Source: Burkholderiales bacterium PBB1
GTDB taxonomy: Bacteria > Pseudomonadota > Gammaproteobacteria > Burkholderiales > Burkholderiaceae_C
Assembly: GCA_002255905.1 (NCBI GenBank)
Contig: NKIN01000001.1
Location: 868,001-932,000 of the forward strand
DNA: 64,000 nucleotides
Direction of reading: 5' to 3'
A model generated the notes under the pieces. That model worked only from the letters and a program-made list of their open reading frames with translations. It was not told the DNA's origin and did no database searches. A program made the position numbers and the translations under genes. Shown piece by piece: positions 1 to 64,000 of the stretch (positions are counted from its first letter, which is position 1; every line of letters begins with the position of its first letter).

Positions 1-458
1 CGCTTGAACGCATCGAACAGACCGATGTCGATCGCAGTCAGCTGTTCAGGGTGCGCGCAGTTGAATTCGTAGCTGGCATCAAGGTCGGCGTGCTCGCCTT
101 CCTGGCCGCTTTCCTTGGCTGTTGCCTTGGATTGCAACGCCGCTGACTCGATGCTAACCTTCGCCAGCACGCATTGCGCGGCGGCATCCGGCTTGAACAG
201 CGCCATGGCATCGCCCATCTGCTTGAGCAAGGCGTCGGCCGCCTGGCGCTCGGCCGGCGTGCGGGGCCGGCGTTCGAAGCCGAGCAGGCTGTCGAGCGGG
301 GACTCCAGCTGCAAGGTCAGCAACTGCCGTTCGACAGCGATGTCCAGGTGCATCAGGCCGTGCACATGGGCCGCTTCGGTGGCCTGCGCGGTTGTGGACA
401 GGTGCAGTGCCGTCAGGCACACGGCCAGGCCACGGAACCCTTGCCAAGCTTTGTTCAT
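1..458 (-). CDS. DUF2796 (ZrgA-like) secreted protein, C-terminus cut by window edge
   Basis: Reading the minus strand from the ATG at 458 gives an open frame of 152 codons that is still open at base 1, so the C-terminus lies outside the window. A signal peptide covers about residues 1-27 (MNKAWQGFRGLAVCLTALHL, cleavage near AQA-TEA). The mature start HVHGLMHLDIAVE, the middle ESPLDSLLGFE with RTPAERQA, and the late FNCAHPEQLTAIDIGLFDAF match the DUF2796 pattern, a periplasmic family linked in some bacteria to zinc handling. Family membership is recognised from motifs; the zinc role is only inferred. It reads in the same direction as the GntR gene upstream, 65 bp away. Confidence 0.8.
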   Translation of the reverse strand, partial: MNKAWQGFRGLAVCLTALHLSTTAQATEAAHVHGLMHLDIAVERQLLTLQLESPLDSLLGFERRPRTPAERQAADALLKQMGDAMALFKPDAAAQCVLAKVSIESAALQSKATAKESGQEGEHADLDASYEFNCAHPEQLTAIDIGLFDAFK

Positions 459-523
459 GCCAGCCTTCTTGGGAGTTGTCGTGAGCGAGTGACCCGGGTG
501 GCCGCAGAAGGTTCAGGTGCCAA

Positions 524-1240
524 TCAGGGAAACGTCGCGGCTTCCTGCCCTTGGGCCATGTGCAACTGCATCAGGTGCTTCGCACGCGCCGCATCACGCG
601 CCTTCAGGGCCTCCATGATGTCGCGATGCTCCTGCAGCGACGCGGCCAGCCGGCCCTCTTTGAGCAGGGAGTGGTGGCGGTTCAGCTTCATCACCTGCCG
701 CATGTCGGCCACCATCTGATTGCGCCAGCGGTTGTCGGCAATCTCCAGCACGCGCATGTGGAAGCGCTCGTTGGCGCCGAAGAAGGCATCGGCATCGTTC
801 ACCGCCCGCTCCAGCTGCTCGTGCAGCGCAGCCAGATCTGCCAGCTGGACCGCAGTGACCCGCTCGGCCACCACGCCCACCGCATCGCATTCGAGCAGCG
901 AAAGCAGGTGGAACACTTCCGACAGATCCCGCTGCGAGACCTCGGTGACATAGGCGCCCCGGCGCAGCTTCATCGTCACCAGACCTTCAGCGGCCAGCAC
1001 CTTCAAGGCCTCGCGCAGCGGGGTGCGGCTGGTGCCGTATTCGGCCGCCAGCGACTGCTCGTCGATCCAGCTTCCGGGTGCCAGCGTGTGCGACATGATC
1101 TTCGAGCGCAACCGCTCGGCCACCTGCTGGTACAGAGCAGTGGACGGGAGCTGCACCCGATTGGCGTCCGCCCTGGCGTCTGCCATGCTGCGCGCAACCG
1201 CTGCCTGGGAAGTCGTGTTCGAAGCGTCGATCGGATTCAT
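524..1240 (-). CDS. GntR-family transcriptional regulator with FCD domain
   Basis: This 238-residue protein has an N-terminal winged helix (about residues 35-100; ALYQQVAERLRSKIMSHTLAPG followed by EYGTSRTPLREALKVLAAEGLV, the classic GntR recognition region). A C-terminal all-helical FCD ligand domain follows (about 105-230). Its histidines in NERFHMRVLEIAD, LQEHRDI and LMQLHM fit the usual metal/ligand pocket. It is transcribed away from the methylmalonyl-CoA mutase operon, and a 9-2-9 palindrome lies between the two starts. The likely job is to control the propionyl-CoA/methylmalonyl-CoA genes and itself in response to a carboxylate or acyl metabolite. The ligand cannot be read from sequence. 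Confidence 0.88.
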   Translation of the reverse strand: MNPIDASNTTSQAAVARSMADARADANRVQLPSTALYQQVAERLRSKIMSHTLAPGSWIDEQSLAAEYGTSRTPLREALKVLAAEGLVTMKLRRGAYVTEVSQRDLSEVFHLLSLLECDAVGVVAERVTAVQLADLAALHEQLERAVNDADAFFGANERFHMRVLEIADNRWRNQMVADMRQVMKLNRHHSLLKEGRLAASLQEHRDIMEALKARDAARAKHLMQLHMAQGQEAATFP

Positions 1241-1273
1241 GGCGAAGGCTGTGCGATCAGGGATGGATTTGTC

Positions 1274-1294
1274 TATAATTCAATTTTGAATTAT
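1274..1294 (+). promoter_or_regulatory. Operator palindrome overlapping a TATAAT -10 box
   Basis: Bases 1275-1294 form a perfect inverted repeat, ATAATTCAA, two bases, TTGAATTAT, very AT-rich against the surrounding GC-rich DNA. The hexamer TATAAT at 1274-1279 is a perfect -10 element pointing toward the mutase gene; I see no good -35. A palindrome over a promoter between a GntR gene and its divergent target is the expected place for the GntR operator. A regulator bound here would block both directions. Confidence 0.6.
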
Positions 1295-1366
1295 GCATGA
1301 TGTGTGGCAAGACCGGTCAAATCCATGCGCCGGTGTCCGCCTCATGCCATGCCGAACGGAGCCTCC

Positions 1367-3589
1367 ATGTCTGAACCGCTGCCCTTGAACTCCGATGCAC
1401 TGGCCACGTGGCAGAAGGCTGCGGCCAAGTCGGCGCCGGGCGGGCAGGTGGATGCCCTCAACTGGCACACCCCCGAAGGCCTGGTGGTCAAGCCGCTGTA
1501 CACCGCCGCCGACCTGAAGGGCCTGCCGTACGCCGATACCTTGCCCGGCTTCGCCCCGTATGTGCGCGGTCCACAGGCGACGATGTACACGGTGCGTCCC
1601 TGGACGATCCGTCAGTACGCCGGCTTTTCCACCGCCGAGGCGTCCAACGCCTTCTACAAGAAGGCGCTGGCCGCGGGCGGGCAGGGCGTGAGCGTCGCGT
1701 TCGACCTGGCCACGCACCGCGGCTACGACAGCGACCACCCGCGGGTGACCGGCGACGTGGGCAAGGCCGGCGTCGCGATCGACAGCGTCGAGGACATGAA
1801 GATCCTCTTCAACGAGATCCCGCTCGACAAGGTCAGCGTGTCGATGACGATGAACGGGGCGGTGCTGCCGGTGCTGGCGGCCTACGTGGTCGCGGCCGAA
1901 GAGCAGGGCGTGTCGCAGGAGTTGCTGGCGGGGACCATCCAGAACGACATCTTGAAGGAGTTCATGGTCCGCAACACCTACATCTACCCGCCCGAGCCGA
2001 GCATGCGCATCGTTGGCGACATCATCGAGTACACAGCCAAGAAGATGCCGAAGTTCAATTCGATCAGCATCTCCGGCTATCACATGCAGGAAGCGGGCGC
2101 CAACCAGGCGCTGGAGCTGGCCTTCACGCTGGCCGACGGCAAGGAGTACGTGAAGACGGCCCTTGCCAAGGGACTCGATGTCGACGAGTTTGCCGGCCGC
2201 CTGAGCTTCTTCTGGGCGATCGGGATGAATTTCTACCTCGAGATCGCTAAGATGCGCGCCGCGCGCCTGCTGTGGTGGAAGATCATGTCGGCGTTCAACC
2301 CGAAGAACCCGAAGAGCCTGATGCTGCGCACCCACTGCCAGACCTCGGGCTGGAGTCTGGCCGAGCAGGACCCCTACAACAACGTGGTGCGCACCACCAT
2401 CGAGGCGATGGCCGCGGTGTTCGGTGGCACGCAGAGCCTGCACACGAACGGATTGGACGAGGCGATCGCGCTGCCCACCGAGTTCAGCGCGCGGATTGCT
2501 CGCAACACGCAGTTGATCATCCAGGAAGAGACGCACATCACCAGCGTGGTCGACCCCTGGGCCGGCAGCTACATGATGGAGAAGCTGACGCAGGACATGG
2601 CCGATGCCGCCTGGAAGATCATCGAGGAGGTCGATGCGATGGGTGGCATGGTGAAGGCGGTGGACAGTGGTTGGGCCAAGCTGAAGATCGAAGCCAGCGC
2701 CACGGAGAAGCAGGCCCGCATCGACTCCTGCCAGGACGTGATCGTCGGCGTCAACAAGTACAAGCTCGACACCGAAGACGCGATCGATACCTTGAGCATC
2801 GACAACGTCGCGGTCCGCGAGAACCAGGTGGCGCGACTGAAGACCATCCGCGCGACGCGCGACAGCGCAGCGGTGAAGGCGGCGCTCGACGCACTGACCG
2901 CCTGCGCCGAGGCTGGCGACCATGGCGAGGCCGGTAACCCCGGAGAGGCTGCGCCGGGCAACCTGCTCGACCTGGCGATCCGCGCGATGCGCGTGCGCGC
3001 GACCGTGGGCGAGGTCAGTGATGCACTCGAGAAGGCCTGGGGCCGCCATCGAGCCGACACGCAGAAGGTCACGGGCGTCTACGCCGCGGCCTACGACAGT
3101 GCCGAAGGCTGGGCGCAGTTGCAAAAAGAGATTGCCGAATTCGCCCGCGACGAAGGGCGCCGCCCGCGCGTGATGATCGCCAAGCTGGGTCAGGACGGGC
3201 ACGACCGCGGTGCCAAGGTGGTGGCCACCGCCTACGCCGATCTGGGCTTCGACGTCGACATCGGCCCGCTGTTCCAGACCGCCGAGGAATGCGCGCGGCA
3301 GGCGATTGAAAACGACGTGCATGCGGTGGGCGTCAGCACACTGGCCGCTGGCCACAAGACACTGGTGCCCGAGATCATTGCCGAGCTGAAGAAGCAGGGC
3401 GCCGAGGACATCATCGTGTTCGTCGGTGGCGTGATCCCGCGTGCCGATTACGACTTCCTCTACGAGGCCGGGGTCAAGGGCATCTACGGGCCCGGCACGC
3501 CGATCCCGGCGAGTGCGAAGGACGTGCTCGAGCAGATTCGGGTCAGCCTGGCCGGTGGTTCCAAGGCCAGCCCGACGCTGCGCGGCTGA
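1367..3589 (+). CDS. scpA: Methylmalonyl-CoA mutase, single-chain with B12 domain
   Basis: The enzyme interconverts (R)-methylmalonyl-CoA and succinyl-CoA using adenosylcobalamin. The 740-residue protein has the substrate TIM-barrel domain first ([22 protein letters not shown]-like region, then [20 protein letters not shown]-like region with [18 protein letters not shown]) and a C-terminal B12-binding domain with the DxHxxG signature in [14 protein letters not shown] chose the ATG at 1367 because GGAG at 1358-1361 sits five bases upstream; an in-frame ATG at 1304 lies too close to the operator and has no ribosome site. It heads the operon with meaB, pccB, pccA and the VOC gene. Length and domain order fit the catalytic mutase. 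Confidence 0.95.
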
Positions 3590-3633
3590 CCACGCCGTTT
3601 CCCATTCACACCAGTCATGTCGCACACGACACC

Positions 3634-4671
3634 GTGAGCCTGCCCCCCGACGACGCGGTCTTGCTGTGCGGCGTGTGCCGCGGCGAACGTCGCAGCATCG
3701 CCAAGGCGATCACGCTGCTCGAGTCGACGCGCGCCGACCACCGCGCCCGCGCCGACGCCTTGCTCAATGCGCTGTTGCCCCGCACCGGGCAGGCCATGCG
3801 CCTGGGCATCTCCGGTGTGCCGGGCGTGGGCAAGTCGACCTTCATCGAGGCGCTGGGGCTGGCCTTGATCGACCGTGGCCACCGAGTGGCGGTGCTGGCG
3901 GTGGATCCGTCGTCCAGTGTCCATGGTGGCTCGATCCTGGGCGACAAGACCCGCATGGAGCGACTGTCCGTGCACCCGCAGGCCTACATCCGCCCGAGCC
4001 CGGCCTCGGGCACGCTGGGCGGTGTGGCCGAGAAGACGCGCGAGGCGATGCTGGTGTGCGAGGCCGCCGGCTACGACGTGGTGCTGGTCGAGACGGTCGG
4101 TGTCGGTCAGAGCGAGGTCGCCGTGGCCGGCATGACCGACATGTTCATCCTGCTTCAATTGCCGAACGCCGGTGATGACCTGCAGGCGATCAAGAAGGGC
4201 GTGATGGAACTGGCCGATCTGGTGGTCATCAACAAGGCCGACATCGACCCGCTGGCCGCCGCCCGCGCCGAGTCGCAGATCGCCAGCGTGCTGCGTGTCT
4301 ACAGCCCGCCAGGCTCGACCCTCGATCCGCACCATGCCCACGCAGCCGCGCACTGGTCGCCCGCCGTCATGCAGCTCAGCGCCCTGCGTGGGCAGGGCAT
4401 CGACACCCTCATCGCGCAGGTCGACCGCTTTCACCTGCTGCGCCGCGCGGACGGCGATTTCGCCGCCCGGCGTCAACAGCAGGCGATGGCCTGGATGTGG
4501 GAGCTGATCCAGGCCCGACTGCAAGCCGACTTTCGGCAGCATCCTGCGGTGCAGGCGAGGCTGCCCGACCTGCTGCACGCGGTGCGCGAATCAAGGGTGG
4601 CCCCCTCGGCCGCTGCGCGCGCACTGCTCGCTGAGTTTGCGAAACCTGTTGCGATTGCCCCAGACCACTGA
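3634..4671 (+). CDS. meaB: MeaB/ArgK GTPase, methylmalonyl-CoA mutase chaperone
   Basis: MeaB is a G3E-type GTPase that gates cobalamin loading and protects the mutase from inactivation. The 345-residue protein shows the P-loop GVPGVGKSTF (about residue 57), VDPSSSVHGGSILGDKTRM, VETVGVGQSE and the base-specificity motif NKAD. The start is a GTG at 3634; the ATG at 3617 is out of frame. It begins 44 bp after the mutase stop, as usual for mutase-meaB pairs. Confidence 0.94.
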   Translation: MSLPPDDAVLLCGVCRGERRSIAKAITLLESTRADHRARADALLNALLPRTGQAMRLGISGVPGVGKSTFIEALGLALIDRGHRVAVLAVDPSSSVHGGSILGDKTRMERLSVHPQAYIRPSPASGTLGGVAEKTREAMLVCEAAGYDVVLVETVGVGQSEVAVAGMTDMFILLQLPNAGDDLQAIKKGVMELADLVVINKADIDPLAAARAESQIASVLRVYSPPGSTLDPHHAHAAAHWSPAVMQLSALRGQGIDTLIAQVDRFHLLRRADGDFAARRQQQAMAWMWELIQARLQADFRQHPAVQARLPDLLHAVRESRVAPSAAARALLAEFAKPVAIAPDH

Positions 4672-4716
4672 TCCCAAGACGCAGGCCCAACCTGCAACGC
4701 CCACGGAGCCTTTCCC

Positions 4717-6249
<1,533 letters not shown>

Positions 6250-6254
6250 TGTTC

Positions 6255-6336
6255 GCCCCCCAGTCGCTGCGCTCCTGCCCCCGAGGGGCGCCCGCCAGCG
6301 GACCGGCACAGCCGGCTCCGCGGCGGTTGCTTGATG
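6255..6336. repeat. Intergenic GC-rich repeat, copy 1 (pccB-pccA gap)
   Basis: A 27-bp block at 6255-6281 (beginning GCCCCCCAGTCGCTGCGCTC) recurs exactly at 8416-8442. Both copies are followed by a variable middle and then a similar right end, GCCGG(C/T)TCCGCGG...GCTTGATG. The block resembles short intergenic elements common in Comamonadaceae-type genomes. It starts six bases after the pccB stop codon. Confidence 0.75.
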
Positions 6337-6383
6337 GTGGCCTGGCTGCGCCGGCCTGAATGCAAAACAACGAGACGCTGATC

Positions 6384-8414
6384 ATGTTCACAAAAATTCT
6401 GATTGCGAACCGTGGTGAGATCGCCTGCCGGGTGATCAAGACTGCGAAGAAGATGGGCATCCGGACGGTTGCCGTTTATTCCGATGCCGACAAGGACGCG
6501 CGCCATGTGGCGCTGGCCGACGAGGCGGTGCACATCGGGCCGGCGCCGTCGCGCGAGTCGTACCTGGTGATGGACAAGATCATCGCCGCCTGCAAGCAGA
6601 CCGGTGCGCAGGCGGTGCACCCGGGCTACGGCTTCCTGAGCGAGAACACCGAGTTCGCGCGCCGTGTCGAGGAAGAGGGCATCGTCTTCATCGGCCCGAA
6701 GCACGCGTCGATCGCGGCGATGGGCGACAAGATCGCGTCCAAGCAACTGGCTCTCGCGGCCCGCGTCAACACCATCCCAGGCTACAACGCGGCGATCGAC
6801 ACCGCCGAGCAGGCCGTTGAGATCGCCAAGGGCATTGGCTACCCGGTGATGATCAAGGCTTCGGCCGGTGGCGGCGGCAAGGGGCTGCGGGTGGCCTATG
6901 ACGACAAGCAGGCCTTCGAAGGCTTCACCTCGTGCCGCAACGAGGCACGCAACAGCTTCGGCGACGACCGGGTGTTCATCGAGAAGTTCGTCGAGGAGCC
7001 GCGTCACATCGAGATCCAGGTGCTCGGTGATTCGTTCGGCAACATCGTCTACCTGTGGGAGCGCGAGTGCTCGATCCAGCGCCGCCACCAGAAGGTGATC
7101 GAAGAGGCGCCATCGCCCTTCATCAGCGAGGCCACCCGCCGTGCGATGGGCGAGCAGGCCGTGGCACTGGCGCGGGCGGTGAAATACCAGAGCGCGGGCA
7201 CCGTGGAGTTCGTGGTCGGCAAGGACCAGAGCTTCTATTTCCTGGAAATGAACACCCGGTTGCAGGTCGAGCACCCGGTGACCGAGGGCATCACCGGGCT
7301 CGATCTGGTCGAGATGATGATCCGTGTGGCCGCTGGCGAGAGGCTCTTCCTCACCCAGGAAGACATCAAGCGCGACGGCTGGGCGATGGAATGCCGCATC
7401 AATGCCGAGGACCCGTTCCGTGGCTTCCTGCCCTCGACGGGCCGGCTGGTGAAATTCGCCCCACCCGTCGAAACCTGGACCGCGAGTGGCGAGGTGCCGG
7501 AAGACGGCGGTGTGCGCGTGGACACCGGCGTGATCGACGGTGGTGAGATCCCGATGTATTACGACTCGATGATCGCCAAGCTGGTGGTCAAGGGCCGGGA
7601 CCGCGCCGACGCGATCGCGAAGATGCGCGAGGCACTGAACGCGTTCGCGATCCGTGGCGTCAGCTCGAACATCCCGTTCCAGGCGGCGCTGCTGGCGCAT
7701 CCGAAGTTCGTGGCCGGCGACTTCAACACCGGCTTCATCGCCGAACAGTATCCGAAGGGATTTTCGGTCGCAGCCATGCCGCAGACCGACCCGCTGTTGT
7801 TGCGTGCGCTGGTTGCGGTGGCCCACCGCCTCAACCTCAGCCGCTCGGCGCGCATCACCGGGCAGCTGCCGGGGCATGAGCTCGTCATCAAGCCGCACTC
7901 GGTCGTGATCACCACCGATGACCAGGGCCAGTCCGAGTACGTGCCAGTGACCGTCGTGCCTGACAACGGCGGGTTCAACGTCGAGTTGGGCGGCGCTCGC
8001 TACCACATCGAGTTCGACACGCCGTTGCGCGAAGTGGTGATCCATGGCCGCATCGATGGCACGCCTTTCTGCGCCCAGATCGAACGCATCGGCCTGGACT
8101 ATCGCGTGATCTACAACGGCACGCAGGTCGACGCCAAGGCGGTGTCGCCGCTGGCCGCACAGATGTATGCCTTGATGCCCTTCAAGGCGCCGCCCGACCT
8201 GTCGCGTTTCCTGTTGTCGCCGATGCCCGGTCTTTTGGTCGATGTGACCGTCAAACCAGGCCAGAAGGTGCTGGCCGGCGAGAAGCTGGCGGTGATCGAG
8301 GCCATGAAGATGGAAAACATCCTGCTGGCGACACAGGATGCGGTGGTGGCCGAAGTCAAGGCTTCAAAGGGTGAAAGCCTGGCCGTCGATCAGGTCATCA
8401 TCCGGTTTGAATAG
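6384..8414 (+). CDS. pccA: Propionyl-CoA carboxylase, biotin carboxylase/carrier (alpha) subunit
   Basis: The protein carboxylates its own biotin with ATP and bicarbonate and feeds PccB. Its 676 residues carry the biotin carboxylase domain (KILIANRGEIACRVI start; ATP-grasp glycine loop KASAGGGGKGLRV; EMNTRLQVEHPVTE catalytic motif), a linker, and a C-terminal biotinyl domain with the biotinylation motif EAMKMEN. I prefer the ATG at 6384, which gives the standard family N-terminus MFTKILIANRGE; an ATG eight codons earlier is possible. The gene is bracketed on both sides by copies of the same intergenic repeat. Confidence 0.94.
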   Translation: MFTKILIANRGEIACRVIKTAKKMGIRTVAVYSDADKDARHVALADEAVHIGPAPSRESYLVMDKIIAACKQTGAQAVHPGYGFLSENTEFARRVEEEGIVFIGPKHASIAAMGDKIASKQLALAARVNTIPGYNAAIDTAEQAVEIAKGIGYPVMIKASAGGGGKGLRVAYDDKQAFEGFTSCRNEARNSFGDDRVFIEKFVEEPRHIEIQVLGDSFGNIVYLWERECSIQRRHQKVIEEAPSPFISEATRRAMGEQAVALARAVKYQSAGTVEFVVGKDQSFYFLEMNTRLQVEHPVTEGITGLDLVEMMIRVAAGERLFLTQEDIKRDGWAMECRINAEDPFRGFLPSTGRLVKFAPPVETWTASGEVPEDGGVRVDTGVIDGGEIPMYYDSMIAKLVVKGRDRADAIAKMREALNAFAIRGVSSNIPFQAALLAHPKFVAGDFNTGFIAEQYPKGFSVAAMPQTDPLLLRALVAVAHRLNLSRSARITGQLPGHELVIKPHSVVITTDDQGQSEYVPVTVVPDNGGFNVELGGARYHIEFDTPLREVVIHGRIDGTPFCAQIERIGLDYRVIYNGTQVDAKAVSPLAAQMYALMPFKAPPDLSRFLLSPMPGLLVDVTVKPGQKVLAGEKLAVIEAMKMENILLATQDAVVAEVKASKGESLAVDQVIIRFE

Positions 8415-8415
8415 G

Positions 8416-8528
8416 GCCCCCCAGTCGCTGCGCTCCTGCCCCATGGACCCGAAGGGGCCACCTCGTGGTGGCCCTTGCGCGCCGCCTGGCGGCCCGGCCA
8501 AGCCGGTTCCGCGGGCGTGGCTTGATGT
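8416..8528. repeat. Intergenic GC-rich repeat, copy 2 (pccA-VOC gap)
   Basis: The 27-bp core at 8416-8442 is identical to 6255-6281, and the element begins two bases after the pccA stop. The middle is longer than in copy 1 and holds small hairpins (GGGGCCACC/GGTGGCCC near 8454-8474). The right end GCCGGTTCCGCGG...GCTTGATG matches copy 1 with a few changes. Confidence 0.75.
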
Positions 8529-8566
8529 AGCGCATCGCTTCGCTTGCGCTTGAAGGAAACACATTC

Positions 8567-9049
8567 ATGACTCGTCCATTCAAAGTGCTTGGCATTCAAC
8601 AGGTGGCCATCGGCGGGCCGAGCAAGGACCGGCTGCGTGCGCTGTGGGTCGACAAGCTGGGGCTCGAGGTCACCGGCAATTTCGTCAGCGAGCGGGAGAA
8701 CGTCGACGAGGACATCTGTGCGATGGGCTCGGGCGCGAACCGGGTCGAGGTCGACCTGATGCAGCCGATCGACCCCGACAAGAAGCCTGCGGTGCACACC
8801 ACGCCGCTGAACCACATCGGGCTGTGGATCGATGATCTGCCCGCCGCCGTGAACTGGCTCAGCGCGAACGGCGTCCGCTTTGCGCCGGGTGGCATCCGAA
8901 AGGGTGCAGCGGGGCACGACATCACCTTCATCCACCCGAAGCACAACGATGAATTCCCGGTGGCGGGCGAGGGCGTGCTGATCGAGCTGGTGCAGGCACC
9001 GCCCGAGATCGTGGCGGCGCTGGGAGCCGCGGCGCCGCAGGGACGCTGA
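8567..9049 (+). CDS. VOC-family protein, probable methylmalonyl-CoA epimerase-like enzyme
   Basis: This 160-residue protein has two paired VOC (glyoxalase-fold) modules, starting [11 protein letters not shown] and [17 protein letters not shown], ending [10 protein letters not shown]. Position in the operon suggests methylmalonyl-CoA epimerase. The residue that is normally the first metal-binding histidine is Gln12, and the other likely ligands are Glu61, His83 and Glu140. That Q/E/H/E set looks more like human-type glyoxalase I than classical epimerase (H/Q/H/E). AAGGA at 8553-8557 supports the ATG at 8567. The fold is certain; the substrate is not. Confidence 0.75.
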
Positions 9050-9079
9050 CGCCGGCGGCGGCCCGCTATCCTTGCCGCC

Positions 9080-10864
9080 ATGTACGCGGATCACTTCGGC
9101 CTGAAGCAGGCCCCGTTCTCGATCGCCCCTGATCCGCGCTATCTGTTCATGAGCGAGCGCCATCGCGAGGCGCTGGCGCACCTGCTGTACGGGCTGGGTG
9201 GCGGCGGTGGTTTCGTGCTGCTGACTGGCGAGATCGGTGCCGGCAAGACCACGGTGTGCCGCTGCTTCCTCGAGCAGATCCCGAAGCGCTGCAACGTCGC
9301 GTACATCTTCAACCCCAAGCTCACCGTCATCGAGCTGATGCGCTCGGTGTGCGACGAGTTCCACATCCCGTATCCGCAGCGCGAGCCAGGTACTGCGACC
9401 GTCACCGACTACCTCGATCCGCTGAACGCGTTCTTGCTCAGCACGCATGCCGTCGGGCAGAACAACGTGCTGATCATCGACGAGGCGCAGAACCTCTCGG
9501 CCGACGTGCTGGAGCAGCTGCGGCTGATGACCAACCTCGAAACCAGCGAGCGCAAGTTGCTGCAGATCGTGCTGATCGGCCAGCCGGAGCTGCGCGAGAT
9601 GCTGGCGCGCCCCGGCTTGCAGCAGCTCGCGCAGCGGGTCATCGCGCGCTTTCACCTGGAGGCGCTGAGCGAGGCGGAAACTGTCCAGTACATCCGGCAT
9701 CGGCTGGCGGTGGCGGGCTTGACCGGGCCGATCCCCTTCGCAACAGACACCTTGCGGCGCATCCACCGCATCTGCGGCGGCGTGCCCCGTCGCATCAATC
9801 TGCTGTGCGATCGGGCGCTGCTGGGCGCCTATGCCAGCCACAAGTCGGTCGTCGATCGCCGGGTGGTCGACAAGGCCGCCAGCGAGGTGTTCGATGCCGA
9901 GGGGAACGCGAGCGCATCCACCGCGTCAACACGGCGAGGCGCGCTGGGGCTGGCACTTGCGGCCGGCCTTGCCCTGGGCGCAGCCGGATGGTGGGCAGGG
10001 CGATCGTTCGACCCACCACCGGCCAGGGTTCGCCCTGCCATCGTTGCTGACGCGGCGACGCGTTCCGCGCTTCCAGCCAGCGCGGCGGCGGCTGCCGTGT
10101 CGGCGTCCGTCACATCGGTGCCCGCCGTGGCGGCATCTGCGGTGGTGACATCGTCTGCGGTGACGTCTGCCGCGATGCCGGCCGCGGCGTCTGCCGCCGA
10201 AACGTCGGCCAGCGCGGTGGTTGCTGTCGATTCCGTCGTGCCCTTCGATGCGAAGCGGGCCTTCGAACGATGGCCGCGGCAGGAGAACGAGGCGTGGCTG
10301 GCGCTTGCGGCATCCTGGAAGGCATCGCTCGACGCCAACGACCGCGATCCCTGCCGGAGTCTGCAGGCCCGGCAACTGGGCTGTGCGCGGATGACGACGA
10401 CGCTCGCGTTGATACGCCAGTTGGACCGCCCGGGCATCGTGACGCTGCGGGAAGGCAACGGCCCGCCAGCCTATGCGCTGCTCACGGCGCTGGACGCCGA
10501 CAGCGCCACGCTTCAGATCGGGACACAGGCGACGCGCCTGTCGCTCGGCGCGCTGGCAGTGATGTGGGGTGGCGAGTTTGCAACCCTCTGGCGTGCACCC
10601 ACCGCCTATCGTGCGCCTCTGGTCGACGGCAGCACCGGCCCGGCGGTCGATGCCTTGGCGAAGCAACTGGCCGTCTGGTCAGGCGAGCCCGCACCCGCCA
10701 GCGGGCGTGCCATCGACACGGCCTTGAAGGTTCGCGTGGCCGCCTTTCAGCGTGCGCAAGGGCTGAAGCCCGACGGCATTGCCGGCCCCACCACCTTCAT
10801 GCAGCTGAACCGCGCCGCCGGCGTGGACGAGCCGCGCTTGTCGTCGGCCATCACCACGCGCTGA
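9080..10864 (+). CDS. gspA: GspA/ExeA-type AAA ATPase with peptidoglycan-binding domain
   Basis: ExeA-type proteins work with GspB to insert the type II secretion secretin through peptidoglycan. The 594-residue protein starts with MYADHFGLKQAPFSIAPDPRY, typical for ExeA. It has a Walker A GEIGAGKTT and Walker B VLIIDEAQNL, an AAA domain to about residue 265, one membrane segment near residues 289-310, and an Ala/Val-rich periplasmic linker. A C-terminal peptidoglycan-binding repeat follows (VAAFQRAQGLKPDGIAGPTT). The gspB gene follows after eight bases. The rest of the secretion operon is not in this window. Confidence 0.9.
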   Translation: MYADHFGLKQAPFSIAPDPRYLFMSERHREALAHLLYGLGGGGGFVLLTGEIGAGKTTVCRCFLEQIPKRCNVAYIFNPKLTVIELMRSVCDEFHIPYPQREPGTATVTDYLDPLNAFLLSTHAVGQNNVLIIDEAQNLSADVLEQLRLMTNLETSERKLLQIVLIGQPELREMLARPGLQQLAQRVIARFHLEALSEAETVQYIRHRLAVAGLTGPIPFATDTLRRIHRICGGVPRRINLLCDRALLGAYASHKSVVDRRVVDKAASEVFDAEGNASASTASTRRGALGLALAAGLALGAAGWWAGRSFDPPPARVRPAIVADAATRSALPASAAAAAVSASVTSVPAVAASAVVTSSAVTSAAMPAAASAAETSASAVVAVDSVVPFDAKRAFERWPRQENEAWLALAASWKASLDANDRDPCRSLQARQLGCARMTTTLALIRQLDRPGIVTLREGNGPPAYALLTALDADSATLQIGTQATRLSLGALAVMWGGEFATLWRAPTAYRAPLVDGSTGPAVDALAKQLAVWSGEPAPASGRAIDTALKVRVAAFQRAQGLKPDGIAGPTTFMQLNRAAGVDEPRLSSAITTR

Positions 10865-10872
10865 GACTGCTC

Positions 10873-11538
10873 ATGTCGTACATCCTCGATGCACTCAAGC
10901 GCGCTGAAGCCGAACGCGGCCGAGGTGAGGTGCCCAACATCCACGCGCAATCGATGCCGGTCGGTGACGTGCAGGACCAGGGGTCAGGATCCCGTCTGCT
11001 GATGTGGCTGGGGGGCGGCGTTGGCCTGATCGTGATCGCCGCGCTGTGGTGGTGGTTGGCCGATCAGCCCGTGGCGCGGGGAGACGTGGCAGCGAATGCG
11101 CCGGCGCCGGTGGCTGCCCCGCCAGTGGCTACCGCGCCGCGGGTGGCGCCGGCGCGCCCGGAGGAGACGCCCCGATCGCTTCAACCGCAACAACCGACCG
11201 TGGTGGTCAGCTCGACGCCTTCGTCACCGCTGGTTTTCAAGCCCCTGCCATCGGACCCGGTGGCCAGTCCGCCAGCCCGGTCGGCCGCTGCCCGGTCCGC
11301 GACGGAAGAACGGGTCTATCAGGTGAAGGATCTGCCCAACGACATTCGCGCCGCGCTGCCTGCGGTGGCGGTCGGTGGTGCCAGCTACTCGGAAAACCCG
11401 GCCAGCCGCATGCTGATCATCAACGGCCAGATCTTTCACGAGGGCGACAGGCTGACCCCCGAGCTGACGCTGCAGCAGATCCAGCTGCGCACCGCCGTGC
11501 TGAGTTTCCGCGGATACCGCTACGCCATCAGCTACTGA
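10873..11538 (+). CDS. gspB: GspB, general secretion pathway protein B
   Basis: The 221-residue protein opens with MSYILDALKRAEAERGRG, the hallmark GspB cytoplasmic start. One membrane helix follows (about residues 38-58, LLMWLGGGVGLIVIAALWWW), then a Pro/Ala-rich periplasmic spacer and a compact C-terminal domain (VGGASYSENPASRMLIINGQ to YRYAISY). It pairs with the ATPase upstream. I chose the ATG at 10873 for this conserved N-terminus; the frame stays open far upstream only because of high GC. Confidence 0.9.
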   Translation: MSYILDALKRAEAERGRGEVPNIHAQSMPVGDVQDQGSGSRLLMWLGGGVGLIVIAALWWWLADQPVARGDVAANAPAPVAAPPVATAPRVAPARPEETPRSLQPQQPTVVVSSTPSSPLVFKPLPSDPVASPPARSAAARSATEERVYQVKDLPNDIRAALPAVAVGGASYSENPASRMLIINGQIFHEGDRLTPELTLQQIQLRTAVLSFRGYRYAISY

Positions 11539-11565
11539 GGTCGGTATCGATGGCTGAGGCCGGTT

Positions 11566-13110
11566 TCATCGAAACACGCTGAGCGCATCGACCAATCGCT
11601 CGGTCTGCTGCTTCAGGCTGTCCGATGCGGCAGCGCTTTGCTCCACCAGCGCAGCGTTCTGCTGCGTGATGGCATCGAGGTTGCCGATGGCCTGCCCGAT
11701 CTGCGAGATGCCGCCTTGCTGTTCGTGAGTGACCGAGCTGATCTCGGCGATCAGGTCGGACACCCGCTTCACCTGAGAAACGATGTCGTCCATCGTGCGT
11801 CCGGCATCATCGACCAGCTTGGTGCCGGCTTCGACCTTGTCGACGCTGGCACCGATCAGTGCCTTAATTTCCCTGGCCGCATCGGCGCTGCGTTTCGCCA
11901 GGTTGCGCACCTCGCCAGCCACCACCGCAAAGCCACGACCCTGCTCGCCCGCGCGGGCGGCTTCGACAGCGGCATTGAGCGCCAGGATGTTCGTCTGGAA
12001 CGCGATGCCGTCGATCACGCTGATGATGTCGGCAATGCGCTTGGAGCTTTCGTTGATCTCGGTCATCGTCTCGACCACCTGCGACACCGCGTGACCGCCC
12101 TTGGCCGCTGCTGCACTGGCGGAACCCGACAGCGCGTTGGCCTGGCTGGCGGTGCTGGCGTTCTCCTTGACCGTGGAGGTCATCTGCACCATCGATGAGG
12201 CGGTTTGCTGCACGCTGGCCGCTGCTTGCTCGGTGCGCGAGCTGAGGTCGTTGTTGCCCTGGGCGATCTCGGTGGTGGCGGTCTTCAGGTTCAGCACCTG
12301 CTCGTTCACGTCGTCGATGAGCCAGCGGAACATCAGGCCGAGCTGGCCGACGCAGCGCAGCGTGACACCGATTTCATCGACGCGATTGGAGAGCGCCGCG
12401 CCCTGGGTGTCACCCGATGCGATCGCCAGCGCCTGTTCGCGCAAACGCTCGAGGGGTCGAGCGATCTGGACCTCGAGCAGCCACGACGCCATCGCCAGCG
12501 TGATCAGCGAGCCGGCTGTGAACCCGCCCAGCGCGGCACCGCCCAGCCCCAGCGCTGCCACGCCCGTCACCAGCAACGGCCACGTGGCGAGCAGTGCGCC
12601 GCGTATGCGCCAGCGCACCGGCAGCGTCGCCCGCAGCTTGCTCCAGCCGAGCAGGCCGTCGCGAACGACCAGCCCCTTGTGCAATCTGCGGCCTGCGGCC
12701 CGACCTTCGCGGACGTCACGGTAGAGCGCCTCTGCGGCCGCGACTTCCTCGCGCGATGGCTTGGTGCGCACGGACAGGTAGCCGACATGCCTGCCGTTTC
12801 GGATCACCGGCATGGCATTCGCGCGCACCCAGTAGTGGTCACCATCCTTGCGCCGGTTCTTGACCACGGCCGTCCATGGCTCGCCTTGCTTCAGCGTCGC
12901 CCACATGTCGGCGAAAGCCTCCTTGGGCATGTCCGGATGCCGCACCATGTTGTGCGGCTGATCCTGCAGTTCCTCGCGGCTGTAGCCGCTGGCATGGATG
13001 AACGCCGCATTGGCGTAATTGATGTGACTTTGCGGATCGGTCGTGGACATCAAGGTCACGCCGTCGGGAAGTTCGAACTCCCGTTGTGTCACGGGTTGGT
13101 TGTTGCGCAT
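11566..13110 (-). CDS. PAS-containing methyl-accepting chemotaxis protein (Aer-like)
   Basis: The 514-residue protein has an N-terminal PAS domain (about 10-115; [24 protein letters not shown] and [15 protein letters not shown]), two closely spaced membrane helices near residues 165-210 with almost no periplasmic loop, and a HAMP-like stretch. It ends in a chemoreceptor signalling hairpin whose tip reads [30 protein letters not shown]. This layout is that of Aer-type energy or redox taxis receptors that sense from the cytoplasm. It probably signals through CheW/CheA encoded elsewhere. No C-terminal CheR-binding pentapeptide is seen. Confidence 0.9.
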
Positions 13111-13250
13111 GCGCCGCTCCTGACTCTTTCATCCAGCGAGAGTCCGACCCCAACGATCGGAAATGCCCCTGCTCCGTTGCTGGATATTCGGCGCAATGCG
13201 AACGGTGCTTGAGCGGTTTTCGCGGGCGGGTCCGCCGCCAGTCGGCCCTG

Positions 13251-14078
13251 TCAGACCGCCACGGGCGCCTTGATCGCCGGGTGGGGCTCGTAGCCTCGCA
13301 CCTCAAAGTCGTCGAACTCGTAGTCGAAGATCGACGCCGGCCGGCGCTTGATGTGCAAGGTGGGTGCAGATCGCGGCTCGCGCGACAGCTGCAGCTCCAC
13401 CTGCTCGGCGTGGTTGCTGTACAGGTGGCAATCGCCACCGGTCCAGACGAAATCACCCACTTGCAGATCGCACTGTTGCGCGACCATGTGGGTCAGCAAT
13501 GCATAGCTCGCGATGTTGAACGGCACGCCGAGGAAGATGTCGGCACTGCGCTGGTAGAGCTGGCAGCTCAACTTGCCTGGCTCGCCAGCCACTGCCGACG
13601 GCGCCACGTAGAACTGGAACAGCGCGTGGCAGGGCATCAGTGCCATCTTGCCCAGCTCGGCCACGTTCCAGGCGCTGACGATGATGCGGCGCGAGTCGGG
13701 GTTGGTCTTCAGCGTCTTGATCACCTCGGCGATCTGGTCGATGTGCCCGCCATCGGGCGTGGGCCAGCTGCGCCACTGCACCCCGTAGACCGGGCCGAGG
13801 TCACCGTCGGGCCGGGCCCATTCGTCCCAGATCGTGACGCCGCGTTCCTGCAGCCAGCGCGCGTTGCCGTCGCCGCGCAGAAACCACAGCAACTCGAGGA
13901 TCACCGACTTCAGATGGACTTTCTTGGTCGTGATCAGCGGGAAGCCGGCCGCGAGGTCGAAACGCATCTGGTGACCGAAGACGCTCTTCGTGCCGGTGCC
14001 GGTGCGGTCGGCCTTGAACACGCCGTGGTCGCGCACGTGGCGCATCAGGTCTTCGTAGGGGCTGGGCACCGTCGTCAT
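13251..14078 (-). CDS. thyA: Thymidylate synthase
   Basis: ThyA methylates dUMP to dTMP with methylenetetrahydrofolate. The 275-residue protein has the catalytic cysteine in [12 protein letters not shown], the phosphate-binding arginines in [11 protein letters not shown] and [22 protein letters not shown], and a normal C-terminus ending KAPVAV. Length matches the family. The ABC exporter gene lies 30 bp upstream on the same strand, so the two may share a transcript. Confidence 0.96.
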
Positions 14079-14108
14079 GGGGGAAGGTGGTTGGTTTCTG
14101 AAATGAAC

Positions 14109-15947
14109 TCAGGCATCGAACTGCAGCTTGGCCAGCCGTGCGTACAGCCCGCCGGCCGCGCTCAGGGTGGTGTGGGTGCCGCTCTCGACGATGCGACCGC
14201 CATCCATGACCACGATGCGGTCGGCACGCTGCACGGTGGACAGGCGGTGCGCGATGACCAGCGTGGTGCGGTCCTTCATCGCCGACTCCAGCGCGGCCTG
14301 CACCATGCGCTCGCTTTCGGCGTCGAGCGCGCTGGTGGCTTCGTCGAGCAGCAGCAGCGGCGGGTTCTTCAGCATCGCCCGGGCGATGCTGATGCGCTGG
14401 CGCTGGCCACCCGACACCCGCACACCGCGCTCGCCCAGGAAGGTCTGGTAGCCCTCGGGCAGCGCGCTGATGAAGTCGTGCGCGAACGCCGCCTGGGCCG
14501 CGGCCATCACCTCGGCATCACTGGCCTCAGGGCGGCCATAGCGGATGTTTTCCATCGCATTGGCCGAGAAGATCACGCTGTCCTGCGGCACGATGCCGAT
14601 GCGGCCGCGCAGATCGGCCAGCGCCAGCTCCCGCACCGGCACGCCGTCGAGCCGCACCGTGCCGTCGGCGACATCGTAGAAGCGCAGCAGCAGCTGGAAC
14701 ACCGTGCTCTTGCCGGCGCCGCTCGGGCCGACCAGCGCCACCGTTTCGCCCGGTGCCACCTGCAGGCTGAAGTCGGCCAGCGCCGCCTGTTGGGGCCGCG
14801 ACGGGTAGCGGAATGTCACCGACTCCAGCGACACCGCTGCGCCGCGCTGCATGCCCGCAGGCACGGCGGGCAACGCGCGCGGTTGCGCCGGGGACTTGAT
14901 GGGCGATTCGGTGGCTAGCAGCTCCATCAGCCGCTCGGTCGCGCCAGCGGCGCGCAGCAAGTCGCCGTATACCTCTGAGAGCACCGCGACGCCGCTGACC
15001 AGGATGATCACGTAGACCACCGTCTGTCCCAGGTGGCCGGCGGTGATGTCGCCGCGCACCACCGCCTGTGTGCCCTGGTACAACCCCCACAGCAGCGCGC
15101 CGAAGGTGGCGGTGATGATGAAGCCGACCAGGATCGAGCGCATGCGCGTGCGGCTTACGGCGGTGGCGAACGCGTTCTTGGTCGACAGGTCGAAGCGTTC
15201 GGCCTCGCGCGTTTCCTGGGTGTAGCTCTGCACCACCGGGATCGCATTGAGCACCTCGGCGGCGATCGCGCTGGAGTCGGCCACGCGGTCCTGGCTCGCG
15301 CGGCTGAGCTTGCGGATGCGGCGCCCGAAGTACACCGAGGGCAGCACCACCAGCACCAGGATGCCGAGCACCTGCGCCATCACCACCGGGTTGGTGACGA
15401 TCAGCATCGTCATCGCGCCGATGCACATCACGGCATTGCGCAGGCCCATGCTCAGCGACGAGCCGACCACCGTCTGCACCAGCGTGGTGTCGGTGGTCAG
15501 CCGCGACAAGACCTCGCCGGTCTGGGTGGTCTCGAAGAATTCCGGGCTCTGCTTGACCACGTGTGCGTAGACCGCATTGCGCAGGTCGGCGGTCACGCGC
15601 TCGCCGAGCCAGGTGACCATGTAGAAGCGCAGCGCCGAGAACAGCCCGAGCGCCGCACCGACGCCGAACAACGCAAAGAAGTGCCCGCGCAGCGCCAGCA
15701 CCCGATCGCCCGGATCGGCCGCCACGATCCCCTGGTCGATCAGTGACTTCAGCGCCACCGGGAACACCAGCGTGCTGCCTGCGGCCAGCACCAGGAACAC
15801 GACGGCCAGCGCGATACGGCGGCGGTAGGGTCGCAGAAAGGGCGCGAGGCCGCTCAGCGATCGCACGTTCTTGGACGGGGCGGGCGGTGCGGGGGTGCGC
15901 GGTGCTGCAGCGGATGCCGCTCCGGCGGCCATGGGAGGGGAAGACAT
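14109..15947 (-). CDS. ABC exporter, fused permease-ATPase (ABCB/MsbA-like)
   Basis: This 612-residue half-transporter has a membrane domain of six helices (about residues 45-330) followed by a nucleotide-binding domain. The ATPase carries Walker A GPSGAGKST, signature VSGGQRQRI, Walker B LLLLDEATSALD and the switch histidine in VIAHRLSTV. A Pro/Ala-rich cytoplasmic lead of about 35 residues precedes the first helix. It should dimerise in the inner membrane and export a lipid, peptide or drug. No substrate gene lies beside it, so the cargo is unknown. Confidence 0.9.
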   Translation of the reverse strand: MSSPPMAAGAASAAAPRTPAPPAPSKNVRSLSGLAPFLRPYRRRIALAVVFLVLAAGSTLVFPVALKSLIDQGIVAADPGDRVLALRGHFFALFGVGAALGLFSALRFYMVTWLGERVTADLRNAVYAHVVKQSPEFFETTQTGEVLSRLTTDTTLVQTVVGSSLSMGLRNAVMCIGAMTMLIVTNPVVMAQVLGILVLVVLPSVYFGRRIRKLSRASQDRVADSSAIAAEVLNAIPVVQSYTQETREAERFDLSTKNAFATAVSRTRMRSILVGFIITATFGALLWGLYQGTQAVVRGDITAGHLGQTVVYVIILVSGVAVLSEVYGDLLRAAGATERLMELLATESPIKSPAQPRALPAVPAGMQRGAAVSLESVTFRYPSRPQQAALADFSLQVAPGETVALVGPSGAGKSTVFQLLLRFYDVADGTVRLDGVPVRELALADLRGRIGIVPQDSVIFSANAMENIRYGRPEASDAEVMAAAQAAFAHDFISALPEGYQTFLGERGVRVSGGQRQRISIARAMLKNPPLLLLDEATSALDAESERMVQAALESAMKDRTTLVIAHRLSTVQRADRIVVMDGGRIVESGTHTTLSAAGGLYARLAKLQFDA

Positions 15948-16008
15948 TCGTTGAGTCTACTGAGGCTGCATGTCGACGATGGAACGACAGGCTGCGATGC
16001 CCCGCTCC

Positions 16009-17148
16009 TTACAGCGACAGTCTGCCCGCATAGCCCGTCATTTCCAGGTAGCCGAGGCCGATGCGGTGGCCGCTGCCGTCCTGCAACTCACTCAGACCTT
16101 CCCAGTAGATCGACCCCGTGCTGGCACGGCTGTCCAGTTCCTGGGCGTCGAGCAGCGACCGGACGGTGTAGCGACCCACGGGTGTCCAGATCGTCCATTC
16201 CACCGGGTAACGGGCACGTGAGGTGGGGCTGGCCCAGACGCGGCCGGGGACGAAGCGCACTTCGTCGGCGCTGAAGTTGCGTGTTGCCCCGCCGGTCGAC
16301 CGAAAGCTGCCACCGGCGTAGACCGCGCTGCCGTCGGCACTGCGCAGCCGGAAGGCGGTGAGCGCGCTGCCGTCGGCCAGGTTCATGCCGATCCAGTCCC
16401 AGCCTACGGCACTGCTGTCCAGCAGCGAATCGCTCCATTCGTGGTCCAGCCAAGCGGTGCCGCGTACCTGTTGCGCGGCGCCCTCTCGGGTCAGCGTGCC
16501 ACTGACGGTCAGCTGCGGTTGGCTGTAGTAATGGCTGGCCTGCGCGGGCTTCGGGCCCTTGCGCGAGTAACCCGCATCGCCTTGCAGCAGCACGGATTGG
16601 GTGGTGTCGAACGTGAAGTCGAAGGCAAACCCGGCGCTCTCGCTCGCCAGCCTGGCCCGGTAACGGCTTCCGCCCTGATGCGCTTCGCGGCCCAGGCTCC
16701 AATCCCGCAACGACAGTGCGGTGTCGTCTGTCGCCGCTTCCGCGATGCCGAAGCCACCGCGGGCAATGCGCTGGTCGTGTCGTAGCCGGCCCTCTGCCAG
16801 GTCGGTGAGCGCCGCATGGGCGAACAGCAACTGCCTTGCGGCAAAGCGGCTCGGCTGATCGGCGGCGACCGCGGTGCGCGAGCGGAAGAACGTGACCTGA
16901 AAGCCGCAGCGTTCTGCCAATGCGCTGCCGGCACCGGCGGTTGATGCGGCAGTGCTGAGCCAGCCGGTCACGTACCACCACTCGATGCGTGTATCAGGGT
17001 GCGCCCCGTGGTCGGCAGGAAACACCAGCGGACGCGGCCGCACGCCCGCGAGGGCGACTGGGATGTCGGTCGCGTGGGCCCACCACGGCACGGCGGCCAG
17101 GGCATGCAGCAGACGGCGTCGGTGCCGATTCGGTGTGTCCGTCGGCAC
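16009..17148 (-). CDS. Secreted lipocalin-like protein (AttH / carotenoid hydratase-like)
   Basis: The protein has the lipocalin-like AttH/CrtC signature: HPDTRIEWWYVTGWL near the start, GFQVTFFRSR, a midpoint WLDHEWSDSLLDSSAVGWDWIGMNL, and a C-terminal TPVGRYTVRSLLDAQEL. The chosen start is a GTG at 17148 (379 residues). It gives a signal sequence RHRRRLLHALAAVPWWAHAT, and the longer ATG-started frame would run over the divergent helicase start. The start is the weak point, since no clear ribosome site is visible. AttH proteins usually sit beside an AttEFG-type ABC transporter; none is next to this one. Confidence 0.75.
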   Translation of the reverse strand: MPTDTPNRHRRRLLHALAAVPWWAHATDIPVALAGVRPRPLVFPADHGAHPDTRIEWWYVTGWLSTAASTAGAGSALAERCGFQVTFFRSRTAVAADQPSRFAARQLLFAHAALTDLAEGRLRHDQRIARGGFGIAEAATDDTALSLRDWSLGREAHQGGSRYRARLASESAGFAFDFTFDTTQSVLLQGDAGYSRKGPKPAQASHYYSQPQLTVSGTLTREGAAQQVRGTAWLDHEWSDSLLDSSAVGWDWIGMNLADGSALTAFRLRSADGSAVYAGGSFRSTGGATRNFSADEVRFVPGRVWASPTSRARYPVEWTIWTPVGRYTVRSLLDAQELDSRASTGSIYWEGLSELQDGSGHRIGLGYLEMTGYAGRLSL

Positions 17149-17258
17149 GTGGCGTGGGGGAGGGGGCGGAGAAATCACGGCGGCGAGGATCGCACAGCCG
17201 CCACAAGCGAGCGAGCCTGACCGACAATACCCGGTTGCCCGCCCGAGACCGCTGTCTG

Positions 17259-21065
<3,807 letters not shown>

Positions 21066-21103
21066 CAGGGTGTGACCGCGCCGCGGCCATCACCTGCATC
21101 ACG

Positions 21104-21334
21104 TCATTTCTTCGTGTTGACCTGATTGCCGATCACGCCGCCCACTGCCGCACCGCCCAGCGTGCCGAGTGTTCCGCCGCCCGTAAGGATGGCACCTGCT
21201 GCAGCACCCACACCGGCACCGACGGCGGTGTTCTTGTCGCGCTGACTCATGTTGCTGCAACCTGTGGCGGCAGCGGCAAGCAGCAGGGCTGCGATCAGGG
21301 TGATGGGGCGTGAAGAGCGAAGGGGCTTGTTCAT
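21104..21334 (-). CDS. Small glycine-zipper lipoprotein
   Basis: This 76-residue protein has a lipoprotein signal with lipobox AAATGC (Cys near residue 26), then a glycine-zipper pair of helices (VGAGVGAAAGAILTGGGTLG, TLGGAAVGGVIGNQVN). The build resembles OsmB/17-kDa surface antigen-like outer-membrane lipoproteins, often stress-linked. GGAG six bases upstream of the ATG at 21334 supports that start over an ATG 12 bases earlier. It ends 38 bp from the convergent helicase stop. Confidence 0.85.
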   Translation of the reverse strand: MNKPLRSSRPITLIAALLLAAAATGCSNMSQRDKNTAVGAGVGAAAGAILTGGGTLGTLGGAAVGGVIGNQVNTKK

Positions 21335-21471
21335 TTGAATCTCCAATGTCGGGCCGGGTGCCCGCGAGATTCAAGGATGCGTGATGGAGCCGGCGCCGGC
21401 CATCGTCGCCTGCCGTGTCGGCTTGTCAGACGGTGCCTACGTGGCAGTCGATCCAGTGGACGCTCGGGAGG

Positions 21472-22035
21472 TCAAACCGGCTCGGTGGCGTCAAGCCGGC
21501 ACTGCGCCTGCAATGCCTGCCAGCCGGCACGACCGAGCGACTCCATCGTGCGCAGATTGACCTCGTAGATCGCCTCGGCGTCGGGAAATGCCTGCACCGC
21601 GCGATCGATGCTCGCCTCGCGCAGCAGATGCAGCGTCGGGTAGGGCGATCGGTTGGTCGCGTTGGTCACGTCGTCGGGCTCGGTGCCAGCGAATTGGTAG
21701 TCGGGGTGGAAACTGGCGAGCTGCAGCGCGCCATCGCAGCCCATTGCAGTGAGTGCGGCCTCGGCCACGTCGAGGAAATCGTTGTAGTCGACGAAGTCCT
21801 GCAGCACCTGCGGATGCACCAGCAGCGTCGTGTCGCAGACCGCGGTGTCTGTGTCGAGCAGGTACCGGGCTTCGTCGAGCAGTGCGCGCAGCAGCGTCTC
21901 GGTGTCGGTGGCCTCGCTGACCACGCAACGCAGTTGCCGCTTCGCGCGCACGGCCCGGGCGAATGGGCACAGGTTCAGGCCGATCACAGCCCGGTCGACC
22001 CAGGCCAGTGTCTCGGCTGCTGCGTCAACGGCCAT
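21472..22035 (-). CDS. DUF1415 family protein
   Basis: This 187-residue protein matches DUF1415: [20 protein letters not shown] near the start, [22 protein letters not shown] in the middle, [16 protein letters not shown] and [19 protein letters not shown] at the end. Conserved Cys, His and Asp residues suggest a ligand site, but no activity is known to me. The ATG at 22035 overlaps the bpt stop by 11 bp, so it is probably co-translated with bpt. A longer start at 22086 is possible but would lie inside bpt. Confidence 0.85.
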
Positions 22036-22807
22036 CGCGGAATCCCGGCGCGGCATCTTCATTCGGTGCCGGCACCCATTGGCCATCGATCAGGTGCTCG
22101 TTCGGGCGGAACTTGGCCTTGTAGGCCATCTTGTCGCTGGCAGCGATCCAGTAGCCCAGGTAGAGGTAAGGCAGCTTCAGCAGCGCCGTCTGCTCGATCT
22201 GCCAGAGGATGTTGTAGGTGCCATAGCTGGTGTTGTCTTCCGGCTCGTAGAAGGTGTACACCGCCGACAGGCCATCGTTCAGGATGTCGAGGATGGACAC
22301 CATCTTCAAGGCGCCCAACTGCCCTGGTGCCGCGCCGTCTGCGGGCTCCCTGAACTCCACCAGACGCGAGTTGACGCGGCTTTGCAGCAGGAACTGGGTG
22401 TACTGATCGACGCTGTCGTTGTCCATGCCGCCACCGGTGTGGCGTCCCGACTGGTAACGCAGGTAGAGCTGGTAATGCTCCTGCACGAAGCCGAGTTTCA
22501 GCACGCGCGCCTGCAGCGTGCCGTGCGCTTTCCACGCACGGCGCTGGCTGCGTGTGGGCTGGAACGTGGACACCGGCACGCGCAGCGGAACACAGGCCTG
22601 GCAGCTGTCGCAGTGCGGTCGGTACGTGAACATGCCGCTGCGGCGAAAACCGTTGCAGACCAGACCCGAATACACATCCGACTGGATGATGTGACTGGGC
22701 GTGGCGACCTGCGAACGCGCCATCTTGCCCGGCAGGTAGCTGCAGGCGTAGGGCGCCGTCGAGTAGAACTGCAATGACGCGAGCGGAAGCTCTTTGGGGT
22801 GGGTCAC
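22025..22807 (-). CDS. bpt: Aspartate/glutamate leucyltransferase (Bpt)
   Basis: Bpt moves leucine from Leu-tRNA onto proteins with N-terminal Asp or Glu, marking them for ClpAP by the N-end rule. The 260-residue protein has [20 protein letters not shown], the Cys-rich [15 protein letters not shown], and the C-terminal transferase part [14 protein letters not shown]-like region ([14 protein letters not shown]). Its start overlaps the aat stop by four bases, an operon arrangement common in betaproteobacteria. Motifs favour bacterial Bpt over eukaryotic Ate. Confidence 0.93.
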
Positions 22808-23580
22808 GAGCGGCCTTCGTCGGGAGAAATCTCAACCGTCGCGGGCGCCGACCTCAGATGCGCCCACAGCCATGGATGATAGTTCCACCCTTCGACCTGC
22901 GGCGCTCGGACCCTCTCGGCGATCGCGGCTTCGAACACGTTGCGCGGCACCTCGCGACCCCCCAGCGAGCTGAGGTGTCCGGTGCGCTGCTGGCAGTCGA
23001 TCAGGTCGATGCCATGTTCCCGACCGAAGCACACCAGCGCGGCCAGCGCGATCTTCGAGGCGTCGGTGCGTCGCGAGAACATCGATTCACCGAAGAACAT
23101 CCGGCCGATGCCCACGCCATACAGCCCGCCGGCGAGCTCGCCGTCGATCCAGGTCTCGATGCTGTGCACGGCACCGAGTGCGTGCCAGCGCGTGTAGGCG
23201 GCCACCATGTCTGGCACGATCCAGGTGCCGACCTGGCCTACACGTGGGCTGGTGGCGCAGGCTGTAATGACCTGCTCGAACGCGCTGTCGATGCGCACCT
23301 CGCAGTCGGGTGATCGAGCGAATTGGGCGATCGTCTTGCGCAACGAGCGGCTGAGTTTGAACTCGTGTGTCCACAGCACCATGCGGGGGTCGGGCGACCA
23401 CCACAACACCGGCTGACCCTCGCTGTACCAGGGGAAAACACCCTTCGAATATGCCTCGGCGAGCCGCGCCGGGTTGAGCGCACCGCCGGCTGCCAGCAGT
23501 CCCGGCGCCTCCGAACCGGGTGGCAACGCCAACCGCGTGTCGGGCAGCGGTTCACGGTCGTCGCGCAGCCAGTGGATCAC
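22804..23580 (-). CDS. aat: Leucyl/phenylalanyl-tRNA-protein transferase
   Basis: Aat adds Leu or Phe to proteins starting with Lys or Arg, the other N-end-rule branch. It is about 258 residues, with [61 protein letters not shown] and SLGGREVPR, all family hallmarks. I chose the GTG at 23580 because it gives MIHWLRDD, the usual short N-terminus; the frame runs up to a GTG at 23655 without family similarity. It is coupled to bpt by a four-base overlap. Confidence 0.92.
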
Positions 23581-23710
23581 CGGTGGGTCGCCGCAATGGC
23601 GCCGCTGGAAGATCCGCCGATGTACCGATGAACCCGACTGTCCAAGGTGCTGCACCTGCCCTGGGTTGCGATGAATTCATCGTAACCGCCGGGCGGCGCA
23701 CATGTCGTGG

Positions 23711-24631
23711 TCAGTAGATTTCAGGCACGACGATTTCCTGCGGGATGGCGTGTCGCACGTAATCGTCGTGCCGCTCACGGGGCGGCAGCACGATCGTCGG
23801 CGACGCGGTGTCCTCGTACGGCATCTGGCTGAGCAGGTGATGGATGCAGTTCAGGCGCGCCTTTTTCTTGTCCACCGCCTGAACCACCCACCAGGGCGCT
23901 TCGGGGATGTGCGTGCGCTCCAGCATGACTTCCTTCGCTCGGGTGTAGTCCTCCCAGCGCCGACGTGACTCCAGGTCCATCGGACTCAGCTTCCACTGCT
24001 TCAACGGGTCGTGAATGCGACCCAGAAAGCGCAGGTGCTGTTCCTCGTCGGAGATCGAGAACCAGTACTTGATCAGCTGGATCCCCGAGCGCACCAGCAT
24101 GCGTTCGAATTCGGGAGCGGAGCGGAAGAATTCCTCGTACTGCTCGTCGGTGCAAAAGCCCATCACCCGCTCGACGCCGGCGCGGTTGTACCAGCTGCGG
24201 TCGAACAGCACGATCTCACCGGCTGCTGGCAAATGCGACACATAGCGCTGGAAATACCACTGTGTGCGTTCGCGATCGTTGGGCGCCGGCAGCGCCGCGA
24301 CGCGGCACACCCGCGGGTTCAGTCGTTGGGTGATGCGCTTGATCACGCCACCCTTGCCCGCGGCATCGCGGCCCTCGAACAGGATCACCACCTTGTGCCC
24401 GGTGGCAACCACCCATTGCTGAAGCTTGACCAGTTCGCCTTGCATGCGAAACAGCTCGCGAAAGTAGCGCTGCCGGTCCTGCCGATCCTGCTCCGTGGGT
24501 TTGGCGGCATCGCCGCCGTTGACCAGGGCGTCGATGGAACGGTCGTCCAGTTCGAGCTCGAGCTCTTCGTCGTAGCTGTCCATGACATCCAAATGGATGC
24601 GGCGCAGGGTGTCGGGGTCGGTCGATGTCAC
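23711..24631 (-). CDS. ppk2: Polyphosphate kinase 2 (PPK2)
   Basis: PPK2 transfers phosphate between polyphosphate and nucleoside mono- or diphosphates. The 306-residue protein has Walker A FEGRDAAGKGG, the lid region PNDRERTQWYFQRYV, Walker B VLFDRSWYNRAGVERVMG and SDEEQHLRFLGR. One PPK2 domain of this size fits the single-domain class; the preferred nucleotide cannot be told from what I can see. It stands alone on the minus strand, 130 bp upstream of aat. Confidence 0.93.
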   Translation of the reverse strand: MTSTDPDTLRRIHLDVMDSYDEELELELDDRSIDALVNGGDAAKPTEQDRQDRQRYFRELFRMQGELVKLQQWVVATGHKVVILFEGRDAAGKGGVIKRITQRLNPRVCRVAALPAPNDRERTQWYFQRYVSHLPAAGEIVLFDRSWYNRAGVERVMGFCTDEQYEEFFRSAPEFERMLVRSGIQLIKYWFSISDEEQHLRFLGRIHDPLKQWKLSPMDLESRRRWEDYTRAKEVMLERTHIPEAPWWVVQAVDKKKARLNCIHHLLSQMPYEDTASPTIVLPPRERHDDYVRHAIPQEIVVPEIY

Positions 24632-24825
24632 GGTGTCCTCATGCGTTTCAGTGCCGTCGGCACCCAGAGATAGGCGACAGACTATGAAAGTTTTGTGGCG
24701 GGATCGTGACGGTGCGCCTCGTCGGGGTCAGACTGGTCGTGAAGACCGGCCATGTATCGGACGATGTCTGGCCACGACGCTGTCTTTGTGTTCCTGATAA
24801 AACATCCCCGGGGAGGATGGAGCTC

Positions 24826-25422
24826 ATGAATCCAGTCGCAGCGCGGGCGCAGGTATCGATGTGGGTCGCTGTGGTCATGGCCGTTGCCCAGCCCGTGGGC
24901 GCTGCGGAGCCTGCCGACTTGTTGCGCCCTGCGGCTGGCGCATCGGCCGCCACCAGCGGCGGTGCCCGCACGGTCTACATGCAGCGCGATGCCGACGGCA
25001 AGACCGTGTTCACCGATCGACCGGCCGCCGGCCTGGTCACGGAGCGGCGTTGGGCCTACGAACCCGAGGATGCACAGGCGGCCGCCGCTCGCCGTGAGGC
25101 CAGTCGCGCGCAGTCGGAACAGGTGACTGAACGCATCCAGCGCTCGCTCGATCAGCAGCAGCAACGGGCCAACGAGCTGCAGATCGAGCAGTTGCGCGCA
25201 CAACGCGCCGCGGATGCCCTGCGTGCCGAACGCCTGCGCGAACGCGAGCGGGAGGAGGCATCCCGCGTCGTGCTGCTGCCACCGTATGCCCGCCCCTTCG
25301 GATTCATGCCCTACGGCCAGACGGGGCCGCATCGCCCCGATGGGCAGCCCCCACGGCCCAAACCGCCTGCCAAGCCGCCGGCGCCAAGCGGCCCACTGGC
25401 CCCACCGGTCGAGTCGCGCTGA
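24826..25422 (+). CDS. Secreted DUF4124-type protein of unknown function
   Basis: This 198-residue protein has a signal peptide (VSMWVAVVMAVAQPVGAAEP), a short DUF4124-like beta motif (TVYMQRDADGKTVFTDRPAA), and a long Arg/Gln/Glu-rich helix likely to form a coiled coil (about residues 85-145). It ends in a Pro-rich tail with PPRPKPPAKPPAPSGPLAPP. DUF4124 segments are common in envelope proteins of betaproteobacteria. GGGGAGG upstream of 24817-24826 gives two possible ATGs three codons apart. Function unknown. Confidence 0.75.
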   Translation: MNPVAARAQVSMWVAVVMAVAQPVGAAEPADLLRPAAGASAATSGGARTVYMQRDADGKTVFTDRPAAGLVTERRWAYEPEDAQAAAARREASRAQSEQVTERIQRSLDQQQQRANELQIEQLRAQRAADALRAERLREREREEASRVVLLPPYARPFGFMPYGQTGPHRPDGQPPRPKPPAKPPAPSGPLAPPVESR

Positions 25423-25441
25423 GGCACCGCCGGGCGCCGTC

Positions 25442-26749
25442 TCACGACAACATGGGCTCGGCTGCTTCCGGCCTGGCAAGGGGCAACCGGGCTGCTCCCC
25501 GCGCCTCGATCTGCTCGGCGATGTAGTGGGCATCGCGGGCCACGCCGGAGAACCGGCCCGAGCCCCAGGTGTGCAGCCACGGCAGTCCCAGAAAGTACAC
25601 GCCCGCCTGCGCGGTGACACCGCGCACATGGCCCGGCTGGCCGCGCCCGTTGAACACCGGCACGTCCAGCCAGCCGAAGTCGGGCTGGAAGCCGATGCAC
25701 CAGATCACGGAGGTGATGCCGGCGTCGCGCAGCTTGAGCCGGGTGCGCTCGGCTGGTGGTTCCCAGACCGGCGTGTAGACCGACGGCGGCGGCGCAATGA
25801 TGCCTGCCTTCTCGATGTACTTGTCGATCGACGCGTTGATGCCGTTGTAGATGCGATCGGCATGGTCGAGGTTGTGCCGCAGGTCGGGGTTGAAGAGCAG
25901 GGTGTCGTCTTCCAGGCCGATCAGCTGCCCGTACAGCTCCATGCCTTCGCGGGCGAACTGCCGCAGGTCGATGTCGCGACCGCCGTCGCGGCCGGTGACG
26001 AAATGGTTGGTGTTGTCGCGCACCCCTTCGCGCAGCGGGTGCTCGTGCACGCTCATGTCGTAGTAGCCCATGTCGGCCAGCCAGTCGACCACGTCCTTGC
26101 CACGGTAGAAGCGGGCGCAGCGTGGTGCGTCGCCGGTGGCCAGCACCACCTCCCGGCCCGCCAGGTGCAGGTCCTCGGCCAGTTGCGAGCCCGACTGCCC
26201 ATTGCCGACCACCAGCACCTTGCCCGGTGGCAGCGCGCCGGGGTTGCGGTACTGCTCGGAATGGATCTGCAGCACCGAGGCTGGCAGCCGCTCGGCCAGC
26301 CGCGGGATGATGGGTTGGTGGTAGCCGCCGGAGGCCACGACGATCTGATCAGCGGTGTAGTGGTCCTGCGAGGTGGCAATGTCGAAGCCGCTGTTGTCGA
26401 ACCCTCCGCGGCCAAACCCGCTGCGGCGCGAAACGCGCTGCACCGTGACGCCGCTGCGCACTGGTGCGTCGACGTGCTTCACGAAGCCGTCCAGGTACGC
26501 GATGATTTCATCGCGCTTCATGAAGCCGTGGGGGTCGTCACCGCGGTACTCCCAGCCCGGCAGCTTGCATTGCCAGTTCGGCGTGACGAGGCAAAACGTG
26601 TCCCAGCGCTGGGTGCGCCAGGTGTGCACCGGCGAGCGCTTTTCGAGCACCAGGTGATCGATGCCGCGCTGCTTCAGGAAGTAGCTGAGCGACAGGCCGG
26701 CCTGACCGGCACCGACGATGACGACGCTGTGGTGTTCAGGGGTGGACAT
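25442..26749 (-). CDS. nitH: MSMEG_0569-family flavin-dependent monooxygenase (NitH)
   Basis: This 435-residue oxidoreductase starts with an FAD site VVIVGAGQAGLSLSYFL and has a second Rossmann site for NADPH, VLVVGNGQSGSQLAEDL. The arrangement is that of class B flavin monooxygenases, which N- or S-oxygenate small substrates or do Baeyer-Villiger chemistry. Further family features are RTQRWDTFCLVTPNWQCKLP and a C-terminal GLPWLHTWGSGRFSGVARDA. It is the last gene of the Nit1C-type cluster, 32 bp after the small MSMEG_0570-like gene. Its substrate is unknown; a nitrogen-containing intermediate is an inference. Confidence 0.9.
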   Translation of the reverse strand: MSTPEHHSVVIVGAGQAGLSLSYFLKQRGIDHLVLEKRSPVHTWRTQRWDTFCLVTPNWQCKLPGWEYRGDDPHGFMKRDEIIAYLDGFVKHVDAPVRSGVTVQRVSRRSGFGRGGFDNSGFDIATSQDHYTADQIVVASGGYHQPIIPRLAERLPASVLQIHSEQYRNPGALPPGKVLVVGNGQSGSQLAEDLHLAGREVVLATGDAPRCARFYRGKDVVDWLADMGYYDMSVHEHPLREGVRDNTNHFVTGRDGGRDIDLRQFAREGMELYGQLIGLEDDTLLFNPDLRHNLDHADRIYNGINASIDKYIEKAGIIAPPPSVYTPVWEPPAERTRLKLRDAGITSVIWCIGFQPDFGWLDVPVFNGRGQPGHVRGVTAQAGVYFLGLPWLHTWGSGRFSGVARDAHYIAEQIEARGAARLPLARPEAAEPMLS

Positions 26750-26781
26750 GGGATCTCCTTGCGCGCACGGATGCCGCGCGG

Positions 26782-27069
26782 TCAGTCTTCAAAGGCGACC
26801 ACCTCGACCTGCGCATCGGCTTGCGCAGCGAAGCGGGTGGCGGTGTGTTCGATGCGGTCCAGCTGATCCATCGCCTGTGAGCACGCGAAGCCGTACTTGG
26901 CCCGCACCCGCTCCGAGGCGATGTTCAGCGCCTCGCGCACCTGCGTCATGAACACGGGCAGCGGGTAGGTGCGGCCGGGCTGGAAATAGTCCTTGATGAC
27001 CAGCGACGGCGAGTAACAGCGCGCCACGCTGCCGTCGGGCCAGCGCAGCTGGAAGTGCATGGCGGGCAT
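26782..27069 (-). CDS. nitG: MSMEG_0570-family nitrogen starvation response protein (NitG)
   Basis: This 95-residue protein is recognisable by MHFQLRWPDGSVARCYSPSL, YFQPGRTYPLPVFMTQVREAL and SERVRAKYGFACSQA. It has no signal peptide or membrane helix and no motif of known chemistry, apart from two conserved-looking cysteines in ARCYSP and FACSQA. Its constant presence in clusters with a nitrilase and a radical SAM enzyme suggests an accessory or carrier role. The role is unknown. Confidence 0.85.
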   Translation of the reverse strand: MPAMHFQLRWPDGSVARCYSPSLVIKDYFQPGRTYPLPVFMTQVREALNIASERVRAKYGFACSQAMDQLDRIEHTATRFAAQADAQVEVVAFED

Positions 27070-27096
27070 GGGTGGTCTCCGTTGTCCAGTGAGCGA

Positions 27097-28335
27097 TCAG
27101 GCCCGCAGCGCTGCGCAATGCTGCGTACGTGCTGCGTGGGTTCGGTACAGCGCCACATGCCGTGCCGCGCTGGCGCTCCAGCTGTGGCGCAGGCAGACCT
27201 CGGGCGTGTGATCTGCCAATGCGGCCGCGCGGTCGGGGGCCAAGGCGCGGTGTATCGCATCGGCCATCGATTGCACGTCATGCGGGTCGCACCAGCAGCA
27301 GTCGGCATCGCTCAGGTGCTCGGTGAACGGCGCGATGGCCGAGACCACCGTCGGTGTGCCGCAGGCCAGCGCCTCCAGCACCACCAGACCGAAGCCCTCG
27401 CACAGCGACGGCATGGCCAGCACATCGGCTGCTCGGTAGAGCGCTGGCATCTGGTCATCGGGTACGGTGCCTGTGAGCACGATGTCCTTGTCGGGTCCGA
27501 TCGTGAGGCCACTGTCGGCTATCCGCGCGATGAACTCGGCCACGCAAGCGTCGTGGTTCAGCAGGCTGGCACCACCGGCGATCACCCATTGCGCGTTCGG
27601 CCGCCGTGCGCGCAGTGCGATGAACGCGTCCAGCAGCCGCACGGTGTTCTTGCGTGCCTCGATGCCCCCAACCGAGATCAGCACCGGTGCATCGACGCCG
27701 CCGCGCAGGCCGTAGCGCGCGACGGTCCGCGCATCGCTGGCGTCGCGGTGCGGTGTGTAGCGCCGGTAGTCCACGCCGTTGTGCACCAGCGCGGCGTCGA
27801 TGCCGTGGTCGCGCCGCAGCACGTCACGCCACAGCTGACTCACACACAGCACCTGGCTGGCCGCTTCGAAGCCGCGCCGCTGGCGCACCATCAGGCGCGG
27901 GTCGTCGAACGTGTCGAGGTGGTGAACTGTTCGAACGAAGCCTTCGATCAACCCTCGATCGCGCATCGTGGCCAAGGCATTGGCGCCGATCGGATCCTGC
28001 GCGTGAAGCACATCGAAATCCCGGTGTGCGAGCAGGCGTTCCAGGTGCCGCTCGAAGGCATGGATGCGTGTGCTGACCGCGCCGAACAGATCCCCTGCCG
28101 CAGTCACCTCCGCAGCGGGGTGGACGGGCAGCAGGTTCAGCTCGCAGCGGACCGGTCGGAACATCGCCTGGCCGGGCAGCGCGGGGGCCATCACGGTGAC
28201 CGCATGGCCTGCGTCGTGCAGCGCATGCGCCAATTCCAGCGTGTGCACCACGCCGCCACGTGGGTTCACCGAGTGGGTCAGGATGCCCACGCGCAAGGGC
28301 CGACCCAGTGCCGTCGCGGCTCGTTGCTCAGGCAT
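27097..28335 (-). CDS. MSMEG_0565-family GT4 glycosyltransferase
   Basis: This 412-residue protein has the two-Rossmann GT-B build. The N-terminal part begins LRVGILTHSVNPRGGVVHTLELAHAL and holds FDVLHAQDPIGANAL; the C-terminal donor domain has LISVGGIEARKN and the E-x7-E-type motif SLCEGFGLVVLEALACGTPTVVS. It should transfer a sugar from an activated donor. Its start overlaps the AIR-synthase gene by eight bases. Its presence suggests that the product of the cluster is glycosylated, which is an inference. Confidence 0.88.
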   Translation of the reverse strand: MPEQRAATALGRPLRVGILTHSVNPRGGVVHTLELAHALHDAGHAVTVMAPALPGQAMFRPVRCELNLLPVHPAAEVTAAGDLFGAVSTRIHAFERHLERLLAHRDFDVLHAQDPIGANALATMRDRGLIEGFVRTVHHLDTFDDPRLMVRQRRGFEAASQVLCVSQLWRDVLRRDHGIDAALVHNGVDYRRYTPHRDASDARTVARYGLRGGVDAPVLISVGGIEARKNTVRLLDAFIALRARRPNAQWVIAGGASLLNHDACVAEFIARIADSGLTIGPDKDIVLTGTVPDDQMPALYRAADVLAMPSLCEGFGLVVLEALACGTPTVVSAIAPFTEHLSDADCCWCDPHDVQSMADAIHRALAPDRAAALADHTPEVCLRHSWSASAARHVALYRTHAARTQHCAALRA

Positions 28336-29359
28336 GTACCGCCTCCGCGGTGCGTTGCGGCAGGATCAGGGCCTGTGTCGACACATCCCACAACATCGAG
28401 GTCTGTTCGCCGCGGCGCAAGCGCACCCGAGGGTCGAGCGTGACGGTGCCGACGACCGCGTTGGCGATGCCGCGCGAGGCAAATCGTTGCCGCACCGCGT
28501 CGACCCGCTCCGGCCGCACGCTGAGCACGAAGCCATAGCTGGGGAACGCCTGTAGCCAGCGCAGCAGGGGCGTCCGGGCCTCGGGGCGCGGTATCGCGTC
28601 GATGTCGATCACTGCGCCCACTCGGGAGCATTCGAGCAGCATCAGCGTGGTGCCGATCGCGCCGGCCATGCTGATGTCCTTCGCGGCATCGCACAGACCG
28701 TCTTCGGCCAGCCCCGGCAGCACCTCCAGATCGGCGCGCAGCCGCTCGGCAGGTGCGTCGGTCGACGCGTTCCAGTAAGGATGCGGCTCGACGTAGGCAC
28801 CGCGCAGATCGATCGCCATCACCAACTGGTCACCCGGCCGCGCATTGAAGCTGGTGAGCAGCTTGTTGGCGCGGCCGATGATGGCCACCGCCAGCTGCCC
28901 GTGGGCGCTCTGGTGGTTGGTGTGCCCGCCGACGATCGGCACGCCGTAGCGCGCCGACGCCGTACTCAGTCCGTCGAGCAACGGCTGCGACGTCTCGTTG
29001 CCGCGACTCCACAGTGCGTCGACCACTGCGATCGGCCGTCCGCCCATCGCGTAGATGTCGCTCACGTTGACCATCACACCACAGTAGCCAGCGAACCACG
29101 GCAGGCGGGCGACGAAGTCCTCGACGAACCCCTCGATCGCGAACAGCAGGTAGCCGTCCCCGTCCGCCATGGCGGCACAGTCGTCGCCGATCGGCACCGC
29201 ACCCGGCGCAGCGCCTCCCGCTGTCGGGAGTGCCCGCTGCAGTGCGCCGACCACCTCCGAAATGTCGCGCTTGTGGGCCAGACCGCGGCCGCGCAGCAAG
29301 GCAGCGGTGAGGTCCTCCAGCGGCAGCTCGCTGTCCACGGGCAGGGGTGCGCTCGTCAT
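28328..29359 (-). CDS. nitF: Sll0787-family AIR synthase-like (PurM fold) protein (NitF)
   Basis: The 343-residue protein has the PurM/ThiL/SelD fold signatures: AVPIGDDCAAMADGDGYL, VMVNVSDIYAMGGRPIAVVDAL, VPIVGGHTNHQ and the second-domain AKDISMAGAIGTTLMLLE. Family members use ATP to activate an amide or carboxyl oxygen for ring closure or phosphorylation. The chosen ATG at 29359 overlaps the acetyltransferase stop by four bases (ATGA), which fixes the start. The ligand in this cluster is not known to me. Confidence 0.9.
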   Translation of the reverse strand: MTSAPLPVDSELPLEDLTAALLRGRGLAHKRDISEVVGALQRALPTAGGAAPGAVPIGDDCAAMADGDGYLLFAIEGFVEDFVARLPWFAGYCGVMVNVSDIYAMGGRPIAVVDALWSRGNETSQPLLDGLSTASARYGVPIVGGHTNHQSAHGQLAVAIIGRANKLLTSFNARPGDQLVMAIDLRGAYVEPHPYWNASTDAPAERLRADLEVLPGLAEDGLCDAAKDISMAGAIGTTLMLLECSRVGAVIDIDAIPRPEARTPLLRWLQAFPSYGFVLSVRPERVDAVRQRFASRGIANAVVGTVTLDPRVRLRRGEQTSMLWDVSTQALILPQRTAEAVHA

Positions 29360-29949
29360 GCCGCGCTCGTGGCTGCTGCCATGCTTCGGGGGATGCCCTG
29401 TGTGGAGTAGCCCCACAGGGGATCGTGGCAGGGCGGGTAGTGCGCCAGGTCGGCCTGCATCAGCGCGTGGGGCCGACCGTGCAGCGTCTCTTCTTTCAGC
29501 AGCTGCCAGTGCAGGCGGCGGAACAGCGGCACGTTCTGGCCTTGCACATGTGCAAGGAACACGCGCGCGCCGCGCGCATGCGCGCTCGACACCGCGAGCC
29601 GGATCAAGGTGGCACCCAACTTGCCCTGCTGCCGGAAGGCCGGGTGCACCGCCAGCCGCGAGCCCCACCACAGCCCGGGCTCGTCGCCGTCCGGATTCGT
29701 GTGGATGCGCACCGTGCCCACCACCTGGTCGGGCTGACCGCAGACCTGCGATACCGCGACCAGCGGCTGCGCATGGGCGTCGATGGCATCGGTGTCGTCT
29801 CCCGCGAAGACGCCTTGTTCCACACAGAACACAGCACGCCGCAGCTTGCGTGCCTCTTCCCGCTCCCATCGCCCTTCGGCCCATTTGACGCGGTATTCGC
29901 AGGGCACGAAGGCCGGTGTGTCCTCGCAGATGCGGTCCAGTGTGAGCAT
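29356..29949 (-). CDS. nitE: MSMEG_0567/Sll0786-family GNAT N-acetyltransferase (NitE)
   Basis: This 197-residue protein has a GNAT core with the acetyl-CoA loop region LAVHPAFRQQGKLGATLIRLA and a family-specific start (FVPCEYRVKWAEGRWEREEARKL in part) and KLRRAVFCVEQGVF. The C-terminal HGRPHALMQADLAHYPP is also characteristic. It would acylate an amine on a small molecule. It is coupled to the AIR-synthase gene by a four-base overlap and follows the radical SAM gene by 15 bp. Confidence 0.88.
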   Translation of the reverse strand: MLTLDRICEDTPAFVPCEYRVKWAEGRWEREEARKLRRAVFCVEQGVFAGDDTDAIDAHAQPLVAVSQVCGQPDQVVGTVRIHTNPDGDEPGLWWGSRLAVHPAFRQQGKLGATLIRLAVSSAHARGARVFLAHVQGQNVPLFRRLHWQLLKEETLHGRPHALMQADLAHYPPCHDPLWGYSTQGIPRSMAAATSAA

Positions 29950-29964
29950 GGTGGTGGTCTCCTT

Positions 29965-31116
29965 TCAGGCGGCTGCGGTCTCGTACACCGACAGCGACGA
30001 GCACGCACCGCACTTGCCGCAGCCCGCCTTGATGTCGCCCGAGCGCAGGCCCGCGGTCGACACCATGGCGCCCAGCCGTTCCAGCAGCGGCTTCATGAAG
30101 TCCGAAGGAGGCGCTGGGTGATCTTCGAGCGGCGTGCCGCTGATCGGTACGAACGGCACGACGAATGGGTAGACGCCGAGCGCGAGCAACTGCTCCGACA
30201 TGGCCAGGATCGCTTCCGGCGTGTCGCCCAGACCCGCCAGGATGTAGGTGCTGACCTGTCCGCGGCCGAAGACCTTGACCGACGCTTCGAAGGCCTGCAG
30301 GTAGCGCTCGATCGGCACGCTGGCCTTGCCGGGCATCACGCGCTCGCGCACTTCGGGCGTGACCGCCTCCAGGTGCATGCCCAACGTGTCGATGCCGGCA
30401 TCGCGCAGGCGTTCGAACCAGATGTCGTCGTTCGGTGGCTCGCACTGCGCCTGCAGTGGCAGGTCGACTGCGGCCCTGATCGCGCGCGCGCTGTCGCACA
30501 GCACCGCGGCGCCGCGGTCGGTGGCGTTCGGTGTGCCGGTGGTCATCACCATGTGCTTCACGCCGTCGAGCCGCACTGCGGCAGCGGCCACCTCGGCGAG
30601 CTGCTCGGGTGTCTTGTGCGCGATCGTGCGGCCCGCCGCCAGCGACTGGCCGATTGCGCAGAACTTGCAGGTCTTCCTGCGACTCTCGTAGCGGATGCAG
30701 TTCTGCAGCACGGTGGTGGCCAGCACGTCCGAGCCGTGCAGCGTCGCGATGTGCGAGTACGGAACGCCATCGGCCGTGCTCAGTTCGTAGAAGCGGGGGG
30801 ACTTCGGGAATTCGATGCTGGCGATCGGGATCGTGCCGCGCGTCAGGGCGCTGCGGCCCTGTGCATCGGGCGGCTGTGCGACGAATGGCGACGACCAGGC
30901 GCTCGAGGTATGCACCGGCACCATGATCGTGTGTCCATCGACCGTGACGGCCTTGTGATCGGAGGGGCCGGCACCGCCCTTGCGGCTGGCGACGCCGCCA
31001 TTCACCGCACTCGGGTCGGCCAGGCGCAGGCCGAACGATTGCAGTTCGGTCATCAGCTGGCGGCTGGCCTCAGAAGGTGCGCCGCGCTGCGGTTCGAGTG
31101 AGGGTGTCAGGCCCAT
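29965..31116 (-). CDS. nitD: MSMEG_0568-family radical SAM enzyme (NitD)
   Basis: The 383-residue protein is related to the biotin synthase branch. The cluster-binding region reads [18 protein letters not shown], with Cys140, Cys150 and Cys153, a CX9CX2C spacing instead of the textbook CX3CX2C. Glycine-rich SAM contacts appear as [12 protein letters not shown] and [14 protein letters not shown]. The C-terminus has a second cysteine group, [10 protein letters not shown], that could hold another Fe-S cluster. The ATG at 31116 overlaps the nitrilase stop by ten bases. It is probably the key chemistry step of the cluster; substrate unknown. Confidence 0.9.
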
Positions 31117-32135
31117 GGCGCACCTTTGCTTGGAGAACGCGGGTTCAGGCTGTCCGCCCAGAGCGAGGGCTGGTCGTCGGCGTCCGCGGCCGGCACCGGG
31201 TTCATCGAACGCATCGGCGATACCGGCTGGTCGTTGATCAGCAGGCTCAGCAGTTCGGGTCGCGCGTAGTGCCCGACCGAATCCATCATCCGCTTGCGCT
31301 TGGCGATCAGGCTCATGTCGAGGTCGGCGATGACGAAGCCTTCGCCTTCGGTCAACGGCAGGCACAGATCCTTGCCCTCGGGCGACACGATGGCGGTGTG
31401 GCAGCCGCCGCGCAGGGCCTTCTGCAGGCCGATGTCGGGCGTGATCGACGCGATTTGCGCGTCCGTGAGCCAGCCGGTGGCGTTGATGACGAAGCAACCC
31501 GATTCCAGCGCGTGGTGGCGGATCGTCACCGCCATCTGGTCGGCGAACACCTGGCCGACCATCGAGCCCGGAAACTGCGCGCAGTGAATCTGCTCGTGCT
31601 GCGCCATCAGCGCATAGCGAGCCAGCGGGTTGTAGTGCTCCCAGCAGGCCAGCGCGCCGATGCGCCCCACGGCGCTGTCGACCACCTTCAGCCCGGCACC
31701 GTCGCCCTGGCCCCAGACCATGCGCTCGTGATAGGTCGGCGTGATCTTGCGGCGCTTCAGGATCAGCGAGCCATCGGCATCGAACACCAGCTGCGTGTTG
31801 TAGAGGCTGCCGTGGTCGCGCTCGTTGACACCCAGCACCACCACGATGCCGCGGGCGCGGGCACGGTCCGCCACCGCCTGCGTGACCGGGCCGGGCACTG
31901 CCACCGCATGTTCCATCAGCCGCAGATGGGGTGCACCCTGCAACACGGGCGGCAGCACGAACGAGAAGTATGGGTAGTACGGAACGAAGGTTTCCGGAAA
32001 GACCACCAGCTGCGCGCCCTTGTCGGCCACCTCGTCGATGGCGCCCAGCACGCGCTCGAGCGTGCCGGCGGGCCGCTCGAGGTCGGGTGCGATCTGGACG
32101 GCCGCTGCGCGGACGATGGAAGGCGCGCTGCTCAT
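31107..32135 (-). CDS. nitC: Nit6803-family nitrilase (NitC)
   Basis: The 342-residue enzyme carries the full catalytic set: Glu48 in VVFPETF, Lys130 in [16 protein letters not shown] with Glu137, and the nucleophile Cys164 in [11 protein letters not shown]. These residues and the motif CWEHYNPL mark true nitrilases (nitrile to acid plus ammonia) rather than amidases. The closest known types are Synechocystis Nit6803 and the NitC of Nit1C clusters, the latter linked by published work to growth on cyanide in Pseudomonas fluorescens. It lies 21 bp after the Sll0783-like gene. Confidence 0.93.
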
Positions 32136-32156
32136 GGTGCTGGCTTGCTCGTCGAC

Positions 32157-32639
32157 TCAGAGCGTCCAGGTGTTCAGGATGAAGGCGTTGGCCTTGCGGT
32201 GCAGCAAGATGATGTCCAGCACGTCCAGCGGATTGATCGGGCGCACGCCTTCGATCAACGCGCCTTCACCGTGGCCATACAGCGCCTGCAGCGCGAAGCG
32301 GCAGGCGTAGACCTTGCCGCCCTCGGCCATGAACTTGGTCAGCGTGTTGTTGAAGTTGCCATGGCCCGGAAAGGCCTCGTCGCCCAGCTTCGGAAAGCCA
32401 CGTTGCACGCCCAGCGTGACACCCGGGCCGTACAGCAGGATCGAGGTCTCGAAGCCCTTGCGCTGCAGGCGGGTGGCTTGCAGCATGTTGACGAAGCCGA
32501 TCGAGCCCTCGAAGGCGACAGTGTGGAAGGTGACGAGCGCTTTCTCGCCTGGTTCGGCTTTGACGTCTTCGAAGACCTTCTCTTCGTAGTCGACAAGGAA
32601 ATCGCCCTTGATGTTGGCGGGCTTGGTGACTTTGGGCAT
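32157..32639 (-). CDS. nitB: MSMEG_0572/Sll0783-family nitrogen starvation protein (NitB)
   Basis: This 160-residue protein is the first gene of the cluster. It is recognised by [22 protein letters not shown]-type text around residues 14-35, [39 protein letters not shown] and [14 protein letters not shown]. It looks like a DsrE-type fold but has no proven activity. In Synechocystis the homologue Sll0783 is induced by nitrogen starvation and its loss affects polyhydroxybutyrate storage. GGAGAA six bases upstream supports the ATG at 32639, with the predicted sigma-54 transcript starting about 42 bases before it. Confidence 0.9.
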
Positions 32640-32663
32640 GGCGTTCTCCGCGGGTTGGATGCA

Positions 32664-32678
32664 GCGCAACCGTTGCGC
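32664..32678. repeat. Inverted repeat in the nitB leader
   Basis: GCGCAAC and GTTGCGC face each other with one base between. The element covers about +4 to +18 of the predicted nitB transcript. It could be a protein operator or a small RNA hairpin. Confidence 0.5.
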
Positions 32679-32691
32679 GCACCGGACCCAG

Positions 32692-32707
32692 TGCATGGGA
32701 CGTGCCA
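32692..32707 (-). promoter_or_regulatory. Sigma-54 promoter for the Nit1C cluster
   Basis: Read on the minus strand, the bases are TGGCACG, TCCC, ATGCA. The -24 element matches the TGGCACG consensus fully. The GG and GC dinucleotides are exactly ten bases apart, and the -12 element differs from TTGCW at its first base only. The predicted start is near 32681, about 42 bases before the nitB ATG. Sigma-54 control fits a nitrogen starvation cluster. Confidence 0.75.
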
Positions 32708-32829
32708 TCAGCCAGGGTGCTGCATGCAATCAACTCACCATCAAGTCAGCACGGTGCGCGTTGGCGGACGAAAGTTTTTTTCGACGCGTCGTTGCGCCTT
32801 CGATAACCGGCCGCCACGGTGGATCGCAT

Positions 32830-32846
32830 CGCACCAACCAGGGGCT
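32830..32846 (+). promoter_or_regulatory. NtrC-like enhancer site
   Basis: The sequence CGCACCAACCAGGGGCT matches 10 of 14 positions of the NtrC palindrome TGCACCA-N3-TGGTGCA. It lies about 123 bp upstream of the nitB -24 box and about 83 bp upstream of the mocR one, good distances for an enhancer serving both promoters. Confidence 0.5.
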
Positions 32847-32928
32847 GATGCCTGCGATCAATGCCTCCGATCAACGAGCCGGAATGCACCGGTCGCGGGC
32901 AGATTGGTCGCCACCGAACGGGCCAGGG

Positions 32929-32944
32929 TGGCACGGAGGATGCG
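32929..32944 (+). promoter_or_regulatory. Sigma-54 promoter match for mocR
   Basis: TGGCACG, GAGG, ATGCG: the -24 box is perfect, GG and GC are ten bases apart, and the -12 box shares the A-for-T change seen in the nitB promoter. The predicted start near 32955 lies 29 bases before the mocR ATG. An ATCAA word overlaps the start region. Confidence 0.6.
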
Positions 32945-32983
32945 ATCAAGTTTTCCCATGTCCTGCCATCAACTGCCGCTGCG

Positions 32984-34375
32984 ATGAACAAGCCGACCAG
33001 CCACTGGCTGCGACGCCTGCAGTCGAGCGGCCAGCCCGCCTACCTGCAGATTGCCGACCTGATCGCCGAGGACCTGCGCACCGGTCGTCTCGCCGCCCGC
33101 GACCGGCTGCCCACGCTGCGCGAACTGGCCAGCGAGCTCGGGCTGAACTACACCACCGTGGCACGCGCTTACGCCGAGGCGCGCAAGCGGGGCCTGATCA
33201 CCTCGCGCCCGGGCATGGGCACCACGGTGCGTGGTACCGCACCCGCGCAGCCATTGCGCGGCGGCAGCGCGGCCGAGATGACGATGAACCTGCCGCCCGA
33301 GCCGCAAGACGCGGCACTCCTCGCCCGCATGCGAGACAGCGCCGCCGAGGTGCTGGCCCATGCCGACCTCAATGCGCTGCTGCGCTACCAGGACTTTGGC
33401 GGCAGCCCCGAAGACAAGGCCGCAGCGGTGCACTGGCTGCGGCCGCTGCTGCCCGGTTGCGTTGCGTCTCGCGTGCTGGTCAGCCCCGGTATCCACAGCG
33501 TGCTGGCGGCCTTGGTGTCACAACTGGCGCGGCCGGGCGAGCTGATCTGCGTGGAAGCCTTGACCTACCCTGGCTTGAAGGCGATCGCCACCCAGCTCGG
33601 GGTGGTCCTGCACGCACTGCCACTGGATGACGAAGGTCCCAGTGCCGCAGCCTTCGAGCAGGCGTGCAAGACACTGAAGCCGAAGGCGCTCTACTGCAAC
33701 CCGACCATGTTGAATCCGACGACGCTGACCGTGAGCCGGTCGCGCCGCGAAGCGCTGGCCGATGTTGCGTTGCGCTACAGCATCCCGATCGTCGAGGACG
33801 ACGCCTATGGGATGTTGCCGCGCGCTGCCTCGCTCCCGTTTGCGATGTTGGCGCCCGATCTGACGTATTACATCAGCGGCCTCAGCAAATGCCTGGGCGC
33901 CGGGCTGCGCACGGCCTTCGTCTGCTCGCCCAACGAACGGCAATCGCAGCGGCTGGCTGGCGCGTTGCGCGCGACCACGGTGATGGCCTCGCCCATCACC
34001 AATGCGGTGGCCACGCGTTGGATCACCGATGGCACCGCCGATGCGGTGCTTCAGTTCATCCGCACCGAGTCCGCCGCACGGCAGGCGCTGGCCGCGCGCC
34101 ATCTGGCGCATCACGACATCCAGGCACAGGCCGAGGCCTTCCACCTCTGGCTGCCGGTCGCGTCGACCTGGGGTGTGGTCGAGTTTGCGTCGTTCCTGCG
34201 CAGCCAGGGTGTGGCGGTGGTGGCCGGCGCTGCCTTCTCGACCGATGGCGACCCGCCCGATGCCGTGCGCATCTGCCTGGGCGGCGCGCTGACCCGCGAC
34301 GACTGCGATGCCGCGCTGCGCCTGATCGCCGACACCCTGGATCACCCGCAGCATCCGCATGCGACGGTGATGTGA
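32984..34375 (+). CDS. MocR-type regulator (GntR winged helix fused to aminotransferase-like domain)
   Basis: The 463-residue protein has an N-terminal GntR winged helix (YLQIADLIAEDLRTGRLAARD and LRELASELGLNYTTVARAYA, residues 18-80) and a class I aminotransferase-like domain. The PLP region reads PIVEDDAYGML and YYISGLSKCLGAGLRTAFV, with the lysine in LSKCLGAG. Such proteins sense an amino compound that reacts with PLP. Its position, divergent from the Nit1C cluster, makes it the likely local regulator, an inference from context. I chose the ATG at 32984 since residues before it show no family similarity. Confidence 0.88.
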   Translation: MNKPTSHWLRRLQSSGQPAYLQIADLIAEDLRTGRLAARDRLPTLRELASELGLNYTTVARAYAEARKRGLITSRPGMGTTVRGTAPAQPLRGGSAAEMTMNLPPEPQDAALLARMRDSAAEVLAHADLNALLRYQDFGGSPEDKAAAVHWLRPLLPGCVASRVLVSPGIHSVLAALVSQLARPGELICVEALTYPGLKAIATQLGVVLHALPLDDEGPSAAAFEQACKTLKPKALYCNPTMLNPTTLTVSRSRREALADVALRYSIPIVEDDAYGMLPRAASLPFAMLAPDLTYYISGLSKCLGAGLRTAFVCSPNERQSQRLAGALRATTVMASPITNAVATRWITDGTADAVLQFIRTESAARQALAARHLAHHDIQAQAEAFHLWLPVASTWGVVEFASFLRSQGVAVVAGAAFSTDGDPPDAVRICLGGALTRDDCDAALRLIADTLDHPQHPHATVM

Positions 34376-34392
34376 GCCAGGACGGGTGGACG

Positions 34393-36501
34393 TCAGCGCG
34401 TGGGTGCTGACCGCAGGAGTTGATCCAGCACCTGCGCCAGTTCGCCGCGCTGCAGCGGCTTGGCCAGCACACGGGTCACGCCGACCGCGGTGGCGCGAGC
34501 CGCCAACTGGGGGCCGCCGTAGCCGCTGATGAGCAGCACGGGCAACTGCGGCGCAAAGCTGCGCAGGGCCTCGGTGAGCTGGGTGCCGGTCAGCGCGGGC
34601 ATCACCTCGTCGGTCAGCAGCGCGTCGTAGCGGCCCGGATCGCTGCGCAAGGCTTCGAGCGCAGCTTTCGGGTCGGTGTAGCCGATGGGTTCGTAGCCGA
34701 GTTCGGCCAGCAGTTCTTCGGCGAGTTCGACCAGGGCCGGTTCGTCGTCGACGATCATCAACGTCTGACCGCGGCCGGTCGGCGCCATGGCGGACACCGT
34801 CGTGTCGGGGGCCAGCGCATCGTGCGACTCGGGCAGGTACAGCGTGAAGCGCGCGCCGGCGCCGGGTGTGCTTTGCACGTCGATGGCGCCACCGAATTCG
34901 GACACGACGCCGTGGACCACCGCCAGGCCGAGACCGGTGCCGGCGTGCTCGCGGCGGGTGGTGAAGAACGGCTCGAACAAGTGGTCCATCACCTCGGCAG
35001 CGATGCCTGCGCCATCGTCGGCCACGCTCAGCGCGAGGTAGTCGCCGGGTTCGATCTGGCCGTGCGACACAGTTTGCACCTCACGAGCCGCATGGCGTGC
35101 GGTGGACACCGTCAGCGTGCCGCCATCGGGCATGGCCTGCATCGCATTCGTGCACAGGTTCATCACCGCTTCGAACACCTGTGTCGGGTCGCCGCGCAGC
35201 CGCACGCCGGGCGCCTCGAACCGGCTTTCCAGCACCACGCCATGACGTAGCGACGCGGCCAGCAGCCCCAGTACCTCATCGATGATGGGCTGCACCTCGA
35301 ACACGGTGGCACTGCGCGCGCCGCTGCGGCTGAACGACAGGATGCGTTCGACCAGGGATTTGCCCCGCAGCGCGGCGCGCAGCACCTGGTCGAGCTGACT
35401 GGCTTGCCGGCTCCCGTCGACCGCGCTCTGTCGCGCCATCTCGGCGTAGCCCAGCACGGCAGCCAGCACGTTGTTGAAGTCATGGGCGACGCCACCGGCC
35501 AGCGTGCCCAGGGATTCGAGCTTGTTGGTGCGCGAAAGCTGGGTCTGCAGAGCGGCCTGCGTGGCCTGCCGGCGCTGCTCGGCGCGCGCGATGCGGTGCG
35601 CGGCAGCCGCCAGTCCCGACAGCAGCAACAGCACGCCCGACGACGCGAGCCATGCCACATCGCGCCAGGGTTCGAGGGCCGCCTCCACATCGCGGGTCAG
35701 CACCAGCGTCAGCCCGAAGCGTGGCACGGTGCGCTCTGCAATCAGGCGCTCGCGGCCATCGCTCAGCAAGCGCACATCGTGGTGGCGTTCGGGACCGGGC
35801 GGCTGCAGCGTCTCGGCAACACCGAGCGAGGGCAGGTGCGACAACGATCCGGCCAACCGGACGCCATCGGCGCGAAACACCGCCATGCGCGCGTCGGCGG
35901 TCGGCGCAGCCTGGGAGAACGCACCACGCAAGGCCTCGACCGGGAGCGCTGCGATCAGCCAGCCGCCCAGTTCGCCCACATGATCGTTGTAGCGCACCGC
36001 CAACGCCACCGAGGGCTCGCCGTTGAGCATGTTCGGGAAGGGCAGGCTGAGCGCCGTGTCGGTGTCGCTGAGCGCAGGCAGCGCTGGCACGAAGCTGCTG
36101 GGGTTCGGTGCCAGTGCCGGGCTCGATGCGGCGAGGAGCCTGCCCTGCCGGTCGATCACCCACAACTGGCTGGCCAGCGGCAGTTTCAGATCGTGCGGGT
36201 AGCGCTTGCCGGCAAGTTCGCCAGTGGCAGGCAGAAGCTCCCCGATCCGAAGTTCCAGGCGCACCGCCTGCAGGCCGATCTCGACGCTCTCCAGCCCGCG
36301 ATCCAGTTCGTCGGCCAGTGCCAGCGACAGCACCGACAGCTCGCGCGCCTGGCTGGTCAGGGCTTCGCGGCGCAGGTGCCACAGGCTGGCGGCGGTGACG
36401 GTGATCAACGACAACGCGGCCAGGCCGGCAACGATCCAGATGCGGGGCAGGGCAGGGCGGCGAGGAAGGGTTTCAGTCATCGTTGAGCGGGTCATCGGCA
36501 T
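34393..36501 (-). CDS. Hybrid sensor histidine kinase
   Basis: This protein of about 702 residues has a first membrane helix (WIVAGLAALSLITVTAASLW), a periplasmic sensor region to about residue 280, and a second helix (WLASSGVLLLLSGLAAAAH). A kinase core with phospho-His in LAGGVAHDFNNVLAAVLGYAEM follows, then ATP-binding VADDGAGIAAEVMDHLFEPFFTT and GTGLGLAVVHGVV. It ends in a receiver domain (MIVDDEPAL; acceptor Asp in ALLTDEVMP; Lys in VLAKPL). GAGGG eight bases upstream supports the ATG at 36501. It is divergent from an OmpR-type regulator, a probable but unproven partner. Confidence 0.9.
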   Translation of the reverse strand: MPMTRSTMTETLPRRPALPRIWIVAGLAALSLITVTAASLWHLRREALTSQARELSVLSLALADELDRGLESVEIGLQAVRLELRIGELLPATGELAGKRYPHDLKLPLASQLWVIDRQGRLLAASSPALAPNPSSFVPALPALSDTDTALSLPFPNMLNGEPSVALAVRYNDHVGELGGWLIAALPVEALRGAFSQAAPTADARMAVFRADGVRLAGSLSHLPSLGVAETLQPPGPERHHDVRLLSDGRERLIAERTVPRFGLTLVLTRDVEAALEPWRDVAWLASSGVLLLLSGLAAAAHRIARAEQRRQATQAALQTQLSRTNKLESLGTLAGGVAHDFNNVLAAVLGYAEMARQSAVDGSRQASQLDQVLRAALRGKSLVERILSFSRSGARSATVFEVQPIIDEVLGLLAASLRHGVVLESRFEAPGVRLRGDPTQVFEAVMNLCTNAMQAMPDGGTLTVSTARHAAREVQTVSHGQIEPGDYLALSVADDGAGIAAEVMDHLFEPFFTTRREHAGTGLGLAVVHGVVSEFGGAIDVQSTPGAGARFTLYLPESHDALAPDTTVSAMAPTGRGQTLMIVDDEPALVELAEELLAELGYEPIGYTDPKAALEALRSDPGRYDALLTDEVMPALTGTQLTEALRSFAPQLPVLLISGYGGPQLAARATAVGVTRVLAKPLQRGELAQVLDQLLRSAPTR

Positions 36502-36611
36502 GGGCACGACCCTCTTGGGGCGTGGACCGCGGTGCGAGACAGGTATCTGGGGAGCGTTGCCGCGCTACGATCCTTGACGTTGCATGCCCCACGCAGCACA
36601 GCGCCGACTTC

Positions 36612-37343
36612 ATGACCACCCACACGGCTCCGCACATCCTCGTCATCGATGACGATCCCAGTATCCGCGATCTCGTGAGCGAGTACCTCACCGACAACGA
36701 GATGCGCGTCAGCGTCGGCGCGTCGGGCAAGGACCTGTTCGACGCGGTCGATCGCGAGGCGATCGACCTCGTGCTGCTGGACCTGAGGCTGCCGGGCGAA
36801 GATGGCATGCAGCTCGCGCGGCAGCTGCGCGAGCGCGCCACCGTGCCCATCGTGCTGCTGACCGGCCGCAACGAGGAGGCCGACCGGGTGATGGGCCTTG
36901 AGCTCGGCGCCGATGACTACGTGACCAAGCCATTCAGTCCGCGCGAGTTGCTGGCGCGCGTTCGCGCGGTGCTGCGCCGCTACCAGGTGCAGGCCACGCT
37001 GCCCGAGCGCGACAACACGCGACGAGCCTTCCGGTTTTCGGGCTGGGAGCTGAACCTGCGCACGCGGCGGCTGACCTCGCCTGCCGGTACCACGGTCGAT
37101 CTGTCGAACGGTGAATTGAGCCTGCTGACCGCGCTGTGCAGCGCGCCGCGCCGCGTGCTGTCGCGCGACCAGCTGCTGTCGATGTCGCGCCTGCACGAGG
37201 CCGAGGTCTACGACCGCACGATCGATGTGCAGATCCTCAGGCTGCGCCGCAAGATCGAACCCGACCCGGCCCGCCCGGTGATGATCGTCACCGAGCGTGG
37301 AGCCGGGTATCAGCTGGTCAGCGACGTCGAGACGCTGTACTGA
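36612..37343 (+). CDS. OmpR/PhoB-family response regulator
   Basis: The 243-residue protein has a receiver domain (acidic pocket VIDDDPSIRD, acceptor Asp in LVLLDLRLPGEDG, switch TGRNEEADRVMG, Lys in DYVTKPF) and a C-terminal winged helix (LSNGELSLLTALCSAPRRVLSRDQLL, DVQILRLRRKIEPDP, RGAGYQL). The C-terminus is close to that of OmpR/TctD-like regulators. The ATG at 36612 gives the standard N-terminus; the open frame upstream overlaps the kinase promoter region. Target genes are unknown. Confidence 0.93.
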   Translation: MTTHTAPHILVIDDDPSIRDLVSEYLTDNEMRVSVGASGKDLFDAVDREAIDLVLLDLRLPGEDGMQLARQLRERATVPIVLLTGRNEEADRVMGLELGADDYVTKPFSPRELLARVRAVLRRYQVQATLPERDNTRRAFRFSGWELNLRTRRLTSPAGTTVDLSNGELSLLTALCSAPRRVLSRDQLLSMSRLHEAEVYDRTIDVQILRLRRKIEPDPARPVMIVTERGAGYQLVSDVETLY

Positions 37344-37352
37344 CGGGTGCCG

Positions 37353-37378
37353 AGGCGCGCCATTCAATGCGCGCGCCT
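37353..37378. terminator. Hairpin between convergent genes, possible terminator
   Basis: AGGCGCGC and GCGCGCCT form an eight-base perfect stem with a ten-base loop in the 44-bp gap between the response regulator and the protease, which end toward each other. The U-run that follows is poor on both strands, so this is a weak call. Confidence 0.4.
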
Positions 37379-37387
37379 TGTCTGGCT

Positions 37388-38926
37388 TCAGCCCAACCGA
37401 ACGGGCACGTAGATCTTGGTGTCGCCGCGCTGCACCAGCAATGCGGCCGACTTGTCGGACTTCGCGGCGGCTTCGCGGGCATCAGAGACATTGCTGACCG
37501 GCTTGCCATTGACAGCCAACAGCACGTCGCCCGGCTGAATGCCAGCCCGCTCGCTGGCGCCACTCACGCCTTCGATCACCAATCCGCCTGCCAGACCCGA
37601 TTCACGCTTTTCCTCGGGTTGCAGCGGACGCAGTGCCAGTCCCAGGCGACCCCGCGGTGCGGTGGCCTCAGGCTCCGCCTTGGCGACCTTGGCATCCGAC
37701 TTGGCGTCGGCCAGGGTGGCGCTCACCGACACGGGTGAACCTTGGCGCCAGAGCTGCAGGTTCAGCGTGTCGCCGGGCAGCGCCAGACCCACGATGGCCG
37801 GCAGGTCGACGGAATCCACGATCGGCGTGCCATTGACGGACAACACCACGTCACCCGCCTGGATGCCGGCTTTCCCTGCCGGGCTGTTCGGATCGACATT
37901 GGCCACCAGTGCGCCTTCGGGTTTGGGCAGCTTGAACGATTCGGCCAATGTCTGATTGACTTCCTGCACGGCGACCCCGAGACGGGCATGGCGCACCTTG
38001 CCGTGGTCCAGCACCTGGCGCTCGATGTGCTGCGCGACGTCGATCGGAATCGCGAACGACAGCCCTTGGTAGCCACCCGAGCGCGAGTAGATCTGGGAGT
38101 TGATGCCGATCACCTCGCCACGTGTGTTGAACAGCGGCCCGCCGGAGTTGCCTGGATTCACGGCCACATCGGTCTGGATGAAGGGCACCGCGCTGTCGTC
38201 ATGCAAAGAGCGACCGACGGCGCTGACGACGCCGGCGGTGACGGTGTTCTCGAAGCCAAATGGCGAGCCAATGGCCAGCACCCATTCACCAACCTGCGGC
38301 TGCTGTCTGGCGGGTGCGAGCGTGACCGTCGGCAGATCCTTTGCATCGATCTTCAGCACGGCGATGTCTGTTTTCGGGTCGGCGCCCATCACCTTCGCCC
38401 GGAACTCGCGGCGATCCGTCAGCTTGACGACCACCTCCTGGGCGCCGCGCACCACGTGCGCATTCGTCAGGATCACACCGTCGGACTTGACGATGAAGCC
38501 CGAACCCTCGCCACGCATCGGCACCCGGGTGCCCGGTGCCATGCCGGGCGGCAAGCCGCCGAATTGCTGCTGGAAGCGGCGCAGAAAGTCCTGGTACGCC
38601 CCGTTGGGTGGTGCGCTGTTGCCAGACGCGTCATTGCCATCGTCGGCACTGTCGTCTTCGCTGTCGTCTTCGGCGCCGTTCATCGCCACCTTGCGGGTGC
38701 CGCTGACGCTGATGTTGACCACGGCCGGACCGTAGCGCTTGGCAATGCTGGCCAGATCCGGCAGGCCTGCGGGCGTTGGGGCCGCCGTCGTGGTGACCGG
38801 GGTTTGAAGGGCAGGTGTGTTTTCGGCATGCACCATCCGATACGTGCCCGCTGCGCCCAGACCGAGGGCGGCAGCGGTGGCCATGGCGATGGCGGTGCGG
38901 CGGGGCAAGAGGGAGAAGGCAGTCAT
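37388..38926 (-). CDS. degP: DegP/HtrA-family periplasmic serine protease
   Basis: The 512-residue protein has a signal sequence (TAIAMATAAALGLGAAGTYRM), a trypsin-like domain and two PDZ domains. The triad is visible as His in ILTNAHVVRGA, Asp in KTDIAVLKID and Ser in NPGNSGGPLFN. An Asp/Glu/Ser-rich insert (DDSEDDSADDGNDASG) lies early in the protease domain. It degrades or refolds damaged envelope proteins. The ATG at 38926 has GGAAAG upstream; an ATG ten codons earlier is possible. The two-component pair beside it may or may not control it. Confidence 0.93.
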   Translation of the reverse strand: MTAFSLLPRRTAIAMATAAALGLGAAGTYRMVHAENTPALQTPVTTTAAPTPAGLPDLASIAKRYGPAVVNISVSGTRKVAMNGAEDDSEDDSADDGNDASGNSAPPNGAYQDFLRRFQQQFGGLPPGMAPGTRVPMRGEGSGFIVKSDGVILTNAHVVRGAQEVVVKLTDRREFRAKVMGADPKTDIAVLKIDAKDLPTVTLAPARQQPQVGEWVLAIGSPFGFENTVTAGVVSAVGRSLHDDSAVPFIQTDVAVNPGNSGGPLFNTRGEVIGINSQIYSRSGGYQGLSFAIPIDVAQHIERQVLDHGKVRHARLGVAVQEVNQTLAESFKLPKPEGALVANVDPNSPAGKAGIQAGDVVLSVNGTPIVDSVDLPAIVGLALPGDTLNLQLWRQGSPVSVSATLADAKSDAKVAKAEPEATAPRGRLGLALRPLQPEEKRESGLAGGLVIEGVSGASERAGIQPGDVLLAVNGKPVSNVSDAREAAAKSDKSAALLVQRGDTKIYVPVRLG

Positions 38927-38982
38927 GGGTTGGCTTTCCGGGAGTGTGTGAAACATTGAATCGATGGCGCAGCGGTGTGGTG

Positions 38983-39417
38983 TCAGTTGGCTGATCGGGC
39001 CGACCACTGCGGCGTCGGCAGCGCTTGCGCCGAGGGTTCCGAGGCGGCAAAGCGCAGGTGCAGTTCGAAACGGGCACCGGCAGGCAAGGACACCGTGTAG
39101 CCGCGGCGCGTCTGACCGCGTGTGGCAGTCAAGTGATAAGTGCCCGGCGCCAGCGCAAGGCCTAGCACCGGGTCTGCGTTCGCCAGCGACAACACGGTGT
39201 TTCCAAGCCCGTCTGCGAGCGTCAGCGACAAGGCCTGGTCGGTCAATGGCGATGCCGTCGGCTGGCACAGGGCCCGCAGTCGCTGCAACGGCGTCGGGCC
39301 TCGCCGTTCGCGGCGGCCTCGGTGCGCGGTCGATTCAGAGTGAACGACCAGGTAGGCGCTTTGGTCTGCGCAAGACACTGTGCTGAAGCCGTTGGGTGAC
39401 GATGAGGAGGTGTTCAT
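38983..39417 (-). CDS. Hypothetical protein, beta-rich C-terminal half
   Basis: The 144-residue frame starts MNTSSSSPNGFSTVSCADQ with AAGGAA upstream of the ATG at 39417. The second half (LSLTLADGLGNTVLSLANA, LALAPGTYHLTATRG, YTVSLPAGARFELHLRF) reads like a small carboxypeptidase-regulatory or Ig-type beta sandwich. There is no clear signal peptide, and I recognise no family. It lies 56 bp upstream of degP on the same strand and could be in its transcript. Confidence 0.6.
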   Translation of the reverse strand: MNTSSSSPNGFSTVSCADQSAYLVVHSESTAHRGRRERRGPTPLQRLRALCQPTASPLTDQALSLTLADGLGNTVLSLANADPVLGLALAPGTYHLTATRGQTRRGYTVSLPAGARFELHLRFAASEPSAQALPTPQWSARSAN

Positions 39418-39579
39418 CAGAGGGTCTTCCTTGCAACATCGGGGCAGGACGAATCCGCCCCTGATGTCGCCCAGTGTCCCGATCGACCTGCAACTGCTTG
39501 TTTCGAACGAACCTCCGGTTGATGACAAGTGAAACAGATCGGGAGCCAACGCTCGCGGGTGCTTTAAGCCCAGCCGCAC

Positions 39580-40032
39580 TCAGCCGCGCTCGGGCGGCAG
39601 CCGATCCTCGCCTCGCCGCTGAGCAGCCCGCCGCTTGAGCAATTGCACCAGCAGCAGCGCTGCTGCCGAACCGGCCAGCACCGGCCCCTGGGTGAGCCAC
39701 AGGCGCAGCGCATCGACGGTCTCGACGCTGACCTGCTGCGCGTGTTCGGCCAAGGCCCGGACCTCCTCTGCGCCGATGAGCAAGGTGTCTTCGAGTCGCA
39801 GGTTCAGCGGCCCCGGGGCGTCTCGAAAGCGCAGCCTGGCGAACACGCCACCTGCCACCGCCACCAGCGAGAGCACACCGAGCGGCTGCATCAGCTGAGT
39901 CAGCAGGCGTGTCCGCTCGGGGGCGGGGGCTGCGTCATAGACCTGGGCCAACAGCACCGGAACAGCCACGTCGGGCCGATGAAGCAGTTGCTGCGTGCTG
40001 TCGGTGTCGGGTGTCGTGGGGAGTGGGTTCAT
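39580..40032 (-). CDS. Hypothetical inner-membrane protein with two helices
   Basis: The 150-residue protein has AAGGA nine bases before its ATG at 40032. Two hydrophobic segments (LGVLSLVAVAGGVFARL, about residue 52, and GPVLAGSAAALLLVQLL, about residue 117) flank a charged helix of about 45 residues, so a hairpin membrane protein is likely. The C-terminus is Arg-rich (KRRAAQRRGEDRLPPERG), which should stay in the cytoplasm. I recognise no family. It is divergent from the isc operon. Confidence 0.65.
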   Translation of the reverse strand: MNPLPTTPDTDSTQQLLHRPDVAVPVLLAQVYDAAPAPERTRLLTQLMQPLGVLSLVAVAGGVFARLRFRDAPGPLNLRLEDTLLIGAEEVRALAEHAQQVSVETVDALRLWLTQGPVLAGSAAALLLVQLLKRRAAQRRGEDRLPPERG

Positions 40033-40157
40033 GGCGGGCGTCCTTGCAAAACACCTCACCGGCCGAAGGGCGAGTGACGTGGAGCGCCATCGTCGCCACC
40101 GCATGAGTCCCCTTCATTGCTGTGCCCAGAAACCCGCGTTTCATCTGAAACATACGG

Positions 40158-40179
40158 CCCCAAAACAGCAGTTTTGGGG
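40158..40179. repeat. Perfect hairpin, CCCCAAAAC / GTTTTGGGG
   Basis: Two nine-base arms are separated by AGCA. There is no U-run downstream on either strand, so a terminator is unlikely. It sits about 110 bp upstream of the iscR promoter and about 130 bp from the start of the divergent membrane protein gene. It may be an operator. Confidence 0.5.
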
Positions 40180-40192
40180 GTTTGAACCTAGT

Positions 40193-40215
40193 TTGTCTAT
40201 GACAATTTATTGTCA
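40193..40215. promoter_or_regulatory. Alternating TTGTC / GACAA half-sites
   Basis: TTGTC at 40193, GACAA at 40201 and TTGTC at 40210 alternate at a centre spacing of eight to nine bases. Together they form a perfect inverted repeat TGACAAT-TT-ATTGTCA at 40200-40215. The pattern suggests a dimeric regulator that can bind in two registers. I cannot name the regulator. Confidence 0.5.
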
Positions 40216-40266
40216 GAGTAGAGGAACTTCCCACGGCAATGCCTACCGAATCACTTGGGTTCCGCT

Positions 40267-40291
40267 ATACTCGACAAAACTGGTCAGGTAA
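40267..40291 (+). promoter_or_regulatory. IscR type-1 binding site over the isc promoter
   Basis: The 25 bases beginning ATACTCGACAAAACTGG match 21 of 25 positions of the type-1 IscR consensus ATASYYGACTRWWWYAGTCRRSTAT. A TATACT -10 hexamer at 40266-40271 overlaps it. Holo-[2Fe-2S] IscR bound here would repress the operon when Fe-S supply is sufficient. Confidence 0.75.
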
Positions 40292-40397
40292 GGGCTGGTC
40301 TCCACAAGGGACAACCACTGGCCGACTGGTGTGCCGAGAGGCGGACGTTGCCAAACAGGCCGTCTTTATGCCCTTCGGGGCGACAGGAGTAGTCACC

Positions 40398-40931
40398 ATG
40401 CGTCTCACCACCAAAGGTCGTTTTGCTGTCACCGCCATGATCGATCTGGCATTGCGTGAACATTCGGGCCCTGTGGCGCTGGCCGCGATCAGCGCCCGTC
40501 AACAGATTTCGCTGTCCTACCTTGAGCAGTTGTTCGGCCGCCTGCGCCGTCACGAGCTGGTGGAAAGCACACGCGGACCCGGCGGTGGTTATTCCCTGGG
40601 CCGCAAATCCGAAGACATCACCGTGGCCGACATCATCCTGGCCGTCGATGAGCCGCTGGACGCCACCGGCTGCAGCGGCAAGGAAAACTGCATGGGCGAG
40701 GACGGTGGTCGCTGCATGACCCACGATCTGTGGGCCAGCTTGAACACCAAGATGATCGAGCACCTGAACTCCATCTCTTTGAAAAATCTGGTGGGCGATC
40801 AGTTGGCCAAGGGCGTCTCGGTGGAAGAGCACCCGGTCAAGCGGGCCATCTCGACACAGCCGGTGGTCAAGCCGATCCGCATCACAGCGCCCAATTCGGT
40901 GTTCGCACTGGGCGCTGCCTTCTCCAAGTAA
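40398..40931 (+). CDS. iscR: IscR, Rrf2-family Fe-S cluster regulator
   Basis: The 177-residue protein starts [20 protein letters not shown], the Rrf2 winged helix. It has the three cluster cysteines in [23 protein letters not shown], which bind a [2Fe-2S] cluster in IscR. With the cluster it represses the isc operon through the type-1 site upstream. AGGAG lies eight bases before the ATG. It heads iscRSUA-hscBA-fdx. Confidence 0.96.
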
Positions 40932-40954
40932 GGCTGATTTCGCCTGCACTCCCC

Positions 40955-42175
40955 ATGGACCTGACCCCGCATTTCCCGATTTACATGGACTATGGCGCCA
41001 CCAGCCCGGTGGATCAGCGCGTCGTCGACGCGATGATTCCCTGGCTGCGTGAGCACTTCGGCAACCCGGCCTCGCGCAGTCACGCCTGGGGCTGGGAGGC
41101 GGAAGCTGCCGTCGAGAAGGCGCGGGAAGAGGTTGCGGCGCTGATCGGTGCCGATCCGCGCGAGATCGTCTGGACATCGGGTGCGACCGAGTCGAACAAT
41201 CTGGCCCTCAAGGGTGCAGCGCAGTTCTACAAGACGCGCGGCAAACACATCATCACCGTCAAGACTGAGCACAAGGCCGTGCTCGACACGGTGCGCGAAC
41301 TCGAGCGGCAGGGCTTCGATGCCACCTACCTCGACGTGCAGGAAGACGGGTTGCTCGATTTCGAGGCGCTGAAGGCTGCGATCCGCCCTGACACCATCCT
41401 GATCTCGGTGATGTTGGTCAACAACGAGATCGGCGTCATCCAGGACATCCCGGCGATTGGCACGCTGTGCCGCGAGCGCGGCATCATCTTCCATGTCGAT
41501 GCGGCGCAGGCCACCGGCAAGGTCGCGATCGACCTGACCACGCTTCCGGTCGACCTGATGAGCCTGGCCTCACACAAGACCTACGGCCCGAAGGGCATCG
41601 GTGCGTTGTACGTCCGGCGCAAGCCTCGCGTGCGCATCGAGGCGCAAATGCACGGCGGTGGCCACGAGCGCGGCATGCGTTCGGGCACGCTGCCCACGCA
41701 CCAGATCGTCGGCATGGGTGTAGCGTTCCGCATCGCCCGCGAGGAGATGGCTTCAGAGAACGAGCGCATCCGCGTGCTGCACAAGCGTCTGCTCGCCGGG
41801 TTGTCCGACATCGAGCAGACCTTCCTGAACGGTCACCCGACGCAGCGCATCCCGCACAACGTCAACATGTCGTTCAACTTCGTCGAAGGCGAGTCCCTGA
41901 TCATGGGCATCAAGGGCATCGCGGTGTCCTCGGGCTCGGCCTGTACCTCGGCCAGTCTGGAGCCCAGCTACGTGCTGCGCGCGCTGGGCCGCAGTGATGA
42001 ACTGGCGCACTCGAGCCTGCGCATGACGATCGGCCGTTTCACCACGACCGAGGAAATCGACTACGTGATCACCACACTGAAGGATCGCGTCGCCAAGTTG
42101 CGCGAGTTGTCTCCCCTGTGGGACATGTACAAGGAGGGTGTCGACATCAGCACCATCCAGTGGGCCGCACATTGA
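40955..42175 (+). CDS. iscS: Cysteine desulfurase IscS
   Basis: IscS takes sulfur from cysteine and hands it to IscU and other acceptors. The 406-residue protein has the PLP lysine in [12 protein letters not shown], the active-site cysteine in [17 protein letters not shown], and the family start [11 protein letters not shown]. It follows iscR by 23 bp. Length is standard. Confidence 0.96.
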
Positions 42176-42214
42176 GCACGGCCCGGCATCTGATGATGAG
42201 TTTGGAGTATTGAG

Positions 42215-42631
42215 ATGGCCTACAGCGAAAAAGTTGTCGAACACTACGAAAACCCCCGCAATGTCGGCTCGTTCGACAAGGGTGACGACACGGTGGGCAC
42301 TGGCATGGTGGGTGCGCCTGCCTGCGGTGACGTGATGAAGCTGCAGATCAAGGTCAACCCGGCCACCGGCCTGATCGAAGACGCGAAGTTCAAGACCTAT
42401 GGCTGCGGCTCGGCCATCGCGTCGAGCTCGCTGGTGACTGAATGGATCAAGGGCAAGTCGCTGGACGAAGCCCTGACCATCAAGAACACCCACATCGCCG
42501 AGGAGTTGGCGCTGCCGCCGGTGAAGATCCACTGCTCGATCCTGGCGGAAGATGCGATCAAGGCTGCGGTCAATGACTACAAGGCCAAGACCGCATCAAC
42601 GGCGGCTCCAGTGGGTGAAATCGCGCACTGA
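42215..42631 (+). CDS. iscU: Fe-S cluster scaffold IscU
   Basis: IscU assembles [2Fe-2S] clusters. The 138-residue protein has the three cysteines in GAPACGDVMK, YGCGSAIASSS and KIHCSILAED, and the HscA-recognition motif LPPVK just before the last cysteine. The C-terminal extension (YKAKTASTAAPVGEIAH) is slightly longer than in E. coli. Confidence 0.96.
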   Translation: MAYSEKVVEHYENPRNVGSFDKGDDTVGTGMVGAPACGDVMKLQIKVNPATGLIEDAKFKTYGCGSAIASSSLVTEWIKGKSLDEALTIKNTHIAEELALPPVKIHCSILAEDAIKAAVNDYKAKTASTAAPVGEIAH

Positions 42632-42634
42632 ACC

Positions 42635-42958
42635 ATGGCTGTCACATTGACTGAAGCAGCAGCACGGCACGTCACCCGTTACATCGGCAAGCGAGGCAAG
42701 GGCGTGGGTGTGCGACTGGGCGTGCGCACCACTGGCTGTTCGGGCTTGGCCTACAAGCTCGAATATGCCGACGATGTGGCACCCGAGGACACGGTGTTTG
42801 AAGACCAAGGGGTCAAGGTGCTGGTCGACCCGAAAAGCCTGCCCTACATCGATGGCACCGAACTCGACTTCGTGCGCGAAGGCCTGAATGAAGGCTTCAA
42901 GTTCCACAACCCCCGCGAGAAAGACCGGTGTGGTTGCGGCGAATCCTTCCGAGTGTGA
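42635..42958 (+). CDS. iscA: A-type Fe-S carrier IscA
   Basis: IscA carries clusters to target apoproteins. The 107-residue protein has the cysteine pattern [13 protein letters not shown] and C-terminal DRCGCGESF. It starts three bases after the iscU stop, so translation is probably coupled. Confidence 0.95.
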
Positions 42959-43008
42959 GGAGTTGTCTGCTCAGGCTCTGAGCCGCACTTGCGCTTGAAT
43001 CGAATGCG

Positions 43009-43530
43009 GTGATGCAGCTCGACGACGATGATTTCGAACTCTTCGGCTTGCCCCGGCGTTTCGAACAGGACGCTGCTGCACTCGACGCCCGTTGGCGCAC
43101 GCTGCTGGCCGAATCCCACCCAGATCGCTTCATCAGCGCGGGCGCGCAGGCGCAGCGTCTGGCCATGCAATGGTCGGTGCGTATCAACGAGGCGCATCGA
43201 CGCCTGAAAGACCCGATGTCGCGAGCTGCCTACCTCTGCGAGCTGAACGGCGCACCGATCCATGCAGAAGACAACACCGCGATGCCCAGCGCTTTCTTGA
43301 TGCAGCAAATGGAATGGCGTGAGTCGCTGGATGACGCACAGACGCTGAGTGAGGTCGAGACGCTGGCGTCTGCTGTCTCGGCACACCGTGAGCGCACCTT
43401 GCGCGAGCTGCGCGTGCTGCTCGACGAGCAACACAACCACACTGCGGCTGCGCAGCAGGTCAGGGCGCTGATGTTCGTCGAGCGCTTCGCCAGCGACGTC
43501 GATCACCGCCTGGAAGCGTTGGAACCGTAA
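43009..43530 (+). CDS. hscB: Co-chaperone HscB
   Basis: HscB is a J-domain protein that brings IscU to HscA. The 173-residue protein has an N-terminal J domain with the HPD motif ([16 protein letters not shown]) and a C-terminal helical bundle that binds IscU. hscA starts four bases downstream. Confidence 0.94.
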
Positions 43531-43534
43531 TCAC

Positions 43535-45406
43535 ATGGCTTTGCTTCAAATCTCCGAGCCTGGCGGCGCGCCGGATCCCCACCAGCGCCGTGTCGCGGTC
43601 GGCATCGACCTCGGTACCACGCATTCGCTCGTGGCTGCCGTGCGCCACGGCGTGGCCGAATGCCTGCCCGATGCGACCGGCCGCGTGATCCTGCCATCGG
43701 CCGTGCGTTACCTGCCTGACGGGCGCCGCCAGATCGGCGCTGCTGCGCTCGCTGAAGCGGCGTCCGATCCTCAAAACACGCTGGTCTCGGTCAAACGCTT
43801 CATGGGCCGCGGCCTTGCCGACCTTGCCGATCGGGCCAGGCTGCCTTACGACTTCGTCGATGCGCCGGGCATGCTGCAGATTCGCACGGTGGATGGTGTG
43901 AAGTCGCCTGTGGAGGTGTCGGCTGAAATCCTGGCCACCCTGCGCCAGCGCGCTGAAGACACCTTTGACGATGAACTCTTCGGTGCCGTGGTCACCGTGC
44001 CAGCCTACTTCGATGACGCCCAGCGGCAAGCCACGAAAGACGCGGCTCAGCTCGCCGGCCTGAACGTGCTGCGCCTGATCAACGAACCGACGGCAGCCGC
44101 GATCGCCTACGGTCTGGAGAATGGCTCCGAAGGCCTGTATGCGGTCTACGACCTCGGGGGTGGCACCTTCGACATCTCGCTCCTGCGCCTGAGCGCCGGT
44201 GTGTTCGAGGTGGTGGCCACCGGTGGTGATTCAGCGCTGGGTGGCGACGACTTCGACCACGCGCTGGCCGACTGGGCGCTGGCGCAGGCCGGGATGTCGG
44301 CCGAATCGGCGCAGGACAAGCGCGCGGTGCTGGTCGCTGCCCGGGCCGCAAAGGAAAAGCTGTCATCGGCCGACCATGCGACGCTGGCGTGCCCGATTTC
44401 CGGCAGCCCTGGTGGCCCGACCGAGTTGTCGGTGCGCGTCACCCGCGATCAGTTCGACGCGATCACGCACGATCTGGTCTTGCGCACCGTGACCGTGCTG
44501 CGCAAGGTGCTGCGCGATGCCAAGACCGACAAGGCCGCGGTGCAGGGCGTCGTGATGGTCGGTGGCTCGACCCGCATGCCCGCAGTGCAGGCTGCGGTGG
44601 CCGACTTCTTCGGCAAGGCGCCGCTGAACAATCTGAATCCCGACGAGGTCGTGGCTCTGGGGGCTGCGCTGCACGCCAACACGCTGGCCGGCAATGCCGG
44701 TGCCGAAGAGATGCTGCTGCTCGACGTGATCCCGCTGTCGCTCGGCCTGGAGACCATGGGCGGGCTGGTTGAACGCATCATCCCGCGCAACAGCGCGATC
44801 CCCACCGCGCGCGCGCAGGACTTCACCACGTTCAAGGACGGGCAGACCGCGCTGGCTATCCATGTGGTGCAGGGCGAGCGCGAACTGGTCAGCGACTGCC
44901 GCTCGCTCGCCCGTTTCGAGTTGCGCGGCATCCCGCCGATGGTGGCCGGTGCGGCGCGCATCCGCGTGAGTTTCACGGTGGATGCCGACGGCATGCTCAG
45001 CGTGGCTGCGCGTGAAGAGGGCTCGGGCGTCGAGGCGTCGATTGCGGTCAAGCCCAGTTATGGGCTGGCCGACGAGGACATCGCCCGCATGTTGAGCGAA
45101 AGCTTCACCACGGCCGAGGTCGACATGAAGGAGCGCGCGCTGCGCGAGTCGCGCGTCGAAGCCGAGCGGATGACGCTGGCCACGCGTGCCGCCATCGCTG
45201 CCGACGGCGATCTGTTGAACGCGCAGGACATCGCGGCGATCGAAGCGATGCTGGGCAAGCTTGAAGCCGCCCGCCAGGGCAGCGACCATCACTCGATTGA
45301 CGCGGCCGTCGAAGCGCTGGCCCACAGCACCGAGGCCTTCGCCGCCGAACGAATGAATCGGGGCATCCGCAAGGCGCTGGCCGGACGCCGTGTCACCGAG
45401 GTCTGA
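43535..45406 (+). CDS. hscA: Fe-S chaperone HscA (Hsp70 family)
   Basis: HscA uses ATP to release clusters from IscU. The 623-residue Hsp70 has [27 protein letters not shown] and [13 protein letters not shown] in the ATPase half, and a substrate domain with [15 protein letters not shown]. Gene order between hscB and fdx and its shorter-than-DnaK length mark it as HscA. Confidence 0.96.
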
Positions 45407-45418
45407 GCAGGAACCCGC

Positions 45419-45757
45419 ATGCCCGTCATCAAGATACTGCCGCACGCCGAATATTGCCCGCAAGGCACCGAGATCACGGCTCAGCCAGGGACCTCGATCT
45501 GCGAAGCGTTGCTGGAAAACGGCATCGAAATCGAGCACGCCTGCGAGATGAGCTGCGCGTGCACCACCTGCCATGTGGTGGTACGGCAGGGGTTCGCATC
45601 GCTCGGCGAGATGGATGAAACCGAAGAAGATCTGCTCGACCGCGCCTGGGGCCTGGAGCCCGACTCACGCCTGTCGTGTCAGGCCATCCTGTCGCAGCAG
45701 GACGTGACGATCGAGATCCCGAAGTACACGATCAATCACGCCAAGGAAATGCACTGA
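45419..45757 (+). CDS. fdx: Isc-type [2Fe-2S] ferredoxin
   Basis: The 112-residue protein has the adrenodoxin-type ligand set in CEMSCACTTCHVVV and a later Cys in SRLSCQAIL. It supplies electrons for cluster assembly. It is the last isc gene here; iscX, which often follows, is absent because the convergent nrtD stop lies nine bases on. Confidence 0.95.
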   Translation: MPVIKILPHAEYCPQGTEITAQPGTSICEALLENGIEIEHACEMSCACTTCHVVVRQGFASLGEMDETEEDLLDRAWGLEPDSRLSCQAILSQQDVTIEIPKYTINHAKEMH

Positions 45758-45766
45758 ACGTGTGAT

Positions 45767-46567
45767 TCAGGCCGCCTGACGCTCCACATGCCCGTGCCGG
45801 GTGTACAGGAAGTCGAGCACCTCCTTGCGGTAATTCACATAGCGGGTGTCGGCGGCGAGTTCGACCCGGTTGCGCGGTCGCGGCAGTTGCACGTTGACGA
45901 TCTCGCCGATGGTGGCGGCCGGGCCGTTGGTCATCATCACGATGCGGTCCGACAGCAGCACCGCCTCGTCGACATCGTGCGTCACCATCACCACCGTGCT
46001 GTGGGTGCGCTGCACGATCTTCAGCAACTCGTCTTGCAGCTTGGCGCGGGTCAGTGCGTCGAGTGCGCCGAAGGGCTCGTCCATCAGCAGCACCTTGGGC
46101 TCCATGGCCAGCGCGCGGGCGATGCCCACACGCTGCTTCATGCCGCCCGAGATTTCATGCGGCCGCTTGGTGACCGCGTGGCCCATGTCGACCAGTTCCA
46201 GTGCGGACTTCGTGCGCTGGTTCAGCTGATCCTTGGACTCGCGTGCACCGAACACCCGCTCGACGCCCAGATGCACGTTCTCGAAGCAGGTGAGCCACGG
46301 CAGCAGTGAATGGTTCTGGAACACCACGGCGCGTTCCGGGCTGGGCGCGGCGATCTCGCGGTTGTCGCAGAACAGCGCGCCCGAGGTGGGCAACGTGAGC
46401 CCGGCAATCAGGTTCAGCAAGGTCGACTTGCCGCAACCCGAATGGCCGATCAGCGTCACGAACTCGCCCTTGGCCACGCTCAGGTTGATGTCGCGCAGCG
46501 CGTGAAAGCTGCCCTTCTTGGTGTGGAACGTCATTTCGGCGTTCTCCACGAGGATGAAGTTGTTCAT
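45767..46567 (-). CDS. nrtD: Nitrate-type ABC transporter ATPase
   Basis: The 266-residue ATPase has Walker A GHSGCGKST, Q-loop VFQNHSLLPWLTCFENV, signature ISGGMKQRVGIARAL and Walker B VLLMDEPFGALD. It resembles NrtD/TauB/SsuB; the neighbours favour nitrate or nitrite. It lacks the binding-protein-like C-terminal domain of NrtC, so it is the short type. Confidence 0.88.
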   Translation of the reverse strand: MNNFILVENAEMTFHTKKGSFHALRDINLSVAKGEFVTLIGHSGCGKSTLLNLIAGLTLPTSGALFCDNREIAAPSPERAVVFQNHSLLPWLTCFENVHLGVERVFGARESKDQLNQRTKSALELVDMGHAVTKRPHEISGGMKQRVGIARALAMEPKVLLMDEPFGALDALTRAKLQDELLKIVQRTHSTVVMVTHDVDEAVLLSDRIVMMTNGPAATIGEIVNVQLPRPRNRVELAADTRYVNYRKEVLDFLYTRHGHVERQAA

Positions 46568-46595
46568 GGTCAGCGTGCCTGTTGAAGTCGAGGGG

Positions 46596-47510
46596 TCAGA
46601 CGTCGTCGTAGCTGAAGCGCTTGGCCACGGCGACCAATGCGGTTTCGAGCAGAAGACCCACCACGCCGATCACGAAGATGGCGATGATGATGTGCTTTAC
46701 ATTCAGGTTGTTCCACTCGTCCCAGACCCAGAAGCCGATGCCGACACCACCGGTCAGCATCTCGGCGGCCACGATCACCAGCCAGGCCGTGCCCACCGAC
46801 AGGCGCACACCGGTCAGCATGTAGGGCAGCACCGCGGGGAACAGGATCTTCTTGATGATCGTCCACTCCGACAGGTTCAGCACCCGTGCCACGTTCAGGT
46901 AGTCCACGGGCACGCGCTGCACCCCCACCGCGGTGTTGATGATCATCGGCCAGATCGAGCAGATGAAGATGGTCCAGATCGCCGCCGGGTTGGCGGCCTT
47001 GAACACCAGCAGGCCGATCGGCAACCAGGCCAGCGGCGACACCGGACGCAGCAAGCTGATCAACGGCGAGACCATGTCGTTGAGCACCTTGAAGCGGCCG
47101 ATCATGAAGCCCACCGGAATGCCGACCGCTGCCGCCAGGCCAAAGCCCACCGCCACCCGCTCCAGCGAGAACAGGATGTTCCAGCCGATGCCCTGGTCGT
47201 TCGGGCCCTTGCTGTAGAACGGATCTGCGAACAGCTCGACCGCCGCCTTGAAGGTTTCCAGTGGACTGGGGAAGCTGGTGCTGTTCAGCGTGGCCAATGC
47301 CCACAGCGCCACCAGCAGACCCAGGCCGACCATCGGGAACAGTGCTTTCAGCAGCCATCCGCCCCAGTCGAATGGTGCGCGTGACGCCGAGGTTGAAGTC
47401 GGTGCCTGCGGGCTCGCGCCACCTGCGGTAACGGGCGCATCCCGGGCCAGCTTCTGAGCCTGCAACTCGGCCGAAGCGGCCAACGGGGTGTGGAACACGG
47501 CACTGACCAT
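46596..47510 (-). CDS. nrtB: Nitrate-type ABC transporter permease
   Basis: The 304-residue inner-membrane protein has about six helices and the EAA-type loop (VQRVPVDYLNVARVLNLSEW, about residue 178) that contacts the ATPase. Its N-terminus has an extra 45-residue cytoplasmic lead rich in Ala, Ser and Pro. It sits 28 bp upstream of nrtD and 39 bp after nrtA. Confidence 0.88.
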   Translation of the reverse strand: MVSAVFHTPLAASAELQAQKLARDAPVTAGGASPQAPTSTSASRAPFDWGGWLLKALFPMVGLGLLVALWALATLNSTSFPSPLETFKAAVELFADPFYSKGPNDQGIGWNILFSLERVAVGFGLAAAVGIPVGFMIGRFKVLNDMVSPLISLLRPVSPLAWLPIGLLVFKAANPAAIWTIFICSIWPMIINTAVGVQRVPVDYLNVARVLNLSEWTIIKKILFPAVLPYMLTGVRLSVGTAWLVIVAAEMLTGGVGIGFWVWDEWNNLNVKHIIIAIFVIGVVGLLLETALVAVAKRFSYDDV

Positions 47511-47549
47511 GAAGAACTCCTGGTGGTGTGGTGGATGCGGTGGGCGCGC

Positions 47550-48803
47550 TCAGGCCTTGATCGCGAAGCTGTCGGCGTATTTCTTCGGGTCCTTGCCGTC
47601 CCAGATCACGCCGTCGATCAGCTTGCTGGTGCGCATGGGTTCTTTGGGCACGCTGATGTTCAGTGCGCTGGCCACCTGCTTGTAGAGGTCGATCTGGTTG
47701 ATCTGCTTGGCCACCGCCAGGTAGTCAGGGTGCTCCTTGATCAGGCCCCAGCGCTTGTGCTGCGTGAGGAACCACATGCCGTCCGACAGGTACGGGAAAT
47801 TCACCGCGCCGTCGTTGAAGAACTTCATGTGGTTCGGATCGTCCCAGGTCTTGCCCAGGCCGTTCTGGTAGCGGCCCAGGATGCGCTGGTTGATCGCATC
47901 GACGCCGGTGTTCACATACGACTTGTCAGCGATGGTCTCGGCCATCTTGACCTTGTTCTGCAGGCCCGCATCGATCCAGCGGCTGGCTTCGAGCACGGCC
48001 ATCATCACGGCACGTGCGGTGTTCGGGTACTTCTTGACGAAGTCACTGGTGGTGCCCAGCACCTTCTCGGGGTGATCCTTCCAGATGTCCTGCGTGGTGA
48101 CTGCGGTGATGCCGATGCCGTCGATGATCGCGCGGTGACCCCAGGGCTCGCCAACGCAGAAGCCGTCCATGTTGCCCACCCGCATGTTGGCCACCATCTG
48201 CGGCGGCGGAACGGTGATCAGCTTGGCGCCGCGCACTGGATCGATGCCTGACGCGGCAAGCCAGTAATGCATCCACATCGCATGGGTGCCGGTGGGGAAG
48301 GTGCCTGCGAAGGTGTATTCGCGCTTTTCCTTGGCCATGACCTTGGCCAGCCCGGCGCCGTCGACAGCGCCCTTGTCGGCCAATGCCTTGGACAAGGTGA
48401 TGGCCTGCCCGTTGTTGTTCAGGCTCATCAGCACGGCCATGTCCTTCTTCGGCCCGGCGGTACCCATGTGCACGCCGTAGATCAGGCCATACAGCACATG
48501 CGCCATGTCGAGCTCGCCGTTGACCAGCTTGTCGCGTACCCCGGCCCACGAAGCCTCTTTCGACGGGATGATCTTGACGCCGTACTTCTTGTCGAAGCCA
48601 AGCACAGAGGCCATCACGACGGATGCGCAGTCGGTCAGCGGAATGAAGCCGATGCGCACCTCCTCTTTCTCGGGCTTGTCCGAGCCCTGCGCGTAGACCG
48701 CGCTCTGCAATCCGGGAACGAGGCCGGCTGCGCTGGTGGCAGCCGCCGCTTTGATCAGGGTTCGGCGGCTCATGTCGGTCTTTCGCGTGAGAGGGAGGTT
48801 CAT
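47550..48803 (-). CDS. nrtA: Nitrate-type ABC substrate-binding protein with Tat signal
   Basis: The 417-residue protein starts with a twin-arginine signal (MSRRTLIKAAAATSAAGLVP) and belongs to the CmpA/NrtA/NasS binding-protein family (RIGFIPLTDCASVVMASVLGF, YGLIYGVHMGTAGPKKDMAV, VGEPWGHRAIIDGIG). The Tat signal means it acts in the periplasm. AAGGA five to six bases before the ATG at 48803 fixes the start; an internal ATG ten codons later is less likely. It is read through a NasT-type leader. Confidence 0.88.
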   Translation of the reverse strand: MNLPLTRKTDMSRRTLIKAAAATSAAGLVPGLQSAVYAQGSDKPEKEEVRIGFIPLTDCASVVMASVLGFDKKYGVKIIPSKEASWAGVRDKLVNGELDMAHVLYGLIYGVHMGTAGPKKDMAVLMSLNNNGQAITLSKALADKGAVDGAGLAKVMAKEKREYTFAGTFPTGTHAMWMHYWLAASGIDPVRGAKLITVPPPQMVANMRVGNMDGFCVGEPWGHRAIIDGIGITAVTTQDIWKDHPEKVLGTTSDFVKKYPNTARAVMMAVLEASRWIDAGLQNKVKMAETIADKSYVNTGVDAINQRILGRYQNGLGKTWDDPNHMKFFNDGAVNFPYLSDGMWFLTQHKRWGLIKEHPDYLAVAKQINQIDLYKQVASALNISVPKEPMRTSKLIDGVIWDGKDPKKYADSFAIKA

Positions 48804-48840
48804 GGTGTCCTTCGATTGACGAGGCGATGAAAAGCAAAGC

Positions 48841-48902
48841 GCAAACAAAAACGGCGCCCACGCTGTCGATCTCGAAAGACCCAAGACAGTGAGGGACGCC
48901 GT
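48841..48902 (-). terminator. Leader terminator (attenuator) before nrtA
   Basis: On the minus strand ACGGCG...CTGTC (48902-48885) pairs with GACAG...CGCCGT (48867-48851), with a few mismatches in the middle, followed at once by TTTTGTTTGC. This is a strong intrinsic terminator placed 38 bases before the nrtA start, where it would stop transcription unless antiterminated. Confidence 0.75.
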
Positions 48903-48917
48903 CGCCCGGTTCGCAAT

Positions 48918-48933
48918 CCACCCGGAAAGGTGG
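48918..48933 (-). other. Second leader hairpin, loop UUUCCG
   Basis: CCACC and GGTGG enclose a six-base loop. It lies between the ANTAR-type hairpin and the terminator, where the second ANTAR hairpin is expected. Its loop lacks the A1 and G4 bases that ANTAR proteins read, so it may not be a true binding stem. Confidence 0.35.
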
Positions 48934-48949
48934 CGCGAGAATTTCATTC

Positions 48950-48969
48950 GCAGATCGCCTTTGACCTGC
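48950..48969 (-). promoter_or_regulatory. ANTAR-type RNA hairpin for NasT
   Basis: The minus strand reads GCAGGTC, AAAGGC, GATCTGC: a seven-base stem with one G-U pair and a six-base loop with A at position 1 and G at position 4. That is the ANTAR recognition rule. The hairpin starts at about +4 of the predicted transcript and stands upstream of the terminator. The nearby nasT gene encodes an ANTAR protein. Confidence 0.6.
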
Positions 48970-48982
48970 TGTACATCCACTC

Positions 48983-48998
48983 AGCAAGCGCTGTGCCA
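48983..48998 (-). promoter_or_regulatory. Sigma-54 promoter for nrtABD
   Basis: Read on the minus strand: TGGCACA, GCGC, TTGCT. The -12 box is perfect, the -24 box differs at one base, and GG and GC are ten bases apart. The predicted start is near 48972. Confidence 0.8.
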
Positions 48999-49038
48999 AT
49001 GGCTTGCCAAGGCAAGAGCCCCTCGCGTTTGGCGGATG

Positions 49039-49055
49039 TGCACCAACAAAAGGCG
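49039..49055. promoter_or_regulatory. NtrC-like half-site upstream of nrt
   Basis: TGCACCA is a perfect NtrC half, followed by ACA and a poor second half (9 of 14 positions overall). It lies about 45 bp upstream of the -24 box, close but possible for an enhancer. Confidence 0.35.
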
Positions 49056-49133
49056 AGCAGGAGGTTTGTGGCGAAGCACGGCGTCGATGACGCCTGGCCT
49101 GCACTGTTTTGGGCACATCCCGCCCAGGCTGCG

Positions 49134-49763
49134 TCAGCCCAGCAAGTCAGCCACGTCGACGATGCGCTGCGCGACATCGACCAGTTTCAGTCCCTTGTCC
49201 ATGGCGGCCTTGCGCAACAGCGCGTAAGCCTCGCCTTCAGGCAGTCCTTGACGCTTCATCAGGATGCCCTTGGCACGGTCGATGATCTTGCGGTCTGACA
49301 GTTGGGTGCGCGCATCGGCCAGCTCACGGCGCAGCGATTCCTCGTGCTCGAAGCGGGCGAGGGCGATTTCCAGCACGGGCCTCACGCGGTCAGCCGACAG
49401 GCCCGACACCACATAGGCGGTCACACCGGAGGCGATCGCGGCGCTGACATGGCTGGTGTCGCCATCGTTGGTGAACAGCACGATCGGTCGTCGCGCATCG
49501 CGGGTGGCGACCACCACGTGTTCCAGGGTATCGCGTGCGCCGCTTTCTGCATCGACGATCACCATGTCAGGGGAGATCTGCGCGAGGCGCTCGGGCAGGA
49601 ACACATCGGCCGGCAGCACGGCGACGATGTTGTAGCCGCTCTCCAGCAGACCGATGCGCAGGCTGCGCGAACGTTCTGTCAGCAGTTCGTCGTGGTCGTC
49701 GGCAGGCCCATCGGCCGTCAATGTGTCGGGCGCGATGATGACGATGCGCAGGGCAGGTTTCAT
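49134..49763 (-). CDS. nasT: ANTAR-domain antitermination regulator NasT
   Basis: The 209-residue protein has an N-terminal receiver-like domain (IVIIAPDTL start, PDMVIVDAES, VLFTNDGD) and a C-terminal ANTAR RNA-binding domain (DRKIIDRAKGILMKRQGLPEGEAYALLRKAAMDKGLKL). NasT proteins bind hairpin leaders of nitrate/nitrite genes and prevent termination when freed from NasS. It lies just upstream of nrtABD and its leader. No nasS gene is in this window. Confidence 0.9.
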   Translation of the reverse strand: MKPALRIVIIAPDTLTADGPADDHDELLTERSRSLRIGLLESGYNIVAVLPADVFLPERLAQISPDMVIVDAESGARDTLEHVVVATRDARRPIVLFTNDGDTSHVSAAIASGVTAYVVSGLSADRVRPVLEIALARFEHEESLRRELADARTQLSDRKIIDRAKGILMKRQGLPEGEAYALLRKAAMDKGLKLVDVAQRIVDVADLLG

Positions 49764-49841
49764 GCGGTGTAAGAACGCAAATTTCACGCCACGAAGTCTG
49801 GCCCCGACGATACCTTCCAGGTCGCCGCCTACACTCCGCGC

Positions 49842-50873
49842 ATGATTTTTCTGGGCATCGAATCGTCGTGTGACGAAACCGGCGTGGCCCTGATCGAGGC
49901 CGATGCCGGGGGCGTGCCCCGGTTGCGCGGACAGGCGTTGTACAGCCAGATCGACATGCACCGTGCGTACGGCGGTGTCGTGCCCGAACTGGCGTCACGC
50001 GACCACATCCGCCGGGTGCTGCCGCTGACGCGCGAGGTACTGCGCGAGGCGCAGGCCGACCTGCGTGACATCGACATGGTGGCGTACACGCGCGGGCCCG
50101 GGCTGGCGGGGGCGTTGCTGGTGGGCGCAGGCGTCGCGTGTGCGCTGGGCGCGTCGCTGGGCCGACCCGTGCTGGGCGTGCACCATCTTGAAGGGCATCT
50201 GCTGTCGCCCTTCCTCAGTGCCCAGCCACCGACCTTCCCGTTCATCGCCTTGCTGGTGTCCGGGGGACACACGCAGCTCATGCGGGTTGACGACGTCGGT
50301 GCCTACAGCCTGCTTGGTGAGACGATCGACGATGCTGCCGGCGAGGCGTTCGACAAATCGGCCAAGCTGCTGGGGCTGGGATACCCTGGCGGCCCGGCAC
50401 TGGCAGCACTTGCCGCTCACGGCGATCCGACCCGTTTCGATCTGCCGAGACCCATGCTGCGCAGCGGTGACCTGAGCTTTTCGTTTGCAGGACTGAAAAC
50501 GGCGGTGATGGTGACGCTGCGCAAGCTGGGCCCGACGCCTAGCGCGCAGGATCAGGCCGACCTGGCCGCCAGCACGCAGGCGGCCATCGTCGATGTGCTG
50601 GTGCGCAAATCGCTGACCGCCCTGCAGTCAGCCGGACTGGATCGGCTGGTGGTGGCCGGCGGTGTCGGTGCCAACACGCTGCTGAGGGCGCAACTGGGCA
50701 AGCAGGCCGCGCGCCGGCGTTTCAAGCTGCACTATCCGGAATTGGCGCTGTGCACGGACAATGGCGCCATGATCGCGCTGGCCGCTGCCATGCGCTGGCA
50801 ACGGCATGCCGCCGACGCCCGCACGGACCACGACTTCAATGTCCGTCCGCGGTGGCCGCTCGGGGCGGCCTGA
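49842..50873 (+). CDS. tsaD: tRNA threonylcarbamoyladenosine synthase subunit TsaD
   Basis: TsaD transfers threonylcarbamoyl to A37 of tRNAs that read ANN codons. The 343-residue protein has [13 protein letters not shown], the metal-binding [18 protein letters not shown] and the late [12 protein letters not shown]. It is divergent from nasT. Length and motifs are standard. Confidence 0.95.
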
Positions 50874-50879
50874 GCGGGC

Positions 50880-50885
50880 TATAAT
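50880..50885 (+). promoter_or_regulatory. -10 box for rpsO
   Basis: A perfect TATAAT lies seven bases after the tsaD stop and about 129 bases before the rpsO start. No good -35 is seen at 17 bases. Confidence 0.5.
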
Positions 50886-50962
50886 CGACTGGCTGAGTGG
50901 GCAGTTTTGCTCTCGGCATTCGCACGGCGCAGGAAGTTCCACCCGCGACCGCAAGTCCACAC

Positions 50963-50998
50963 ATGAAGCCTGCATGCATGGCATGCCACCGGCTTCAT
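50963..50998 (+). promoter_or_regulatory. Two-part hairpin in the rpsO leader
   Basis: ATGAAGCC pairs with GGCTTCAT as an outer eight-base stem, with an inner stem GCATGC/GCATGC. It ends just before the ribosome site AAGAAGGAA. S15 is known to repress its own translation through leader structures, so this is a candidate S15 site. Confidence 0.5.
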
Positions 50999-51013
50999 CA
51001 AGAAGGAAACAGC

Positions 51014-51283
51014 ATGACCGCTACCGTCGCCGAAAAGGCAGAAATCGTCAAGGCGAATGCGCGCAGCGCCAACGACACCGGATCTCCTGAAGTTCAGGTG
51101 GCCCTGTTGACCGCGCGCATCAATGAACTGACGCCGCACTTCAAGACGCACCTGAAAGATCACCACGGACGCCGTGGTTTGCTGAAGATGGTCAACACCC
51201 GCAAGAGCCTGTTGGCCTACCTGAAAGACCGCGACGCAGACCGCTACACCGCACTGATCCAGAAGCTGGGTCTGCGCAAGTAA
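51014..51283 (+). CDS. rpsO: 30S ribosomal protein S15
   Basis: S15 binds 16S rRNA early in small-subunit assembly. The 89-residue protein reads [35 protein letters not shown] and ends [12 protein letters not shown], all standard. AAGGAAA upstream supports the ATG at 51014. It lies upstream of pnp, as in many proteobacteria. Confidence 0.97.
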
Positions 51284-51299
51284 TCTGACCAGCGAAGCA

Positions 51300-51342
51300 A
51301 AGAGCCTGTCTGGGTATCGCCAGCACAGGCTCTTCTCGTTTT
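51300..51342 (+). terminator. Intrinsic terminator after rpsO
   Basis: AAGAGCCTGT pairs perfectly with ACAGGCTCTT, with an inner CTGG/CCAG, followed by CTCGTTTT. It should end most rpsO transcripts before pnp. Confidence 0.85.
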
Positions 51343-51367
51343 GAGCCGGGCATCCAACGATGACGAT

Positions 51368-51413
51368 GTGTCATTCCACAGGCGTTCGTCAGTGAACGTC
51401 GCTGGAATGGCAT
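51368..51413 (+). promoter_or_regulatory. Long stem-loop in the pnp leader
   Basis: TGTCATTCCA pairs with TGGAATGGCA (one G-U pair), and an inner stem GCGTTC/GAACGT continues it. It sits about 70 bases before the pnp ATG. In E. coli a similar leader stem is cut by RNase III and used by PNPase to repress itself, so the same control is likely. Confidence 0.5.
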
Positions 51414-51484
51414 CGCGCCAGGATGCTGCAGCTCTGGGTTCGAAGGCGCCACCCGCAAGGCGCTGATCTCAACCGGAGACACAC

Positions 51485-53614
51485 ATGAGCATGTTCAACA
51501 AAGTCACCAAGACCTTCCAATGGGGCCAACACACCGTCGTGCTGGAAACCGGCGAAATCGCTCGCCAGTCGGGCGGCGCGGTCATCGTCAACATCGAGGA
51601 CACCGTGGTGCTGGCCACCGTGGTGGCCGCCAAGAACGCCAAGCCGGGCCAGGACTTCTTCCCGCTGACCGTCGACTACATCGAGAAGACCTATGCCGCG
51701 GGCAAGATCCCGGGCAGCTTCTTCAAGCGTGAAGGCCGCCCGAGCGAACTCGAAACACTGACCTCGCGGCTGATCGACCGCCCGTTGCGTCCGCTGTTCC
51801 CCGAGGGCTTCTACAACGAGGTGCAGGTCGTCGTCCACGTGATGTCGTTGAACCCCGAAGTCTCGGCCGACATCGCTGCGCTGATCGGTTCCAGCGCCGC
51901 GCTGGCCATCTCCGGCATTCCGTTCGACGGCCCGATCGGTGCGGCGCGCGTGGGCTACATCAACGGCGAGTACGTGCTGAACCCGGGCAAGACGCAGCTG
52001 CTCGATTCGGCGATGGACCTGGTCGTCGCCGGCACGCAGGCCGCGGTGCTGATGGTCGAGTCGGAAGCCAAGCAGCTGAGCGAGGAGATCATGCTCGGCG
52101 GCGTGGTCTTCGGGCACGAGCAAAGCAAGATCGCGATCGCTGCGATCAACGATCTGGTGCGTGACGCCGGCAAGCCGGCGTGGGATTGGACGCCGCCTGC
52201 GAAGGACGAACCGCTGATCGCCAAGGTGGTAGCGCTGGCCGAAGCCCCGCTGCGCGCTGCCTACCAGATCCGCTCGAAGCAGGCCCGTACGCAGGCCACG
52301 CGCGAAGTCACGGCCAATACGCTGGCCGCATTGGCGGCAGACGGTGAAGTCGTCGACAAGGTCAAGGTCGAGAATGTGCTGTTCGACATCGAGGCCAAGA
52401 TCGTGCGCAGCCAGATCCTGTCGGGTGAGCCCCGCATCGACGGCCGCGACACCCGCACCGTGCGCGCCATCGAGATCCGCAACAGCGTGCTGCCGCGCGT
52501 GCACGGCTCTGCGCTGTTCACCCGTGGCGAGACGCAGGCGCTGGTCGCAGCCACGCTCGGTACCGACCGTGATTCGCAGAAGATCGATGCGCTGGCTGGC
52601 GAGTTCAGCGAACACTTCATGCTGCACTACAACATGCCTCCGTTCGCCACCGGCGAAACTGGTCGCGTGGGCACGCCCAAGCGCCGCGAGATCGGCCATG
52701 GCCGCCTTGCCAAGCGCGCACTGGTGGCGGTGCTGCCTGATCGCGCTGACTTCCCGTATTCGATGCGTGTGGTCTCCGAAATCACCGAATCCAATGGCTC
52801 GTCGTCGATGGCGTCGGTGTGCGGTGGCTGCCTGGCGTTGATGGATGCGGGTGTGCCGCTGACGGCGCACGTGGCAGGCATCGCGATGGGCCTGATCAAG
52901 GACGGCAATCGTTTCGCCGTGCTGACCGACATCCTGGGCGACGAGGATCATCTGGGTGACATGGACTTCAAGGTGGCTGGCACCACTGCTGGCGTGACCG
53001 CGCTGCAGATGGACATCAAGATCCAGGGCATCACCAAGGAAATCATGCAGGTCGCACTGGCGCAGGCCAAGGAAGCGCGTCTGCACATCCTGGGCAAGAT
53101 GGTCGAAGCGATGGGCTCGGCGAATACCGAGGTATCGCAGTTCGCGCCGCGTCTGTACACGATGAAGATCAACCCGGAGAAGATCCGCGACGTGATCGGC
53201 AAGGGCGGTGCCACCATCCGCGCGCTGACCGAAGAGACCGGCACCACGATCGACATCGGCGAAGACGGCACGATCACGATCGCCTCCACCGATGCTGACA
53301 AGGCCGCTCAGGCCAAGAAGCGCATCGAGGAAATCACCGCTGAGGTCGAGATCGGCAAGGTCTACGAAGGCCCCATCGTCAAGATCCTGGACTTCGGCGC
53401 CTTGGTCAACCTGTTGCCTGGCAAGGACGGGCTGCTGCACATCAGCCAGATCGCGCACCAGCGCGTCGAGAAGGTCACCGACTTCCTGCAGGAAGGCCAG
53501 ATCGTCAAGGTCAAGGTACTCGAGACCGACGAGAAGGGCCGCGTCAAGCTGTCGATGAAGGCACTGATCGATCGTGATCAGCAGCCAGCGCCGGTGGCCA
53601 ACTCGCAGGAGTGA
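51485..53614 (+). CDS. pnp: Polyribonucleotide nucleotidyltransferase (PNPase)
   Basis: PNPase degrades RNA from the 3' end by phosphorolysis. The 709-residue protein has two RNase PH domains (the second with [20 protein letters not shown]), a KH domain ([15 protein letters not shown]) and a C-terminal S1 domain ([20 protein letters not shown]). Length and order are normal. Confidence 0.97.
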
Positions 53615-53638
53615 GCGCTACGCACTGAGTCGCGTGCG

Positions 53639-53664
53639 CCGGGCCCGGGTGATCCAGGGCCCGG
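53639..53664 (+). terminator. GC-rich hairpin after pnp
   Basis: CCGGGCCC and GGGCCCGG form a perfect eight-base stem with a ten-base loop, followed by AAGTCTTG. The U-run is weak, so termination may be partial. Confidence 0.45.
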
Positions 53665-53730
53665 AAGTCTTGCCGCGCAGGCTTGTGCGCTGATGGAATC
53701 GAATCAACACGTCGGAAAGCTGGTGCTCTC

Positions 53731-54540
53731 ATGGTGAGTTCCGCGAACGCACACGCGGCTGCAGGCAGGCGTCCGTTGGTGGTCGGCAACTGGAAGATGA
53801 ACGGCACGCGGGTCAGCTGCGTGGAACTGCTGGCCGGGCTGCGCGCGGCCGGGCCGTTCGACGCCGAAGTCAGTGTCTGCTGCCCGTTTCCTTACCTGGC
53901 CGATGTGGCGTTGTCGCTCCAGGGCAGCGGCATCGGCTGGGGTGCGCAGGACTGCTCTCAGCACGAGCCAGGCGCCTACACCGGCGAAGTGGCGGCGGTC
54001 ATGCTGGCCGAGTTTGGCTGTCGTCACGTGATCGTCGGGCACTCAGAGCGCCGCTTGCACCATGCAGAATCCGACACGCTGGTGGCCGACAAGGCCCGTC
54101 TGGCGCTGTCTCATGGTCTGACACCCATCGTCTGCGTGGGCGAAACGCGTGCCGAGCGCGATGCAGGTTCCACCGAACTGGTGGTGAAGCGTCAGTTGTC
54201 GGCGGTGATCCACACGCTGGGCCACTGCGTCTCGCAGATCGTCGTGGCGTATGAGCCCGTCTGGGCGATCGGTACCGGCCTGACCGCGACGCCGCAACAG
54301 GCGCAGGCGGTGCACGCGGTCTTGAGGGCGCAGCTGCTGGCTGCCAGCACCCGCGCGGGCGAAATGCGGCTTCTGTATGGCGGCAGCGTCAATGCGGGCA
54401 ACGCGCAGGAGCTGTTTGCGCAACCCGACATCGACGGCGCCTTGGTGGGTGGGGCATCCCTCAAGGTCGCGGATTTTTCTGCCATTTGTCGCGCGGCGTC
54501 TCACGTCGCGCTGGGTTCTATTGGAAAGTCGAGAACATGA
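53731..54540 (+). CDS. tpiA: Triosephosphate isomerase
   Basis: TpiA interconverts dihydroxyacetone phosphate and glyceraldehyde 3-phosphate. The 269-residue protein has the catalytic Lys in VVGNWKMNG, His in VIVGHSERR, Glu in VAYEPVWAIGTG and the phosphate loop LYGGSVNAGN. The extra N-terminal residues (VSSANAHAAAGRR) make the exact start uncertain; 53731 is the best ATG. It overlaps secG by four bases. Confidence 0.95.
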   Translation: MVSSANAHAAAGRRPLVVGNWKMNGTRVSCVELLAGLRAAGPFDAEVSVCCPFPYLADVALSLQGSGIGWGAQDCSQHEPGAYTGEVAAVMLAEFGCRHVIVGHSERRLHHAESDTLVADKARLALSHGLTPIVCVGETRAERDAGSTELVVKRQLSAVIHTLGHCVSQIVVAYEPVWAIGTGLTATPQQAQAVHAVLRAQLLAASTRAGEMRLLYGGSVNAGNAQELFAQPDIDGALVGGASLKVADFSAICRAASHVALGSIGKSRT

Positions 54541-54950
54541 ACTTGCTGTTGAATGTGGTGGTGATCATTCAGATCCTGGCGGCGCTGGCGATGATCGGTC
54601 TCGTGCTCGTGCAGCATGGCAAGGGCGCGGACATGGGCGCGTCGTTCGGCAGTGGTGCCTCGGGCAGCCTGTTCGGTGCGACCGGCAGCGCCAACTTCCT
54701 GTCCCGCTCGACAGCGGTCTGTGCGGCCATCTTTTTCTCGTGCACCCTGATGCTGGCGTACCTGTCGAACGATCGCTCGCGCGGTCCCGCCGGGAGCGTG
54801 CTGGACCGCCCGGCGATCGCAGCGCCCGCGTCGGCTCCGGCCACGGGTGCTGCCACGCAGATTCCAGGCGCTGCCGGCGGCCTGTCTGCACCATCGGTTG
54901 CATCTCCCGAGCCTGTGGCTTCTGGTGCGGCTGCCATACCGAGCAAGTAG
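54537..54950 (+). CDS. secG: Preprotein translocase subunit SecG
   Basis: SecG joins SecYE in the inner membrane. The 137-residue protein has two helices (LLNVVVIIQILAALAMIGLV and AVCAAIFFSCTLMLAYL) joined by a Gly/Ser-rich cytoplasmic loop with the family motif GKGADMGASFGSGASGSLFG. The Ala/Pro-rich C-terminal tail is typical of betaproteobacteria. The ATGA overlap with tpiA fixes the start. Confidence 0.95.
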   Translation: MNLLLNVVVIIQILAALAMIGLVLVQHGKGADMGASFGSGASGSLFGATGSANFLSRSTAVCAAIFFSCTLMLAYLSNDRSRGPAGSVLDRPAIAAPASAPATGAATQIPGAAGGLSAPSVASPEPVASGAAAIPSK

Positions 54951-55085
54951 GCTGAAGCTCACTGCATGAGCTTCACATCGGCGGGTCGTTCGAACGCCGG
55001 AATGGCTGGGTTTTGAGGGTAAACTTTAGGGCTGTGCTGGGGTCCGTTTCCTCGCGAATCCAGAGTGACAGCACGGTGCGAGCGA

Positions 55086-55170
55086 GCCGACGTGGTGAAA
55101 TTGGTAGACACGCTATCTTGAGGGGGTAGTGGCGAAAGCTGTGCGAGTTCGAGTCTCGCCGTCGGCACCA
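55086..55170 (+). tRNA. tRNA-Leu (anticodon GAG)
   Basis: The acceptor arms GCCGACG and CGTCGGC pair fully and the CCA end is encoded. The anticodon stem CTATC/GGTAG holds the loop TTGAGGG, which gives anticodon GAG. A long variable arm and the T-arm GCGAGTTCGAGTCTCGC complete a class II tRNA. It reads CUC and CUU leucine codons. Placement after secG is also seen in E. coli (leuU). Confidence 0.96.
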
Positions 55171-55178
55171 GAATTTCG

Positions 55179-55196
55179 GAGTGGATCAAGCCACTC
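55179..55196 (+). terminator. Short hairpin after tRNA-Leu
   Basis: GAGTGG and CCACTC form a six-base stem around ATCAAG, nine bases after the tRNA. No strong U-run follows, so it could be a processing or weak termination signal before nuoA. Confidence 0.3.
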
Positions 55197-55229
55197 GCTT
55201 CAGCGACCAAGAAGGTAATCAAGGGCGTC

Positions 55230-55589
55230 ATGGATCTGCAGCCATATTTGCCAGTGATCCTGTTCATACTGGTGGGTGTGTTGGTGGGGGTGTTGCCCCA
55301 GGTCCTTGGTTTCGTGCTTGGTCCCAGCCGCCCGGATGCGGCAAAAAATTCCCCATACGAATGCGGCTTCGAGGCCTTCGAAGACGCCCGCATGAAGTTC
55401 GATGTGCGCTACTACCTGGTGGCCATCCTGTTCATCCTGTTCGACCTCGAAATCGCCTTCCTTTTCCCGTGGGCGGTGTCATTGCGCGAGATCGGCATGG
55501 CGGGCTTCTGGTCGATGATGCTGTTCCTCGGCATCCTGGTTGTCGGCTTCGCCTACGAATGGAAAAAAGGGGCGCTCGATTGGGAATGA
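55230..55589 (+). CDS. nuoA: NADH-quinone oxidoreductase subunit A
   Basis: NuoA is a small membrane subunit of Complex I. The 119-residue protein has three helices and the conserved [22 protein letters not shown]-type loop between the first and second. It is the first gene of the nuo operon; AGGG lies six bases before the ATG. Confidence 0.96.
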
Positions 55590-55592
55590 ACG

Positions 55593-56069
55593 ATGGGCAT
55601 TGAGGGCGTCCTCAAGGAAGGCTTCGTCACGACGAGCCTGGACAGCGTGATCAACTGGTCCAAGACCGGCTCGCTGTGGCCGATGACCTTCGGGCTCGCC
55701 TGTTGCGCGGTGGAGATGATGCATGCGGGTGCTGCGCGTTACGACATCGACCGTTTTGGCATGTTGTTCCGACCCAGCCCGCGTCAAAGCGATCTGATGA
55801 TCGTTGCCGGCACCCTGTGCAACAAGATGGCGCCGGCGCTGCGCAAGGTCTACGACCAGATGGCAGAACCGCGCTGGGTGCTCAGCATGGGCTCCTGTGC
55901 CAATGGTGGCGGCTACTACCACTACAGTTATTCGGTGGTGCGCGGCTGTGATCGCATCGTGCCCGTCGATGTCTACGTGCCCGGATGCCCGCCCACGGCT
56001 GAAGCGCTTCTGTACGGAATCCTGCAACTGCAGGCCAAGATCCGCCGTGAAAACACCATCGCTCGCTGA
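55593..56069 (+). CDS. nuoB: NADH-quinone oxidoreductase subunit B
   Basis: NuoB holds the N2 [4Fe-4S] cluster, the last before quinone. The 158-residue protein has the adjacent cysteines in [12 protein letters not shown], and the others in [12 protein letters not shown] and [12 protein letters not shown]. It starts three bases after nuoA. Confidence 0.97.
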
Positions 56070-56093
56070 TCGGCGCTTCCGGCGACACACCCC

Positions 56094-56690
56094 ATGACTC
56101 ATCTCGAAGTGCTCCAGCAAGCCGTTGAGGCCGCACTGGGCTCACGGCTGAAGGCGCTGTCCGTCCTTCGCGGCGAGATCACGATCACGGTCGCTCCGAC
56201 CGATTACCTTGAGGCAGCGCGTGTGCTGCGCGATCACCCGACGCTGCGTTTCGAGCAACTCATCGACCTGTGCGGCGTCGACTATTCCGAATACCGTGAC
56301 CAGGCCTGGGACGGTCCGCGTTTTTGCGTGGTATCGCATCTGCTGTCAGTCAGCCAGAACTGGCGCTTGCGGCTGAAGGTGTTCTGTGCCGACGACGACG
56401 TGCCGGTGATCTCCTCCTTGAACGAGGTCTGGAGTTCGGCGAACTGGTTCGAGCGCGAAGCCTTCGACCTGTACGGCATCATCTTCGAGGGTCACCTCGA
56501 TCTGCGCCGCATCCTCACCGATTACGGATTCATCGGTCACCCTTTCCGCAAGGACTTCCCGACGTCGGGCCACGTCGAGATGCGCTACGACCCCGAAAGG
56601 AAGCGCGTGATCTACCAGCCCATCACGATCGAGCCACGCGACATCACGCCGCGGATCATTCGTGAAGACAACTACGGTGGATTGAAATGA
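56094..56690 (+). CDS. nuoC: NADH-quinone oxidoreductase subunit C
   Basis: NuoC is a peripheral-arm subunit without cofactors. The 198-residue protein has the signature [24 protein letters not shown] and GHPFRKDFP. It is a separate gene here, unlike the nuoCD fusion of E. coli. Confidence 0.96.
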
Positions 56691-56726
56691 CGATCAGCCC
56701 GTTGCGGCTGTCCGTGAGCAACTGAC

Positions 56727-57980
56727 ATGGCCGACATCAAGAACTACACCTTGAACTTCGGCCCGCAGCATCCTGCGGCACACGGGGTGCTGCGTCTGGT
56801 GCTCGAGCTCGACGGCGAGGTCATCCAGCGCGCCGACCCCCACATCGGCCTGCTGCACCGCGCGACCGAGAAGCTCGCCGAGAGCAAGACCTACATCCAG
56901 TCGCTGCCGTACATGGACCGCCTCGACTACGTGTCGATGATGTGCAACGAGCATGCGTACTGCCTGGCGATCGAACGGCTGCTGGGTGTCGACGTGCCGG
57001 TGCGTGCGCAGTACATCCGCGTGATGTTCAGCGAGATCACGCGGCTGATGAACCACCTGATGTGGCTGGGGGCGCACGGTCTCGATTGCGGTGCGATGAA
57101 CATCTTCATCTACTGCTTCCGCGAGCGCGAAGATCTGTTCGACATGTACGAGGCCGCGTCGGGCGCGCGCATGCATGCGGCGTACATCCGTCCGGGTGGC
57201 GTCTACCGCGATCTGCCCGACACGATGCCGCAGTACAAGGCCTCGAAGGTCCGCAACGCGAAGGTGATGTCGGCGCTGAACGACAACCGCCAGGGTTCGC
57301 TGCTCGACTTCATCGAAGACTTCACGAAGCGGTTCCCGAAGTGCGTCGATGACTATGAAACGCTGCTCACCGACAACCGCATCTGGAAGCAGCGCACGGT
57401 CGGCATCGGCGTCGTGTCGCCGGAGCGCGCGCTGAACTTGGGCTTCAGCGGTCCGATGCTGCGGGGCTCGGGCATCGAGTGGGATCTGCGCAAGAAGCAG
57501 CCCTACGACATCTATGAACATCTGGACTTCGACATTCCGGTGGGTGTCAACGGCGACACCTACGACCGCTACCTGGTGCGCATCGAGGAGATGCGCCAGT
57601 CGAACCGGCTGATCCAGCAGTGCGTGGCCTGGCTGCGCGCGAATCCGGGCCCGGTGATCACTTCGAACCACAAAGTGGCCCCACCTTCGCGCGTCGACAT
57701 GAAGTCGAGCATGGAAGAGCTGATCCACCACTTCAAGCTGTTCACCGAAGGTTTCCACGTGCCCGTGGGTGAAGCCTACGCAGCGGTGGAGCATCCGAAG
57801 GGTGAGTTCGGGATCTACATCGTCAGCGATGGCGCGAACAAGCCTTATCGCCTGAAGATTCGCGCCCCTGGTTTCGCGCACCTGGCCGCCCTCGATGAAA
57901 TGGCGCGCGGCCACATGATCGCTGACGCGGTGGCGGTCATCGGCACGATGGACATCGTTTTCGGAGAGATCGACCGGTGA
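56727..57980 (+). CDS. nuoD: NADH-quinone oxidoreductase subunit D
   Basis: NuoD forms the quinone pocket with NuoB. The 417-residue protein has the family start [20 protein letters not shown], the HRGTEKL-like RATEKLAE, and the C-terminal DIVFGEIDR. Its TGA overlaps the GTG start of nuoE. Confidence 0.97.
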
Positions 57981-58498
57981 GTGATTCCGTGCAATCGTCT
58001 GCCCTGTTTCCGGCGGCCATGCTCGAGCGTTTCGCGCGCGAAGTGGCCAAGTACCCGGCCGATCAGAAGCAGTCTGCGGTCATGGCGTGTCTGTCGATCG
58101 TGCAGCAGGAGCAGGGTCACATCTCTGCTGAAACCGAGAAGGGCGTGGCCGAGTACCTGGGCATGCCGCCGATCGCAGTGCACGAGGTCACCACTTTCTA
58201 CAACATGTACAACCAGCGGCCGGTGGGGCGCTTCAAGATCAATGTCTGCACCAACCTGCCGTGCCAGTTGCGCGACGGGCAAAAGGCGTTGCAACACCTG
58301 TGCAGCAAGTTGGGCATCGAGGAAGGTGACACCACCGCCGACGGCCTGATCACCTTGCAGCAAAGCGAATGCCTGGGCGCCTGCGCCGATGCACCGGTGC
58401 TGCTGGTCAACGACCGCACGATGTGCAGCTTCATGAGCCACGAGCGGCTGGACGCACTGGTGGATGTCCTCCAGTCGCAACCCGACGTGTCCCGATGA
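57977..58498 (+). CDS. nuoE: NADH-quinone oxidoreductase subunit E
   Basis: NuoE carries the [2Fe-2S] cluster N1a. The 173-residue thioredoxin-fold protein has cysteines in [12 protein letters not shown] and [11 protein letters not shown]. Translation starts at a GTG that overlaps the nuoD stop (GTGA). Confidence 0.96.
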
Positions 58499-58516
58499 GC
58501 TGTTCAGGGGCTTGCC

Positions 58517-59860
<1,344 letters not shown>

Positions 59861-59881
59861 GTTGACGCCCAGCAGCGCGCC

Positions 59882-62218
59882 ATGATTGAAATCCAGCTCG
59901 ATGGTCAGAAGGTCGAGGTTGCCGAGGGCAGCATGGTCATGCATGCCGCGGACAAGCTCGGCACGTACATCCCCCACTTCTGCTATCACAAGAAGCTGAG
60001 CATCGCGGCCAACTGCCGCATGTGCCTGGTCGATGTCGAGAAGGCACCGAAGCCGATGCCGGCCTGCGCAACGCCCGTGACGCAAGGCATGATCGTGCGC
60101 ACCAACAGCCCCAAGGCGATGCAGGCGCAGCAGGTGGTGATGGAGTTTCTGCTGATCAACCACCCGTTGGACTGTCCCATTTGCGACCAGGGCGGCGAAT
60201 GCCAGCTGCAGGACCTCGCCGTGGGCTACGGCGGATCGGCCTCGCGCTATCAGGAAGAAAAGCGCGTGGTCTTCCACAAGGACGTCGGCCCGCTGATTTC
60301 GATGGAGGAAATGAGCCGCTGCATCCACTGCACCCGCTGCGTGCGCTTCGGTCAGGAAGTGGCCGGCGTGATGGAGCTGGGCATGATCCATCGCGGCGAG
60401 CATTCCGAGATCACCACCGTCGTTGGCGACACGATCGACTCCGAGCTGTCGGGCAACATGATCGACGTGTGCCCGGTCGGCGCGCTGACCAGCAAGCCTT
60501 TCCGCTACAGCGCCCGCACGTGGGAGCTGTCGCGCCGCAAGTCGGTGTCACCCCACGACAGCACGGGCGCCAACCTGATCGTGCAGGTCAAGTCGGGCAA
60601 GGTGATGCGCGTCGTGCCTCTGGAAAACGAAGACGTCAACGAATGCTGGATCGCCGATCGCGATCGTTTTTCCTACGAGGCGGTCAACAGCGAATTGCGT
60701 CTGACGACGCCGATGATCAAGCAGGGCGGCGAATGGAAGTCGACCGACTGGGCGACCGCGCTGAACTACGTGGCCCAGGGCCTGGCCCAGATCAAGGCCG
60801 AACATGGGGCGGCGAGCATCGGTGCGCTGGGATCAGCCCACAGCACCGTCGAGGAACTGCACCTTCTGTCCAAGCTGGTGCGCGGGCTGGGCAGCGACAA
60901 CATCGACCACCGCCTGCGCCACGCTGATTTTTCTCGGCCTGGCCCTGGTGTGCGCTGGCTGGGCACCTCGATCGCCACGCTGTCCACGCTGCAGCGTGTG
61001 CTGGTCGTCGGCTCGTTCCTGCGCAAGGACCACCCGCTGTTCGCTCAGCGGCTGCGGCAAGCTGCACGCCGCGGCGCTCGCATACACAGCCTGCAGGCAG
61101 TTCACGACGACTGGCTGATGCCCATCGCCAACGCCCTGACCGCAGCGCCCAGCGGCTGGGTGGCGGCGCTGGTCGAGATCGCCGCTGCGGTGGCCTTGGC
61201 GAAGGACGTGGCACCCCCTGTCGCCCTGGGCTCGGGCGCCGAGCCGTCGGCCCAGGCTCAAGCCATTGCCGCGTCACTGCTGTCCGGCGAGCGCAAGGCC
61301 ATCCTGCTCGGCAACGCGGCAGTTCAGCACCCTGAAGCTTCCAGCCTGATGGCTCTGGCGCAATGGATCGGCGAGCACACCGGTGCCTCTGTCGGCGACC
61401 TCACGGCCGACGCCAACACCGTGGGTGCCCAGCTCGTGGGCGCGCAGCCCGCAGGCAGTGGTTTCAATGCAGCGCAGATGCTGGGCGGTGCGCTCAAGGC
61501 CTGCCTGCTACTGAATGTTGAACCCGATCGCGACACCGCGAACCCGGCCGCCGCGGTGGCTGCGCTGCAAGGTGCCGAGATGGTCGTCGCGCTGACCTCG
61601 TTCCGCGACGCGGCGCTCGACTGCGCCGATGTGCTGTTGCCGATCGCGCCTTTCACCGAAACCTCGGGCACTTTCGTCAACGCCGAAGGCCGGGTGCAAA
61701 GCTTCCACGGCGTGGTCAAACCGCTGGGCGAAACCCGGCCGGCGTGGAAAGTGCTGCGCGTACTGGCCAATGCGCTGAAGCTTCCTGGCTTCGACTTCGA
61801 AACCTCCGAAGAAGTGCGCGCCGAAGCGCTGGGCGATGTGTCTGCCATCCCGACCCGGTTGAGCAACCGCGTCGACGTGCCCGCCGTGTTGCGTCATGCG
61901 GGTGATGCCTCAGCGGGGCTCGAGCGCATCGCCGATGTGCCGATCTACGAAACCGACCCCCTGGTGCGGCGCGCGACGGCGCTGCGCTTGACTGCCGACG
62001 CCCGTTCGGTTTTCGCGGGAATTCCGCCTGCGCTGTGGACGCAACTGGGTCTGCATGAGGGTGACACCGTCAGGGTGTCACAAGGCTTGGCCACCGCCGA
62101 TTTGCCAGCGCGTCTGGACCGCACGCTGGCGGCCAACGCAGTGCGCGTGCCATCAGGTACGGCACAGACCCGCACGCTCGGCGCCATGTTCGGCGCCGTC
62201 ACTGTCGCCAAGGGCTGA
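59882..62218 (+). CDS. nuoG: NADH-quinone oxidoreductase subunit G
   Basis: NuoG carries several clusters of the electron wire. The 778-residue protein has the N-terminal [2Fe-2S] ligands ([19 protein letters not shown]), the [18 protein letters not shown] motif, [14 protein letters not shown] and [16 protein letters not shown] molybdopterin-oxidoreductase-like half without the cofactor follows. The C-terminal half is Ala-rich and poorly conserved. Confidence 0.96.
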
Positions 62219-62226
62219 ACGCGATC

Positions 62227-63324
62227 ATGTTCGATTCCGTCCACACCGTAGGCACCTCCTTGCTGGGTGGCGCCTGGCCAGTCGCCTGGACTTTGATCAA
62301 GATCGTGGCGCTGGTGGTCCCGCTGATGCTCTGCGTGGCCTACCTGACCCTGTGGGAGCGCAAGGCCATCGCGTTCACGCAGGTTCGTGCGGGCCCGAAC
62401 CGGGTCGGCCCGCTGGGGCTGTTTCAGCCGATCGCCGATGCATTGAAGCTGCTGCTCAAGGAGATCATCGTCCCGGCGGCGGCCAACAAGGGGCTGTTCT
62501 TCCTGGGCCCGGTCATGACCATCATGCCGGCGCTGGCTGCCTGGGCGGTGGTGCCTTTCGGTCCCGACGCTGCACTGGCCAACATCAATGCCGGTTTGTT
62601 GTTTCTGATGGCGGTCACGTCGATGGAGGTCTACGGCGTGATCATCGCCGGCTGGGCTTCGAACTCGAAGTACGCCTTCCTGGGCGCGTTGCGCGCCTCG
62701 GCACAGATGGTCAGCTACGAGATCGCGATGGGCTTCGCCCTGGTGGTGGTGCTGATGGTGTCGGCCAGCCTCAACATGACCGAGATCGTGCTGTCGCAGG
62801 GCCGTGGCATGTTCGCCGATCAGGGCCTGACGTTCCTCAGCTGGAACTGGCTGCCCCTGTTGCCGATCTTCGTGGTGTACGTGATCGCCGGTATCGCCGA
62901 AACCAACCGCCATCCGTTCGACGTGGTCGAGGGCGAATCCGAGATCGTTGCCGGCCACATGGTCGAGTACTCGGGCATGGCGTTCGCGATGTTCTTCCTG
63001 GCCGAGTACGCGAACATCATCCTGGTGTCGACGCTCGCCTGTGTGATGTTCCTGGGCGGGTGGATGTCACCGATCTCGTTCTCGGCACTGGGCCTCAGCA
63101 CCCCGGACTGGATCGTGCAGACGATGTGGTTCTGGAACTGGTTCTGGCTGTTCGGGAAGACGTTCGCGATGTGCACACTTTTCCTGTGGGTGCGCGCGAG
63201 CTTTCCGCGCTACCGCTACGACCAGATCATGCGCCTGGGCTGGAAGATCTTCATCCCGCTCACACTGATCTGGTTGGTCGTCGTGGGCCTGTGGATCATG
63301 TCCCCGTGGAACATCTGGAAGTAG
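62227..63324 (+). CDS. nuoH: NADH-quinone oxidoreductase subunit H
   Basis: NuoH is the membrane subunit at the quinone channel. The 365-residue protein has about eight to nine helices, the loop [20 protein letters not shown], and the acidic [20 protein letters not shown]. Confidence 0.97.
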
Positions 63325-63333
63325 GCGACTGAC

Positions 63334-63831
63334 ATGGCTACCGCAACGCCGATCAAGGACTTCGTCTCGAGCTTTCTGCTGCTCGAATTGCTGAAGGGTT
63401 TCAAGCTCACCGGGCGCCATTTTTTCCAGCGCAAGATCACGGTGCAGTTCCCGGAAGAAAAAACGCCGCAGAGTCCGCGCTTCCGCGGCCTGCACGCCTT
63501 GCGTCGTTACGAGAACGGCGAAGAGCGTTGCATCGCCTGCAAGTTGTGCGAGGCCGTGTGTCCGGCGATGGCCATCACGATCGAGAGCGAGGTGCGCGAT
63601 GACGGCTCGCGCCGCACCACCCGCTACGACATCGACCTGACCAAGTGCATCTTCTGCGGCTTCTGCGAAGAAAGCTGCCCCGTCGACTCCATCGTCGAGA
63701 CCCACATCTTCGAGTACCACGGTGAAAAGCGGGGTGATCTGTACTTCACCAAGGACATGCTGTTGGCGGTCGGTGATCGCTATGAACCCGAAATCGCAGC
63801 CAACAAGGAGGCCGACGCTCGCTACCGGTGA
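63334..63831 (+). CDS. nuoI: NADH-quinone oxidoreductase subunit I
   Basis: NuoI holds clusters N6a and N6b. The 165-residue protein has two ferredoxin motifs, [16 protein letters not shown] and [16 protein letters not shown]. An amphipathic N-terminus anchors it to the membrane arm. Confidence 0.97.
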
Positions 63832-63917
63832 GAGCGCCCGATGGCGGCTCTTTCCTTCGAGTGCCACTCGCCCGATCCGCTGAACGATGGCGCATCGGCG
63901 ACGAGCCCCACGATCCC

Positions 63918-64000
63918 ATGACCACAACCCCTGCGCTCTTCTACATCTTCTCTGCAGTCCTGTTGTTCGCAGGGTTGCGCGTCATCACCGCGCGCAGTCC
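63918..64000 (+). CDS. nuoJ: NADH-quinone oxidoreductase subunit J, cut by window edge
   Basis: Only 27 codons are present, reading MTTTPALFYIFSAVLLFAGL and then RVITARS. This is the start of the first helix of NuoJ, and the order after nuoI fits. The gap of 86 bp between nuoI and this ATG holds no other gene. Confidence 0.85.
   Translation, partial: MTTTPALFYIFSAVLLFAGLRVITARS

Follow-up and report, generated by a model that had tools for sequence, protein, structure and literature searches.

A Nit1C gene cluster of a Burkholderiales bacterium with a predicted sigma-54 promoter and candidate MocR operators

By family assignment and gene order, the cluster at 25442-34375 of the window (the whole 64,000-nucleotide stretch of Burkholderiales bacterium PBB1 DNA that was analysed) is a betaproteobacterial Nit1C operon, headed by a predicted sigma-54 promoter and by repeats that are candidate operators of the MocR-type regulator encoded on the opposite strand. 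Nit1C is a gene set of several phyla and of plasmids, known since 2005, and no product of it was found named in the open-licence papers searched; viridisamide, tried as a linked product, was discarded because the literature on it concerns cyanobactins. We give about an even chance to an intracellular biosynthetic pathway of nitrogen starvation with an acyl step, and favour it over cyanide assimilation.

Gene content and protein families

The genes of the cluster are the following.

25442..26749, minus strand: MSMEG_0569-family flavin monooxygenase (FMO, NitH); TIGR04046 665 bits, cut-off 498
26782..27069, minus strand: MSMEG_0570-family small protein (NitG); TIGR04042 137 bits, cut-off 80
27097..28335, minus strand: MSMEG_0565-family GT4 glycosyltransferase; TIGR04047 475 bits, cut-off 260
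28328..29359, minus strand: Sll0787-family AIR-synthase-like PurM-fold protein (NitF); TIGR04049 461 bits, cut-off 321
29356..29949, minus strand: MSMEG_0567/Sll0786-family GNAT acyltransferase (NitE); TIGR04045 236 bits, cut-off 68
29965..31116, minus strand: MSMEG_0568-family radical SAM protein (NitD); TIGR04043 598 bits, cut-off 304
31107..32135, minus strand: Nit6803-family nitrilase (NitC); TIGR04048 580 bits, cut-off 503
32157..32639, minus strand: MSMEG_0572/Sll0783-family DsrE-like protein (NitB); TIGR04044 285 bits, cut-off 110
32984..34375, plus strand: MocR-type regulator (GntR wHTH and PLP-binding aminotransferase-like domain); Pfam GntR, Aminotran_1_2

All eight minus-strand genes are intact and present at 25442-32639, and 8/8 exceed the curated NCBIfam cut-offs, the seven Nit1C families included; together with the GntR and aminotransferase I/II domains at 32984-34375 (+), this bears out the initial annotation, which had proposed a complete Nit1C-type cluster with a MocR regulator opposite. 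The starts of the AIR, radical SAM, Sll0783-like and MocR genes were set by us inside longer listed ORFs. Considering that the intergenic gaps from the FMO to the Sll0783-like gene (32, 27, -8, -4, 15, -10, and 21 bp) all lie between -10 and +32 bp, it is likely that the eight genes form one transcription unit. An Rfam scan of the window returned only a tRNA (55086-55167), and scanning for terminators and sigma-70 promoters was uninformative.

The gene arrangement itself is not new and has been known since 2005. The part of Podar's 2005 account that was available (PMC1199592) defines Nit1C and reports, for Burkholderia and Rubrivivax, a variant whose glycosyltransferase gene lies between ORFs 5 and 6, and the order is the one found here: one strand, the FMO terminal, and the optional glycosyltransferase between the AIR-like and small protein genes. 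That part of the account states that conserved factor-binding sites could not be identified upstream and makes no mention of a MocR gene, whereas a sigma-54 site, repeats, and a MocR gene are described here. The Pseudomonas nit1C cluster (nitBCDEFGH and NitA) shares the seven core families and has a sigma-54-type regulator, the activator NitA, but its gene list, in the portions available, is without the glycosyltransferase (PMC11049912, PMC8567248). The locus tags of the Mycobacterium smegmatis gpr cluster, MSMEG_0565-0572, name families matched here (PMC6039565, in part), and the same families make up sll0783-sll0787 of Synechocystis, where they are induced by nitrogen starvation (PMC3901256, in part).

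The single cysteine of the Sll0783-like protein, C113, is conserved in 80/80 relatives (the best 80 of at least 462 confirmed, a sample which for that reason leans to near relatives). When the family was compared with 23 DsrE proteins by hhalign, the profiles matched with a probability of 93.1% (E 3.1e-7) and C113 fell on the DsrE active-site cysteine. Against PF02635 the protein of the window scored 14.8 bits, under the cut-off of 22.7, with a weak match in 39/40 of its relatives (best E 4.8e-4). A PDB sequence search with it had only chance antibody matches on top, and its AlphaFold2 model was too poor for use (mean pLDDT 55.8), a probable cause being the 82-99% identity within its alignment. 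From the profiles, we propose that this protein is DsrE-like, with its cysteine at the DsrE active-site position, and this assignment is new.

The nitrilase belongs to the Nit6803 family, with its catalytic cysteine C164 in ACWEH (79/79) and 521 bits against PDB 3wuy (Nit6803). The radical SAM protein keeps C140-x9-C150-x2-C153 and C225 in 79/79 sequences and C366-x2-C369-x2-C372 in 77/77; it had no significant PDB match, and its likeness to the sulfur-inserting BioB, LipA, and LipS is a resemblance only, below every family cut-off (LipS2 44 bits, cut-off 270; BioB 22, 225; LipA 21, 310). The GNAT matches the Pfam FeeM N-acyl amino acid synthase family (28.8 bits, cut-off 27), the AIR-like protein also matches methanogenesis marker 2 (239 bits), ThiL (79), and SelD (47), and the next family of the glycosyltransferase is MshA (84 bits). 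C61 of the FMO is invariant (69/69). In the MSMEG_0570-like protein C63 is kept in 65/65 and C18 in 59/65; its AlphaFold2 model (pLDDT 93.1) found no PDB structure at E<=0.001 with Foldseek, the best being 0.37.

The regulator is of the MocR type, with a GntR wHTH and an aminotransferase domain that carries the PLP lysine. Its residues K302, N244, D272, Y275, R309, and R429 are invariant in a 67-sequence alignment, and from the fold we take them to have a role with PLP. The best named family, the MocR ectoine regulator EhuR (NF052286), was rejected at 383 bits against a cut-off of 480.

The control region

The elements predicted between the regulator and the first gene are as follows.

32692..32707, minus strand: predicted sigma-54 promoter (-24/-12), TGGCACGTCCCATGCA, 11/12 match, 53 nt before the Sll0783-like start
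32725..32733, minus strand: candidate MocR operator copy, TTGATTGCA
32853..32874, minus strand: candidate tandem MocR operator, TTGATCGGA-N4-TTGATCGCA
32941..32949, minus strand: candidate MocR operator copy, TTGATCGCA
32964..32972, minus strand: candidate MocR operator copy, TTGATGGCA

The predicted promoter has the GG-N10-GC form, and TGGCAC-N6-TGC is invariant in 11 aligned upstream sequences, two of them identical. A score of at least 10/12 was obtained in 55/80 related loci (best 80 of at least 462 relatives) and in 2.6% of random pieces taken as control; for this count and that of the repeats below, the Sll0783-like starts were taken from the alignment. NtrC is encoded in the bacterium's own genome. 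A putative sigma-54 promoter ahead of the first Nit1C gene is a new observation.

The operator motif was derived from an upstream alignment covering 8 of the loci. Among the best 80 of at least 462 relatives, TTGATYGCA-type repeats are present in 59/66 loci with a MocR gene (51/58 when the 8 motif-defining loci are taken out), missing in the other 7/66, and found in 0/14 loci without the gene, a contrast that is confounded because these 14 belong to other lineages, 9 of them cyanobacterial, and 13 have an upstream G+C of 0.50 or less. In the 9 cyanobacterial loci no MocR gene was found, the upstream DNA of one (L070) being shorter than 300 bp. In ten plasmid loci the repeat was present in 3/7 with MocR (Pantoea, Klebsiella, Loktanella), absent in the other 4/7 (Agrobacterium, Acetobacter, Novosphingobium, Sagittula), and absent in 3/3 without MocR; the motif seems valid for beta- and gammaproteobacteria and not for most alphaproteobacteria. 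The tandem pattern has its sole match in the 3.25 Mb genome at 32853..32874. We propose these repeats, whose co-occurrence with the MocR gene is new, as the candidate operator. The MocR of P. pseudoalcaligenes represses another cluster, cio/nit4, according to the part of that report available (PMC8567248). The predicted promoter and the candidate operator may give a handle for switching the operon on in culture.

Conservation of the set and accessory acyl genes

The Sll0783-like, nitrilase, radical SAM, GNAT, and AIR genes occur together in 63/63 loci with enough flank, a subset of the best 80 of at least 462 relatives, and from these counts the co-occurrence appears far beyond chance. In the same subset the FMO is present in 62/63 loci and the MSMEG_0570-like gene in 57/63, two of its six absences being fusions. 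The glycosyltransferase, found in 41/63, is optional, so that glycosylation would be a tailoring step at most, which weakens that part of the earlier idea that the cluster builds and glycosylates a small nitrogen compound. The Nit1C marker gene was found on 515 of 72,556 plasmid records, 374 of these from Klebsiella.

Crude clustering of the flanking ORFs, among the best 80 of at least 462 loci, found no exporter at a fixed site beside the cluster; the clusters seen in six or more loci were mostly out-of-frame noise or lineage neighbours. This leans towards a product retained in the cell over a secreted natural product. Of the two natures first proposed for the system, natural-product or cyanide/nitrile, the former is weakened in this respect and the latter agrees with the published assimilation of nitriles and cyanide by the Pseudomonas nitrilase, as far as those reports were available. 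As a separate observation, an ORF cluster judged by eye to be ABC-transporter-like was present in 12 loci, at varying positions between -7 and +5 kb.

Directly downstream, an LnmK-like acyltransferase/decarboxylase gene (Pnap_2097) is found in 16/65 testable loci and is not in that place in 49/65; the next commonest real family there reaches 3/65. By phmmer the gene is present in 17/80 loci (best 80 of at least 462 relatives). A methylmalonyl-CoA mutase gene lies behind it in 6 loci, with 940-976 bits to NF006944 in the three of these that were scanned; Cupriavidus necator A5-1 has both the mutase and the LnmK-like gene. TIGR04099 is above its cut-off in 2/300 genomes of the order (own genome included), both among the 12 with TIGR04044, the two genes being about 5.5 kb apart on the same strand. 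A Tyr kept in 18/18 aligned Pnap_2097 sequences aligns with a Tyr of LnmK as deposited in the PDB. Plasmids of Acetobacter, Pantoea, and Klebsiella have AMP-binding genes after the cluster. When the ORF list of the window was inspected by eye, neither Pnap_2097 nor a gene for an AMP-ligase or a mutase was seen adjoining the cluster.

We regard the LnmK-like gene beside Nit1C, with the mutase in some loci, as a new clue, which would predict a short acyl group, probably propionyl in some lineages. With this prediction and the control region, the 20-year-old question of the role of Nit1C becomes directly testable.

Proposed function

Induction by nitrogen starvation and a tie to cyanide use, both put forward in the initial annotation, are in print for relatives. 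In the parts of the reports available, the gpr cluster of M. smegmatis is nitrogen-starvation induced and GlnR controlled, and its deletion lowers NADPH/NADP and brings peroxide sensitivity (PMC6039565); in the sll0783 mutant of Synechocystis, NADPH/NADP fails to rise (PMC3901256). In Pseudomonas, again from partial sources, nitC is needed for growth on cyanide, a NitC mutant of P. pseudoalcaligenes is unable to assimilate it, and the Nit1C proteins are more abundant in the presence of cyanide residue and of 3-cyanoalanine (PMC11049912, PMC8567248).

In the biosynthetic pathway that we favour, nitrogen limitation would lead NtrC to activate the predicted sigma-54 promoter, and the MocR protein, with an amine or amino-type ligand, would modulate it through the TTGATYGCA repeats. 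The enzymes would then act inside the cell: the DsrE-like protein may bear on its one cysteine a persulfide or a comparable group, the core would be assembled by the radical SAM enzyme resembling BioB/LipS and, with use of ATP, by the PurM-fold enzyme, and the GNAT would transfer a short acyl group, which in some lineages could be propionyl from methylmalonyl-CoA mutase and the LnmK-like decarboxylase, or an acyl supplied by an AMP-forming ligase. The flavoprotein would oxidise, the nitrilase would hydrolyse a nitrile intermediate and return ammonium, and the glycosyltransferase would be optional tailoring. In Pseudomonas, the same nitrilase would account for cyanide assimilation by acting on cyanohydrins.

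This pathway is favoured because the whole set is conserved and the accessory genes are acyl-thioester enzymes, which agrees with the earlier remark that there are more enzymes than cyanide hydrolysis needs; because the actinobacterial version on a Rhodococcus plasmid, with GNAT and AIR fused, has the set but no nitrilase of the Nit6803 type (38 and 34 bits against a cut-off of 503); because the lowered NADPH/NADP of the sll0783 and gpr mutants is not tied to cyanide in the portions of those reports available; and because of the control region, with its predicted sigma-54 site and candidate operator, and the NtrC of the genome. Against it, the window and most loci are without acyl-supply genes, the candidate operator is missing from some loci with MocR, and the AMP-ligase and mutase could instead break down the acid released by the nitrilase. 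A more specific form of the pathway, which we consider unlikely as a whole, would make Nit1C the source of a widespread intracellular redox metabolite of nitrogen starvation, a compound containing sulfur, with an acetyl or propionyl group on nitrogen and in some cases a sugar, formed by the DsrE-like carrier, the PurM-fold ATPase, and the radical SAM enzyme resembling BioB/LipS through a nitrile intermediate, raising NADPH/NADP and peroxide tolerance, with cyanide assimilation as a by-use of the nitrilase.

The nitC requirement and the induction by cyanide, taken from the available parts of the Pseudomonas reports, are not predicted by a pure biosynthesis model and speak for the main rival, which we hold to be possible if somewhat doubtful: a nitrogen-scavenging operon in which the nitrilase would turn cyanohydrins or natural nitriles into acid and ammonium and the other genes would prepare or protect, the FMO making or removing the nitrile, the DsrE-like protein handling sulfur or cyanide toxicity, and the ligase or mutase recycling the acid. 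The predicted sigma-54 promoter is consistent with scavenging, and so is the Loktanella plasmid locus, where a cyanase and a CmpA/NrtA-type transporter adjoin Nit1C, which also counts against biosynthesis. However, a nitrilase alone would not require a set of five to eight genes that stays together in different phyla, in the Rhodococcus version the rest is kept though the Nit6803-type nitrilase is missing, LnmK-type decarboxylases would be unexpected, knockouts in two other phyla have phenotypes of NADPH/NADP and peroxide (PMC3901256, PMC6039565, both in part), and no significant cynS-nit1C association is reported for Pseudomonas in the part available (PMC11049912).

Those same phenotypes are what would be expected of a redox-protection device, a DsrE/flavin/PurM system that would hold NADPH high in nitrogen starvation and have no small-molecule product of its own, with the nitrilase as a side branch. 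We judge this improbable, considering that the GNAT, the radical SAM protein, the nitrilase, often the glycosyltransferase, and the acyl-supply genes of relatives fit a pathway better.

The Nit1C cluster and its distribution

The initial annotation described a complete Nit1C cluster with a MocR regulator opposite, and this was borne out; neighbouring genes of the cluster are separated by -10 to +32 bp.

Nit1C genes and control region in the window
25442-32639, minus strand: eight Nit1C genes, each scoring higher than the curated cut-off for its Nit1C family
32692-32707: predicted sigma-54 site TGGCACGTCCCATGCA, 53 nt before the Sll0783-like start
32984-34375, opposite strand to the cluster: MocR-type gene, 344 bp between starts

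The genome (3.25 Mb, 19 contigs) has a close relative in the MAG 'Burkholderiales bacterium Ga0077547' (locus L011), whose Sll0783-like protein is 99% identical. Comparisons were made on 80 related loci, the best of 462 confirmed relatives. In this sample the window's order with divergent MocR was the commonest (32 loci), followed by the same order minus the glycosyltransferase (16 loci), short loci displaying only part of the gene set. Of the 63 loci in it whose flanks were long enough, all had the five core genes (Sll0783-like, nitrilase, radical SAM, GNAT and AIR-like), 62 the flavin monooxygenase, 57 the MSMEG_0570-like gene, 52 MocR and 41 the glycosyltransferase. Two of the six loci missing the MSMEG_0570 gene carry it as a fusion, which is a hint that this protein works with the glycosyltransferase and the monooxygenase.

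Fusions of the MSMEG_0570-like gene in related loci
L050:14024-15757: fusion to the glycosyltransferase, open frame
L056:11931-13553: fusion to the flavin monooxygenase, open frame

The glycosyltransferase was not found in four Pseudanabaena loci, the same four without the MSMEG_0570 gene. The gene arrangement in the window is already known. Though complete, the cluster is an ordinary representative of a gene set that is known but unexplained; what is new about it is the regulatory and accessory-gene evidence.

The distribution is patchy, which would fit horizontal transfer. Matches above the cut-off of the marker family TIGR04044 (the Sll0783-like protein) occurred in 7 of 40 genomes sampled among near relatives and in 12 of 300 of the order, own genome counted in both, and tblastn located the marker gene on 515 of 72,556 plasmid records, 374 of these 515 being from Klebsiella.

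Control region

In the 350-bp upstream pieces of the 80 loci, a sigma-54 score of at least 10 of 12 was reached in 55, with 54 of these sites 30-100 nt before the start; among 8000 pieces drawn at random from those loci, 2.6% scored as high. The pattern TGGCAC-N6-TGC was invariant in 11 of 11 aligned sequences (two identical), and NtrC is encoded in the window's genome (685 bits joined, cut-off 558.6).

The repeat TTGAT[CTG]G[CG]A is a candidate MocR operator. In the same 80 loci the motif lies upstream in 59 of 66 with MocR (at least two copies in 47) and in 0 of 14 without it, although these 14 belong to other lineages, nine being cyanobacterial, with upstream G+C at most 0.50 in 13, which counts against the contrast. 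Random pieces with a copy numbered 193 of 8000, and a search of the window's whole 3.25 Mb genome gave a single tandem copy. In five loci (L022, L024, L025, L035 and L041) MocR is downstream of the cluster and the motif is still upstream of the first gene. Further points against the operator reading are that five of the seven motif-less MocR loci bear alphaproteobacterial genus names (L033, L039, L058, L077, L086) and that, among plasmid loci with MocR, 4 of 7 are without the motif, all four alphaproteobacterial. In the MocR protein, the PLP lysine and the residues neighbouring it are conserved in all 67 aligned sequences.

By-eye reading of the adjoining region gave an apparent hybrid sensor kinase that includes a receiver domain (34393-36507, minus strand) and, divergent from it, an apparent OmpR-type response regulator (about 36612-37343, plus strand).

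Proteins of the cluster

The nitrilase is closely related to Nit6803 (PDB 3wuy, 521 bits), for which the excerpt of PMC8955678 gives fumaronitrile as best substrate. The single cysteine of the Sll0783-like protein was invariant in 80 of 80 sequences (best 80 of 462 relatives) and aligns to the DsrE active-site position (hhalign 93.1%), the protein being below the Pfam DsrE cut-off; DsrE homology as such is already published (excerpts of PMC3901256 and PMC6039565). This protein is 86% identical between the window (32157-32639) and Pseudanabaena (e.g., cyanobacterial locus L063), very high for two phyla, and genome G007, of the same genus as the window's, has two marker-gene copies (C7:11145-11621 and C146:5959-6435; 285 and 271 bits).

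The radical SAM protein, weakly similar to LipS2, BioB and LipA, has an unusual CX9CX2C motif (invariant, 79/79) and a C-terminal CX2CX2C (77/77). The GNAT scored 28.8 bits with the Pfam N-acyl amino acid synthase model FeeM (cut-off 27). Outside its own families, the AIR-like protein (28328-29359) is nearest to methanogenesis marker 2 (239 bits, cut-off 365), with ThiL and SelD scoring far lower. Methanosarcina acetivorans, in the control set, also gave a TIGR04044 match; from these two similarities an old link to archaeal enzymes is possible. A confident structure model was obtained for the MSMEG_0570-like protein, without a PDB match at E<=0.001.

Accessory genes and function

We rank first, at about an even chance, that Nit1C is a biosynthetic pathway. 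Pnap_2097 (TIGR04099) is the immediate downstream neighbour of the cluster in 16 of the 65 loci that could be tested, against 3 for the next commonest real family, with ORFs taken mechanically for this count. It is also above the LnmK cut-off, and its conserved Tyr aligns with the Tyr of the LnmK structure that is presumably catalytic. The PDB names LnmK methylmalonyl-CoA:ACP acyltransferase/decarboxylase, and the excerpt of PMC8666670 describes it as methylmalonyl-ACP decarboxylase. Methylmalonyl-CoA mutase comes next after Pnap_2097 in six loci (three profile-checked). Since a decarboxylase drives flux from succinyl-CoA to propionyl, acyl-donor supply is suggested. Papers among the matches listed make no mention of Pnap_2097 or TIGR04099. 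AMP-forming ligases follow the cluster on Acetobacter and Pantoea plasmids, nearest to propionate- and acetate-CoA ligases and below those cut-offs, and a related one follows it on a Klebsiella plasmid; a ligase alone would also fit breakdown.

Plasmid locus with ligase
L135:8234-17165: Nit1C, MocR-type gene and AMP-binding gene, Klebsiella pneumoniae IncFIB/IncHI1B plasmid

Cyanide or nitrile scavenging, ranked second, is a tentative reading: excerpts of PMC11049912 and PMC8567248 describe the Pseudomonas nitrilase gene nitC as essential for cyanide growth, whereas a low NADPH/NADP ratio is reported for both sll0783 and M. smegmatis gpr mutants (PMC3901256 and PMC6039565). The two literatures are already cited together in a reference passage of PMC9716671. 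Also against scavenging, the gene set is retained on a Rhodococcus plasmid that has no Nit6803-type nitrilase. Its second carbon-nitrogen hydrolase (L119:16501-17331) has Asp in place of the first one's Cys in the ICYD motif, which we take to be catalytic, and looks like an inactive partner. The odds between biosynthesis and scavenging are unmoved by the control region, because that evidence has no bearing on the choice.

On a Loktanella plasmid (L133:16672-22347), a sigma-54 regulator gene, a CmpA/NrtA-type ABC transporter and a cyanase directly adjoin Nit1C.
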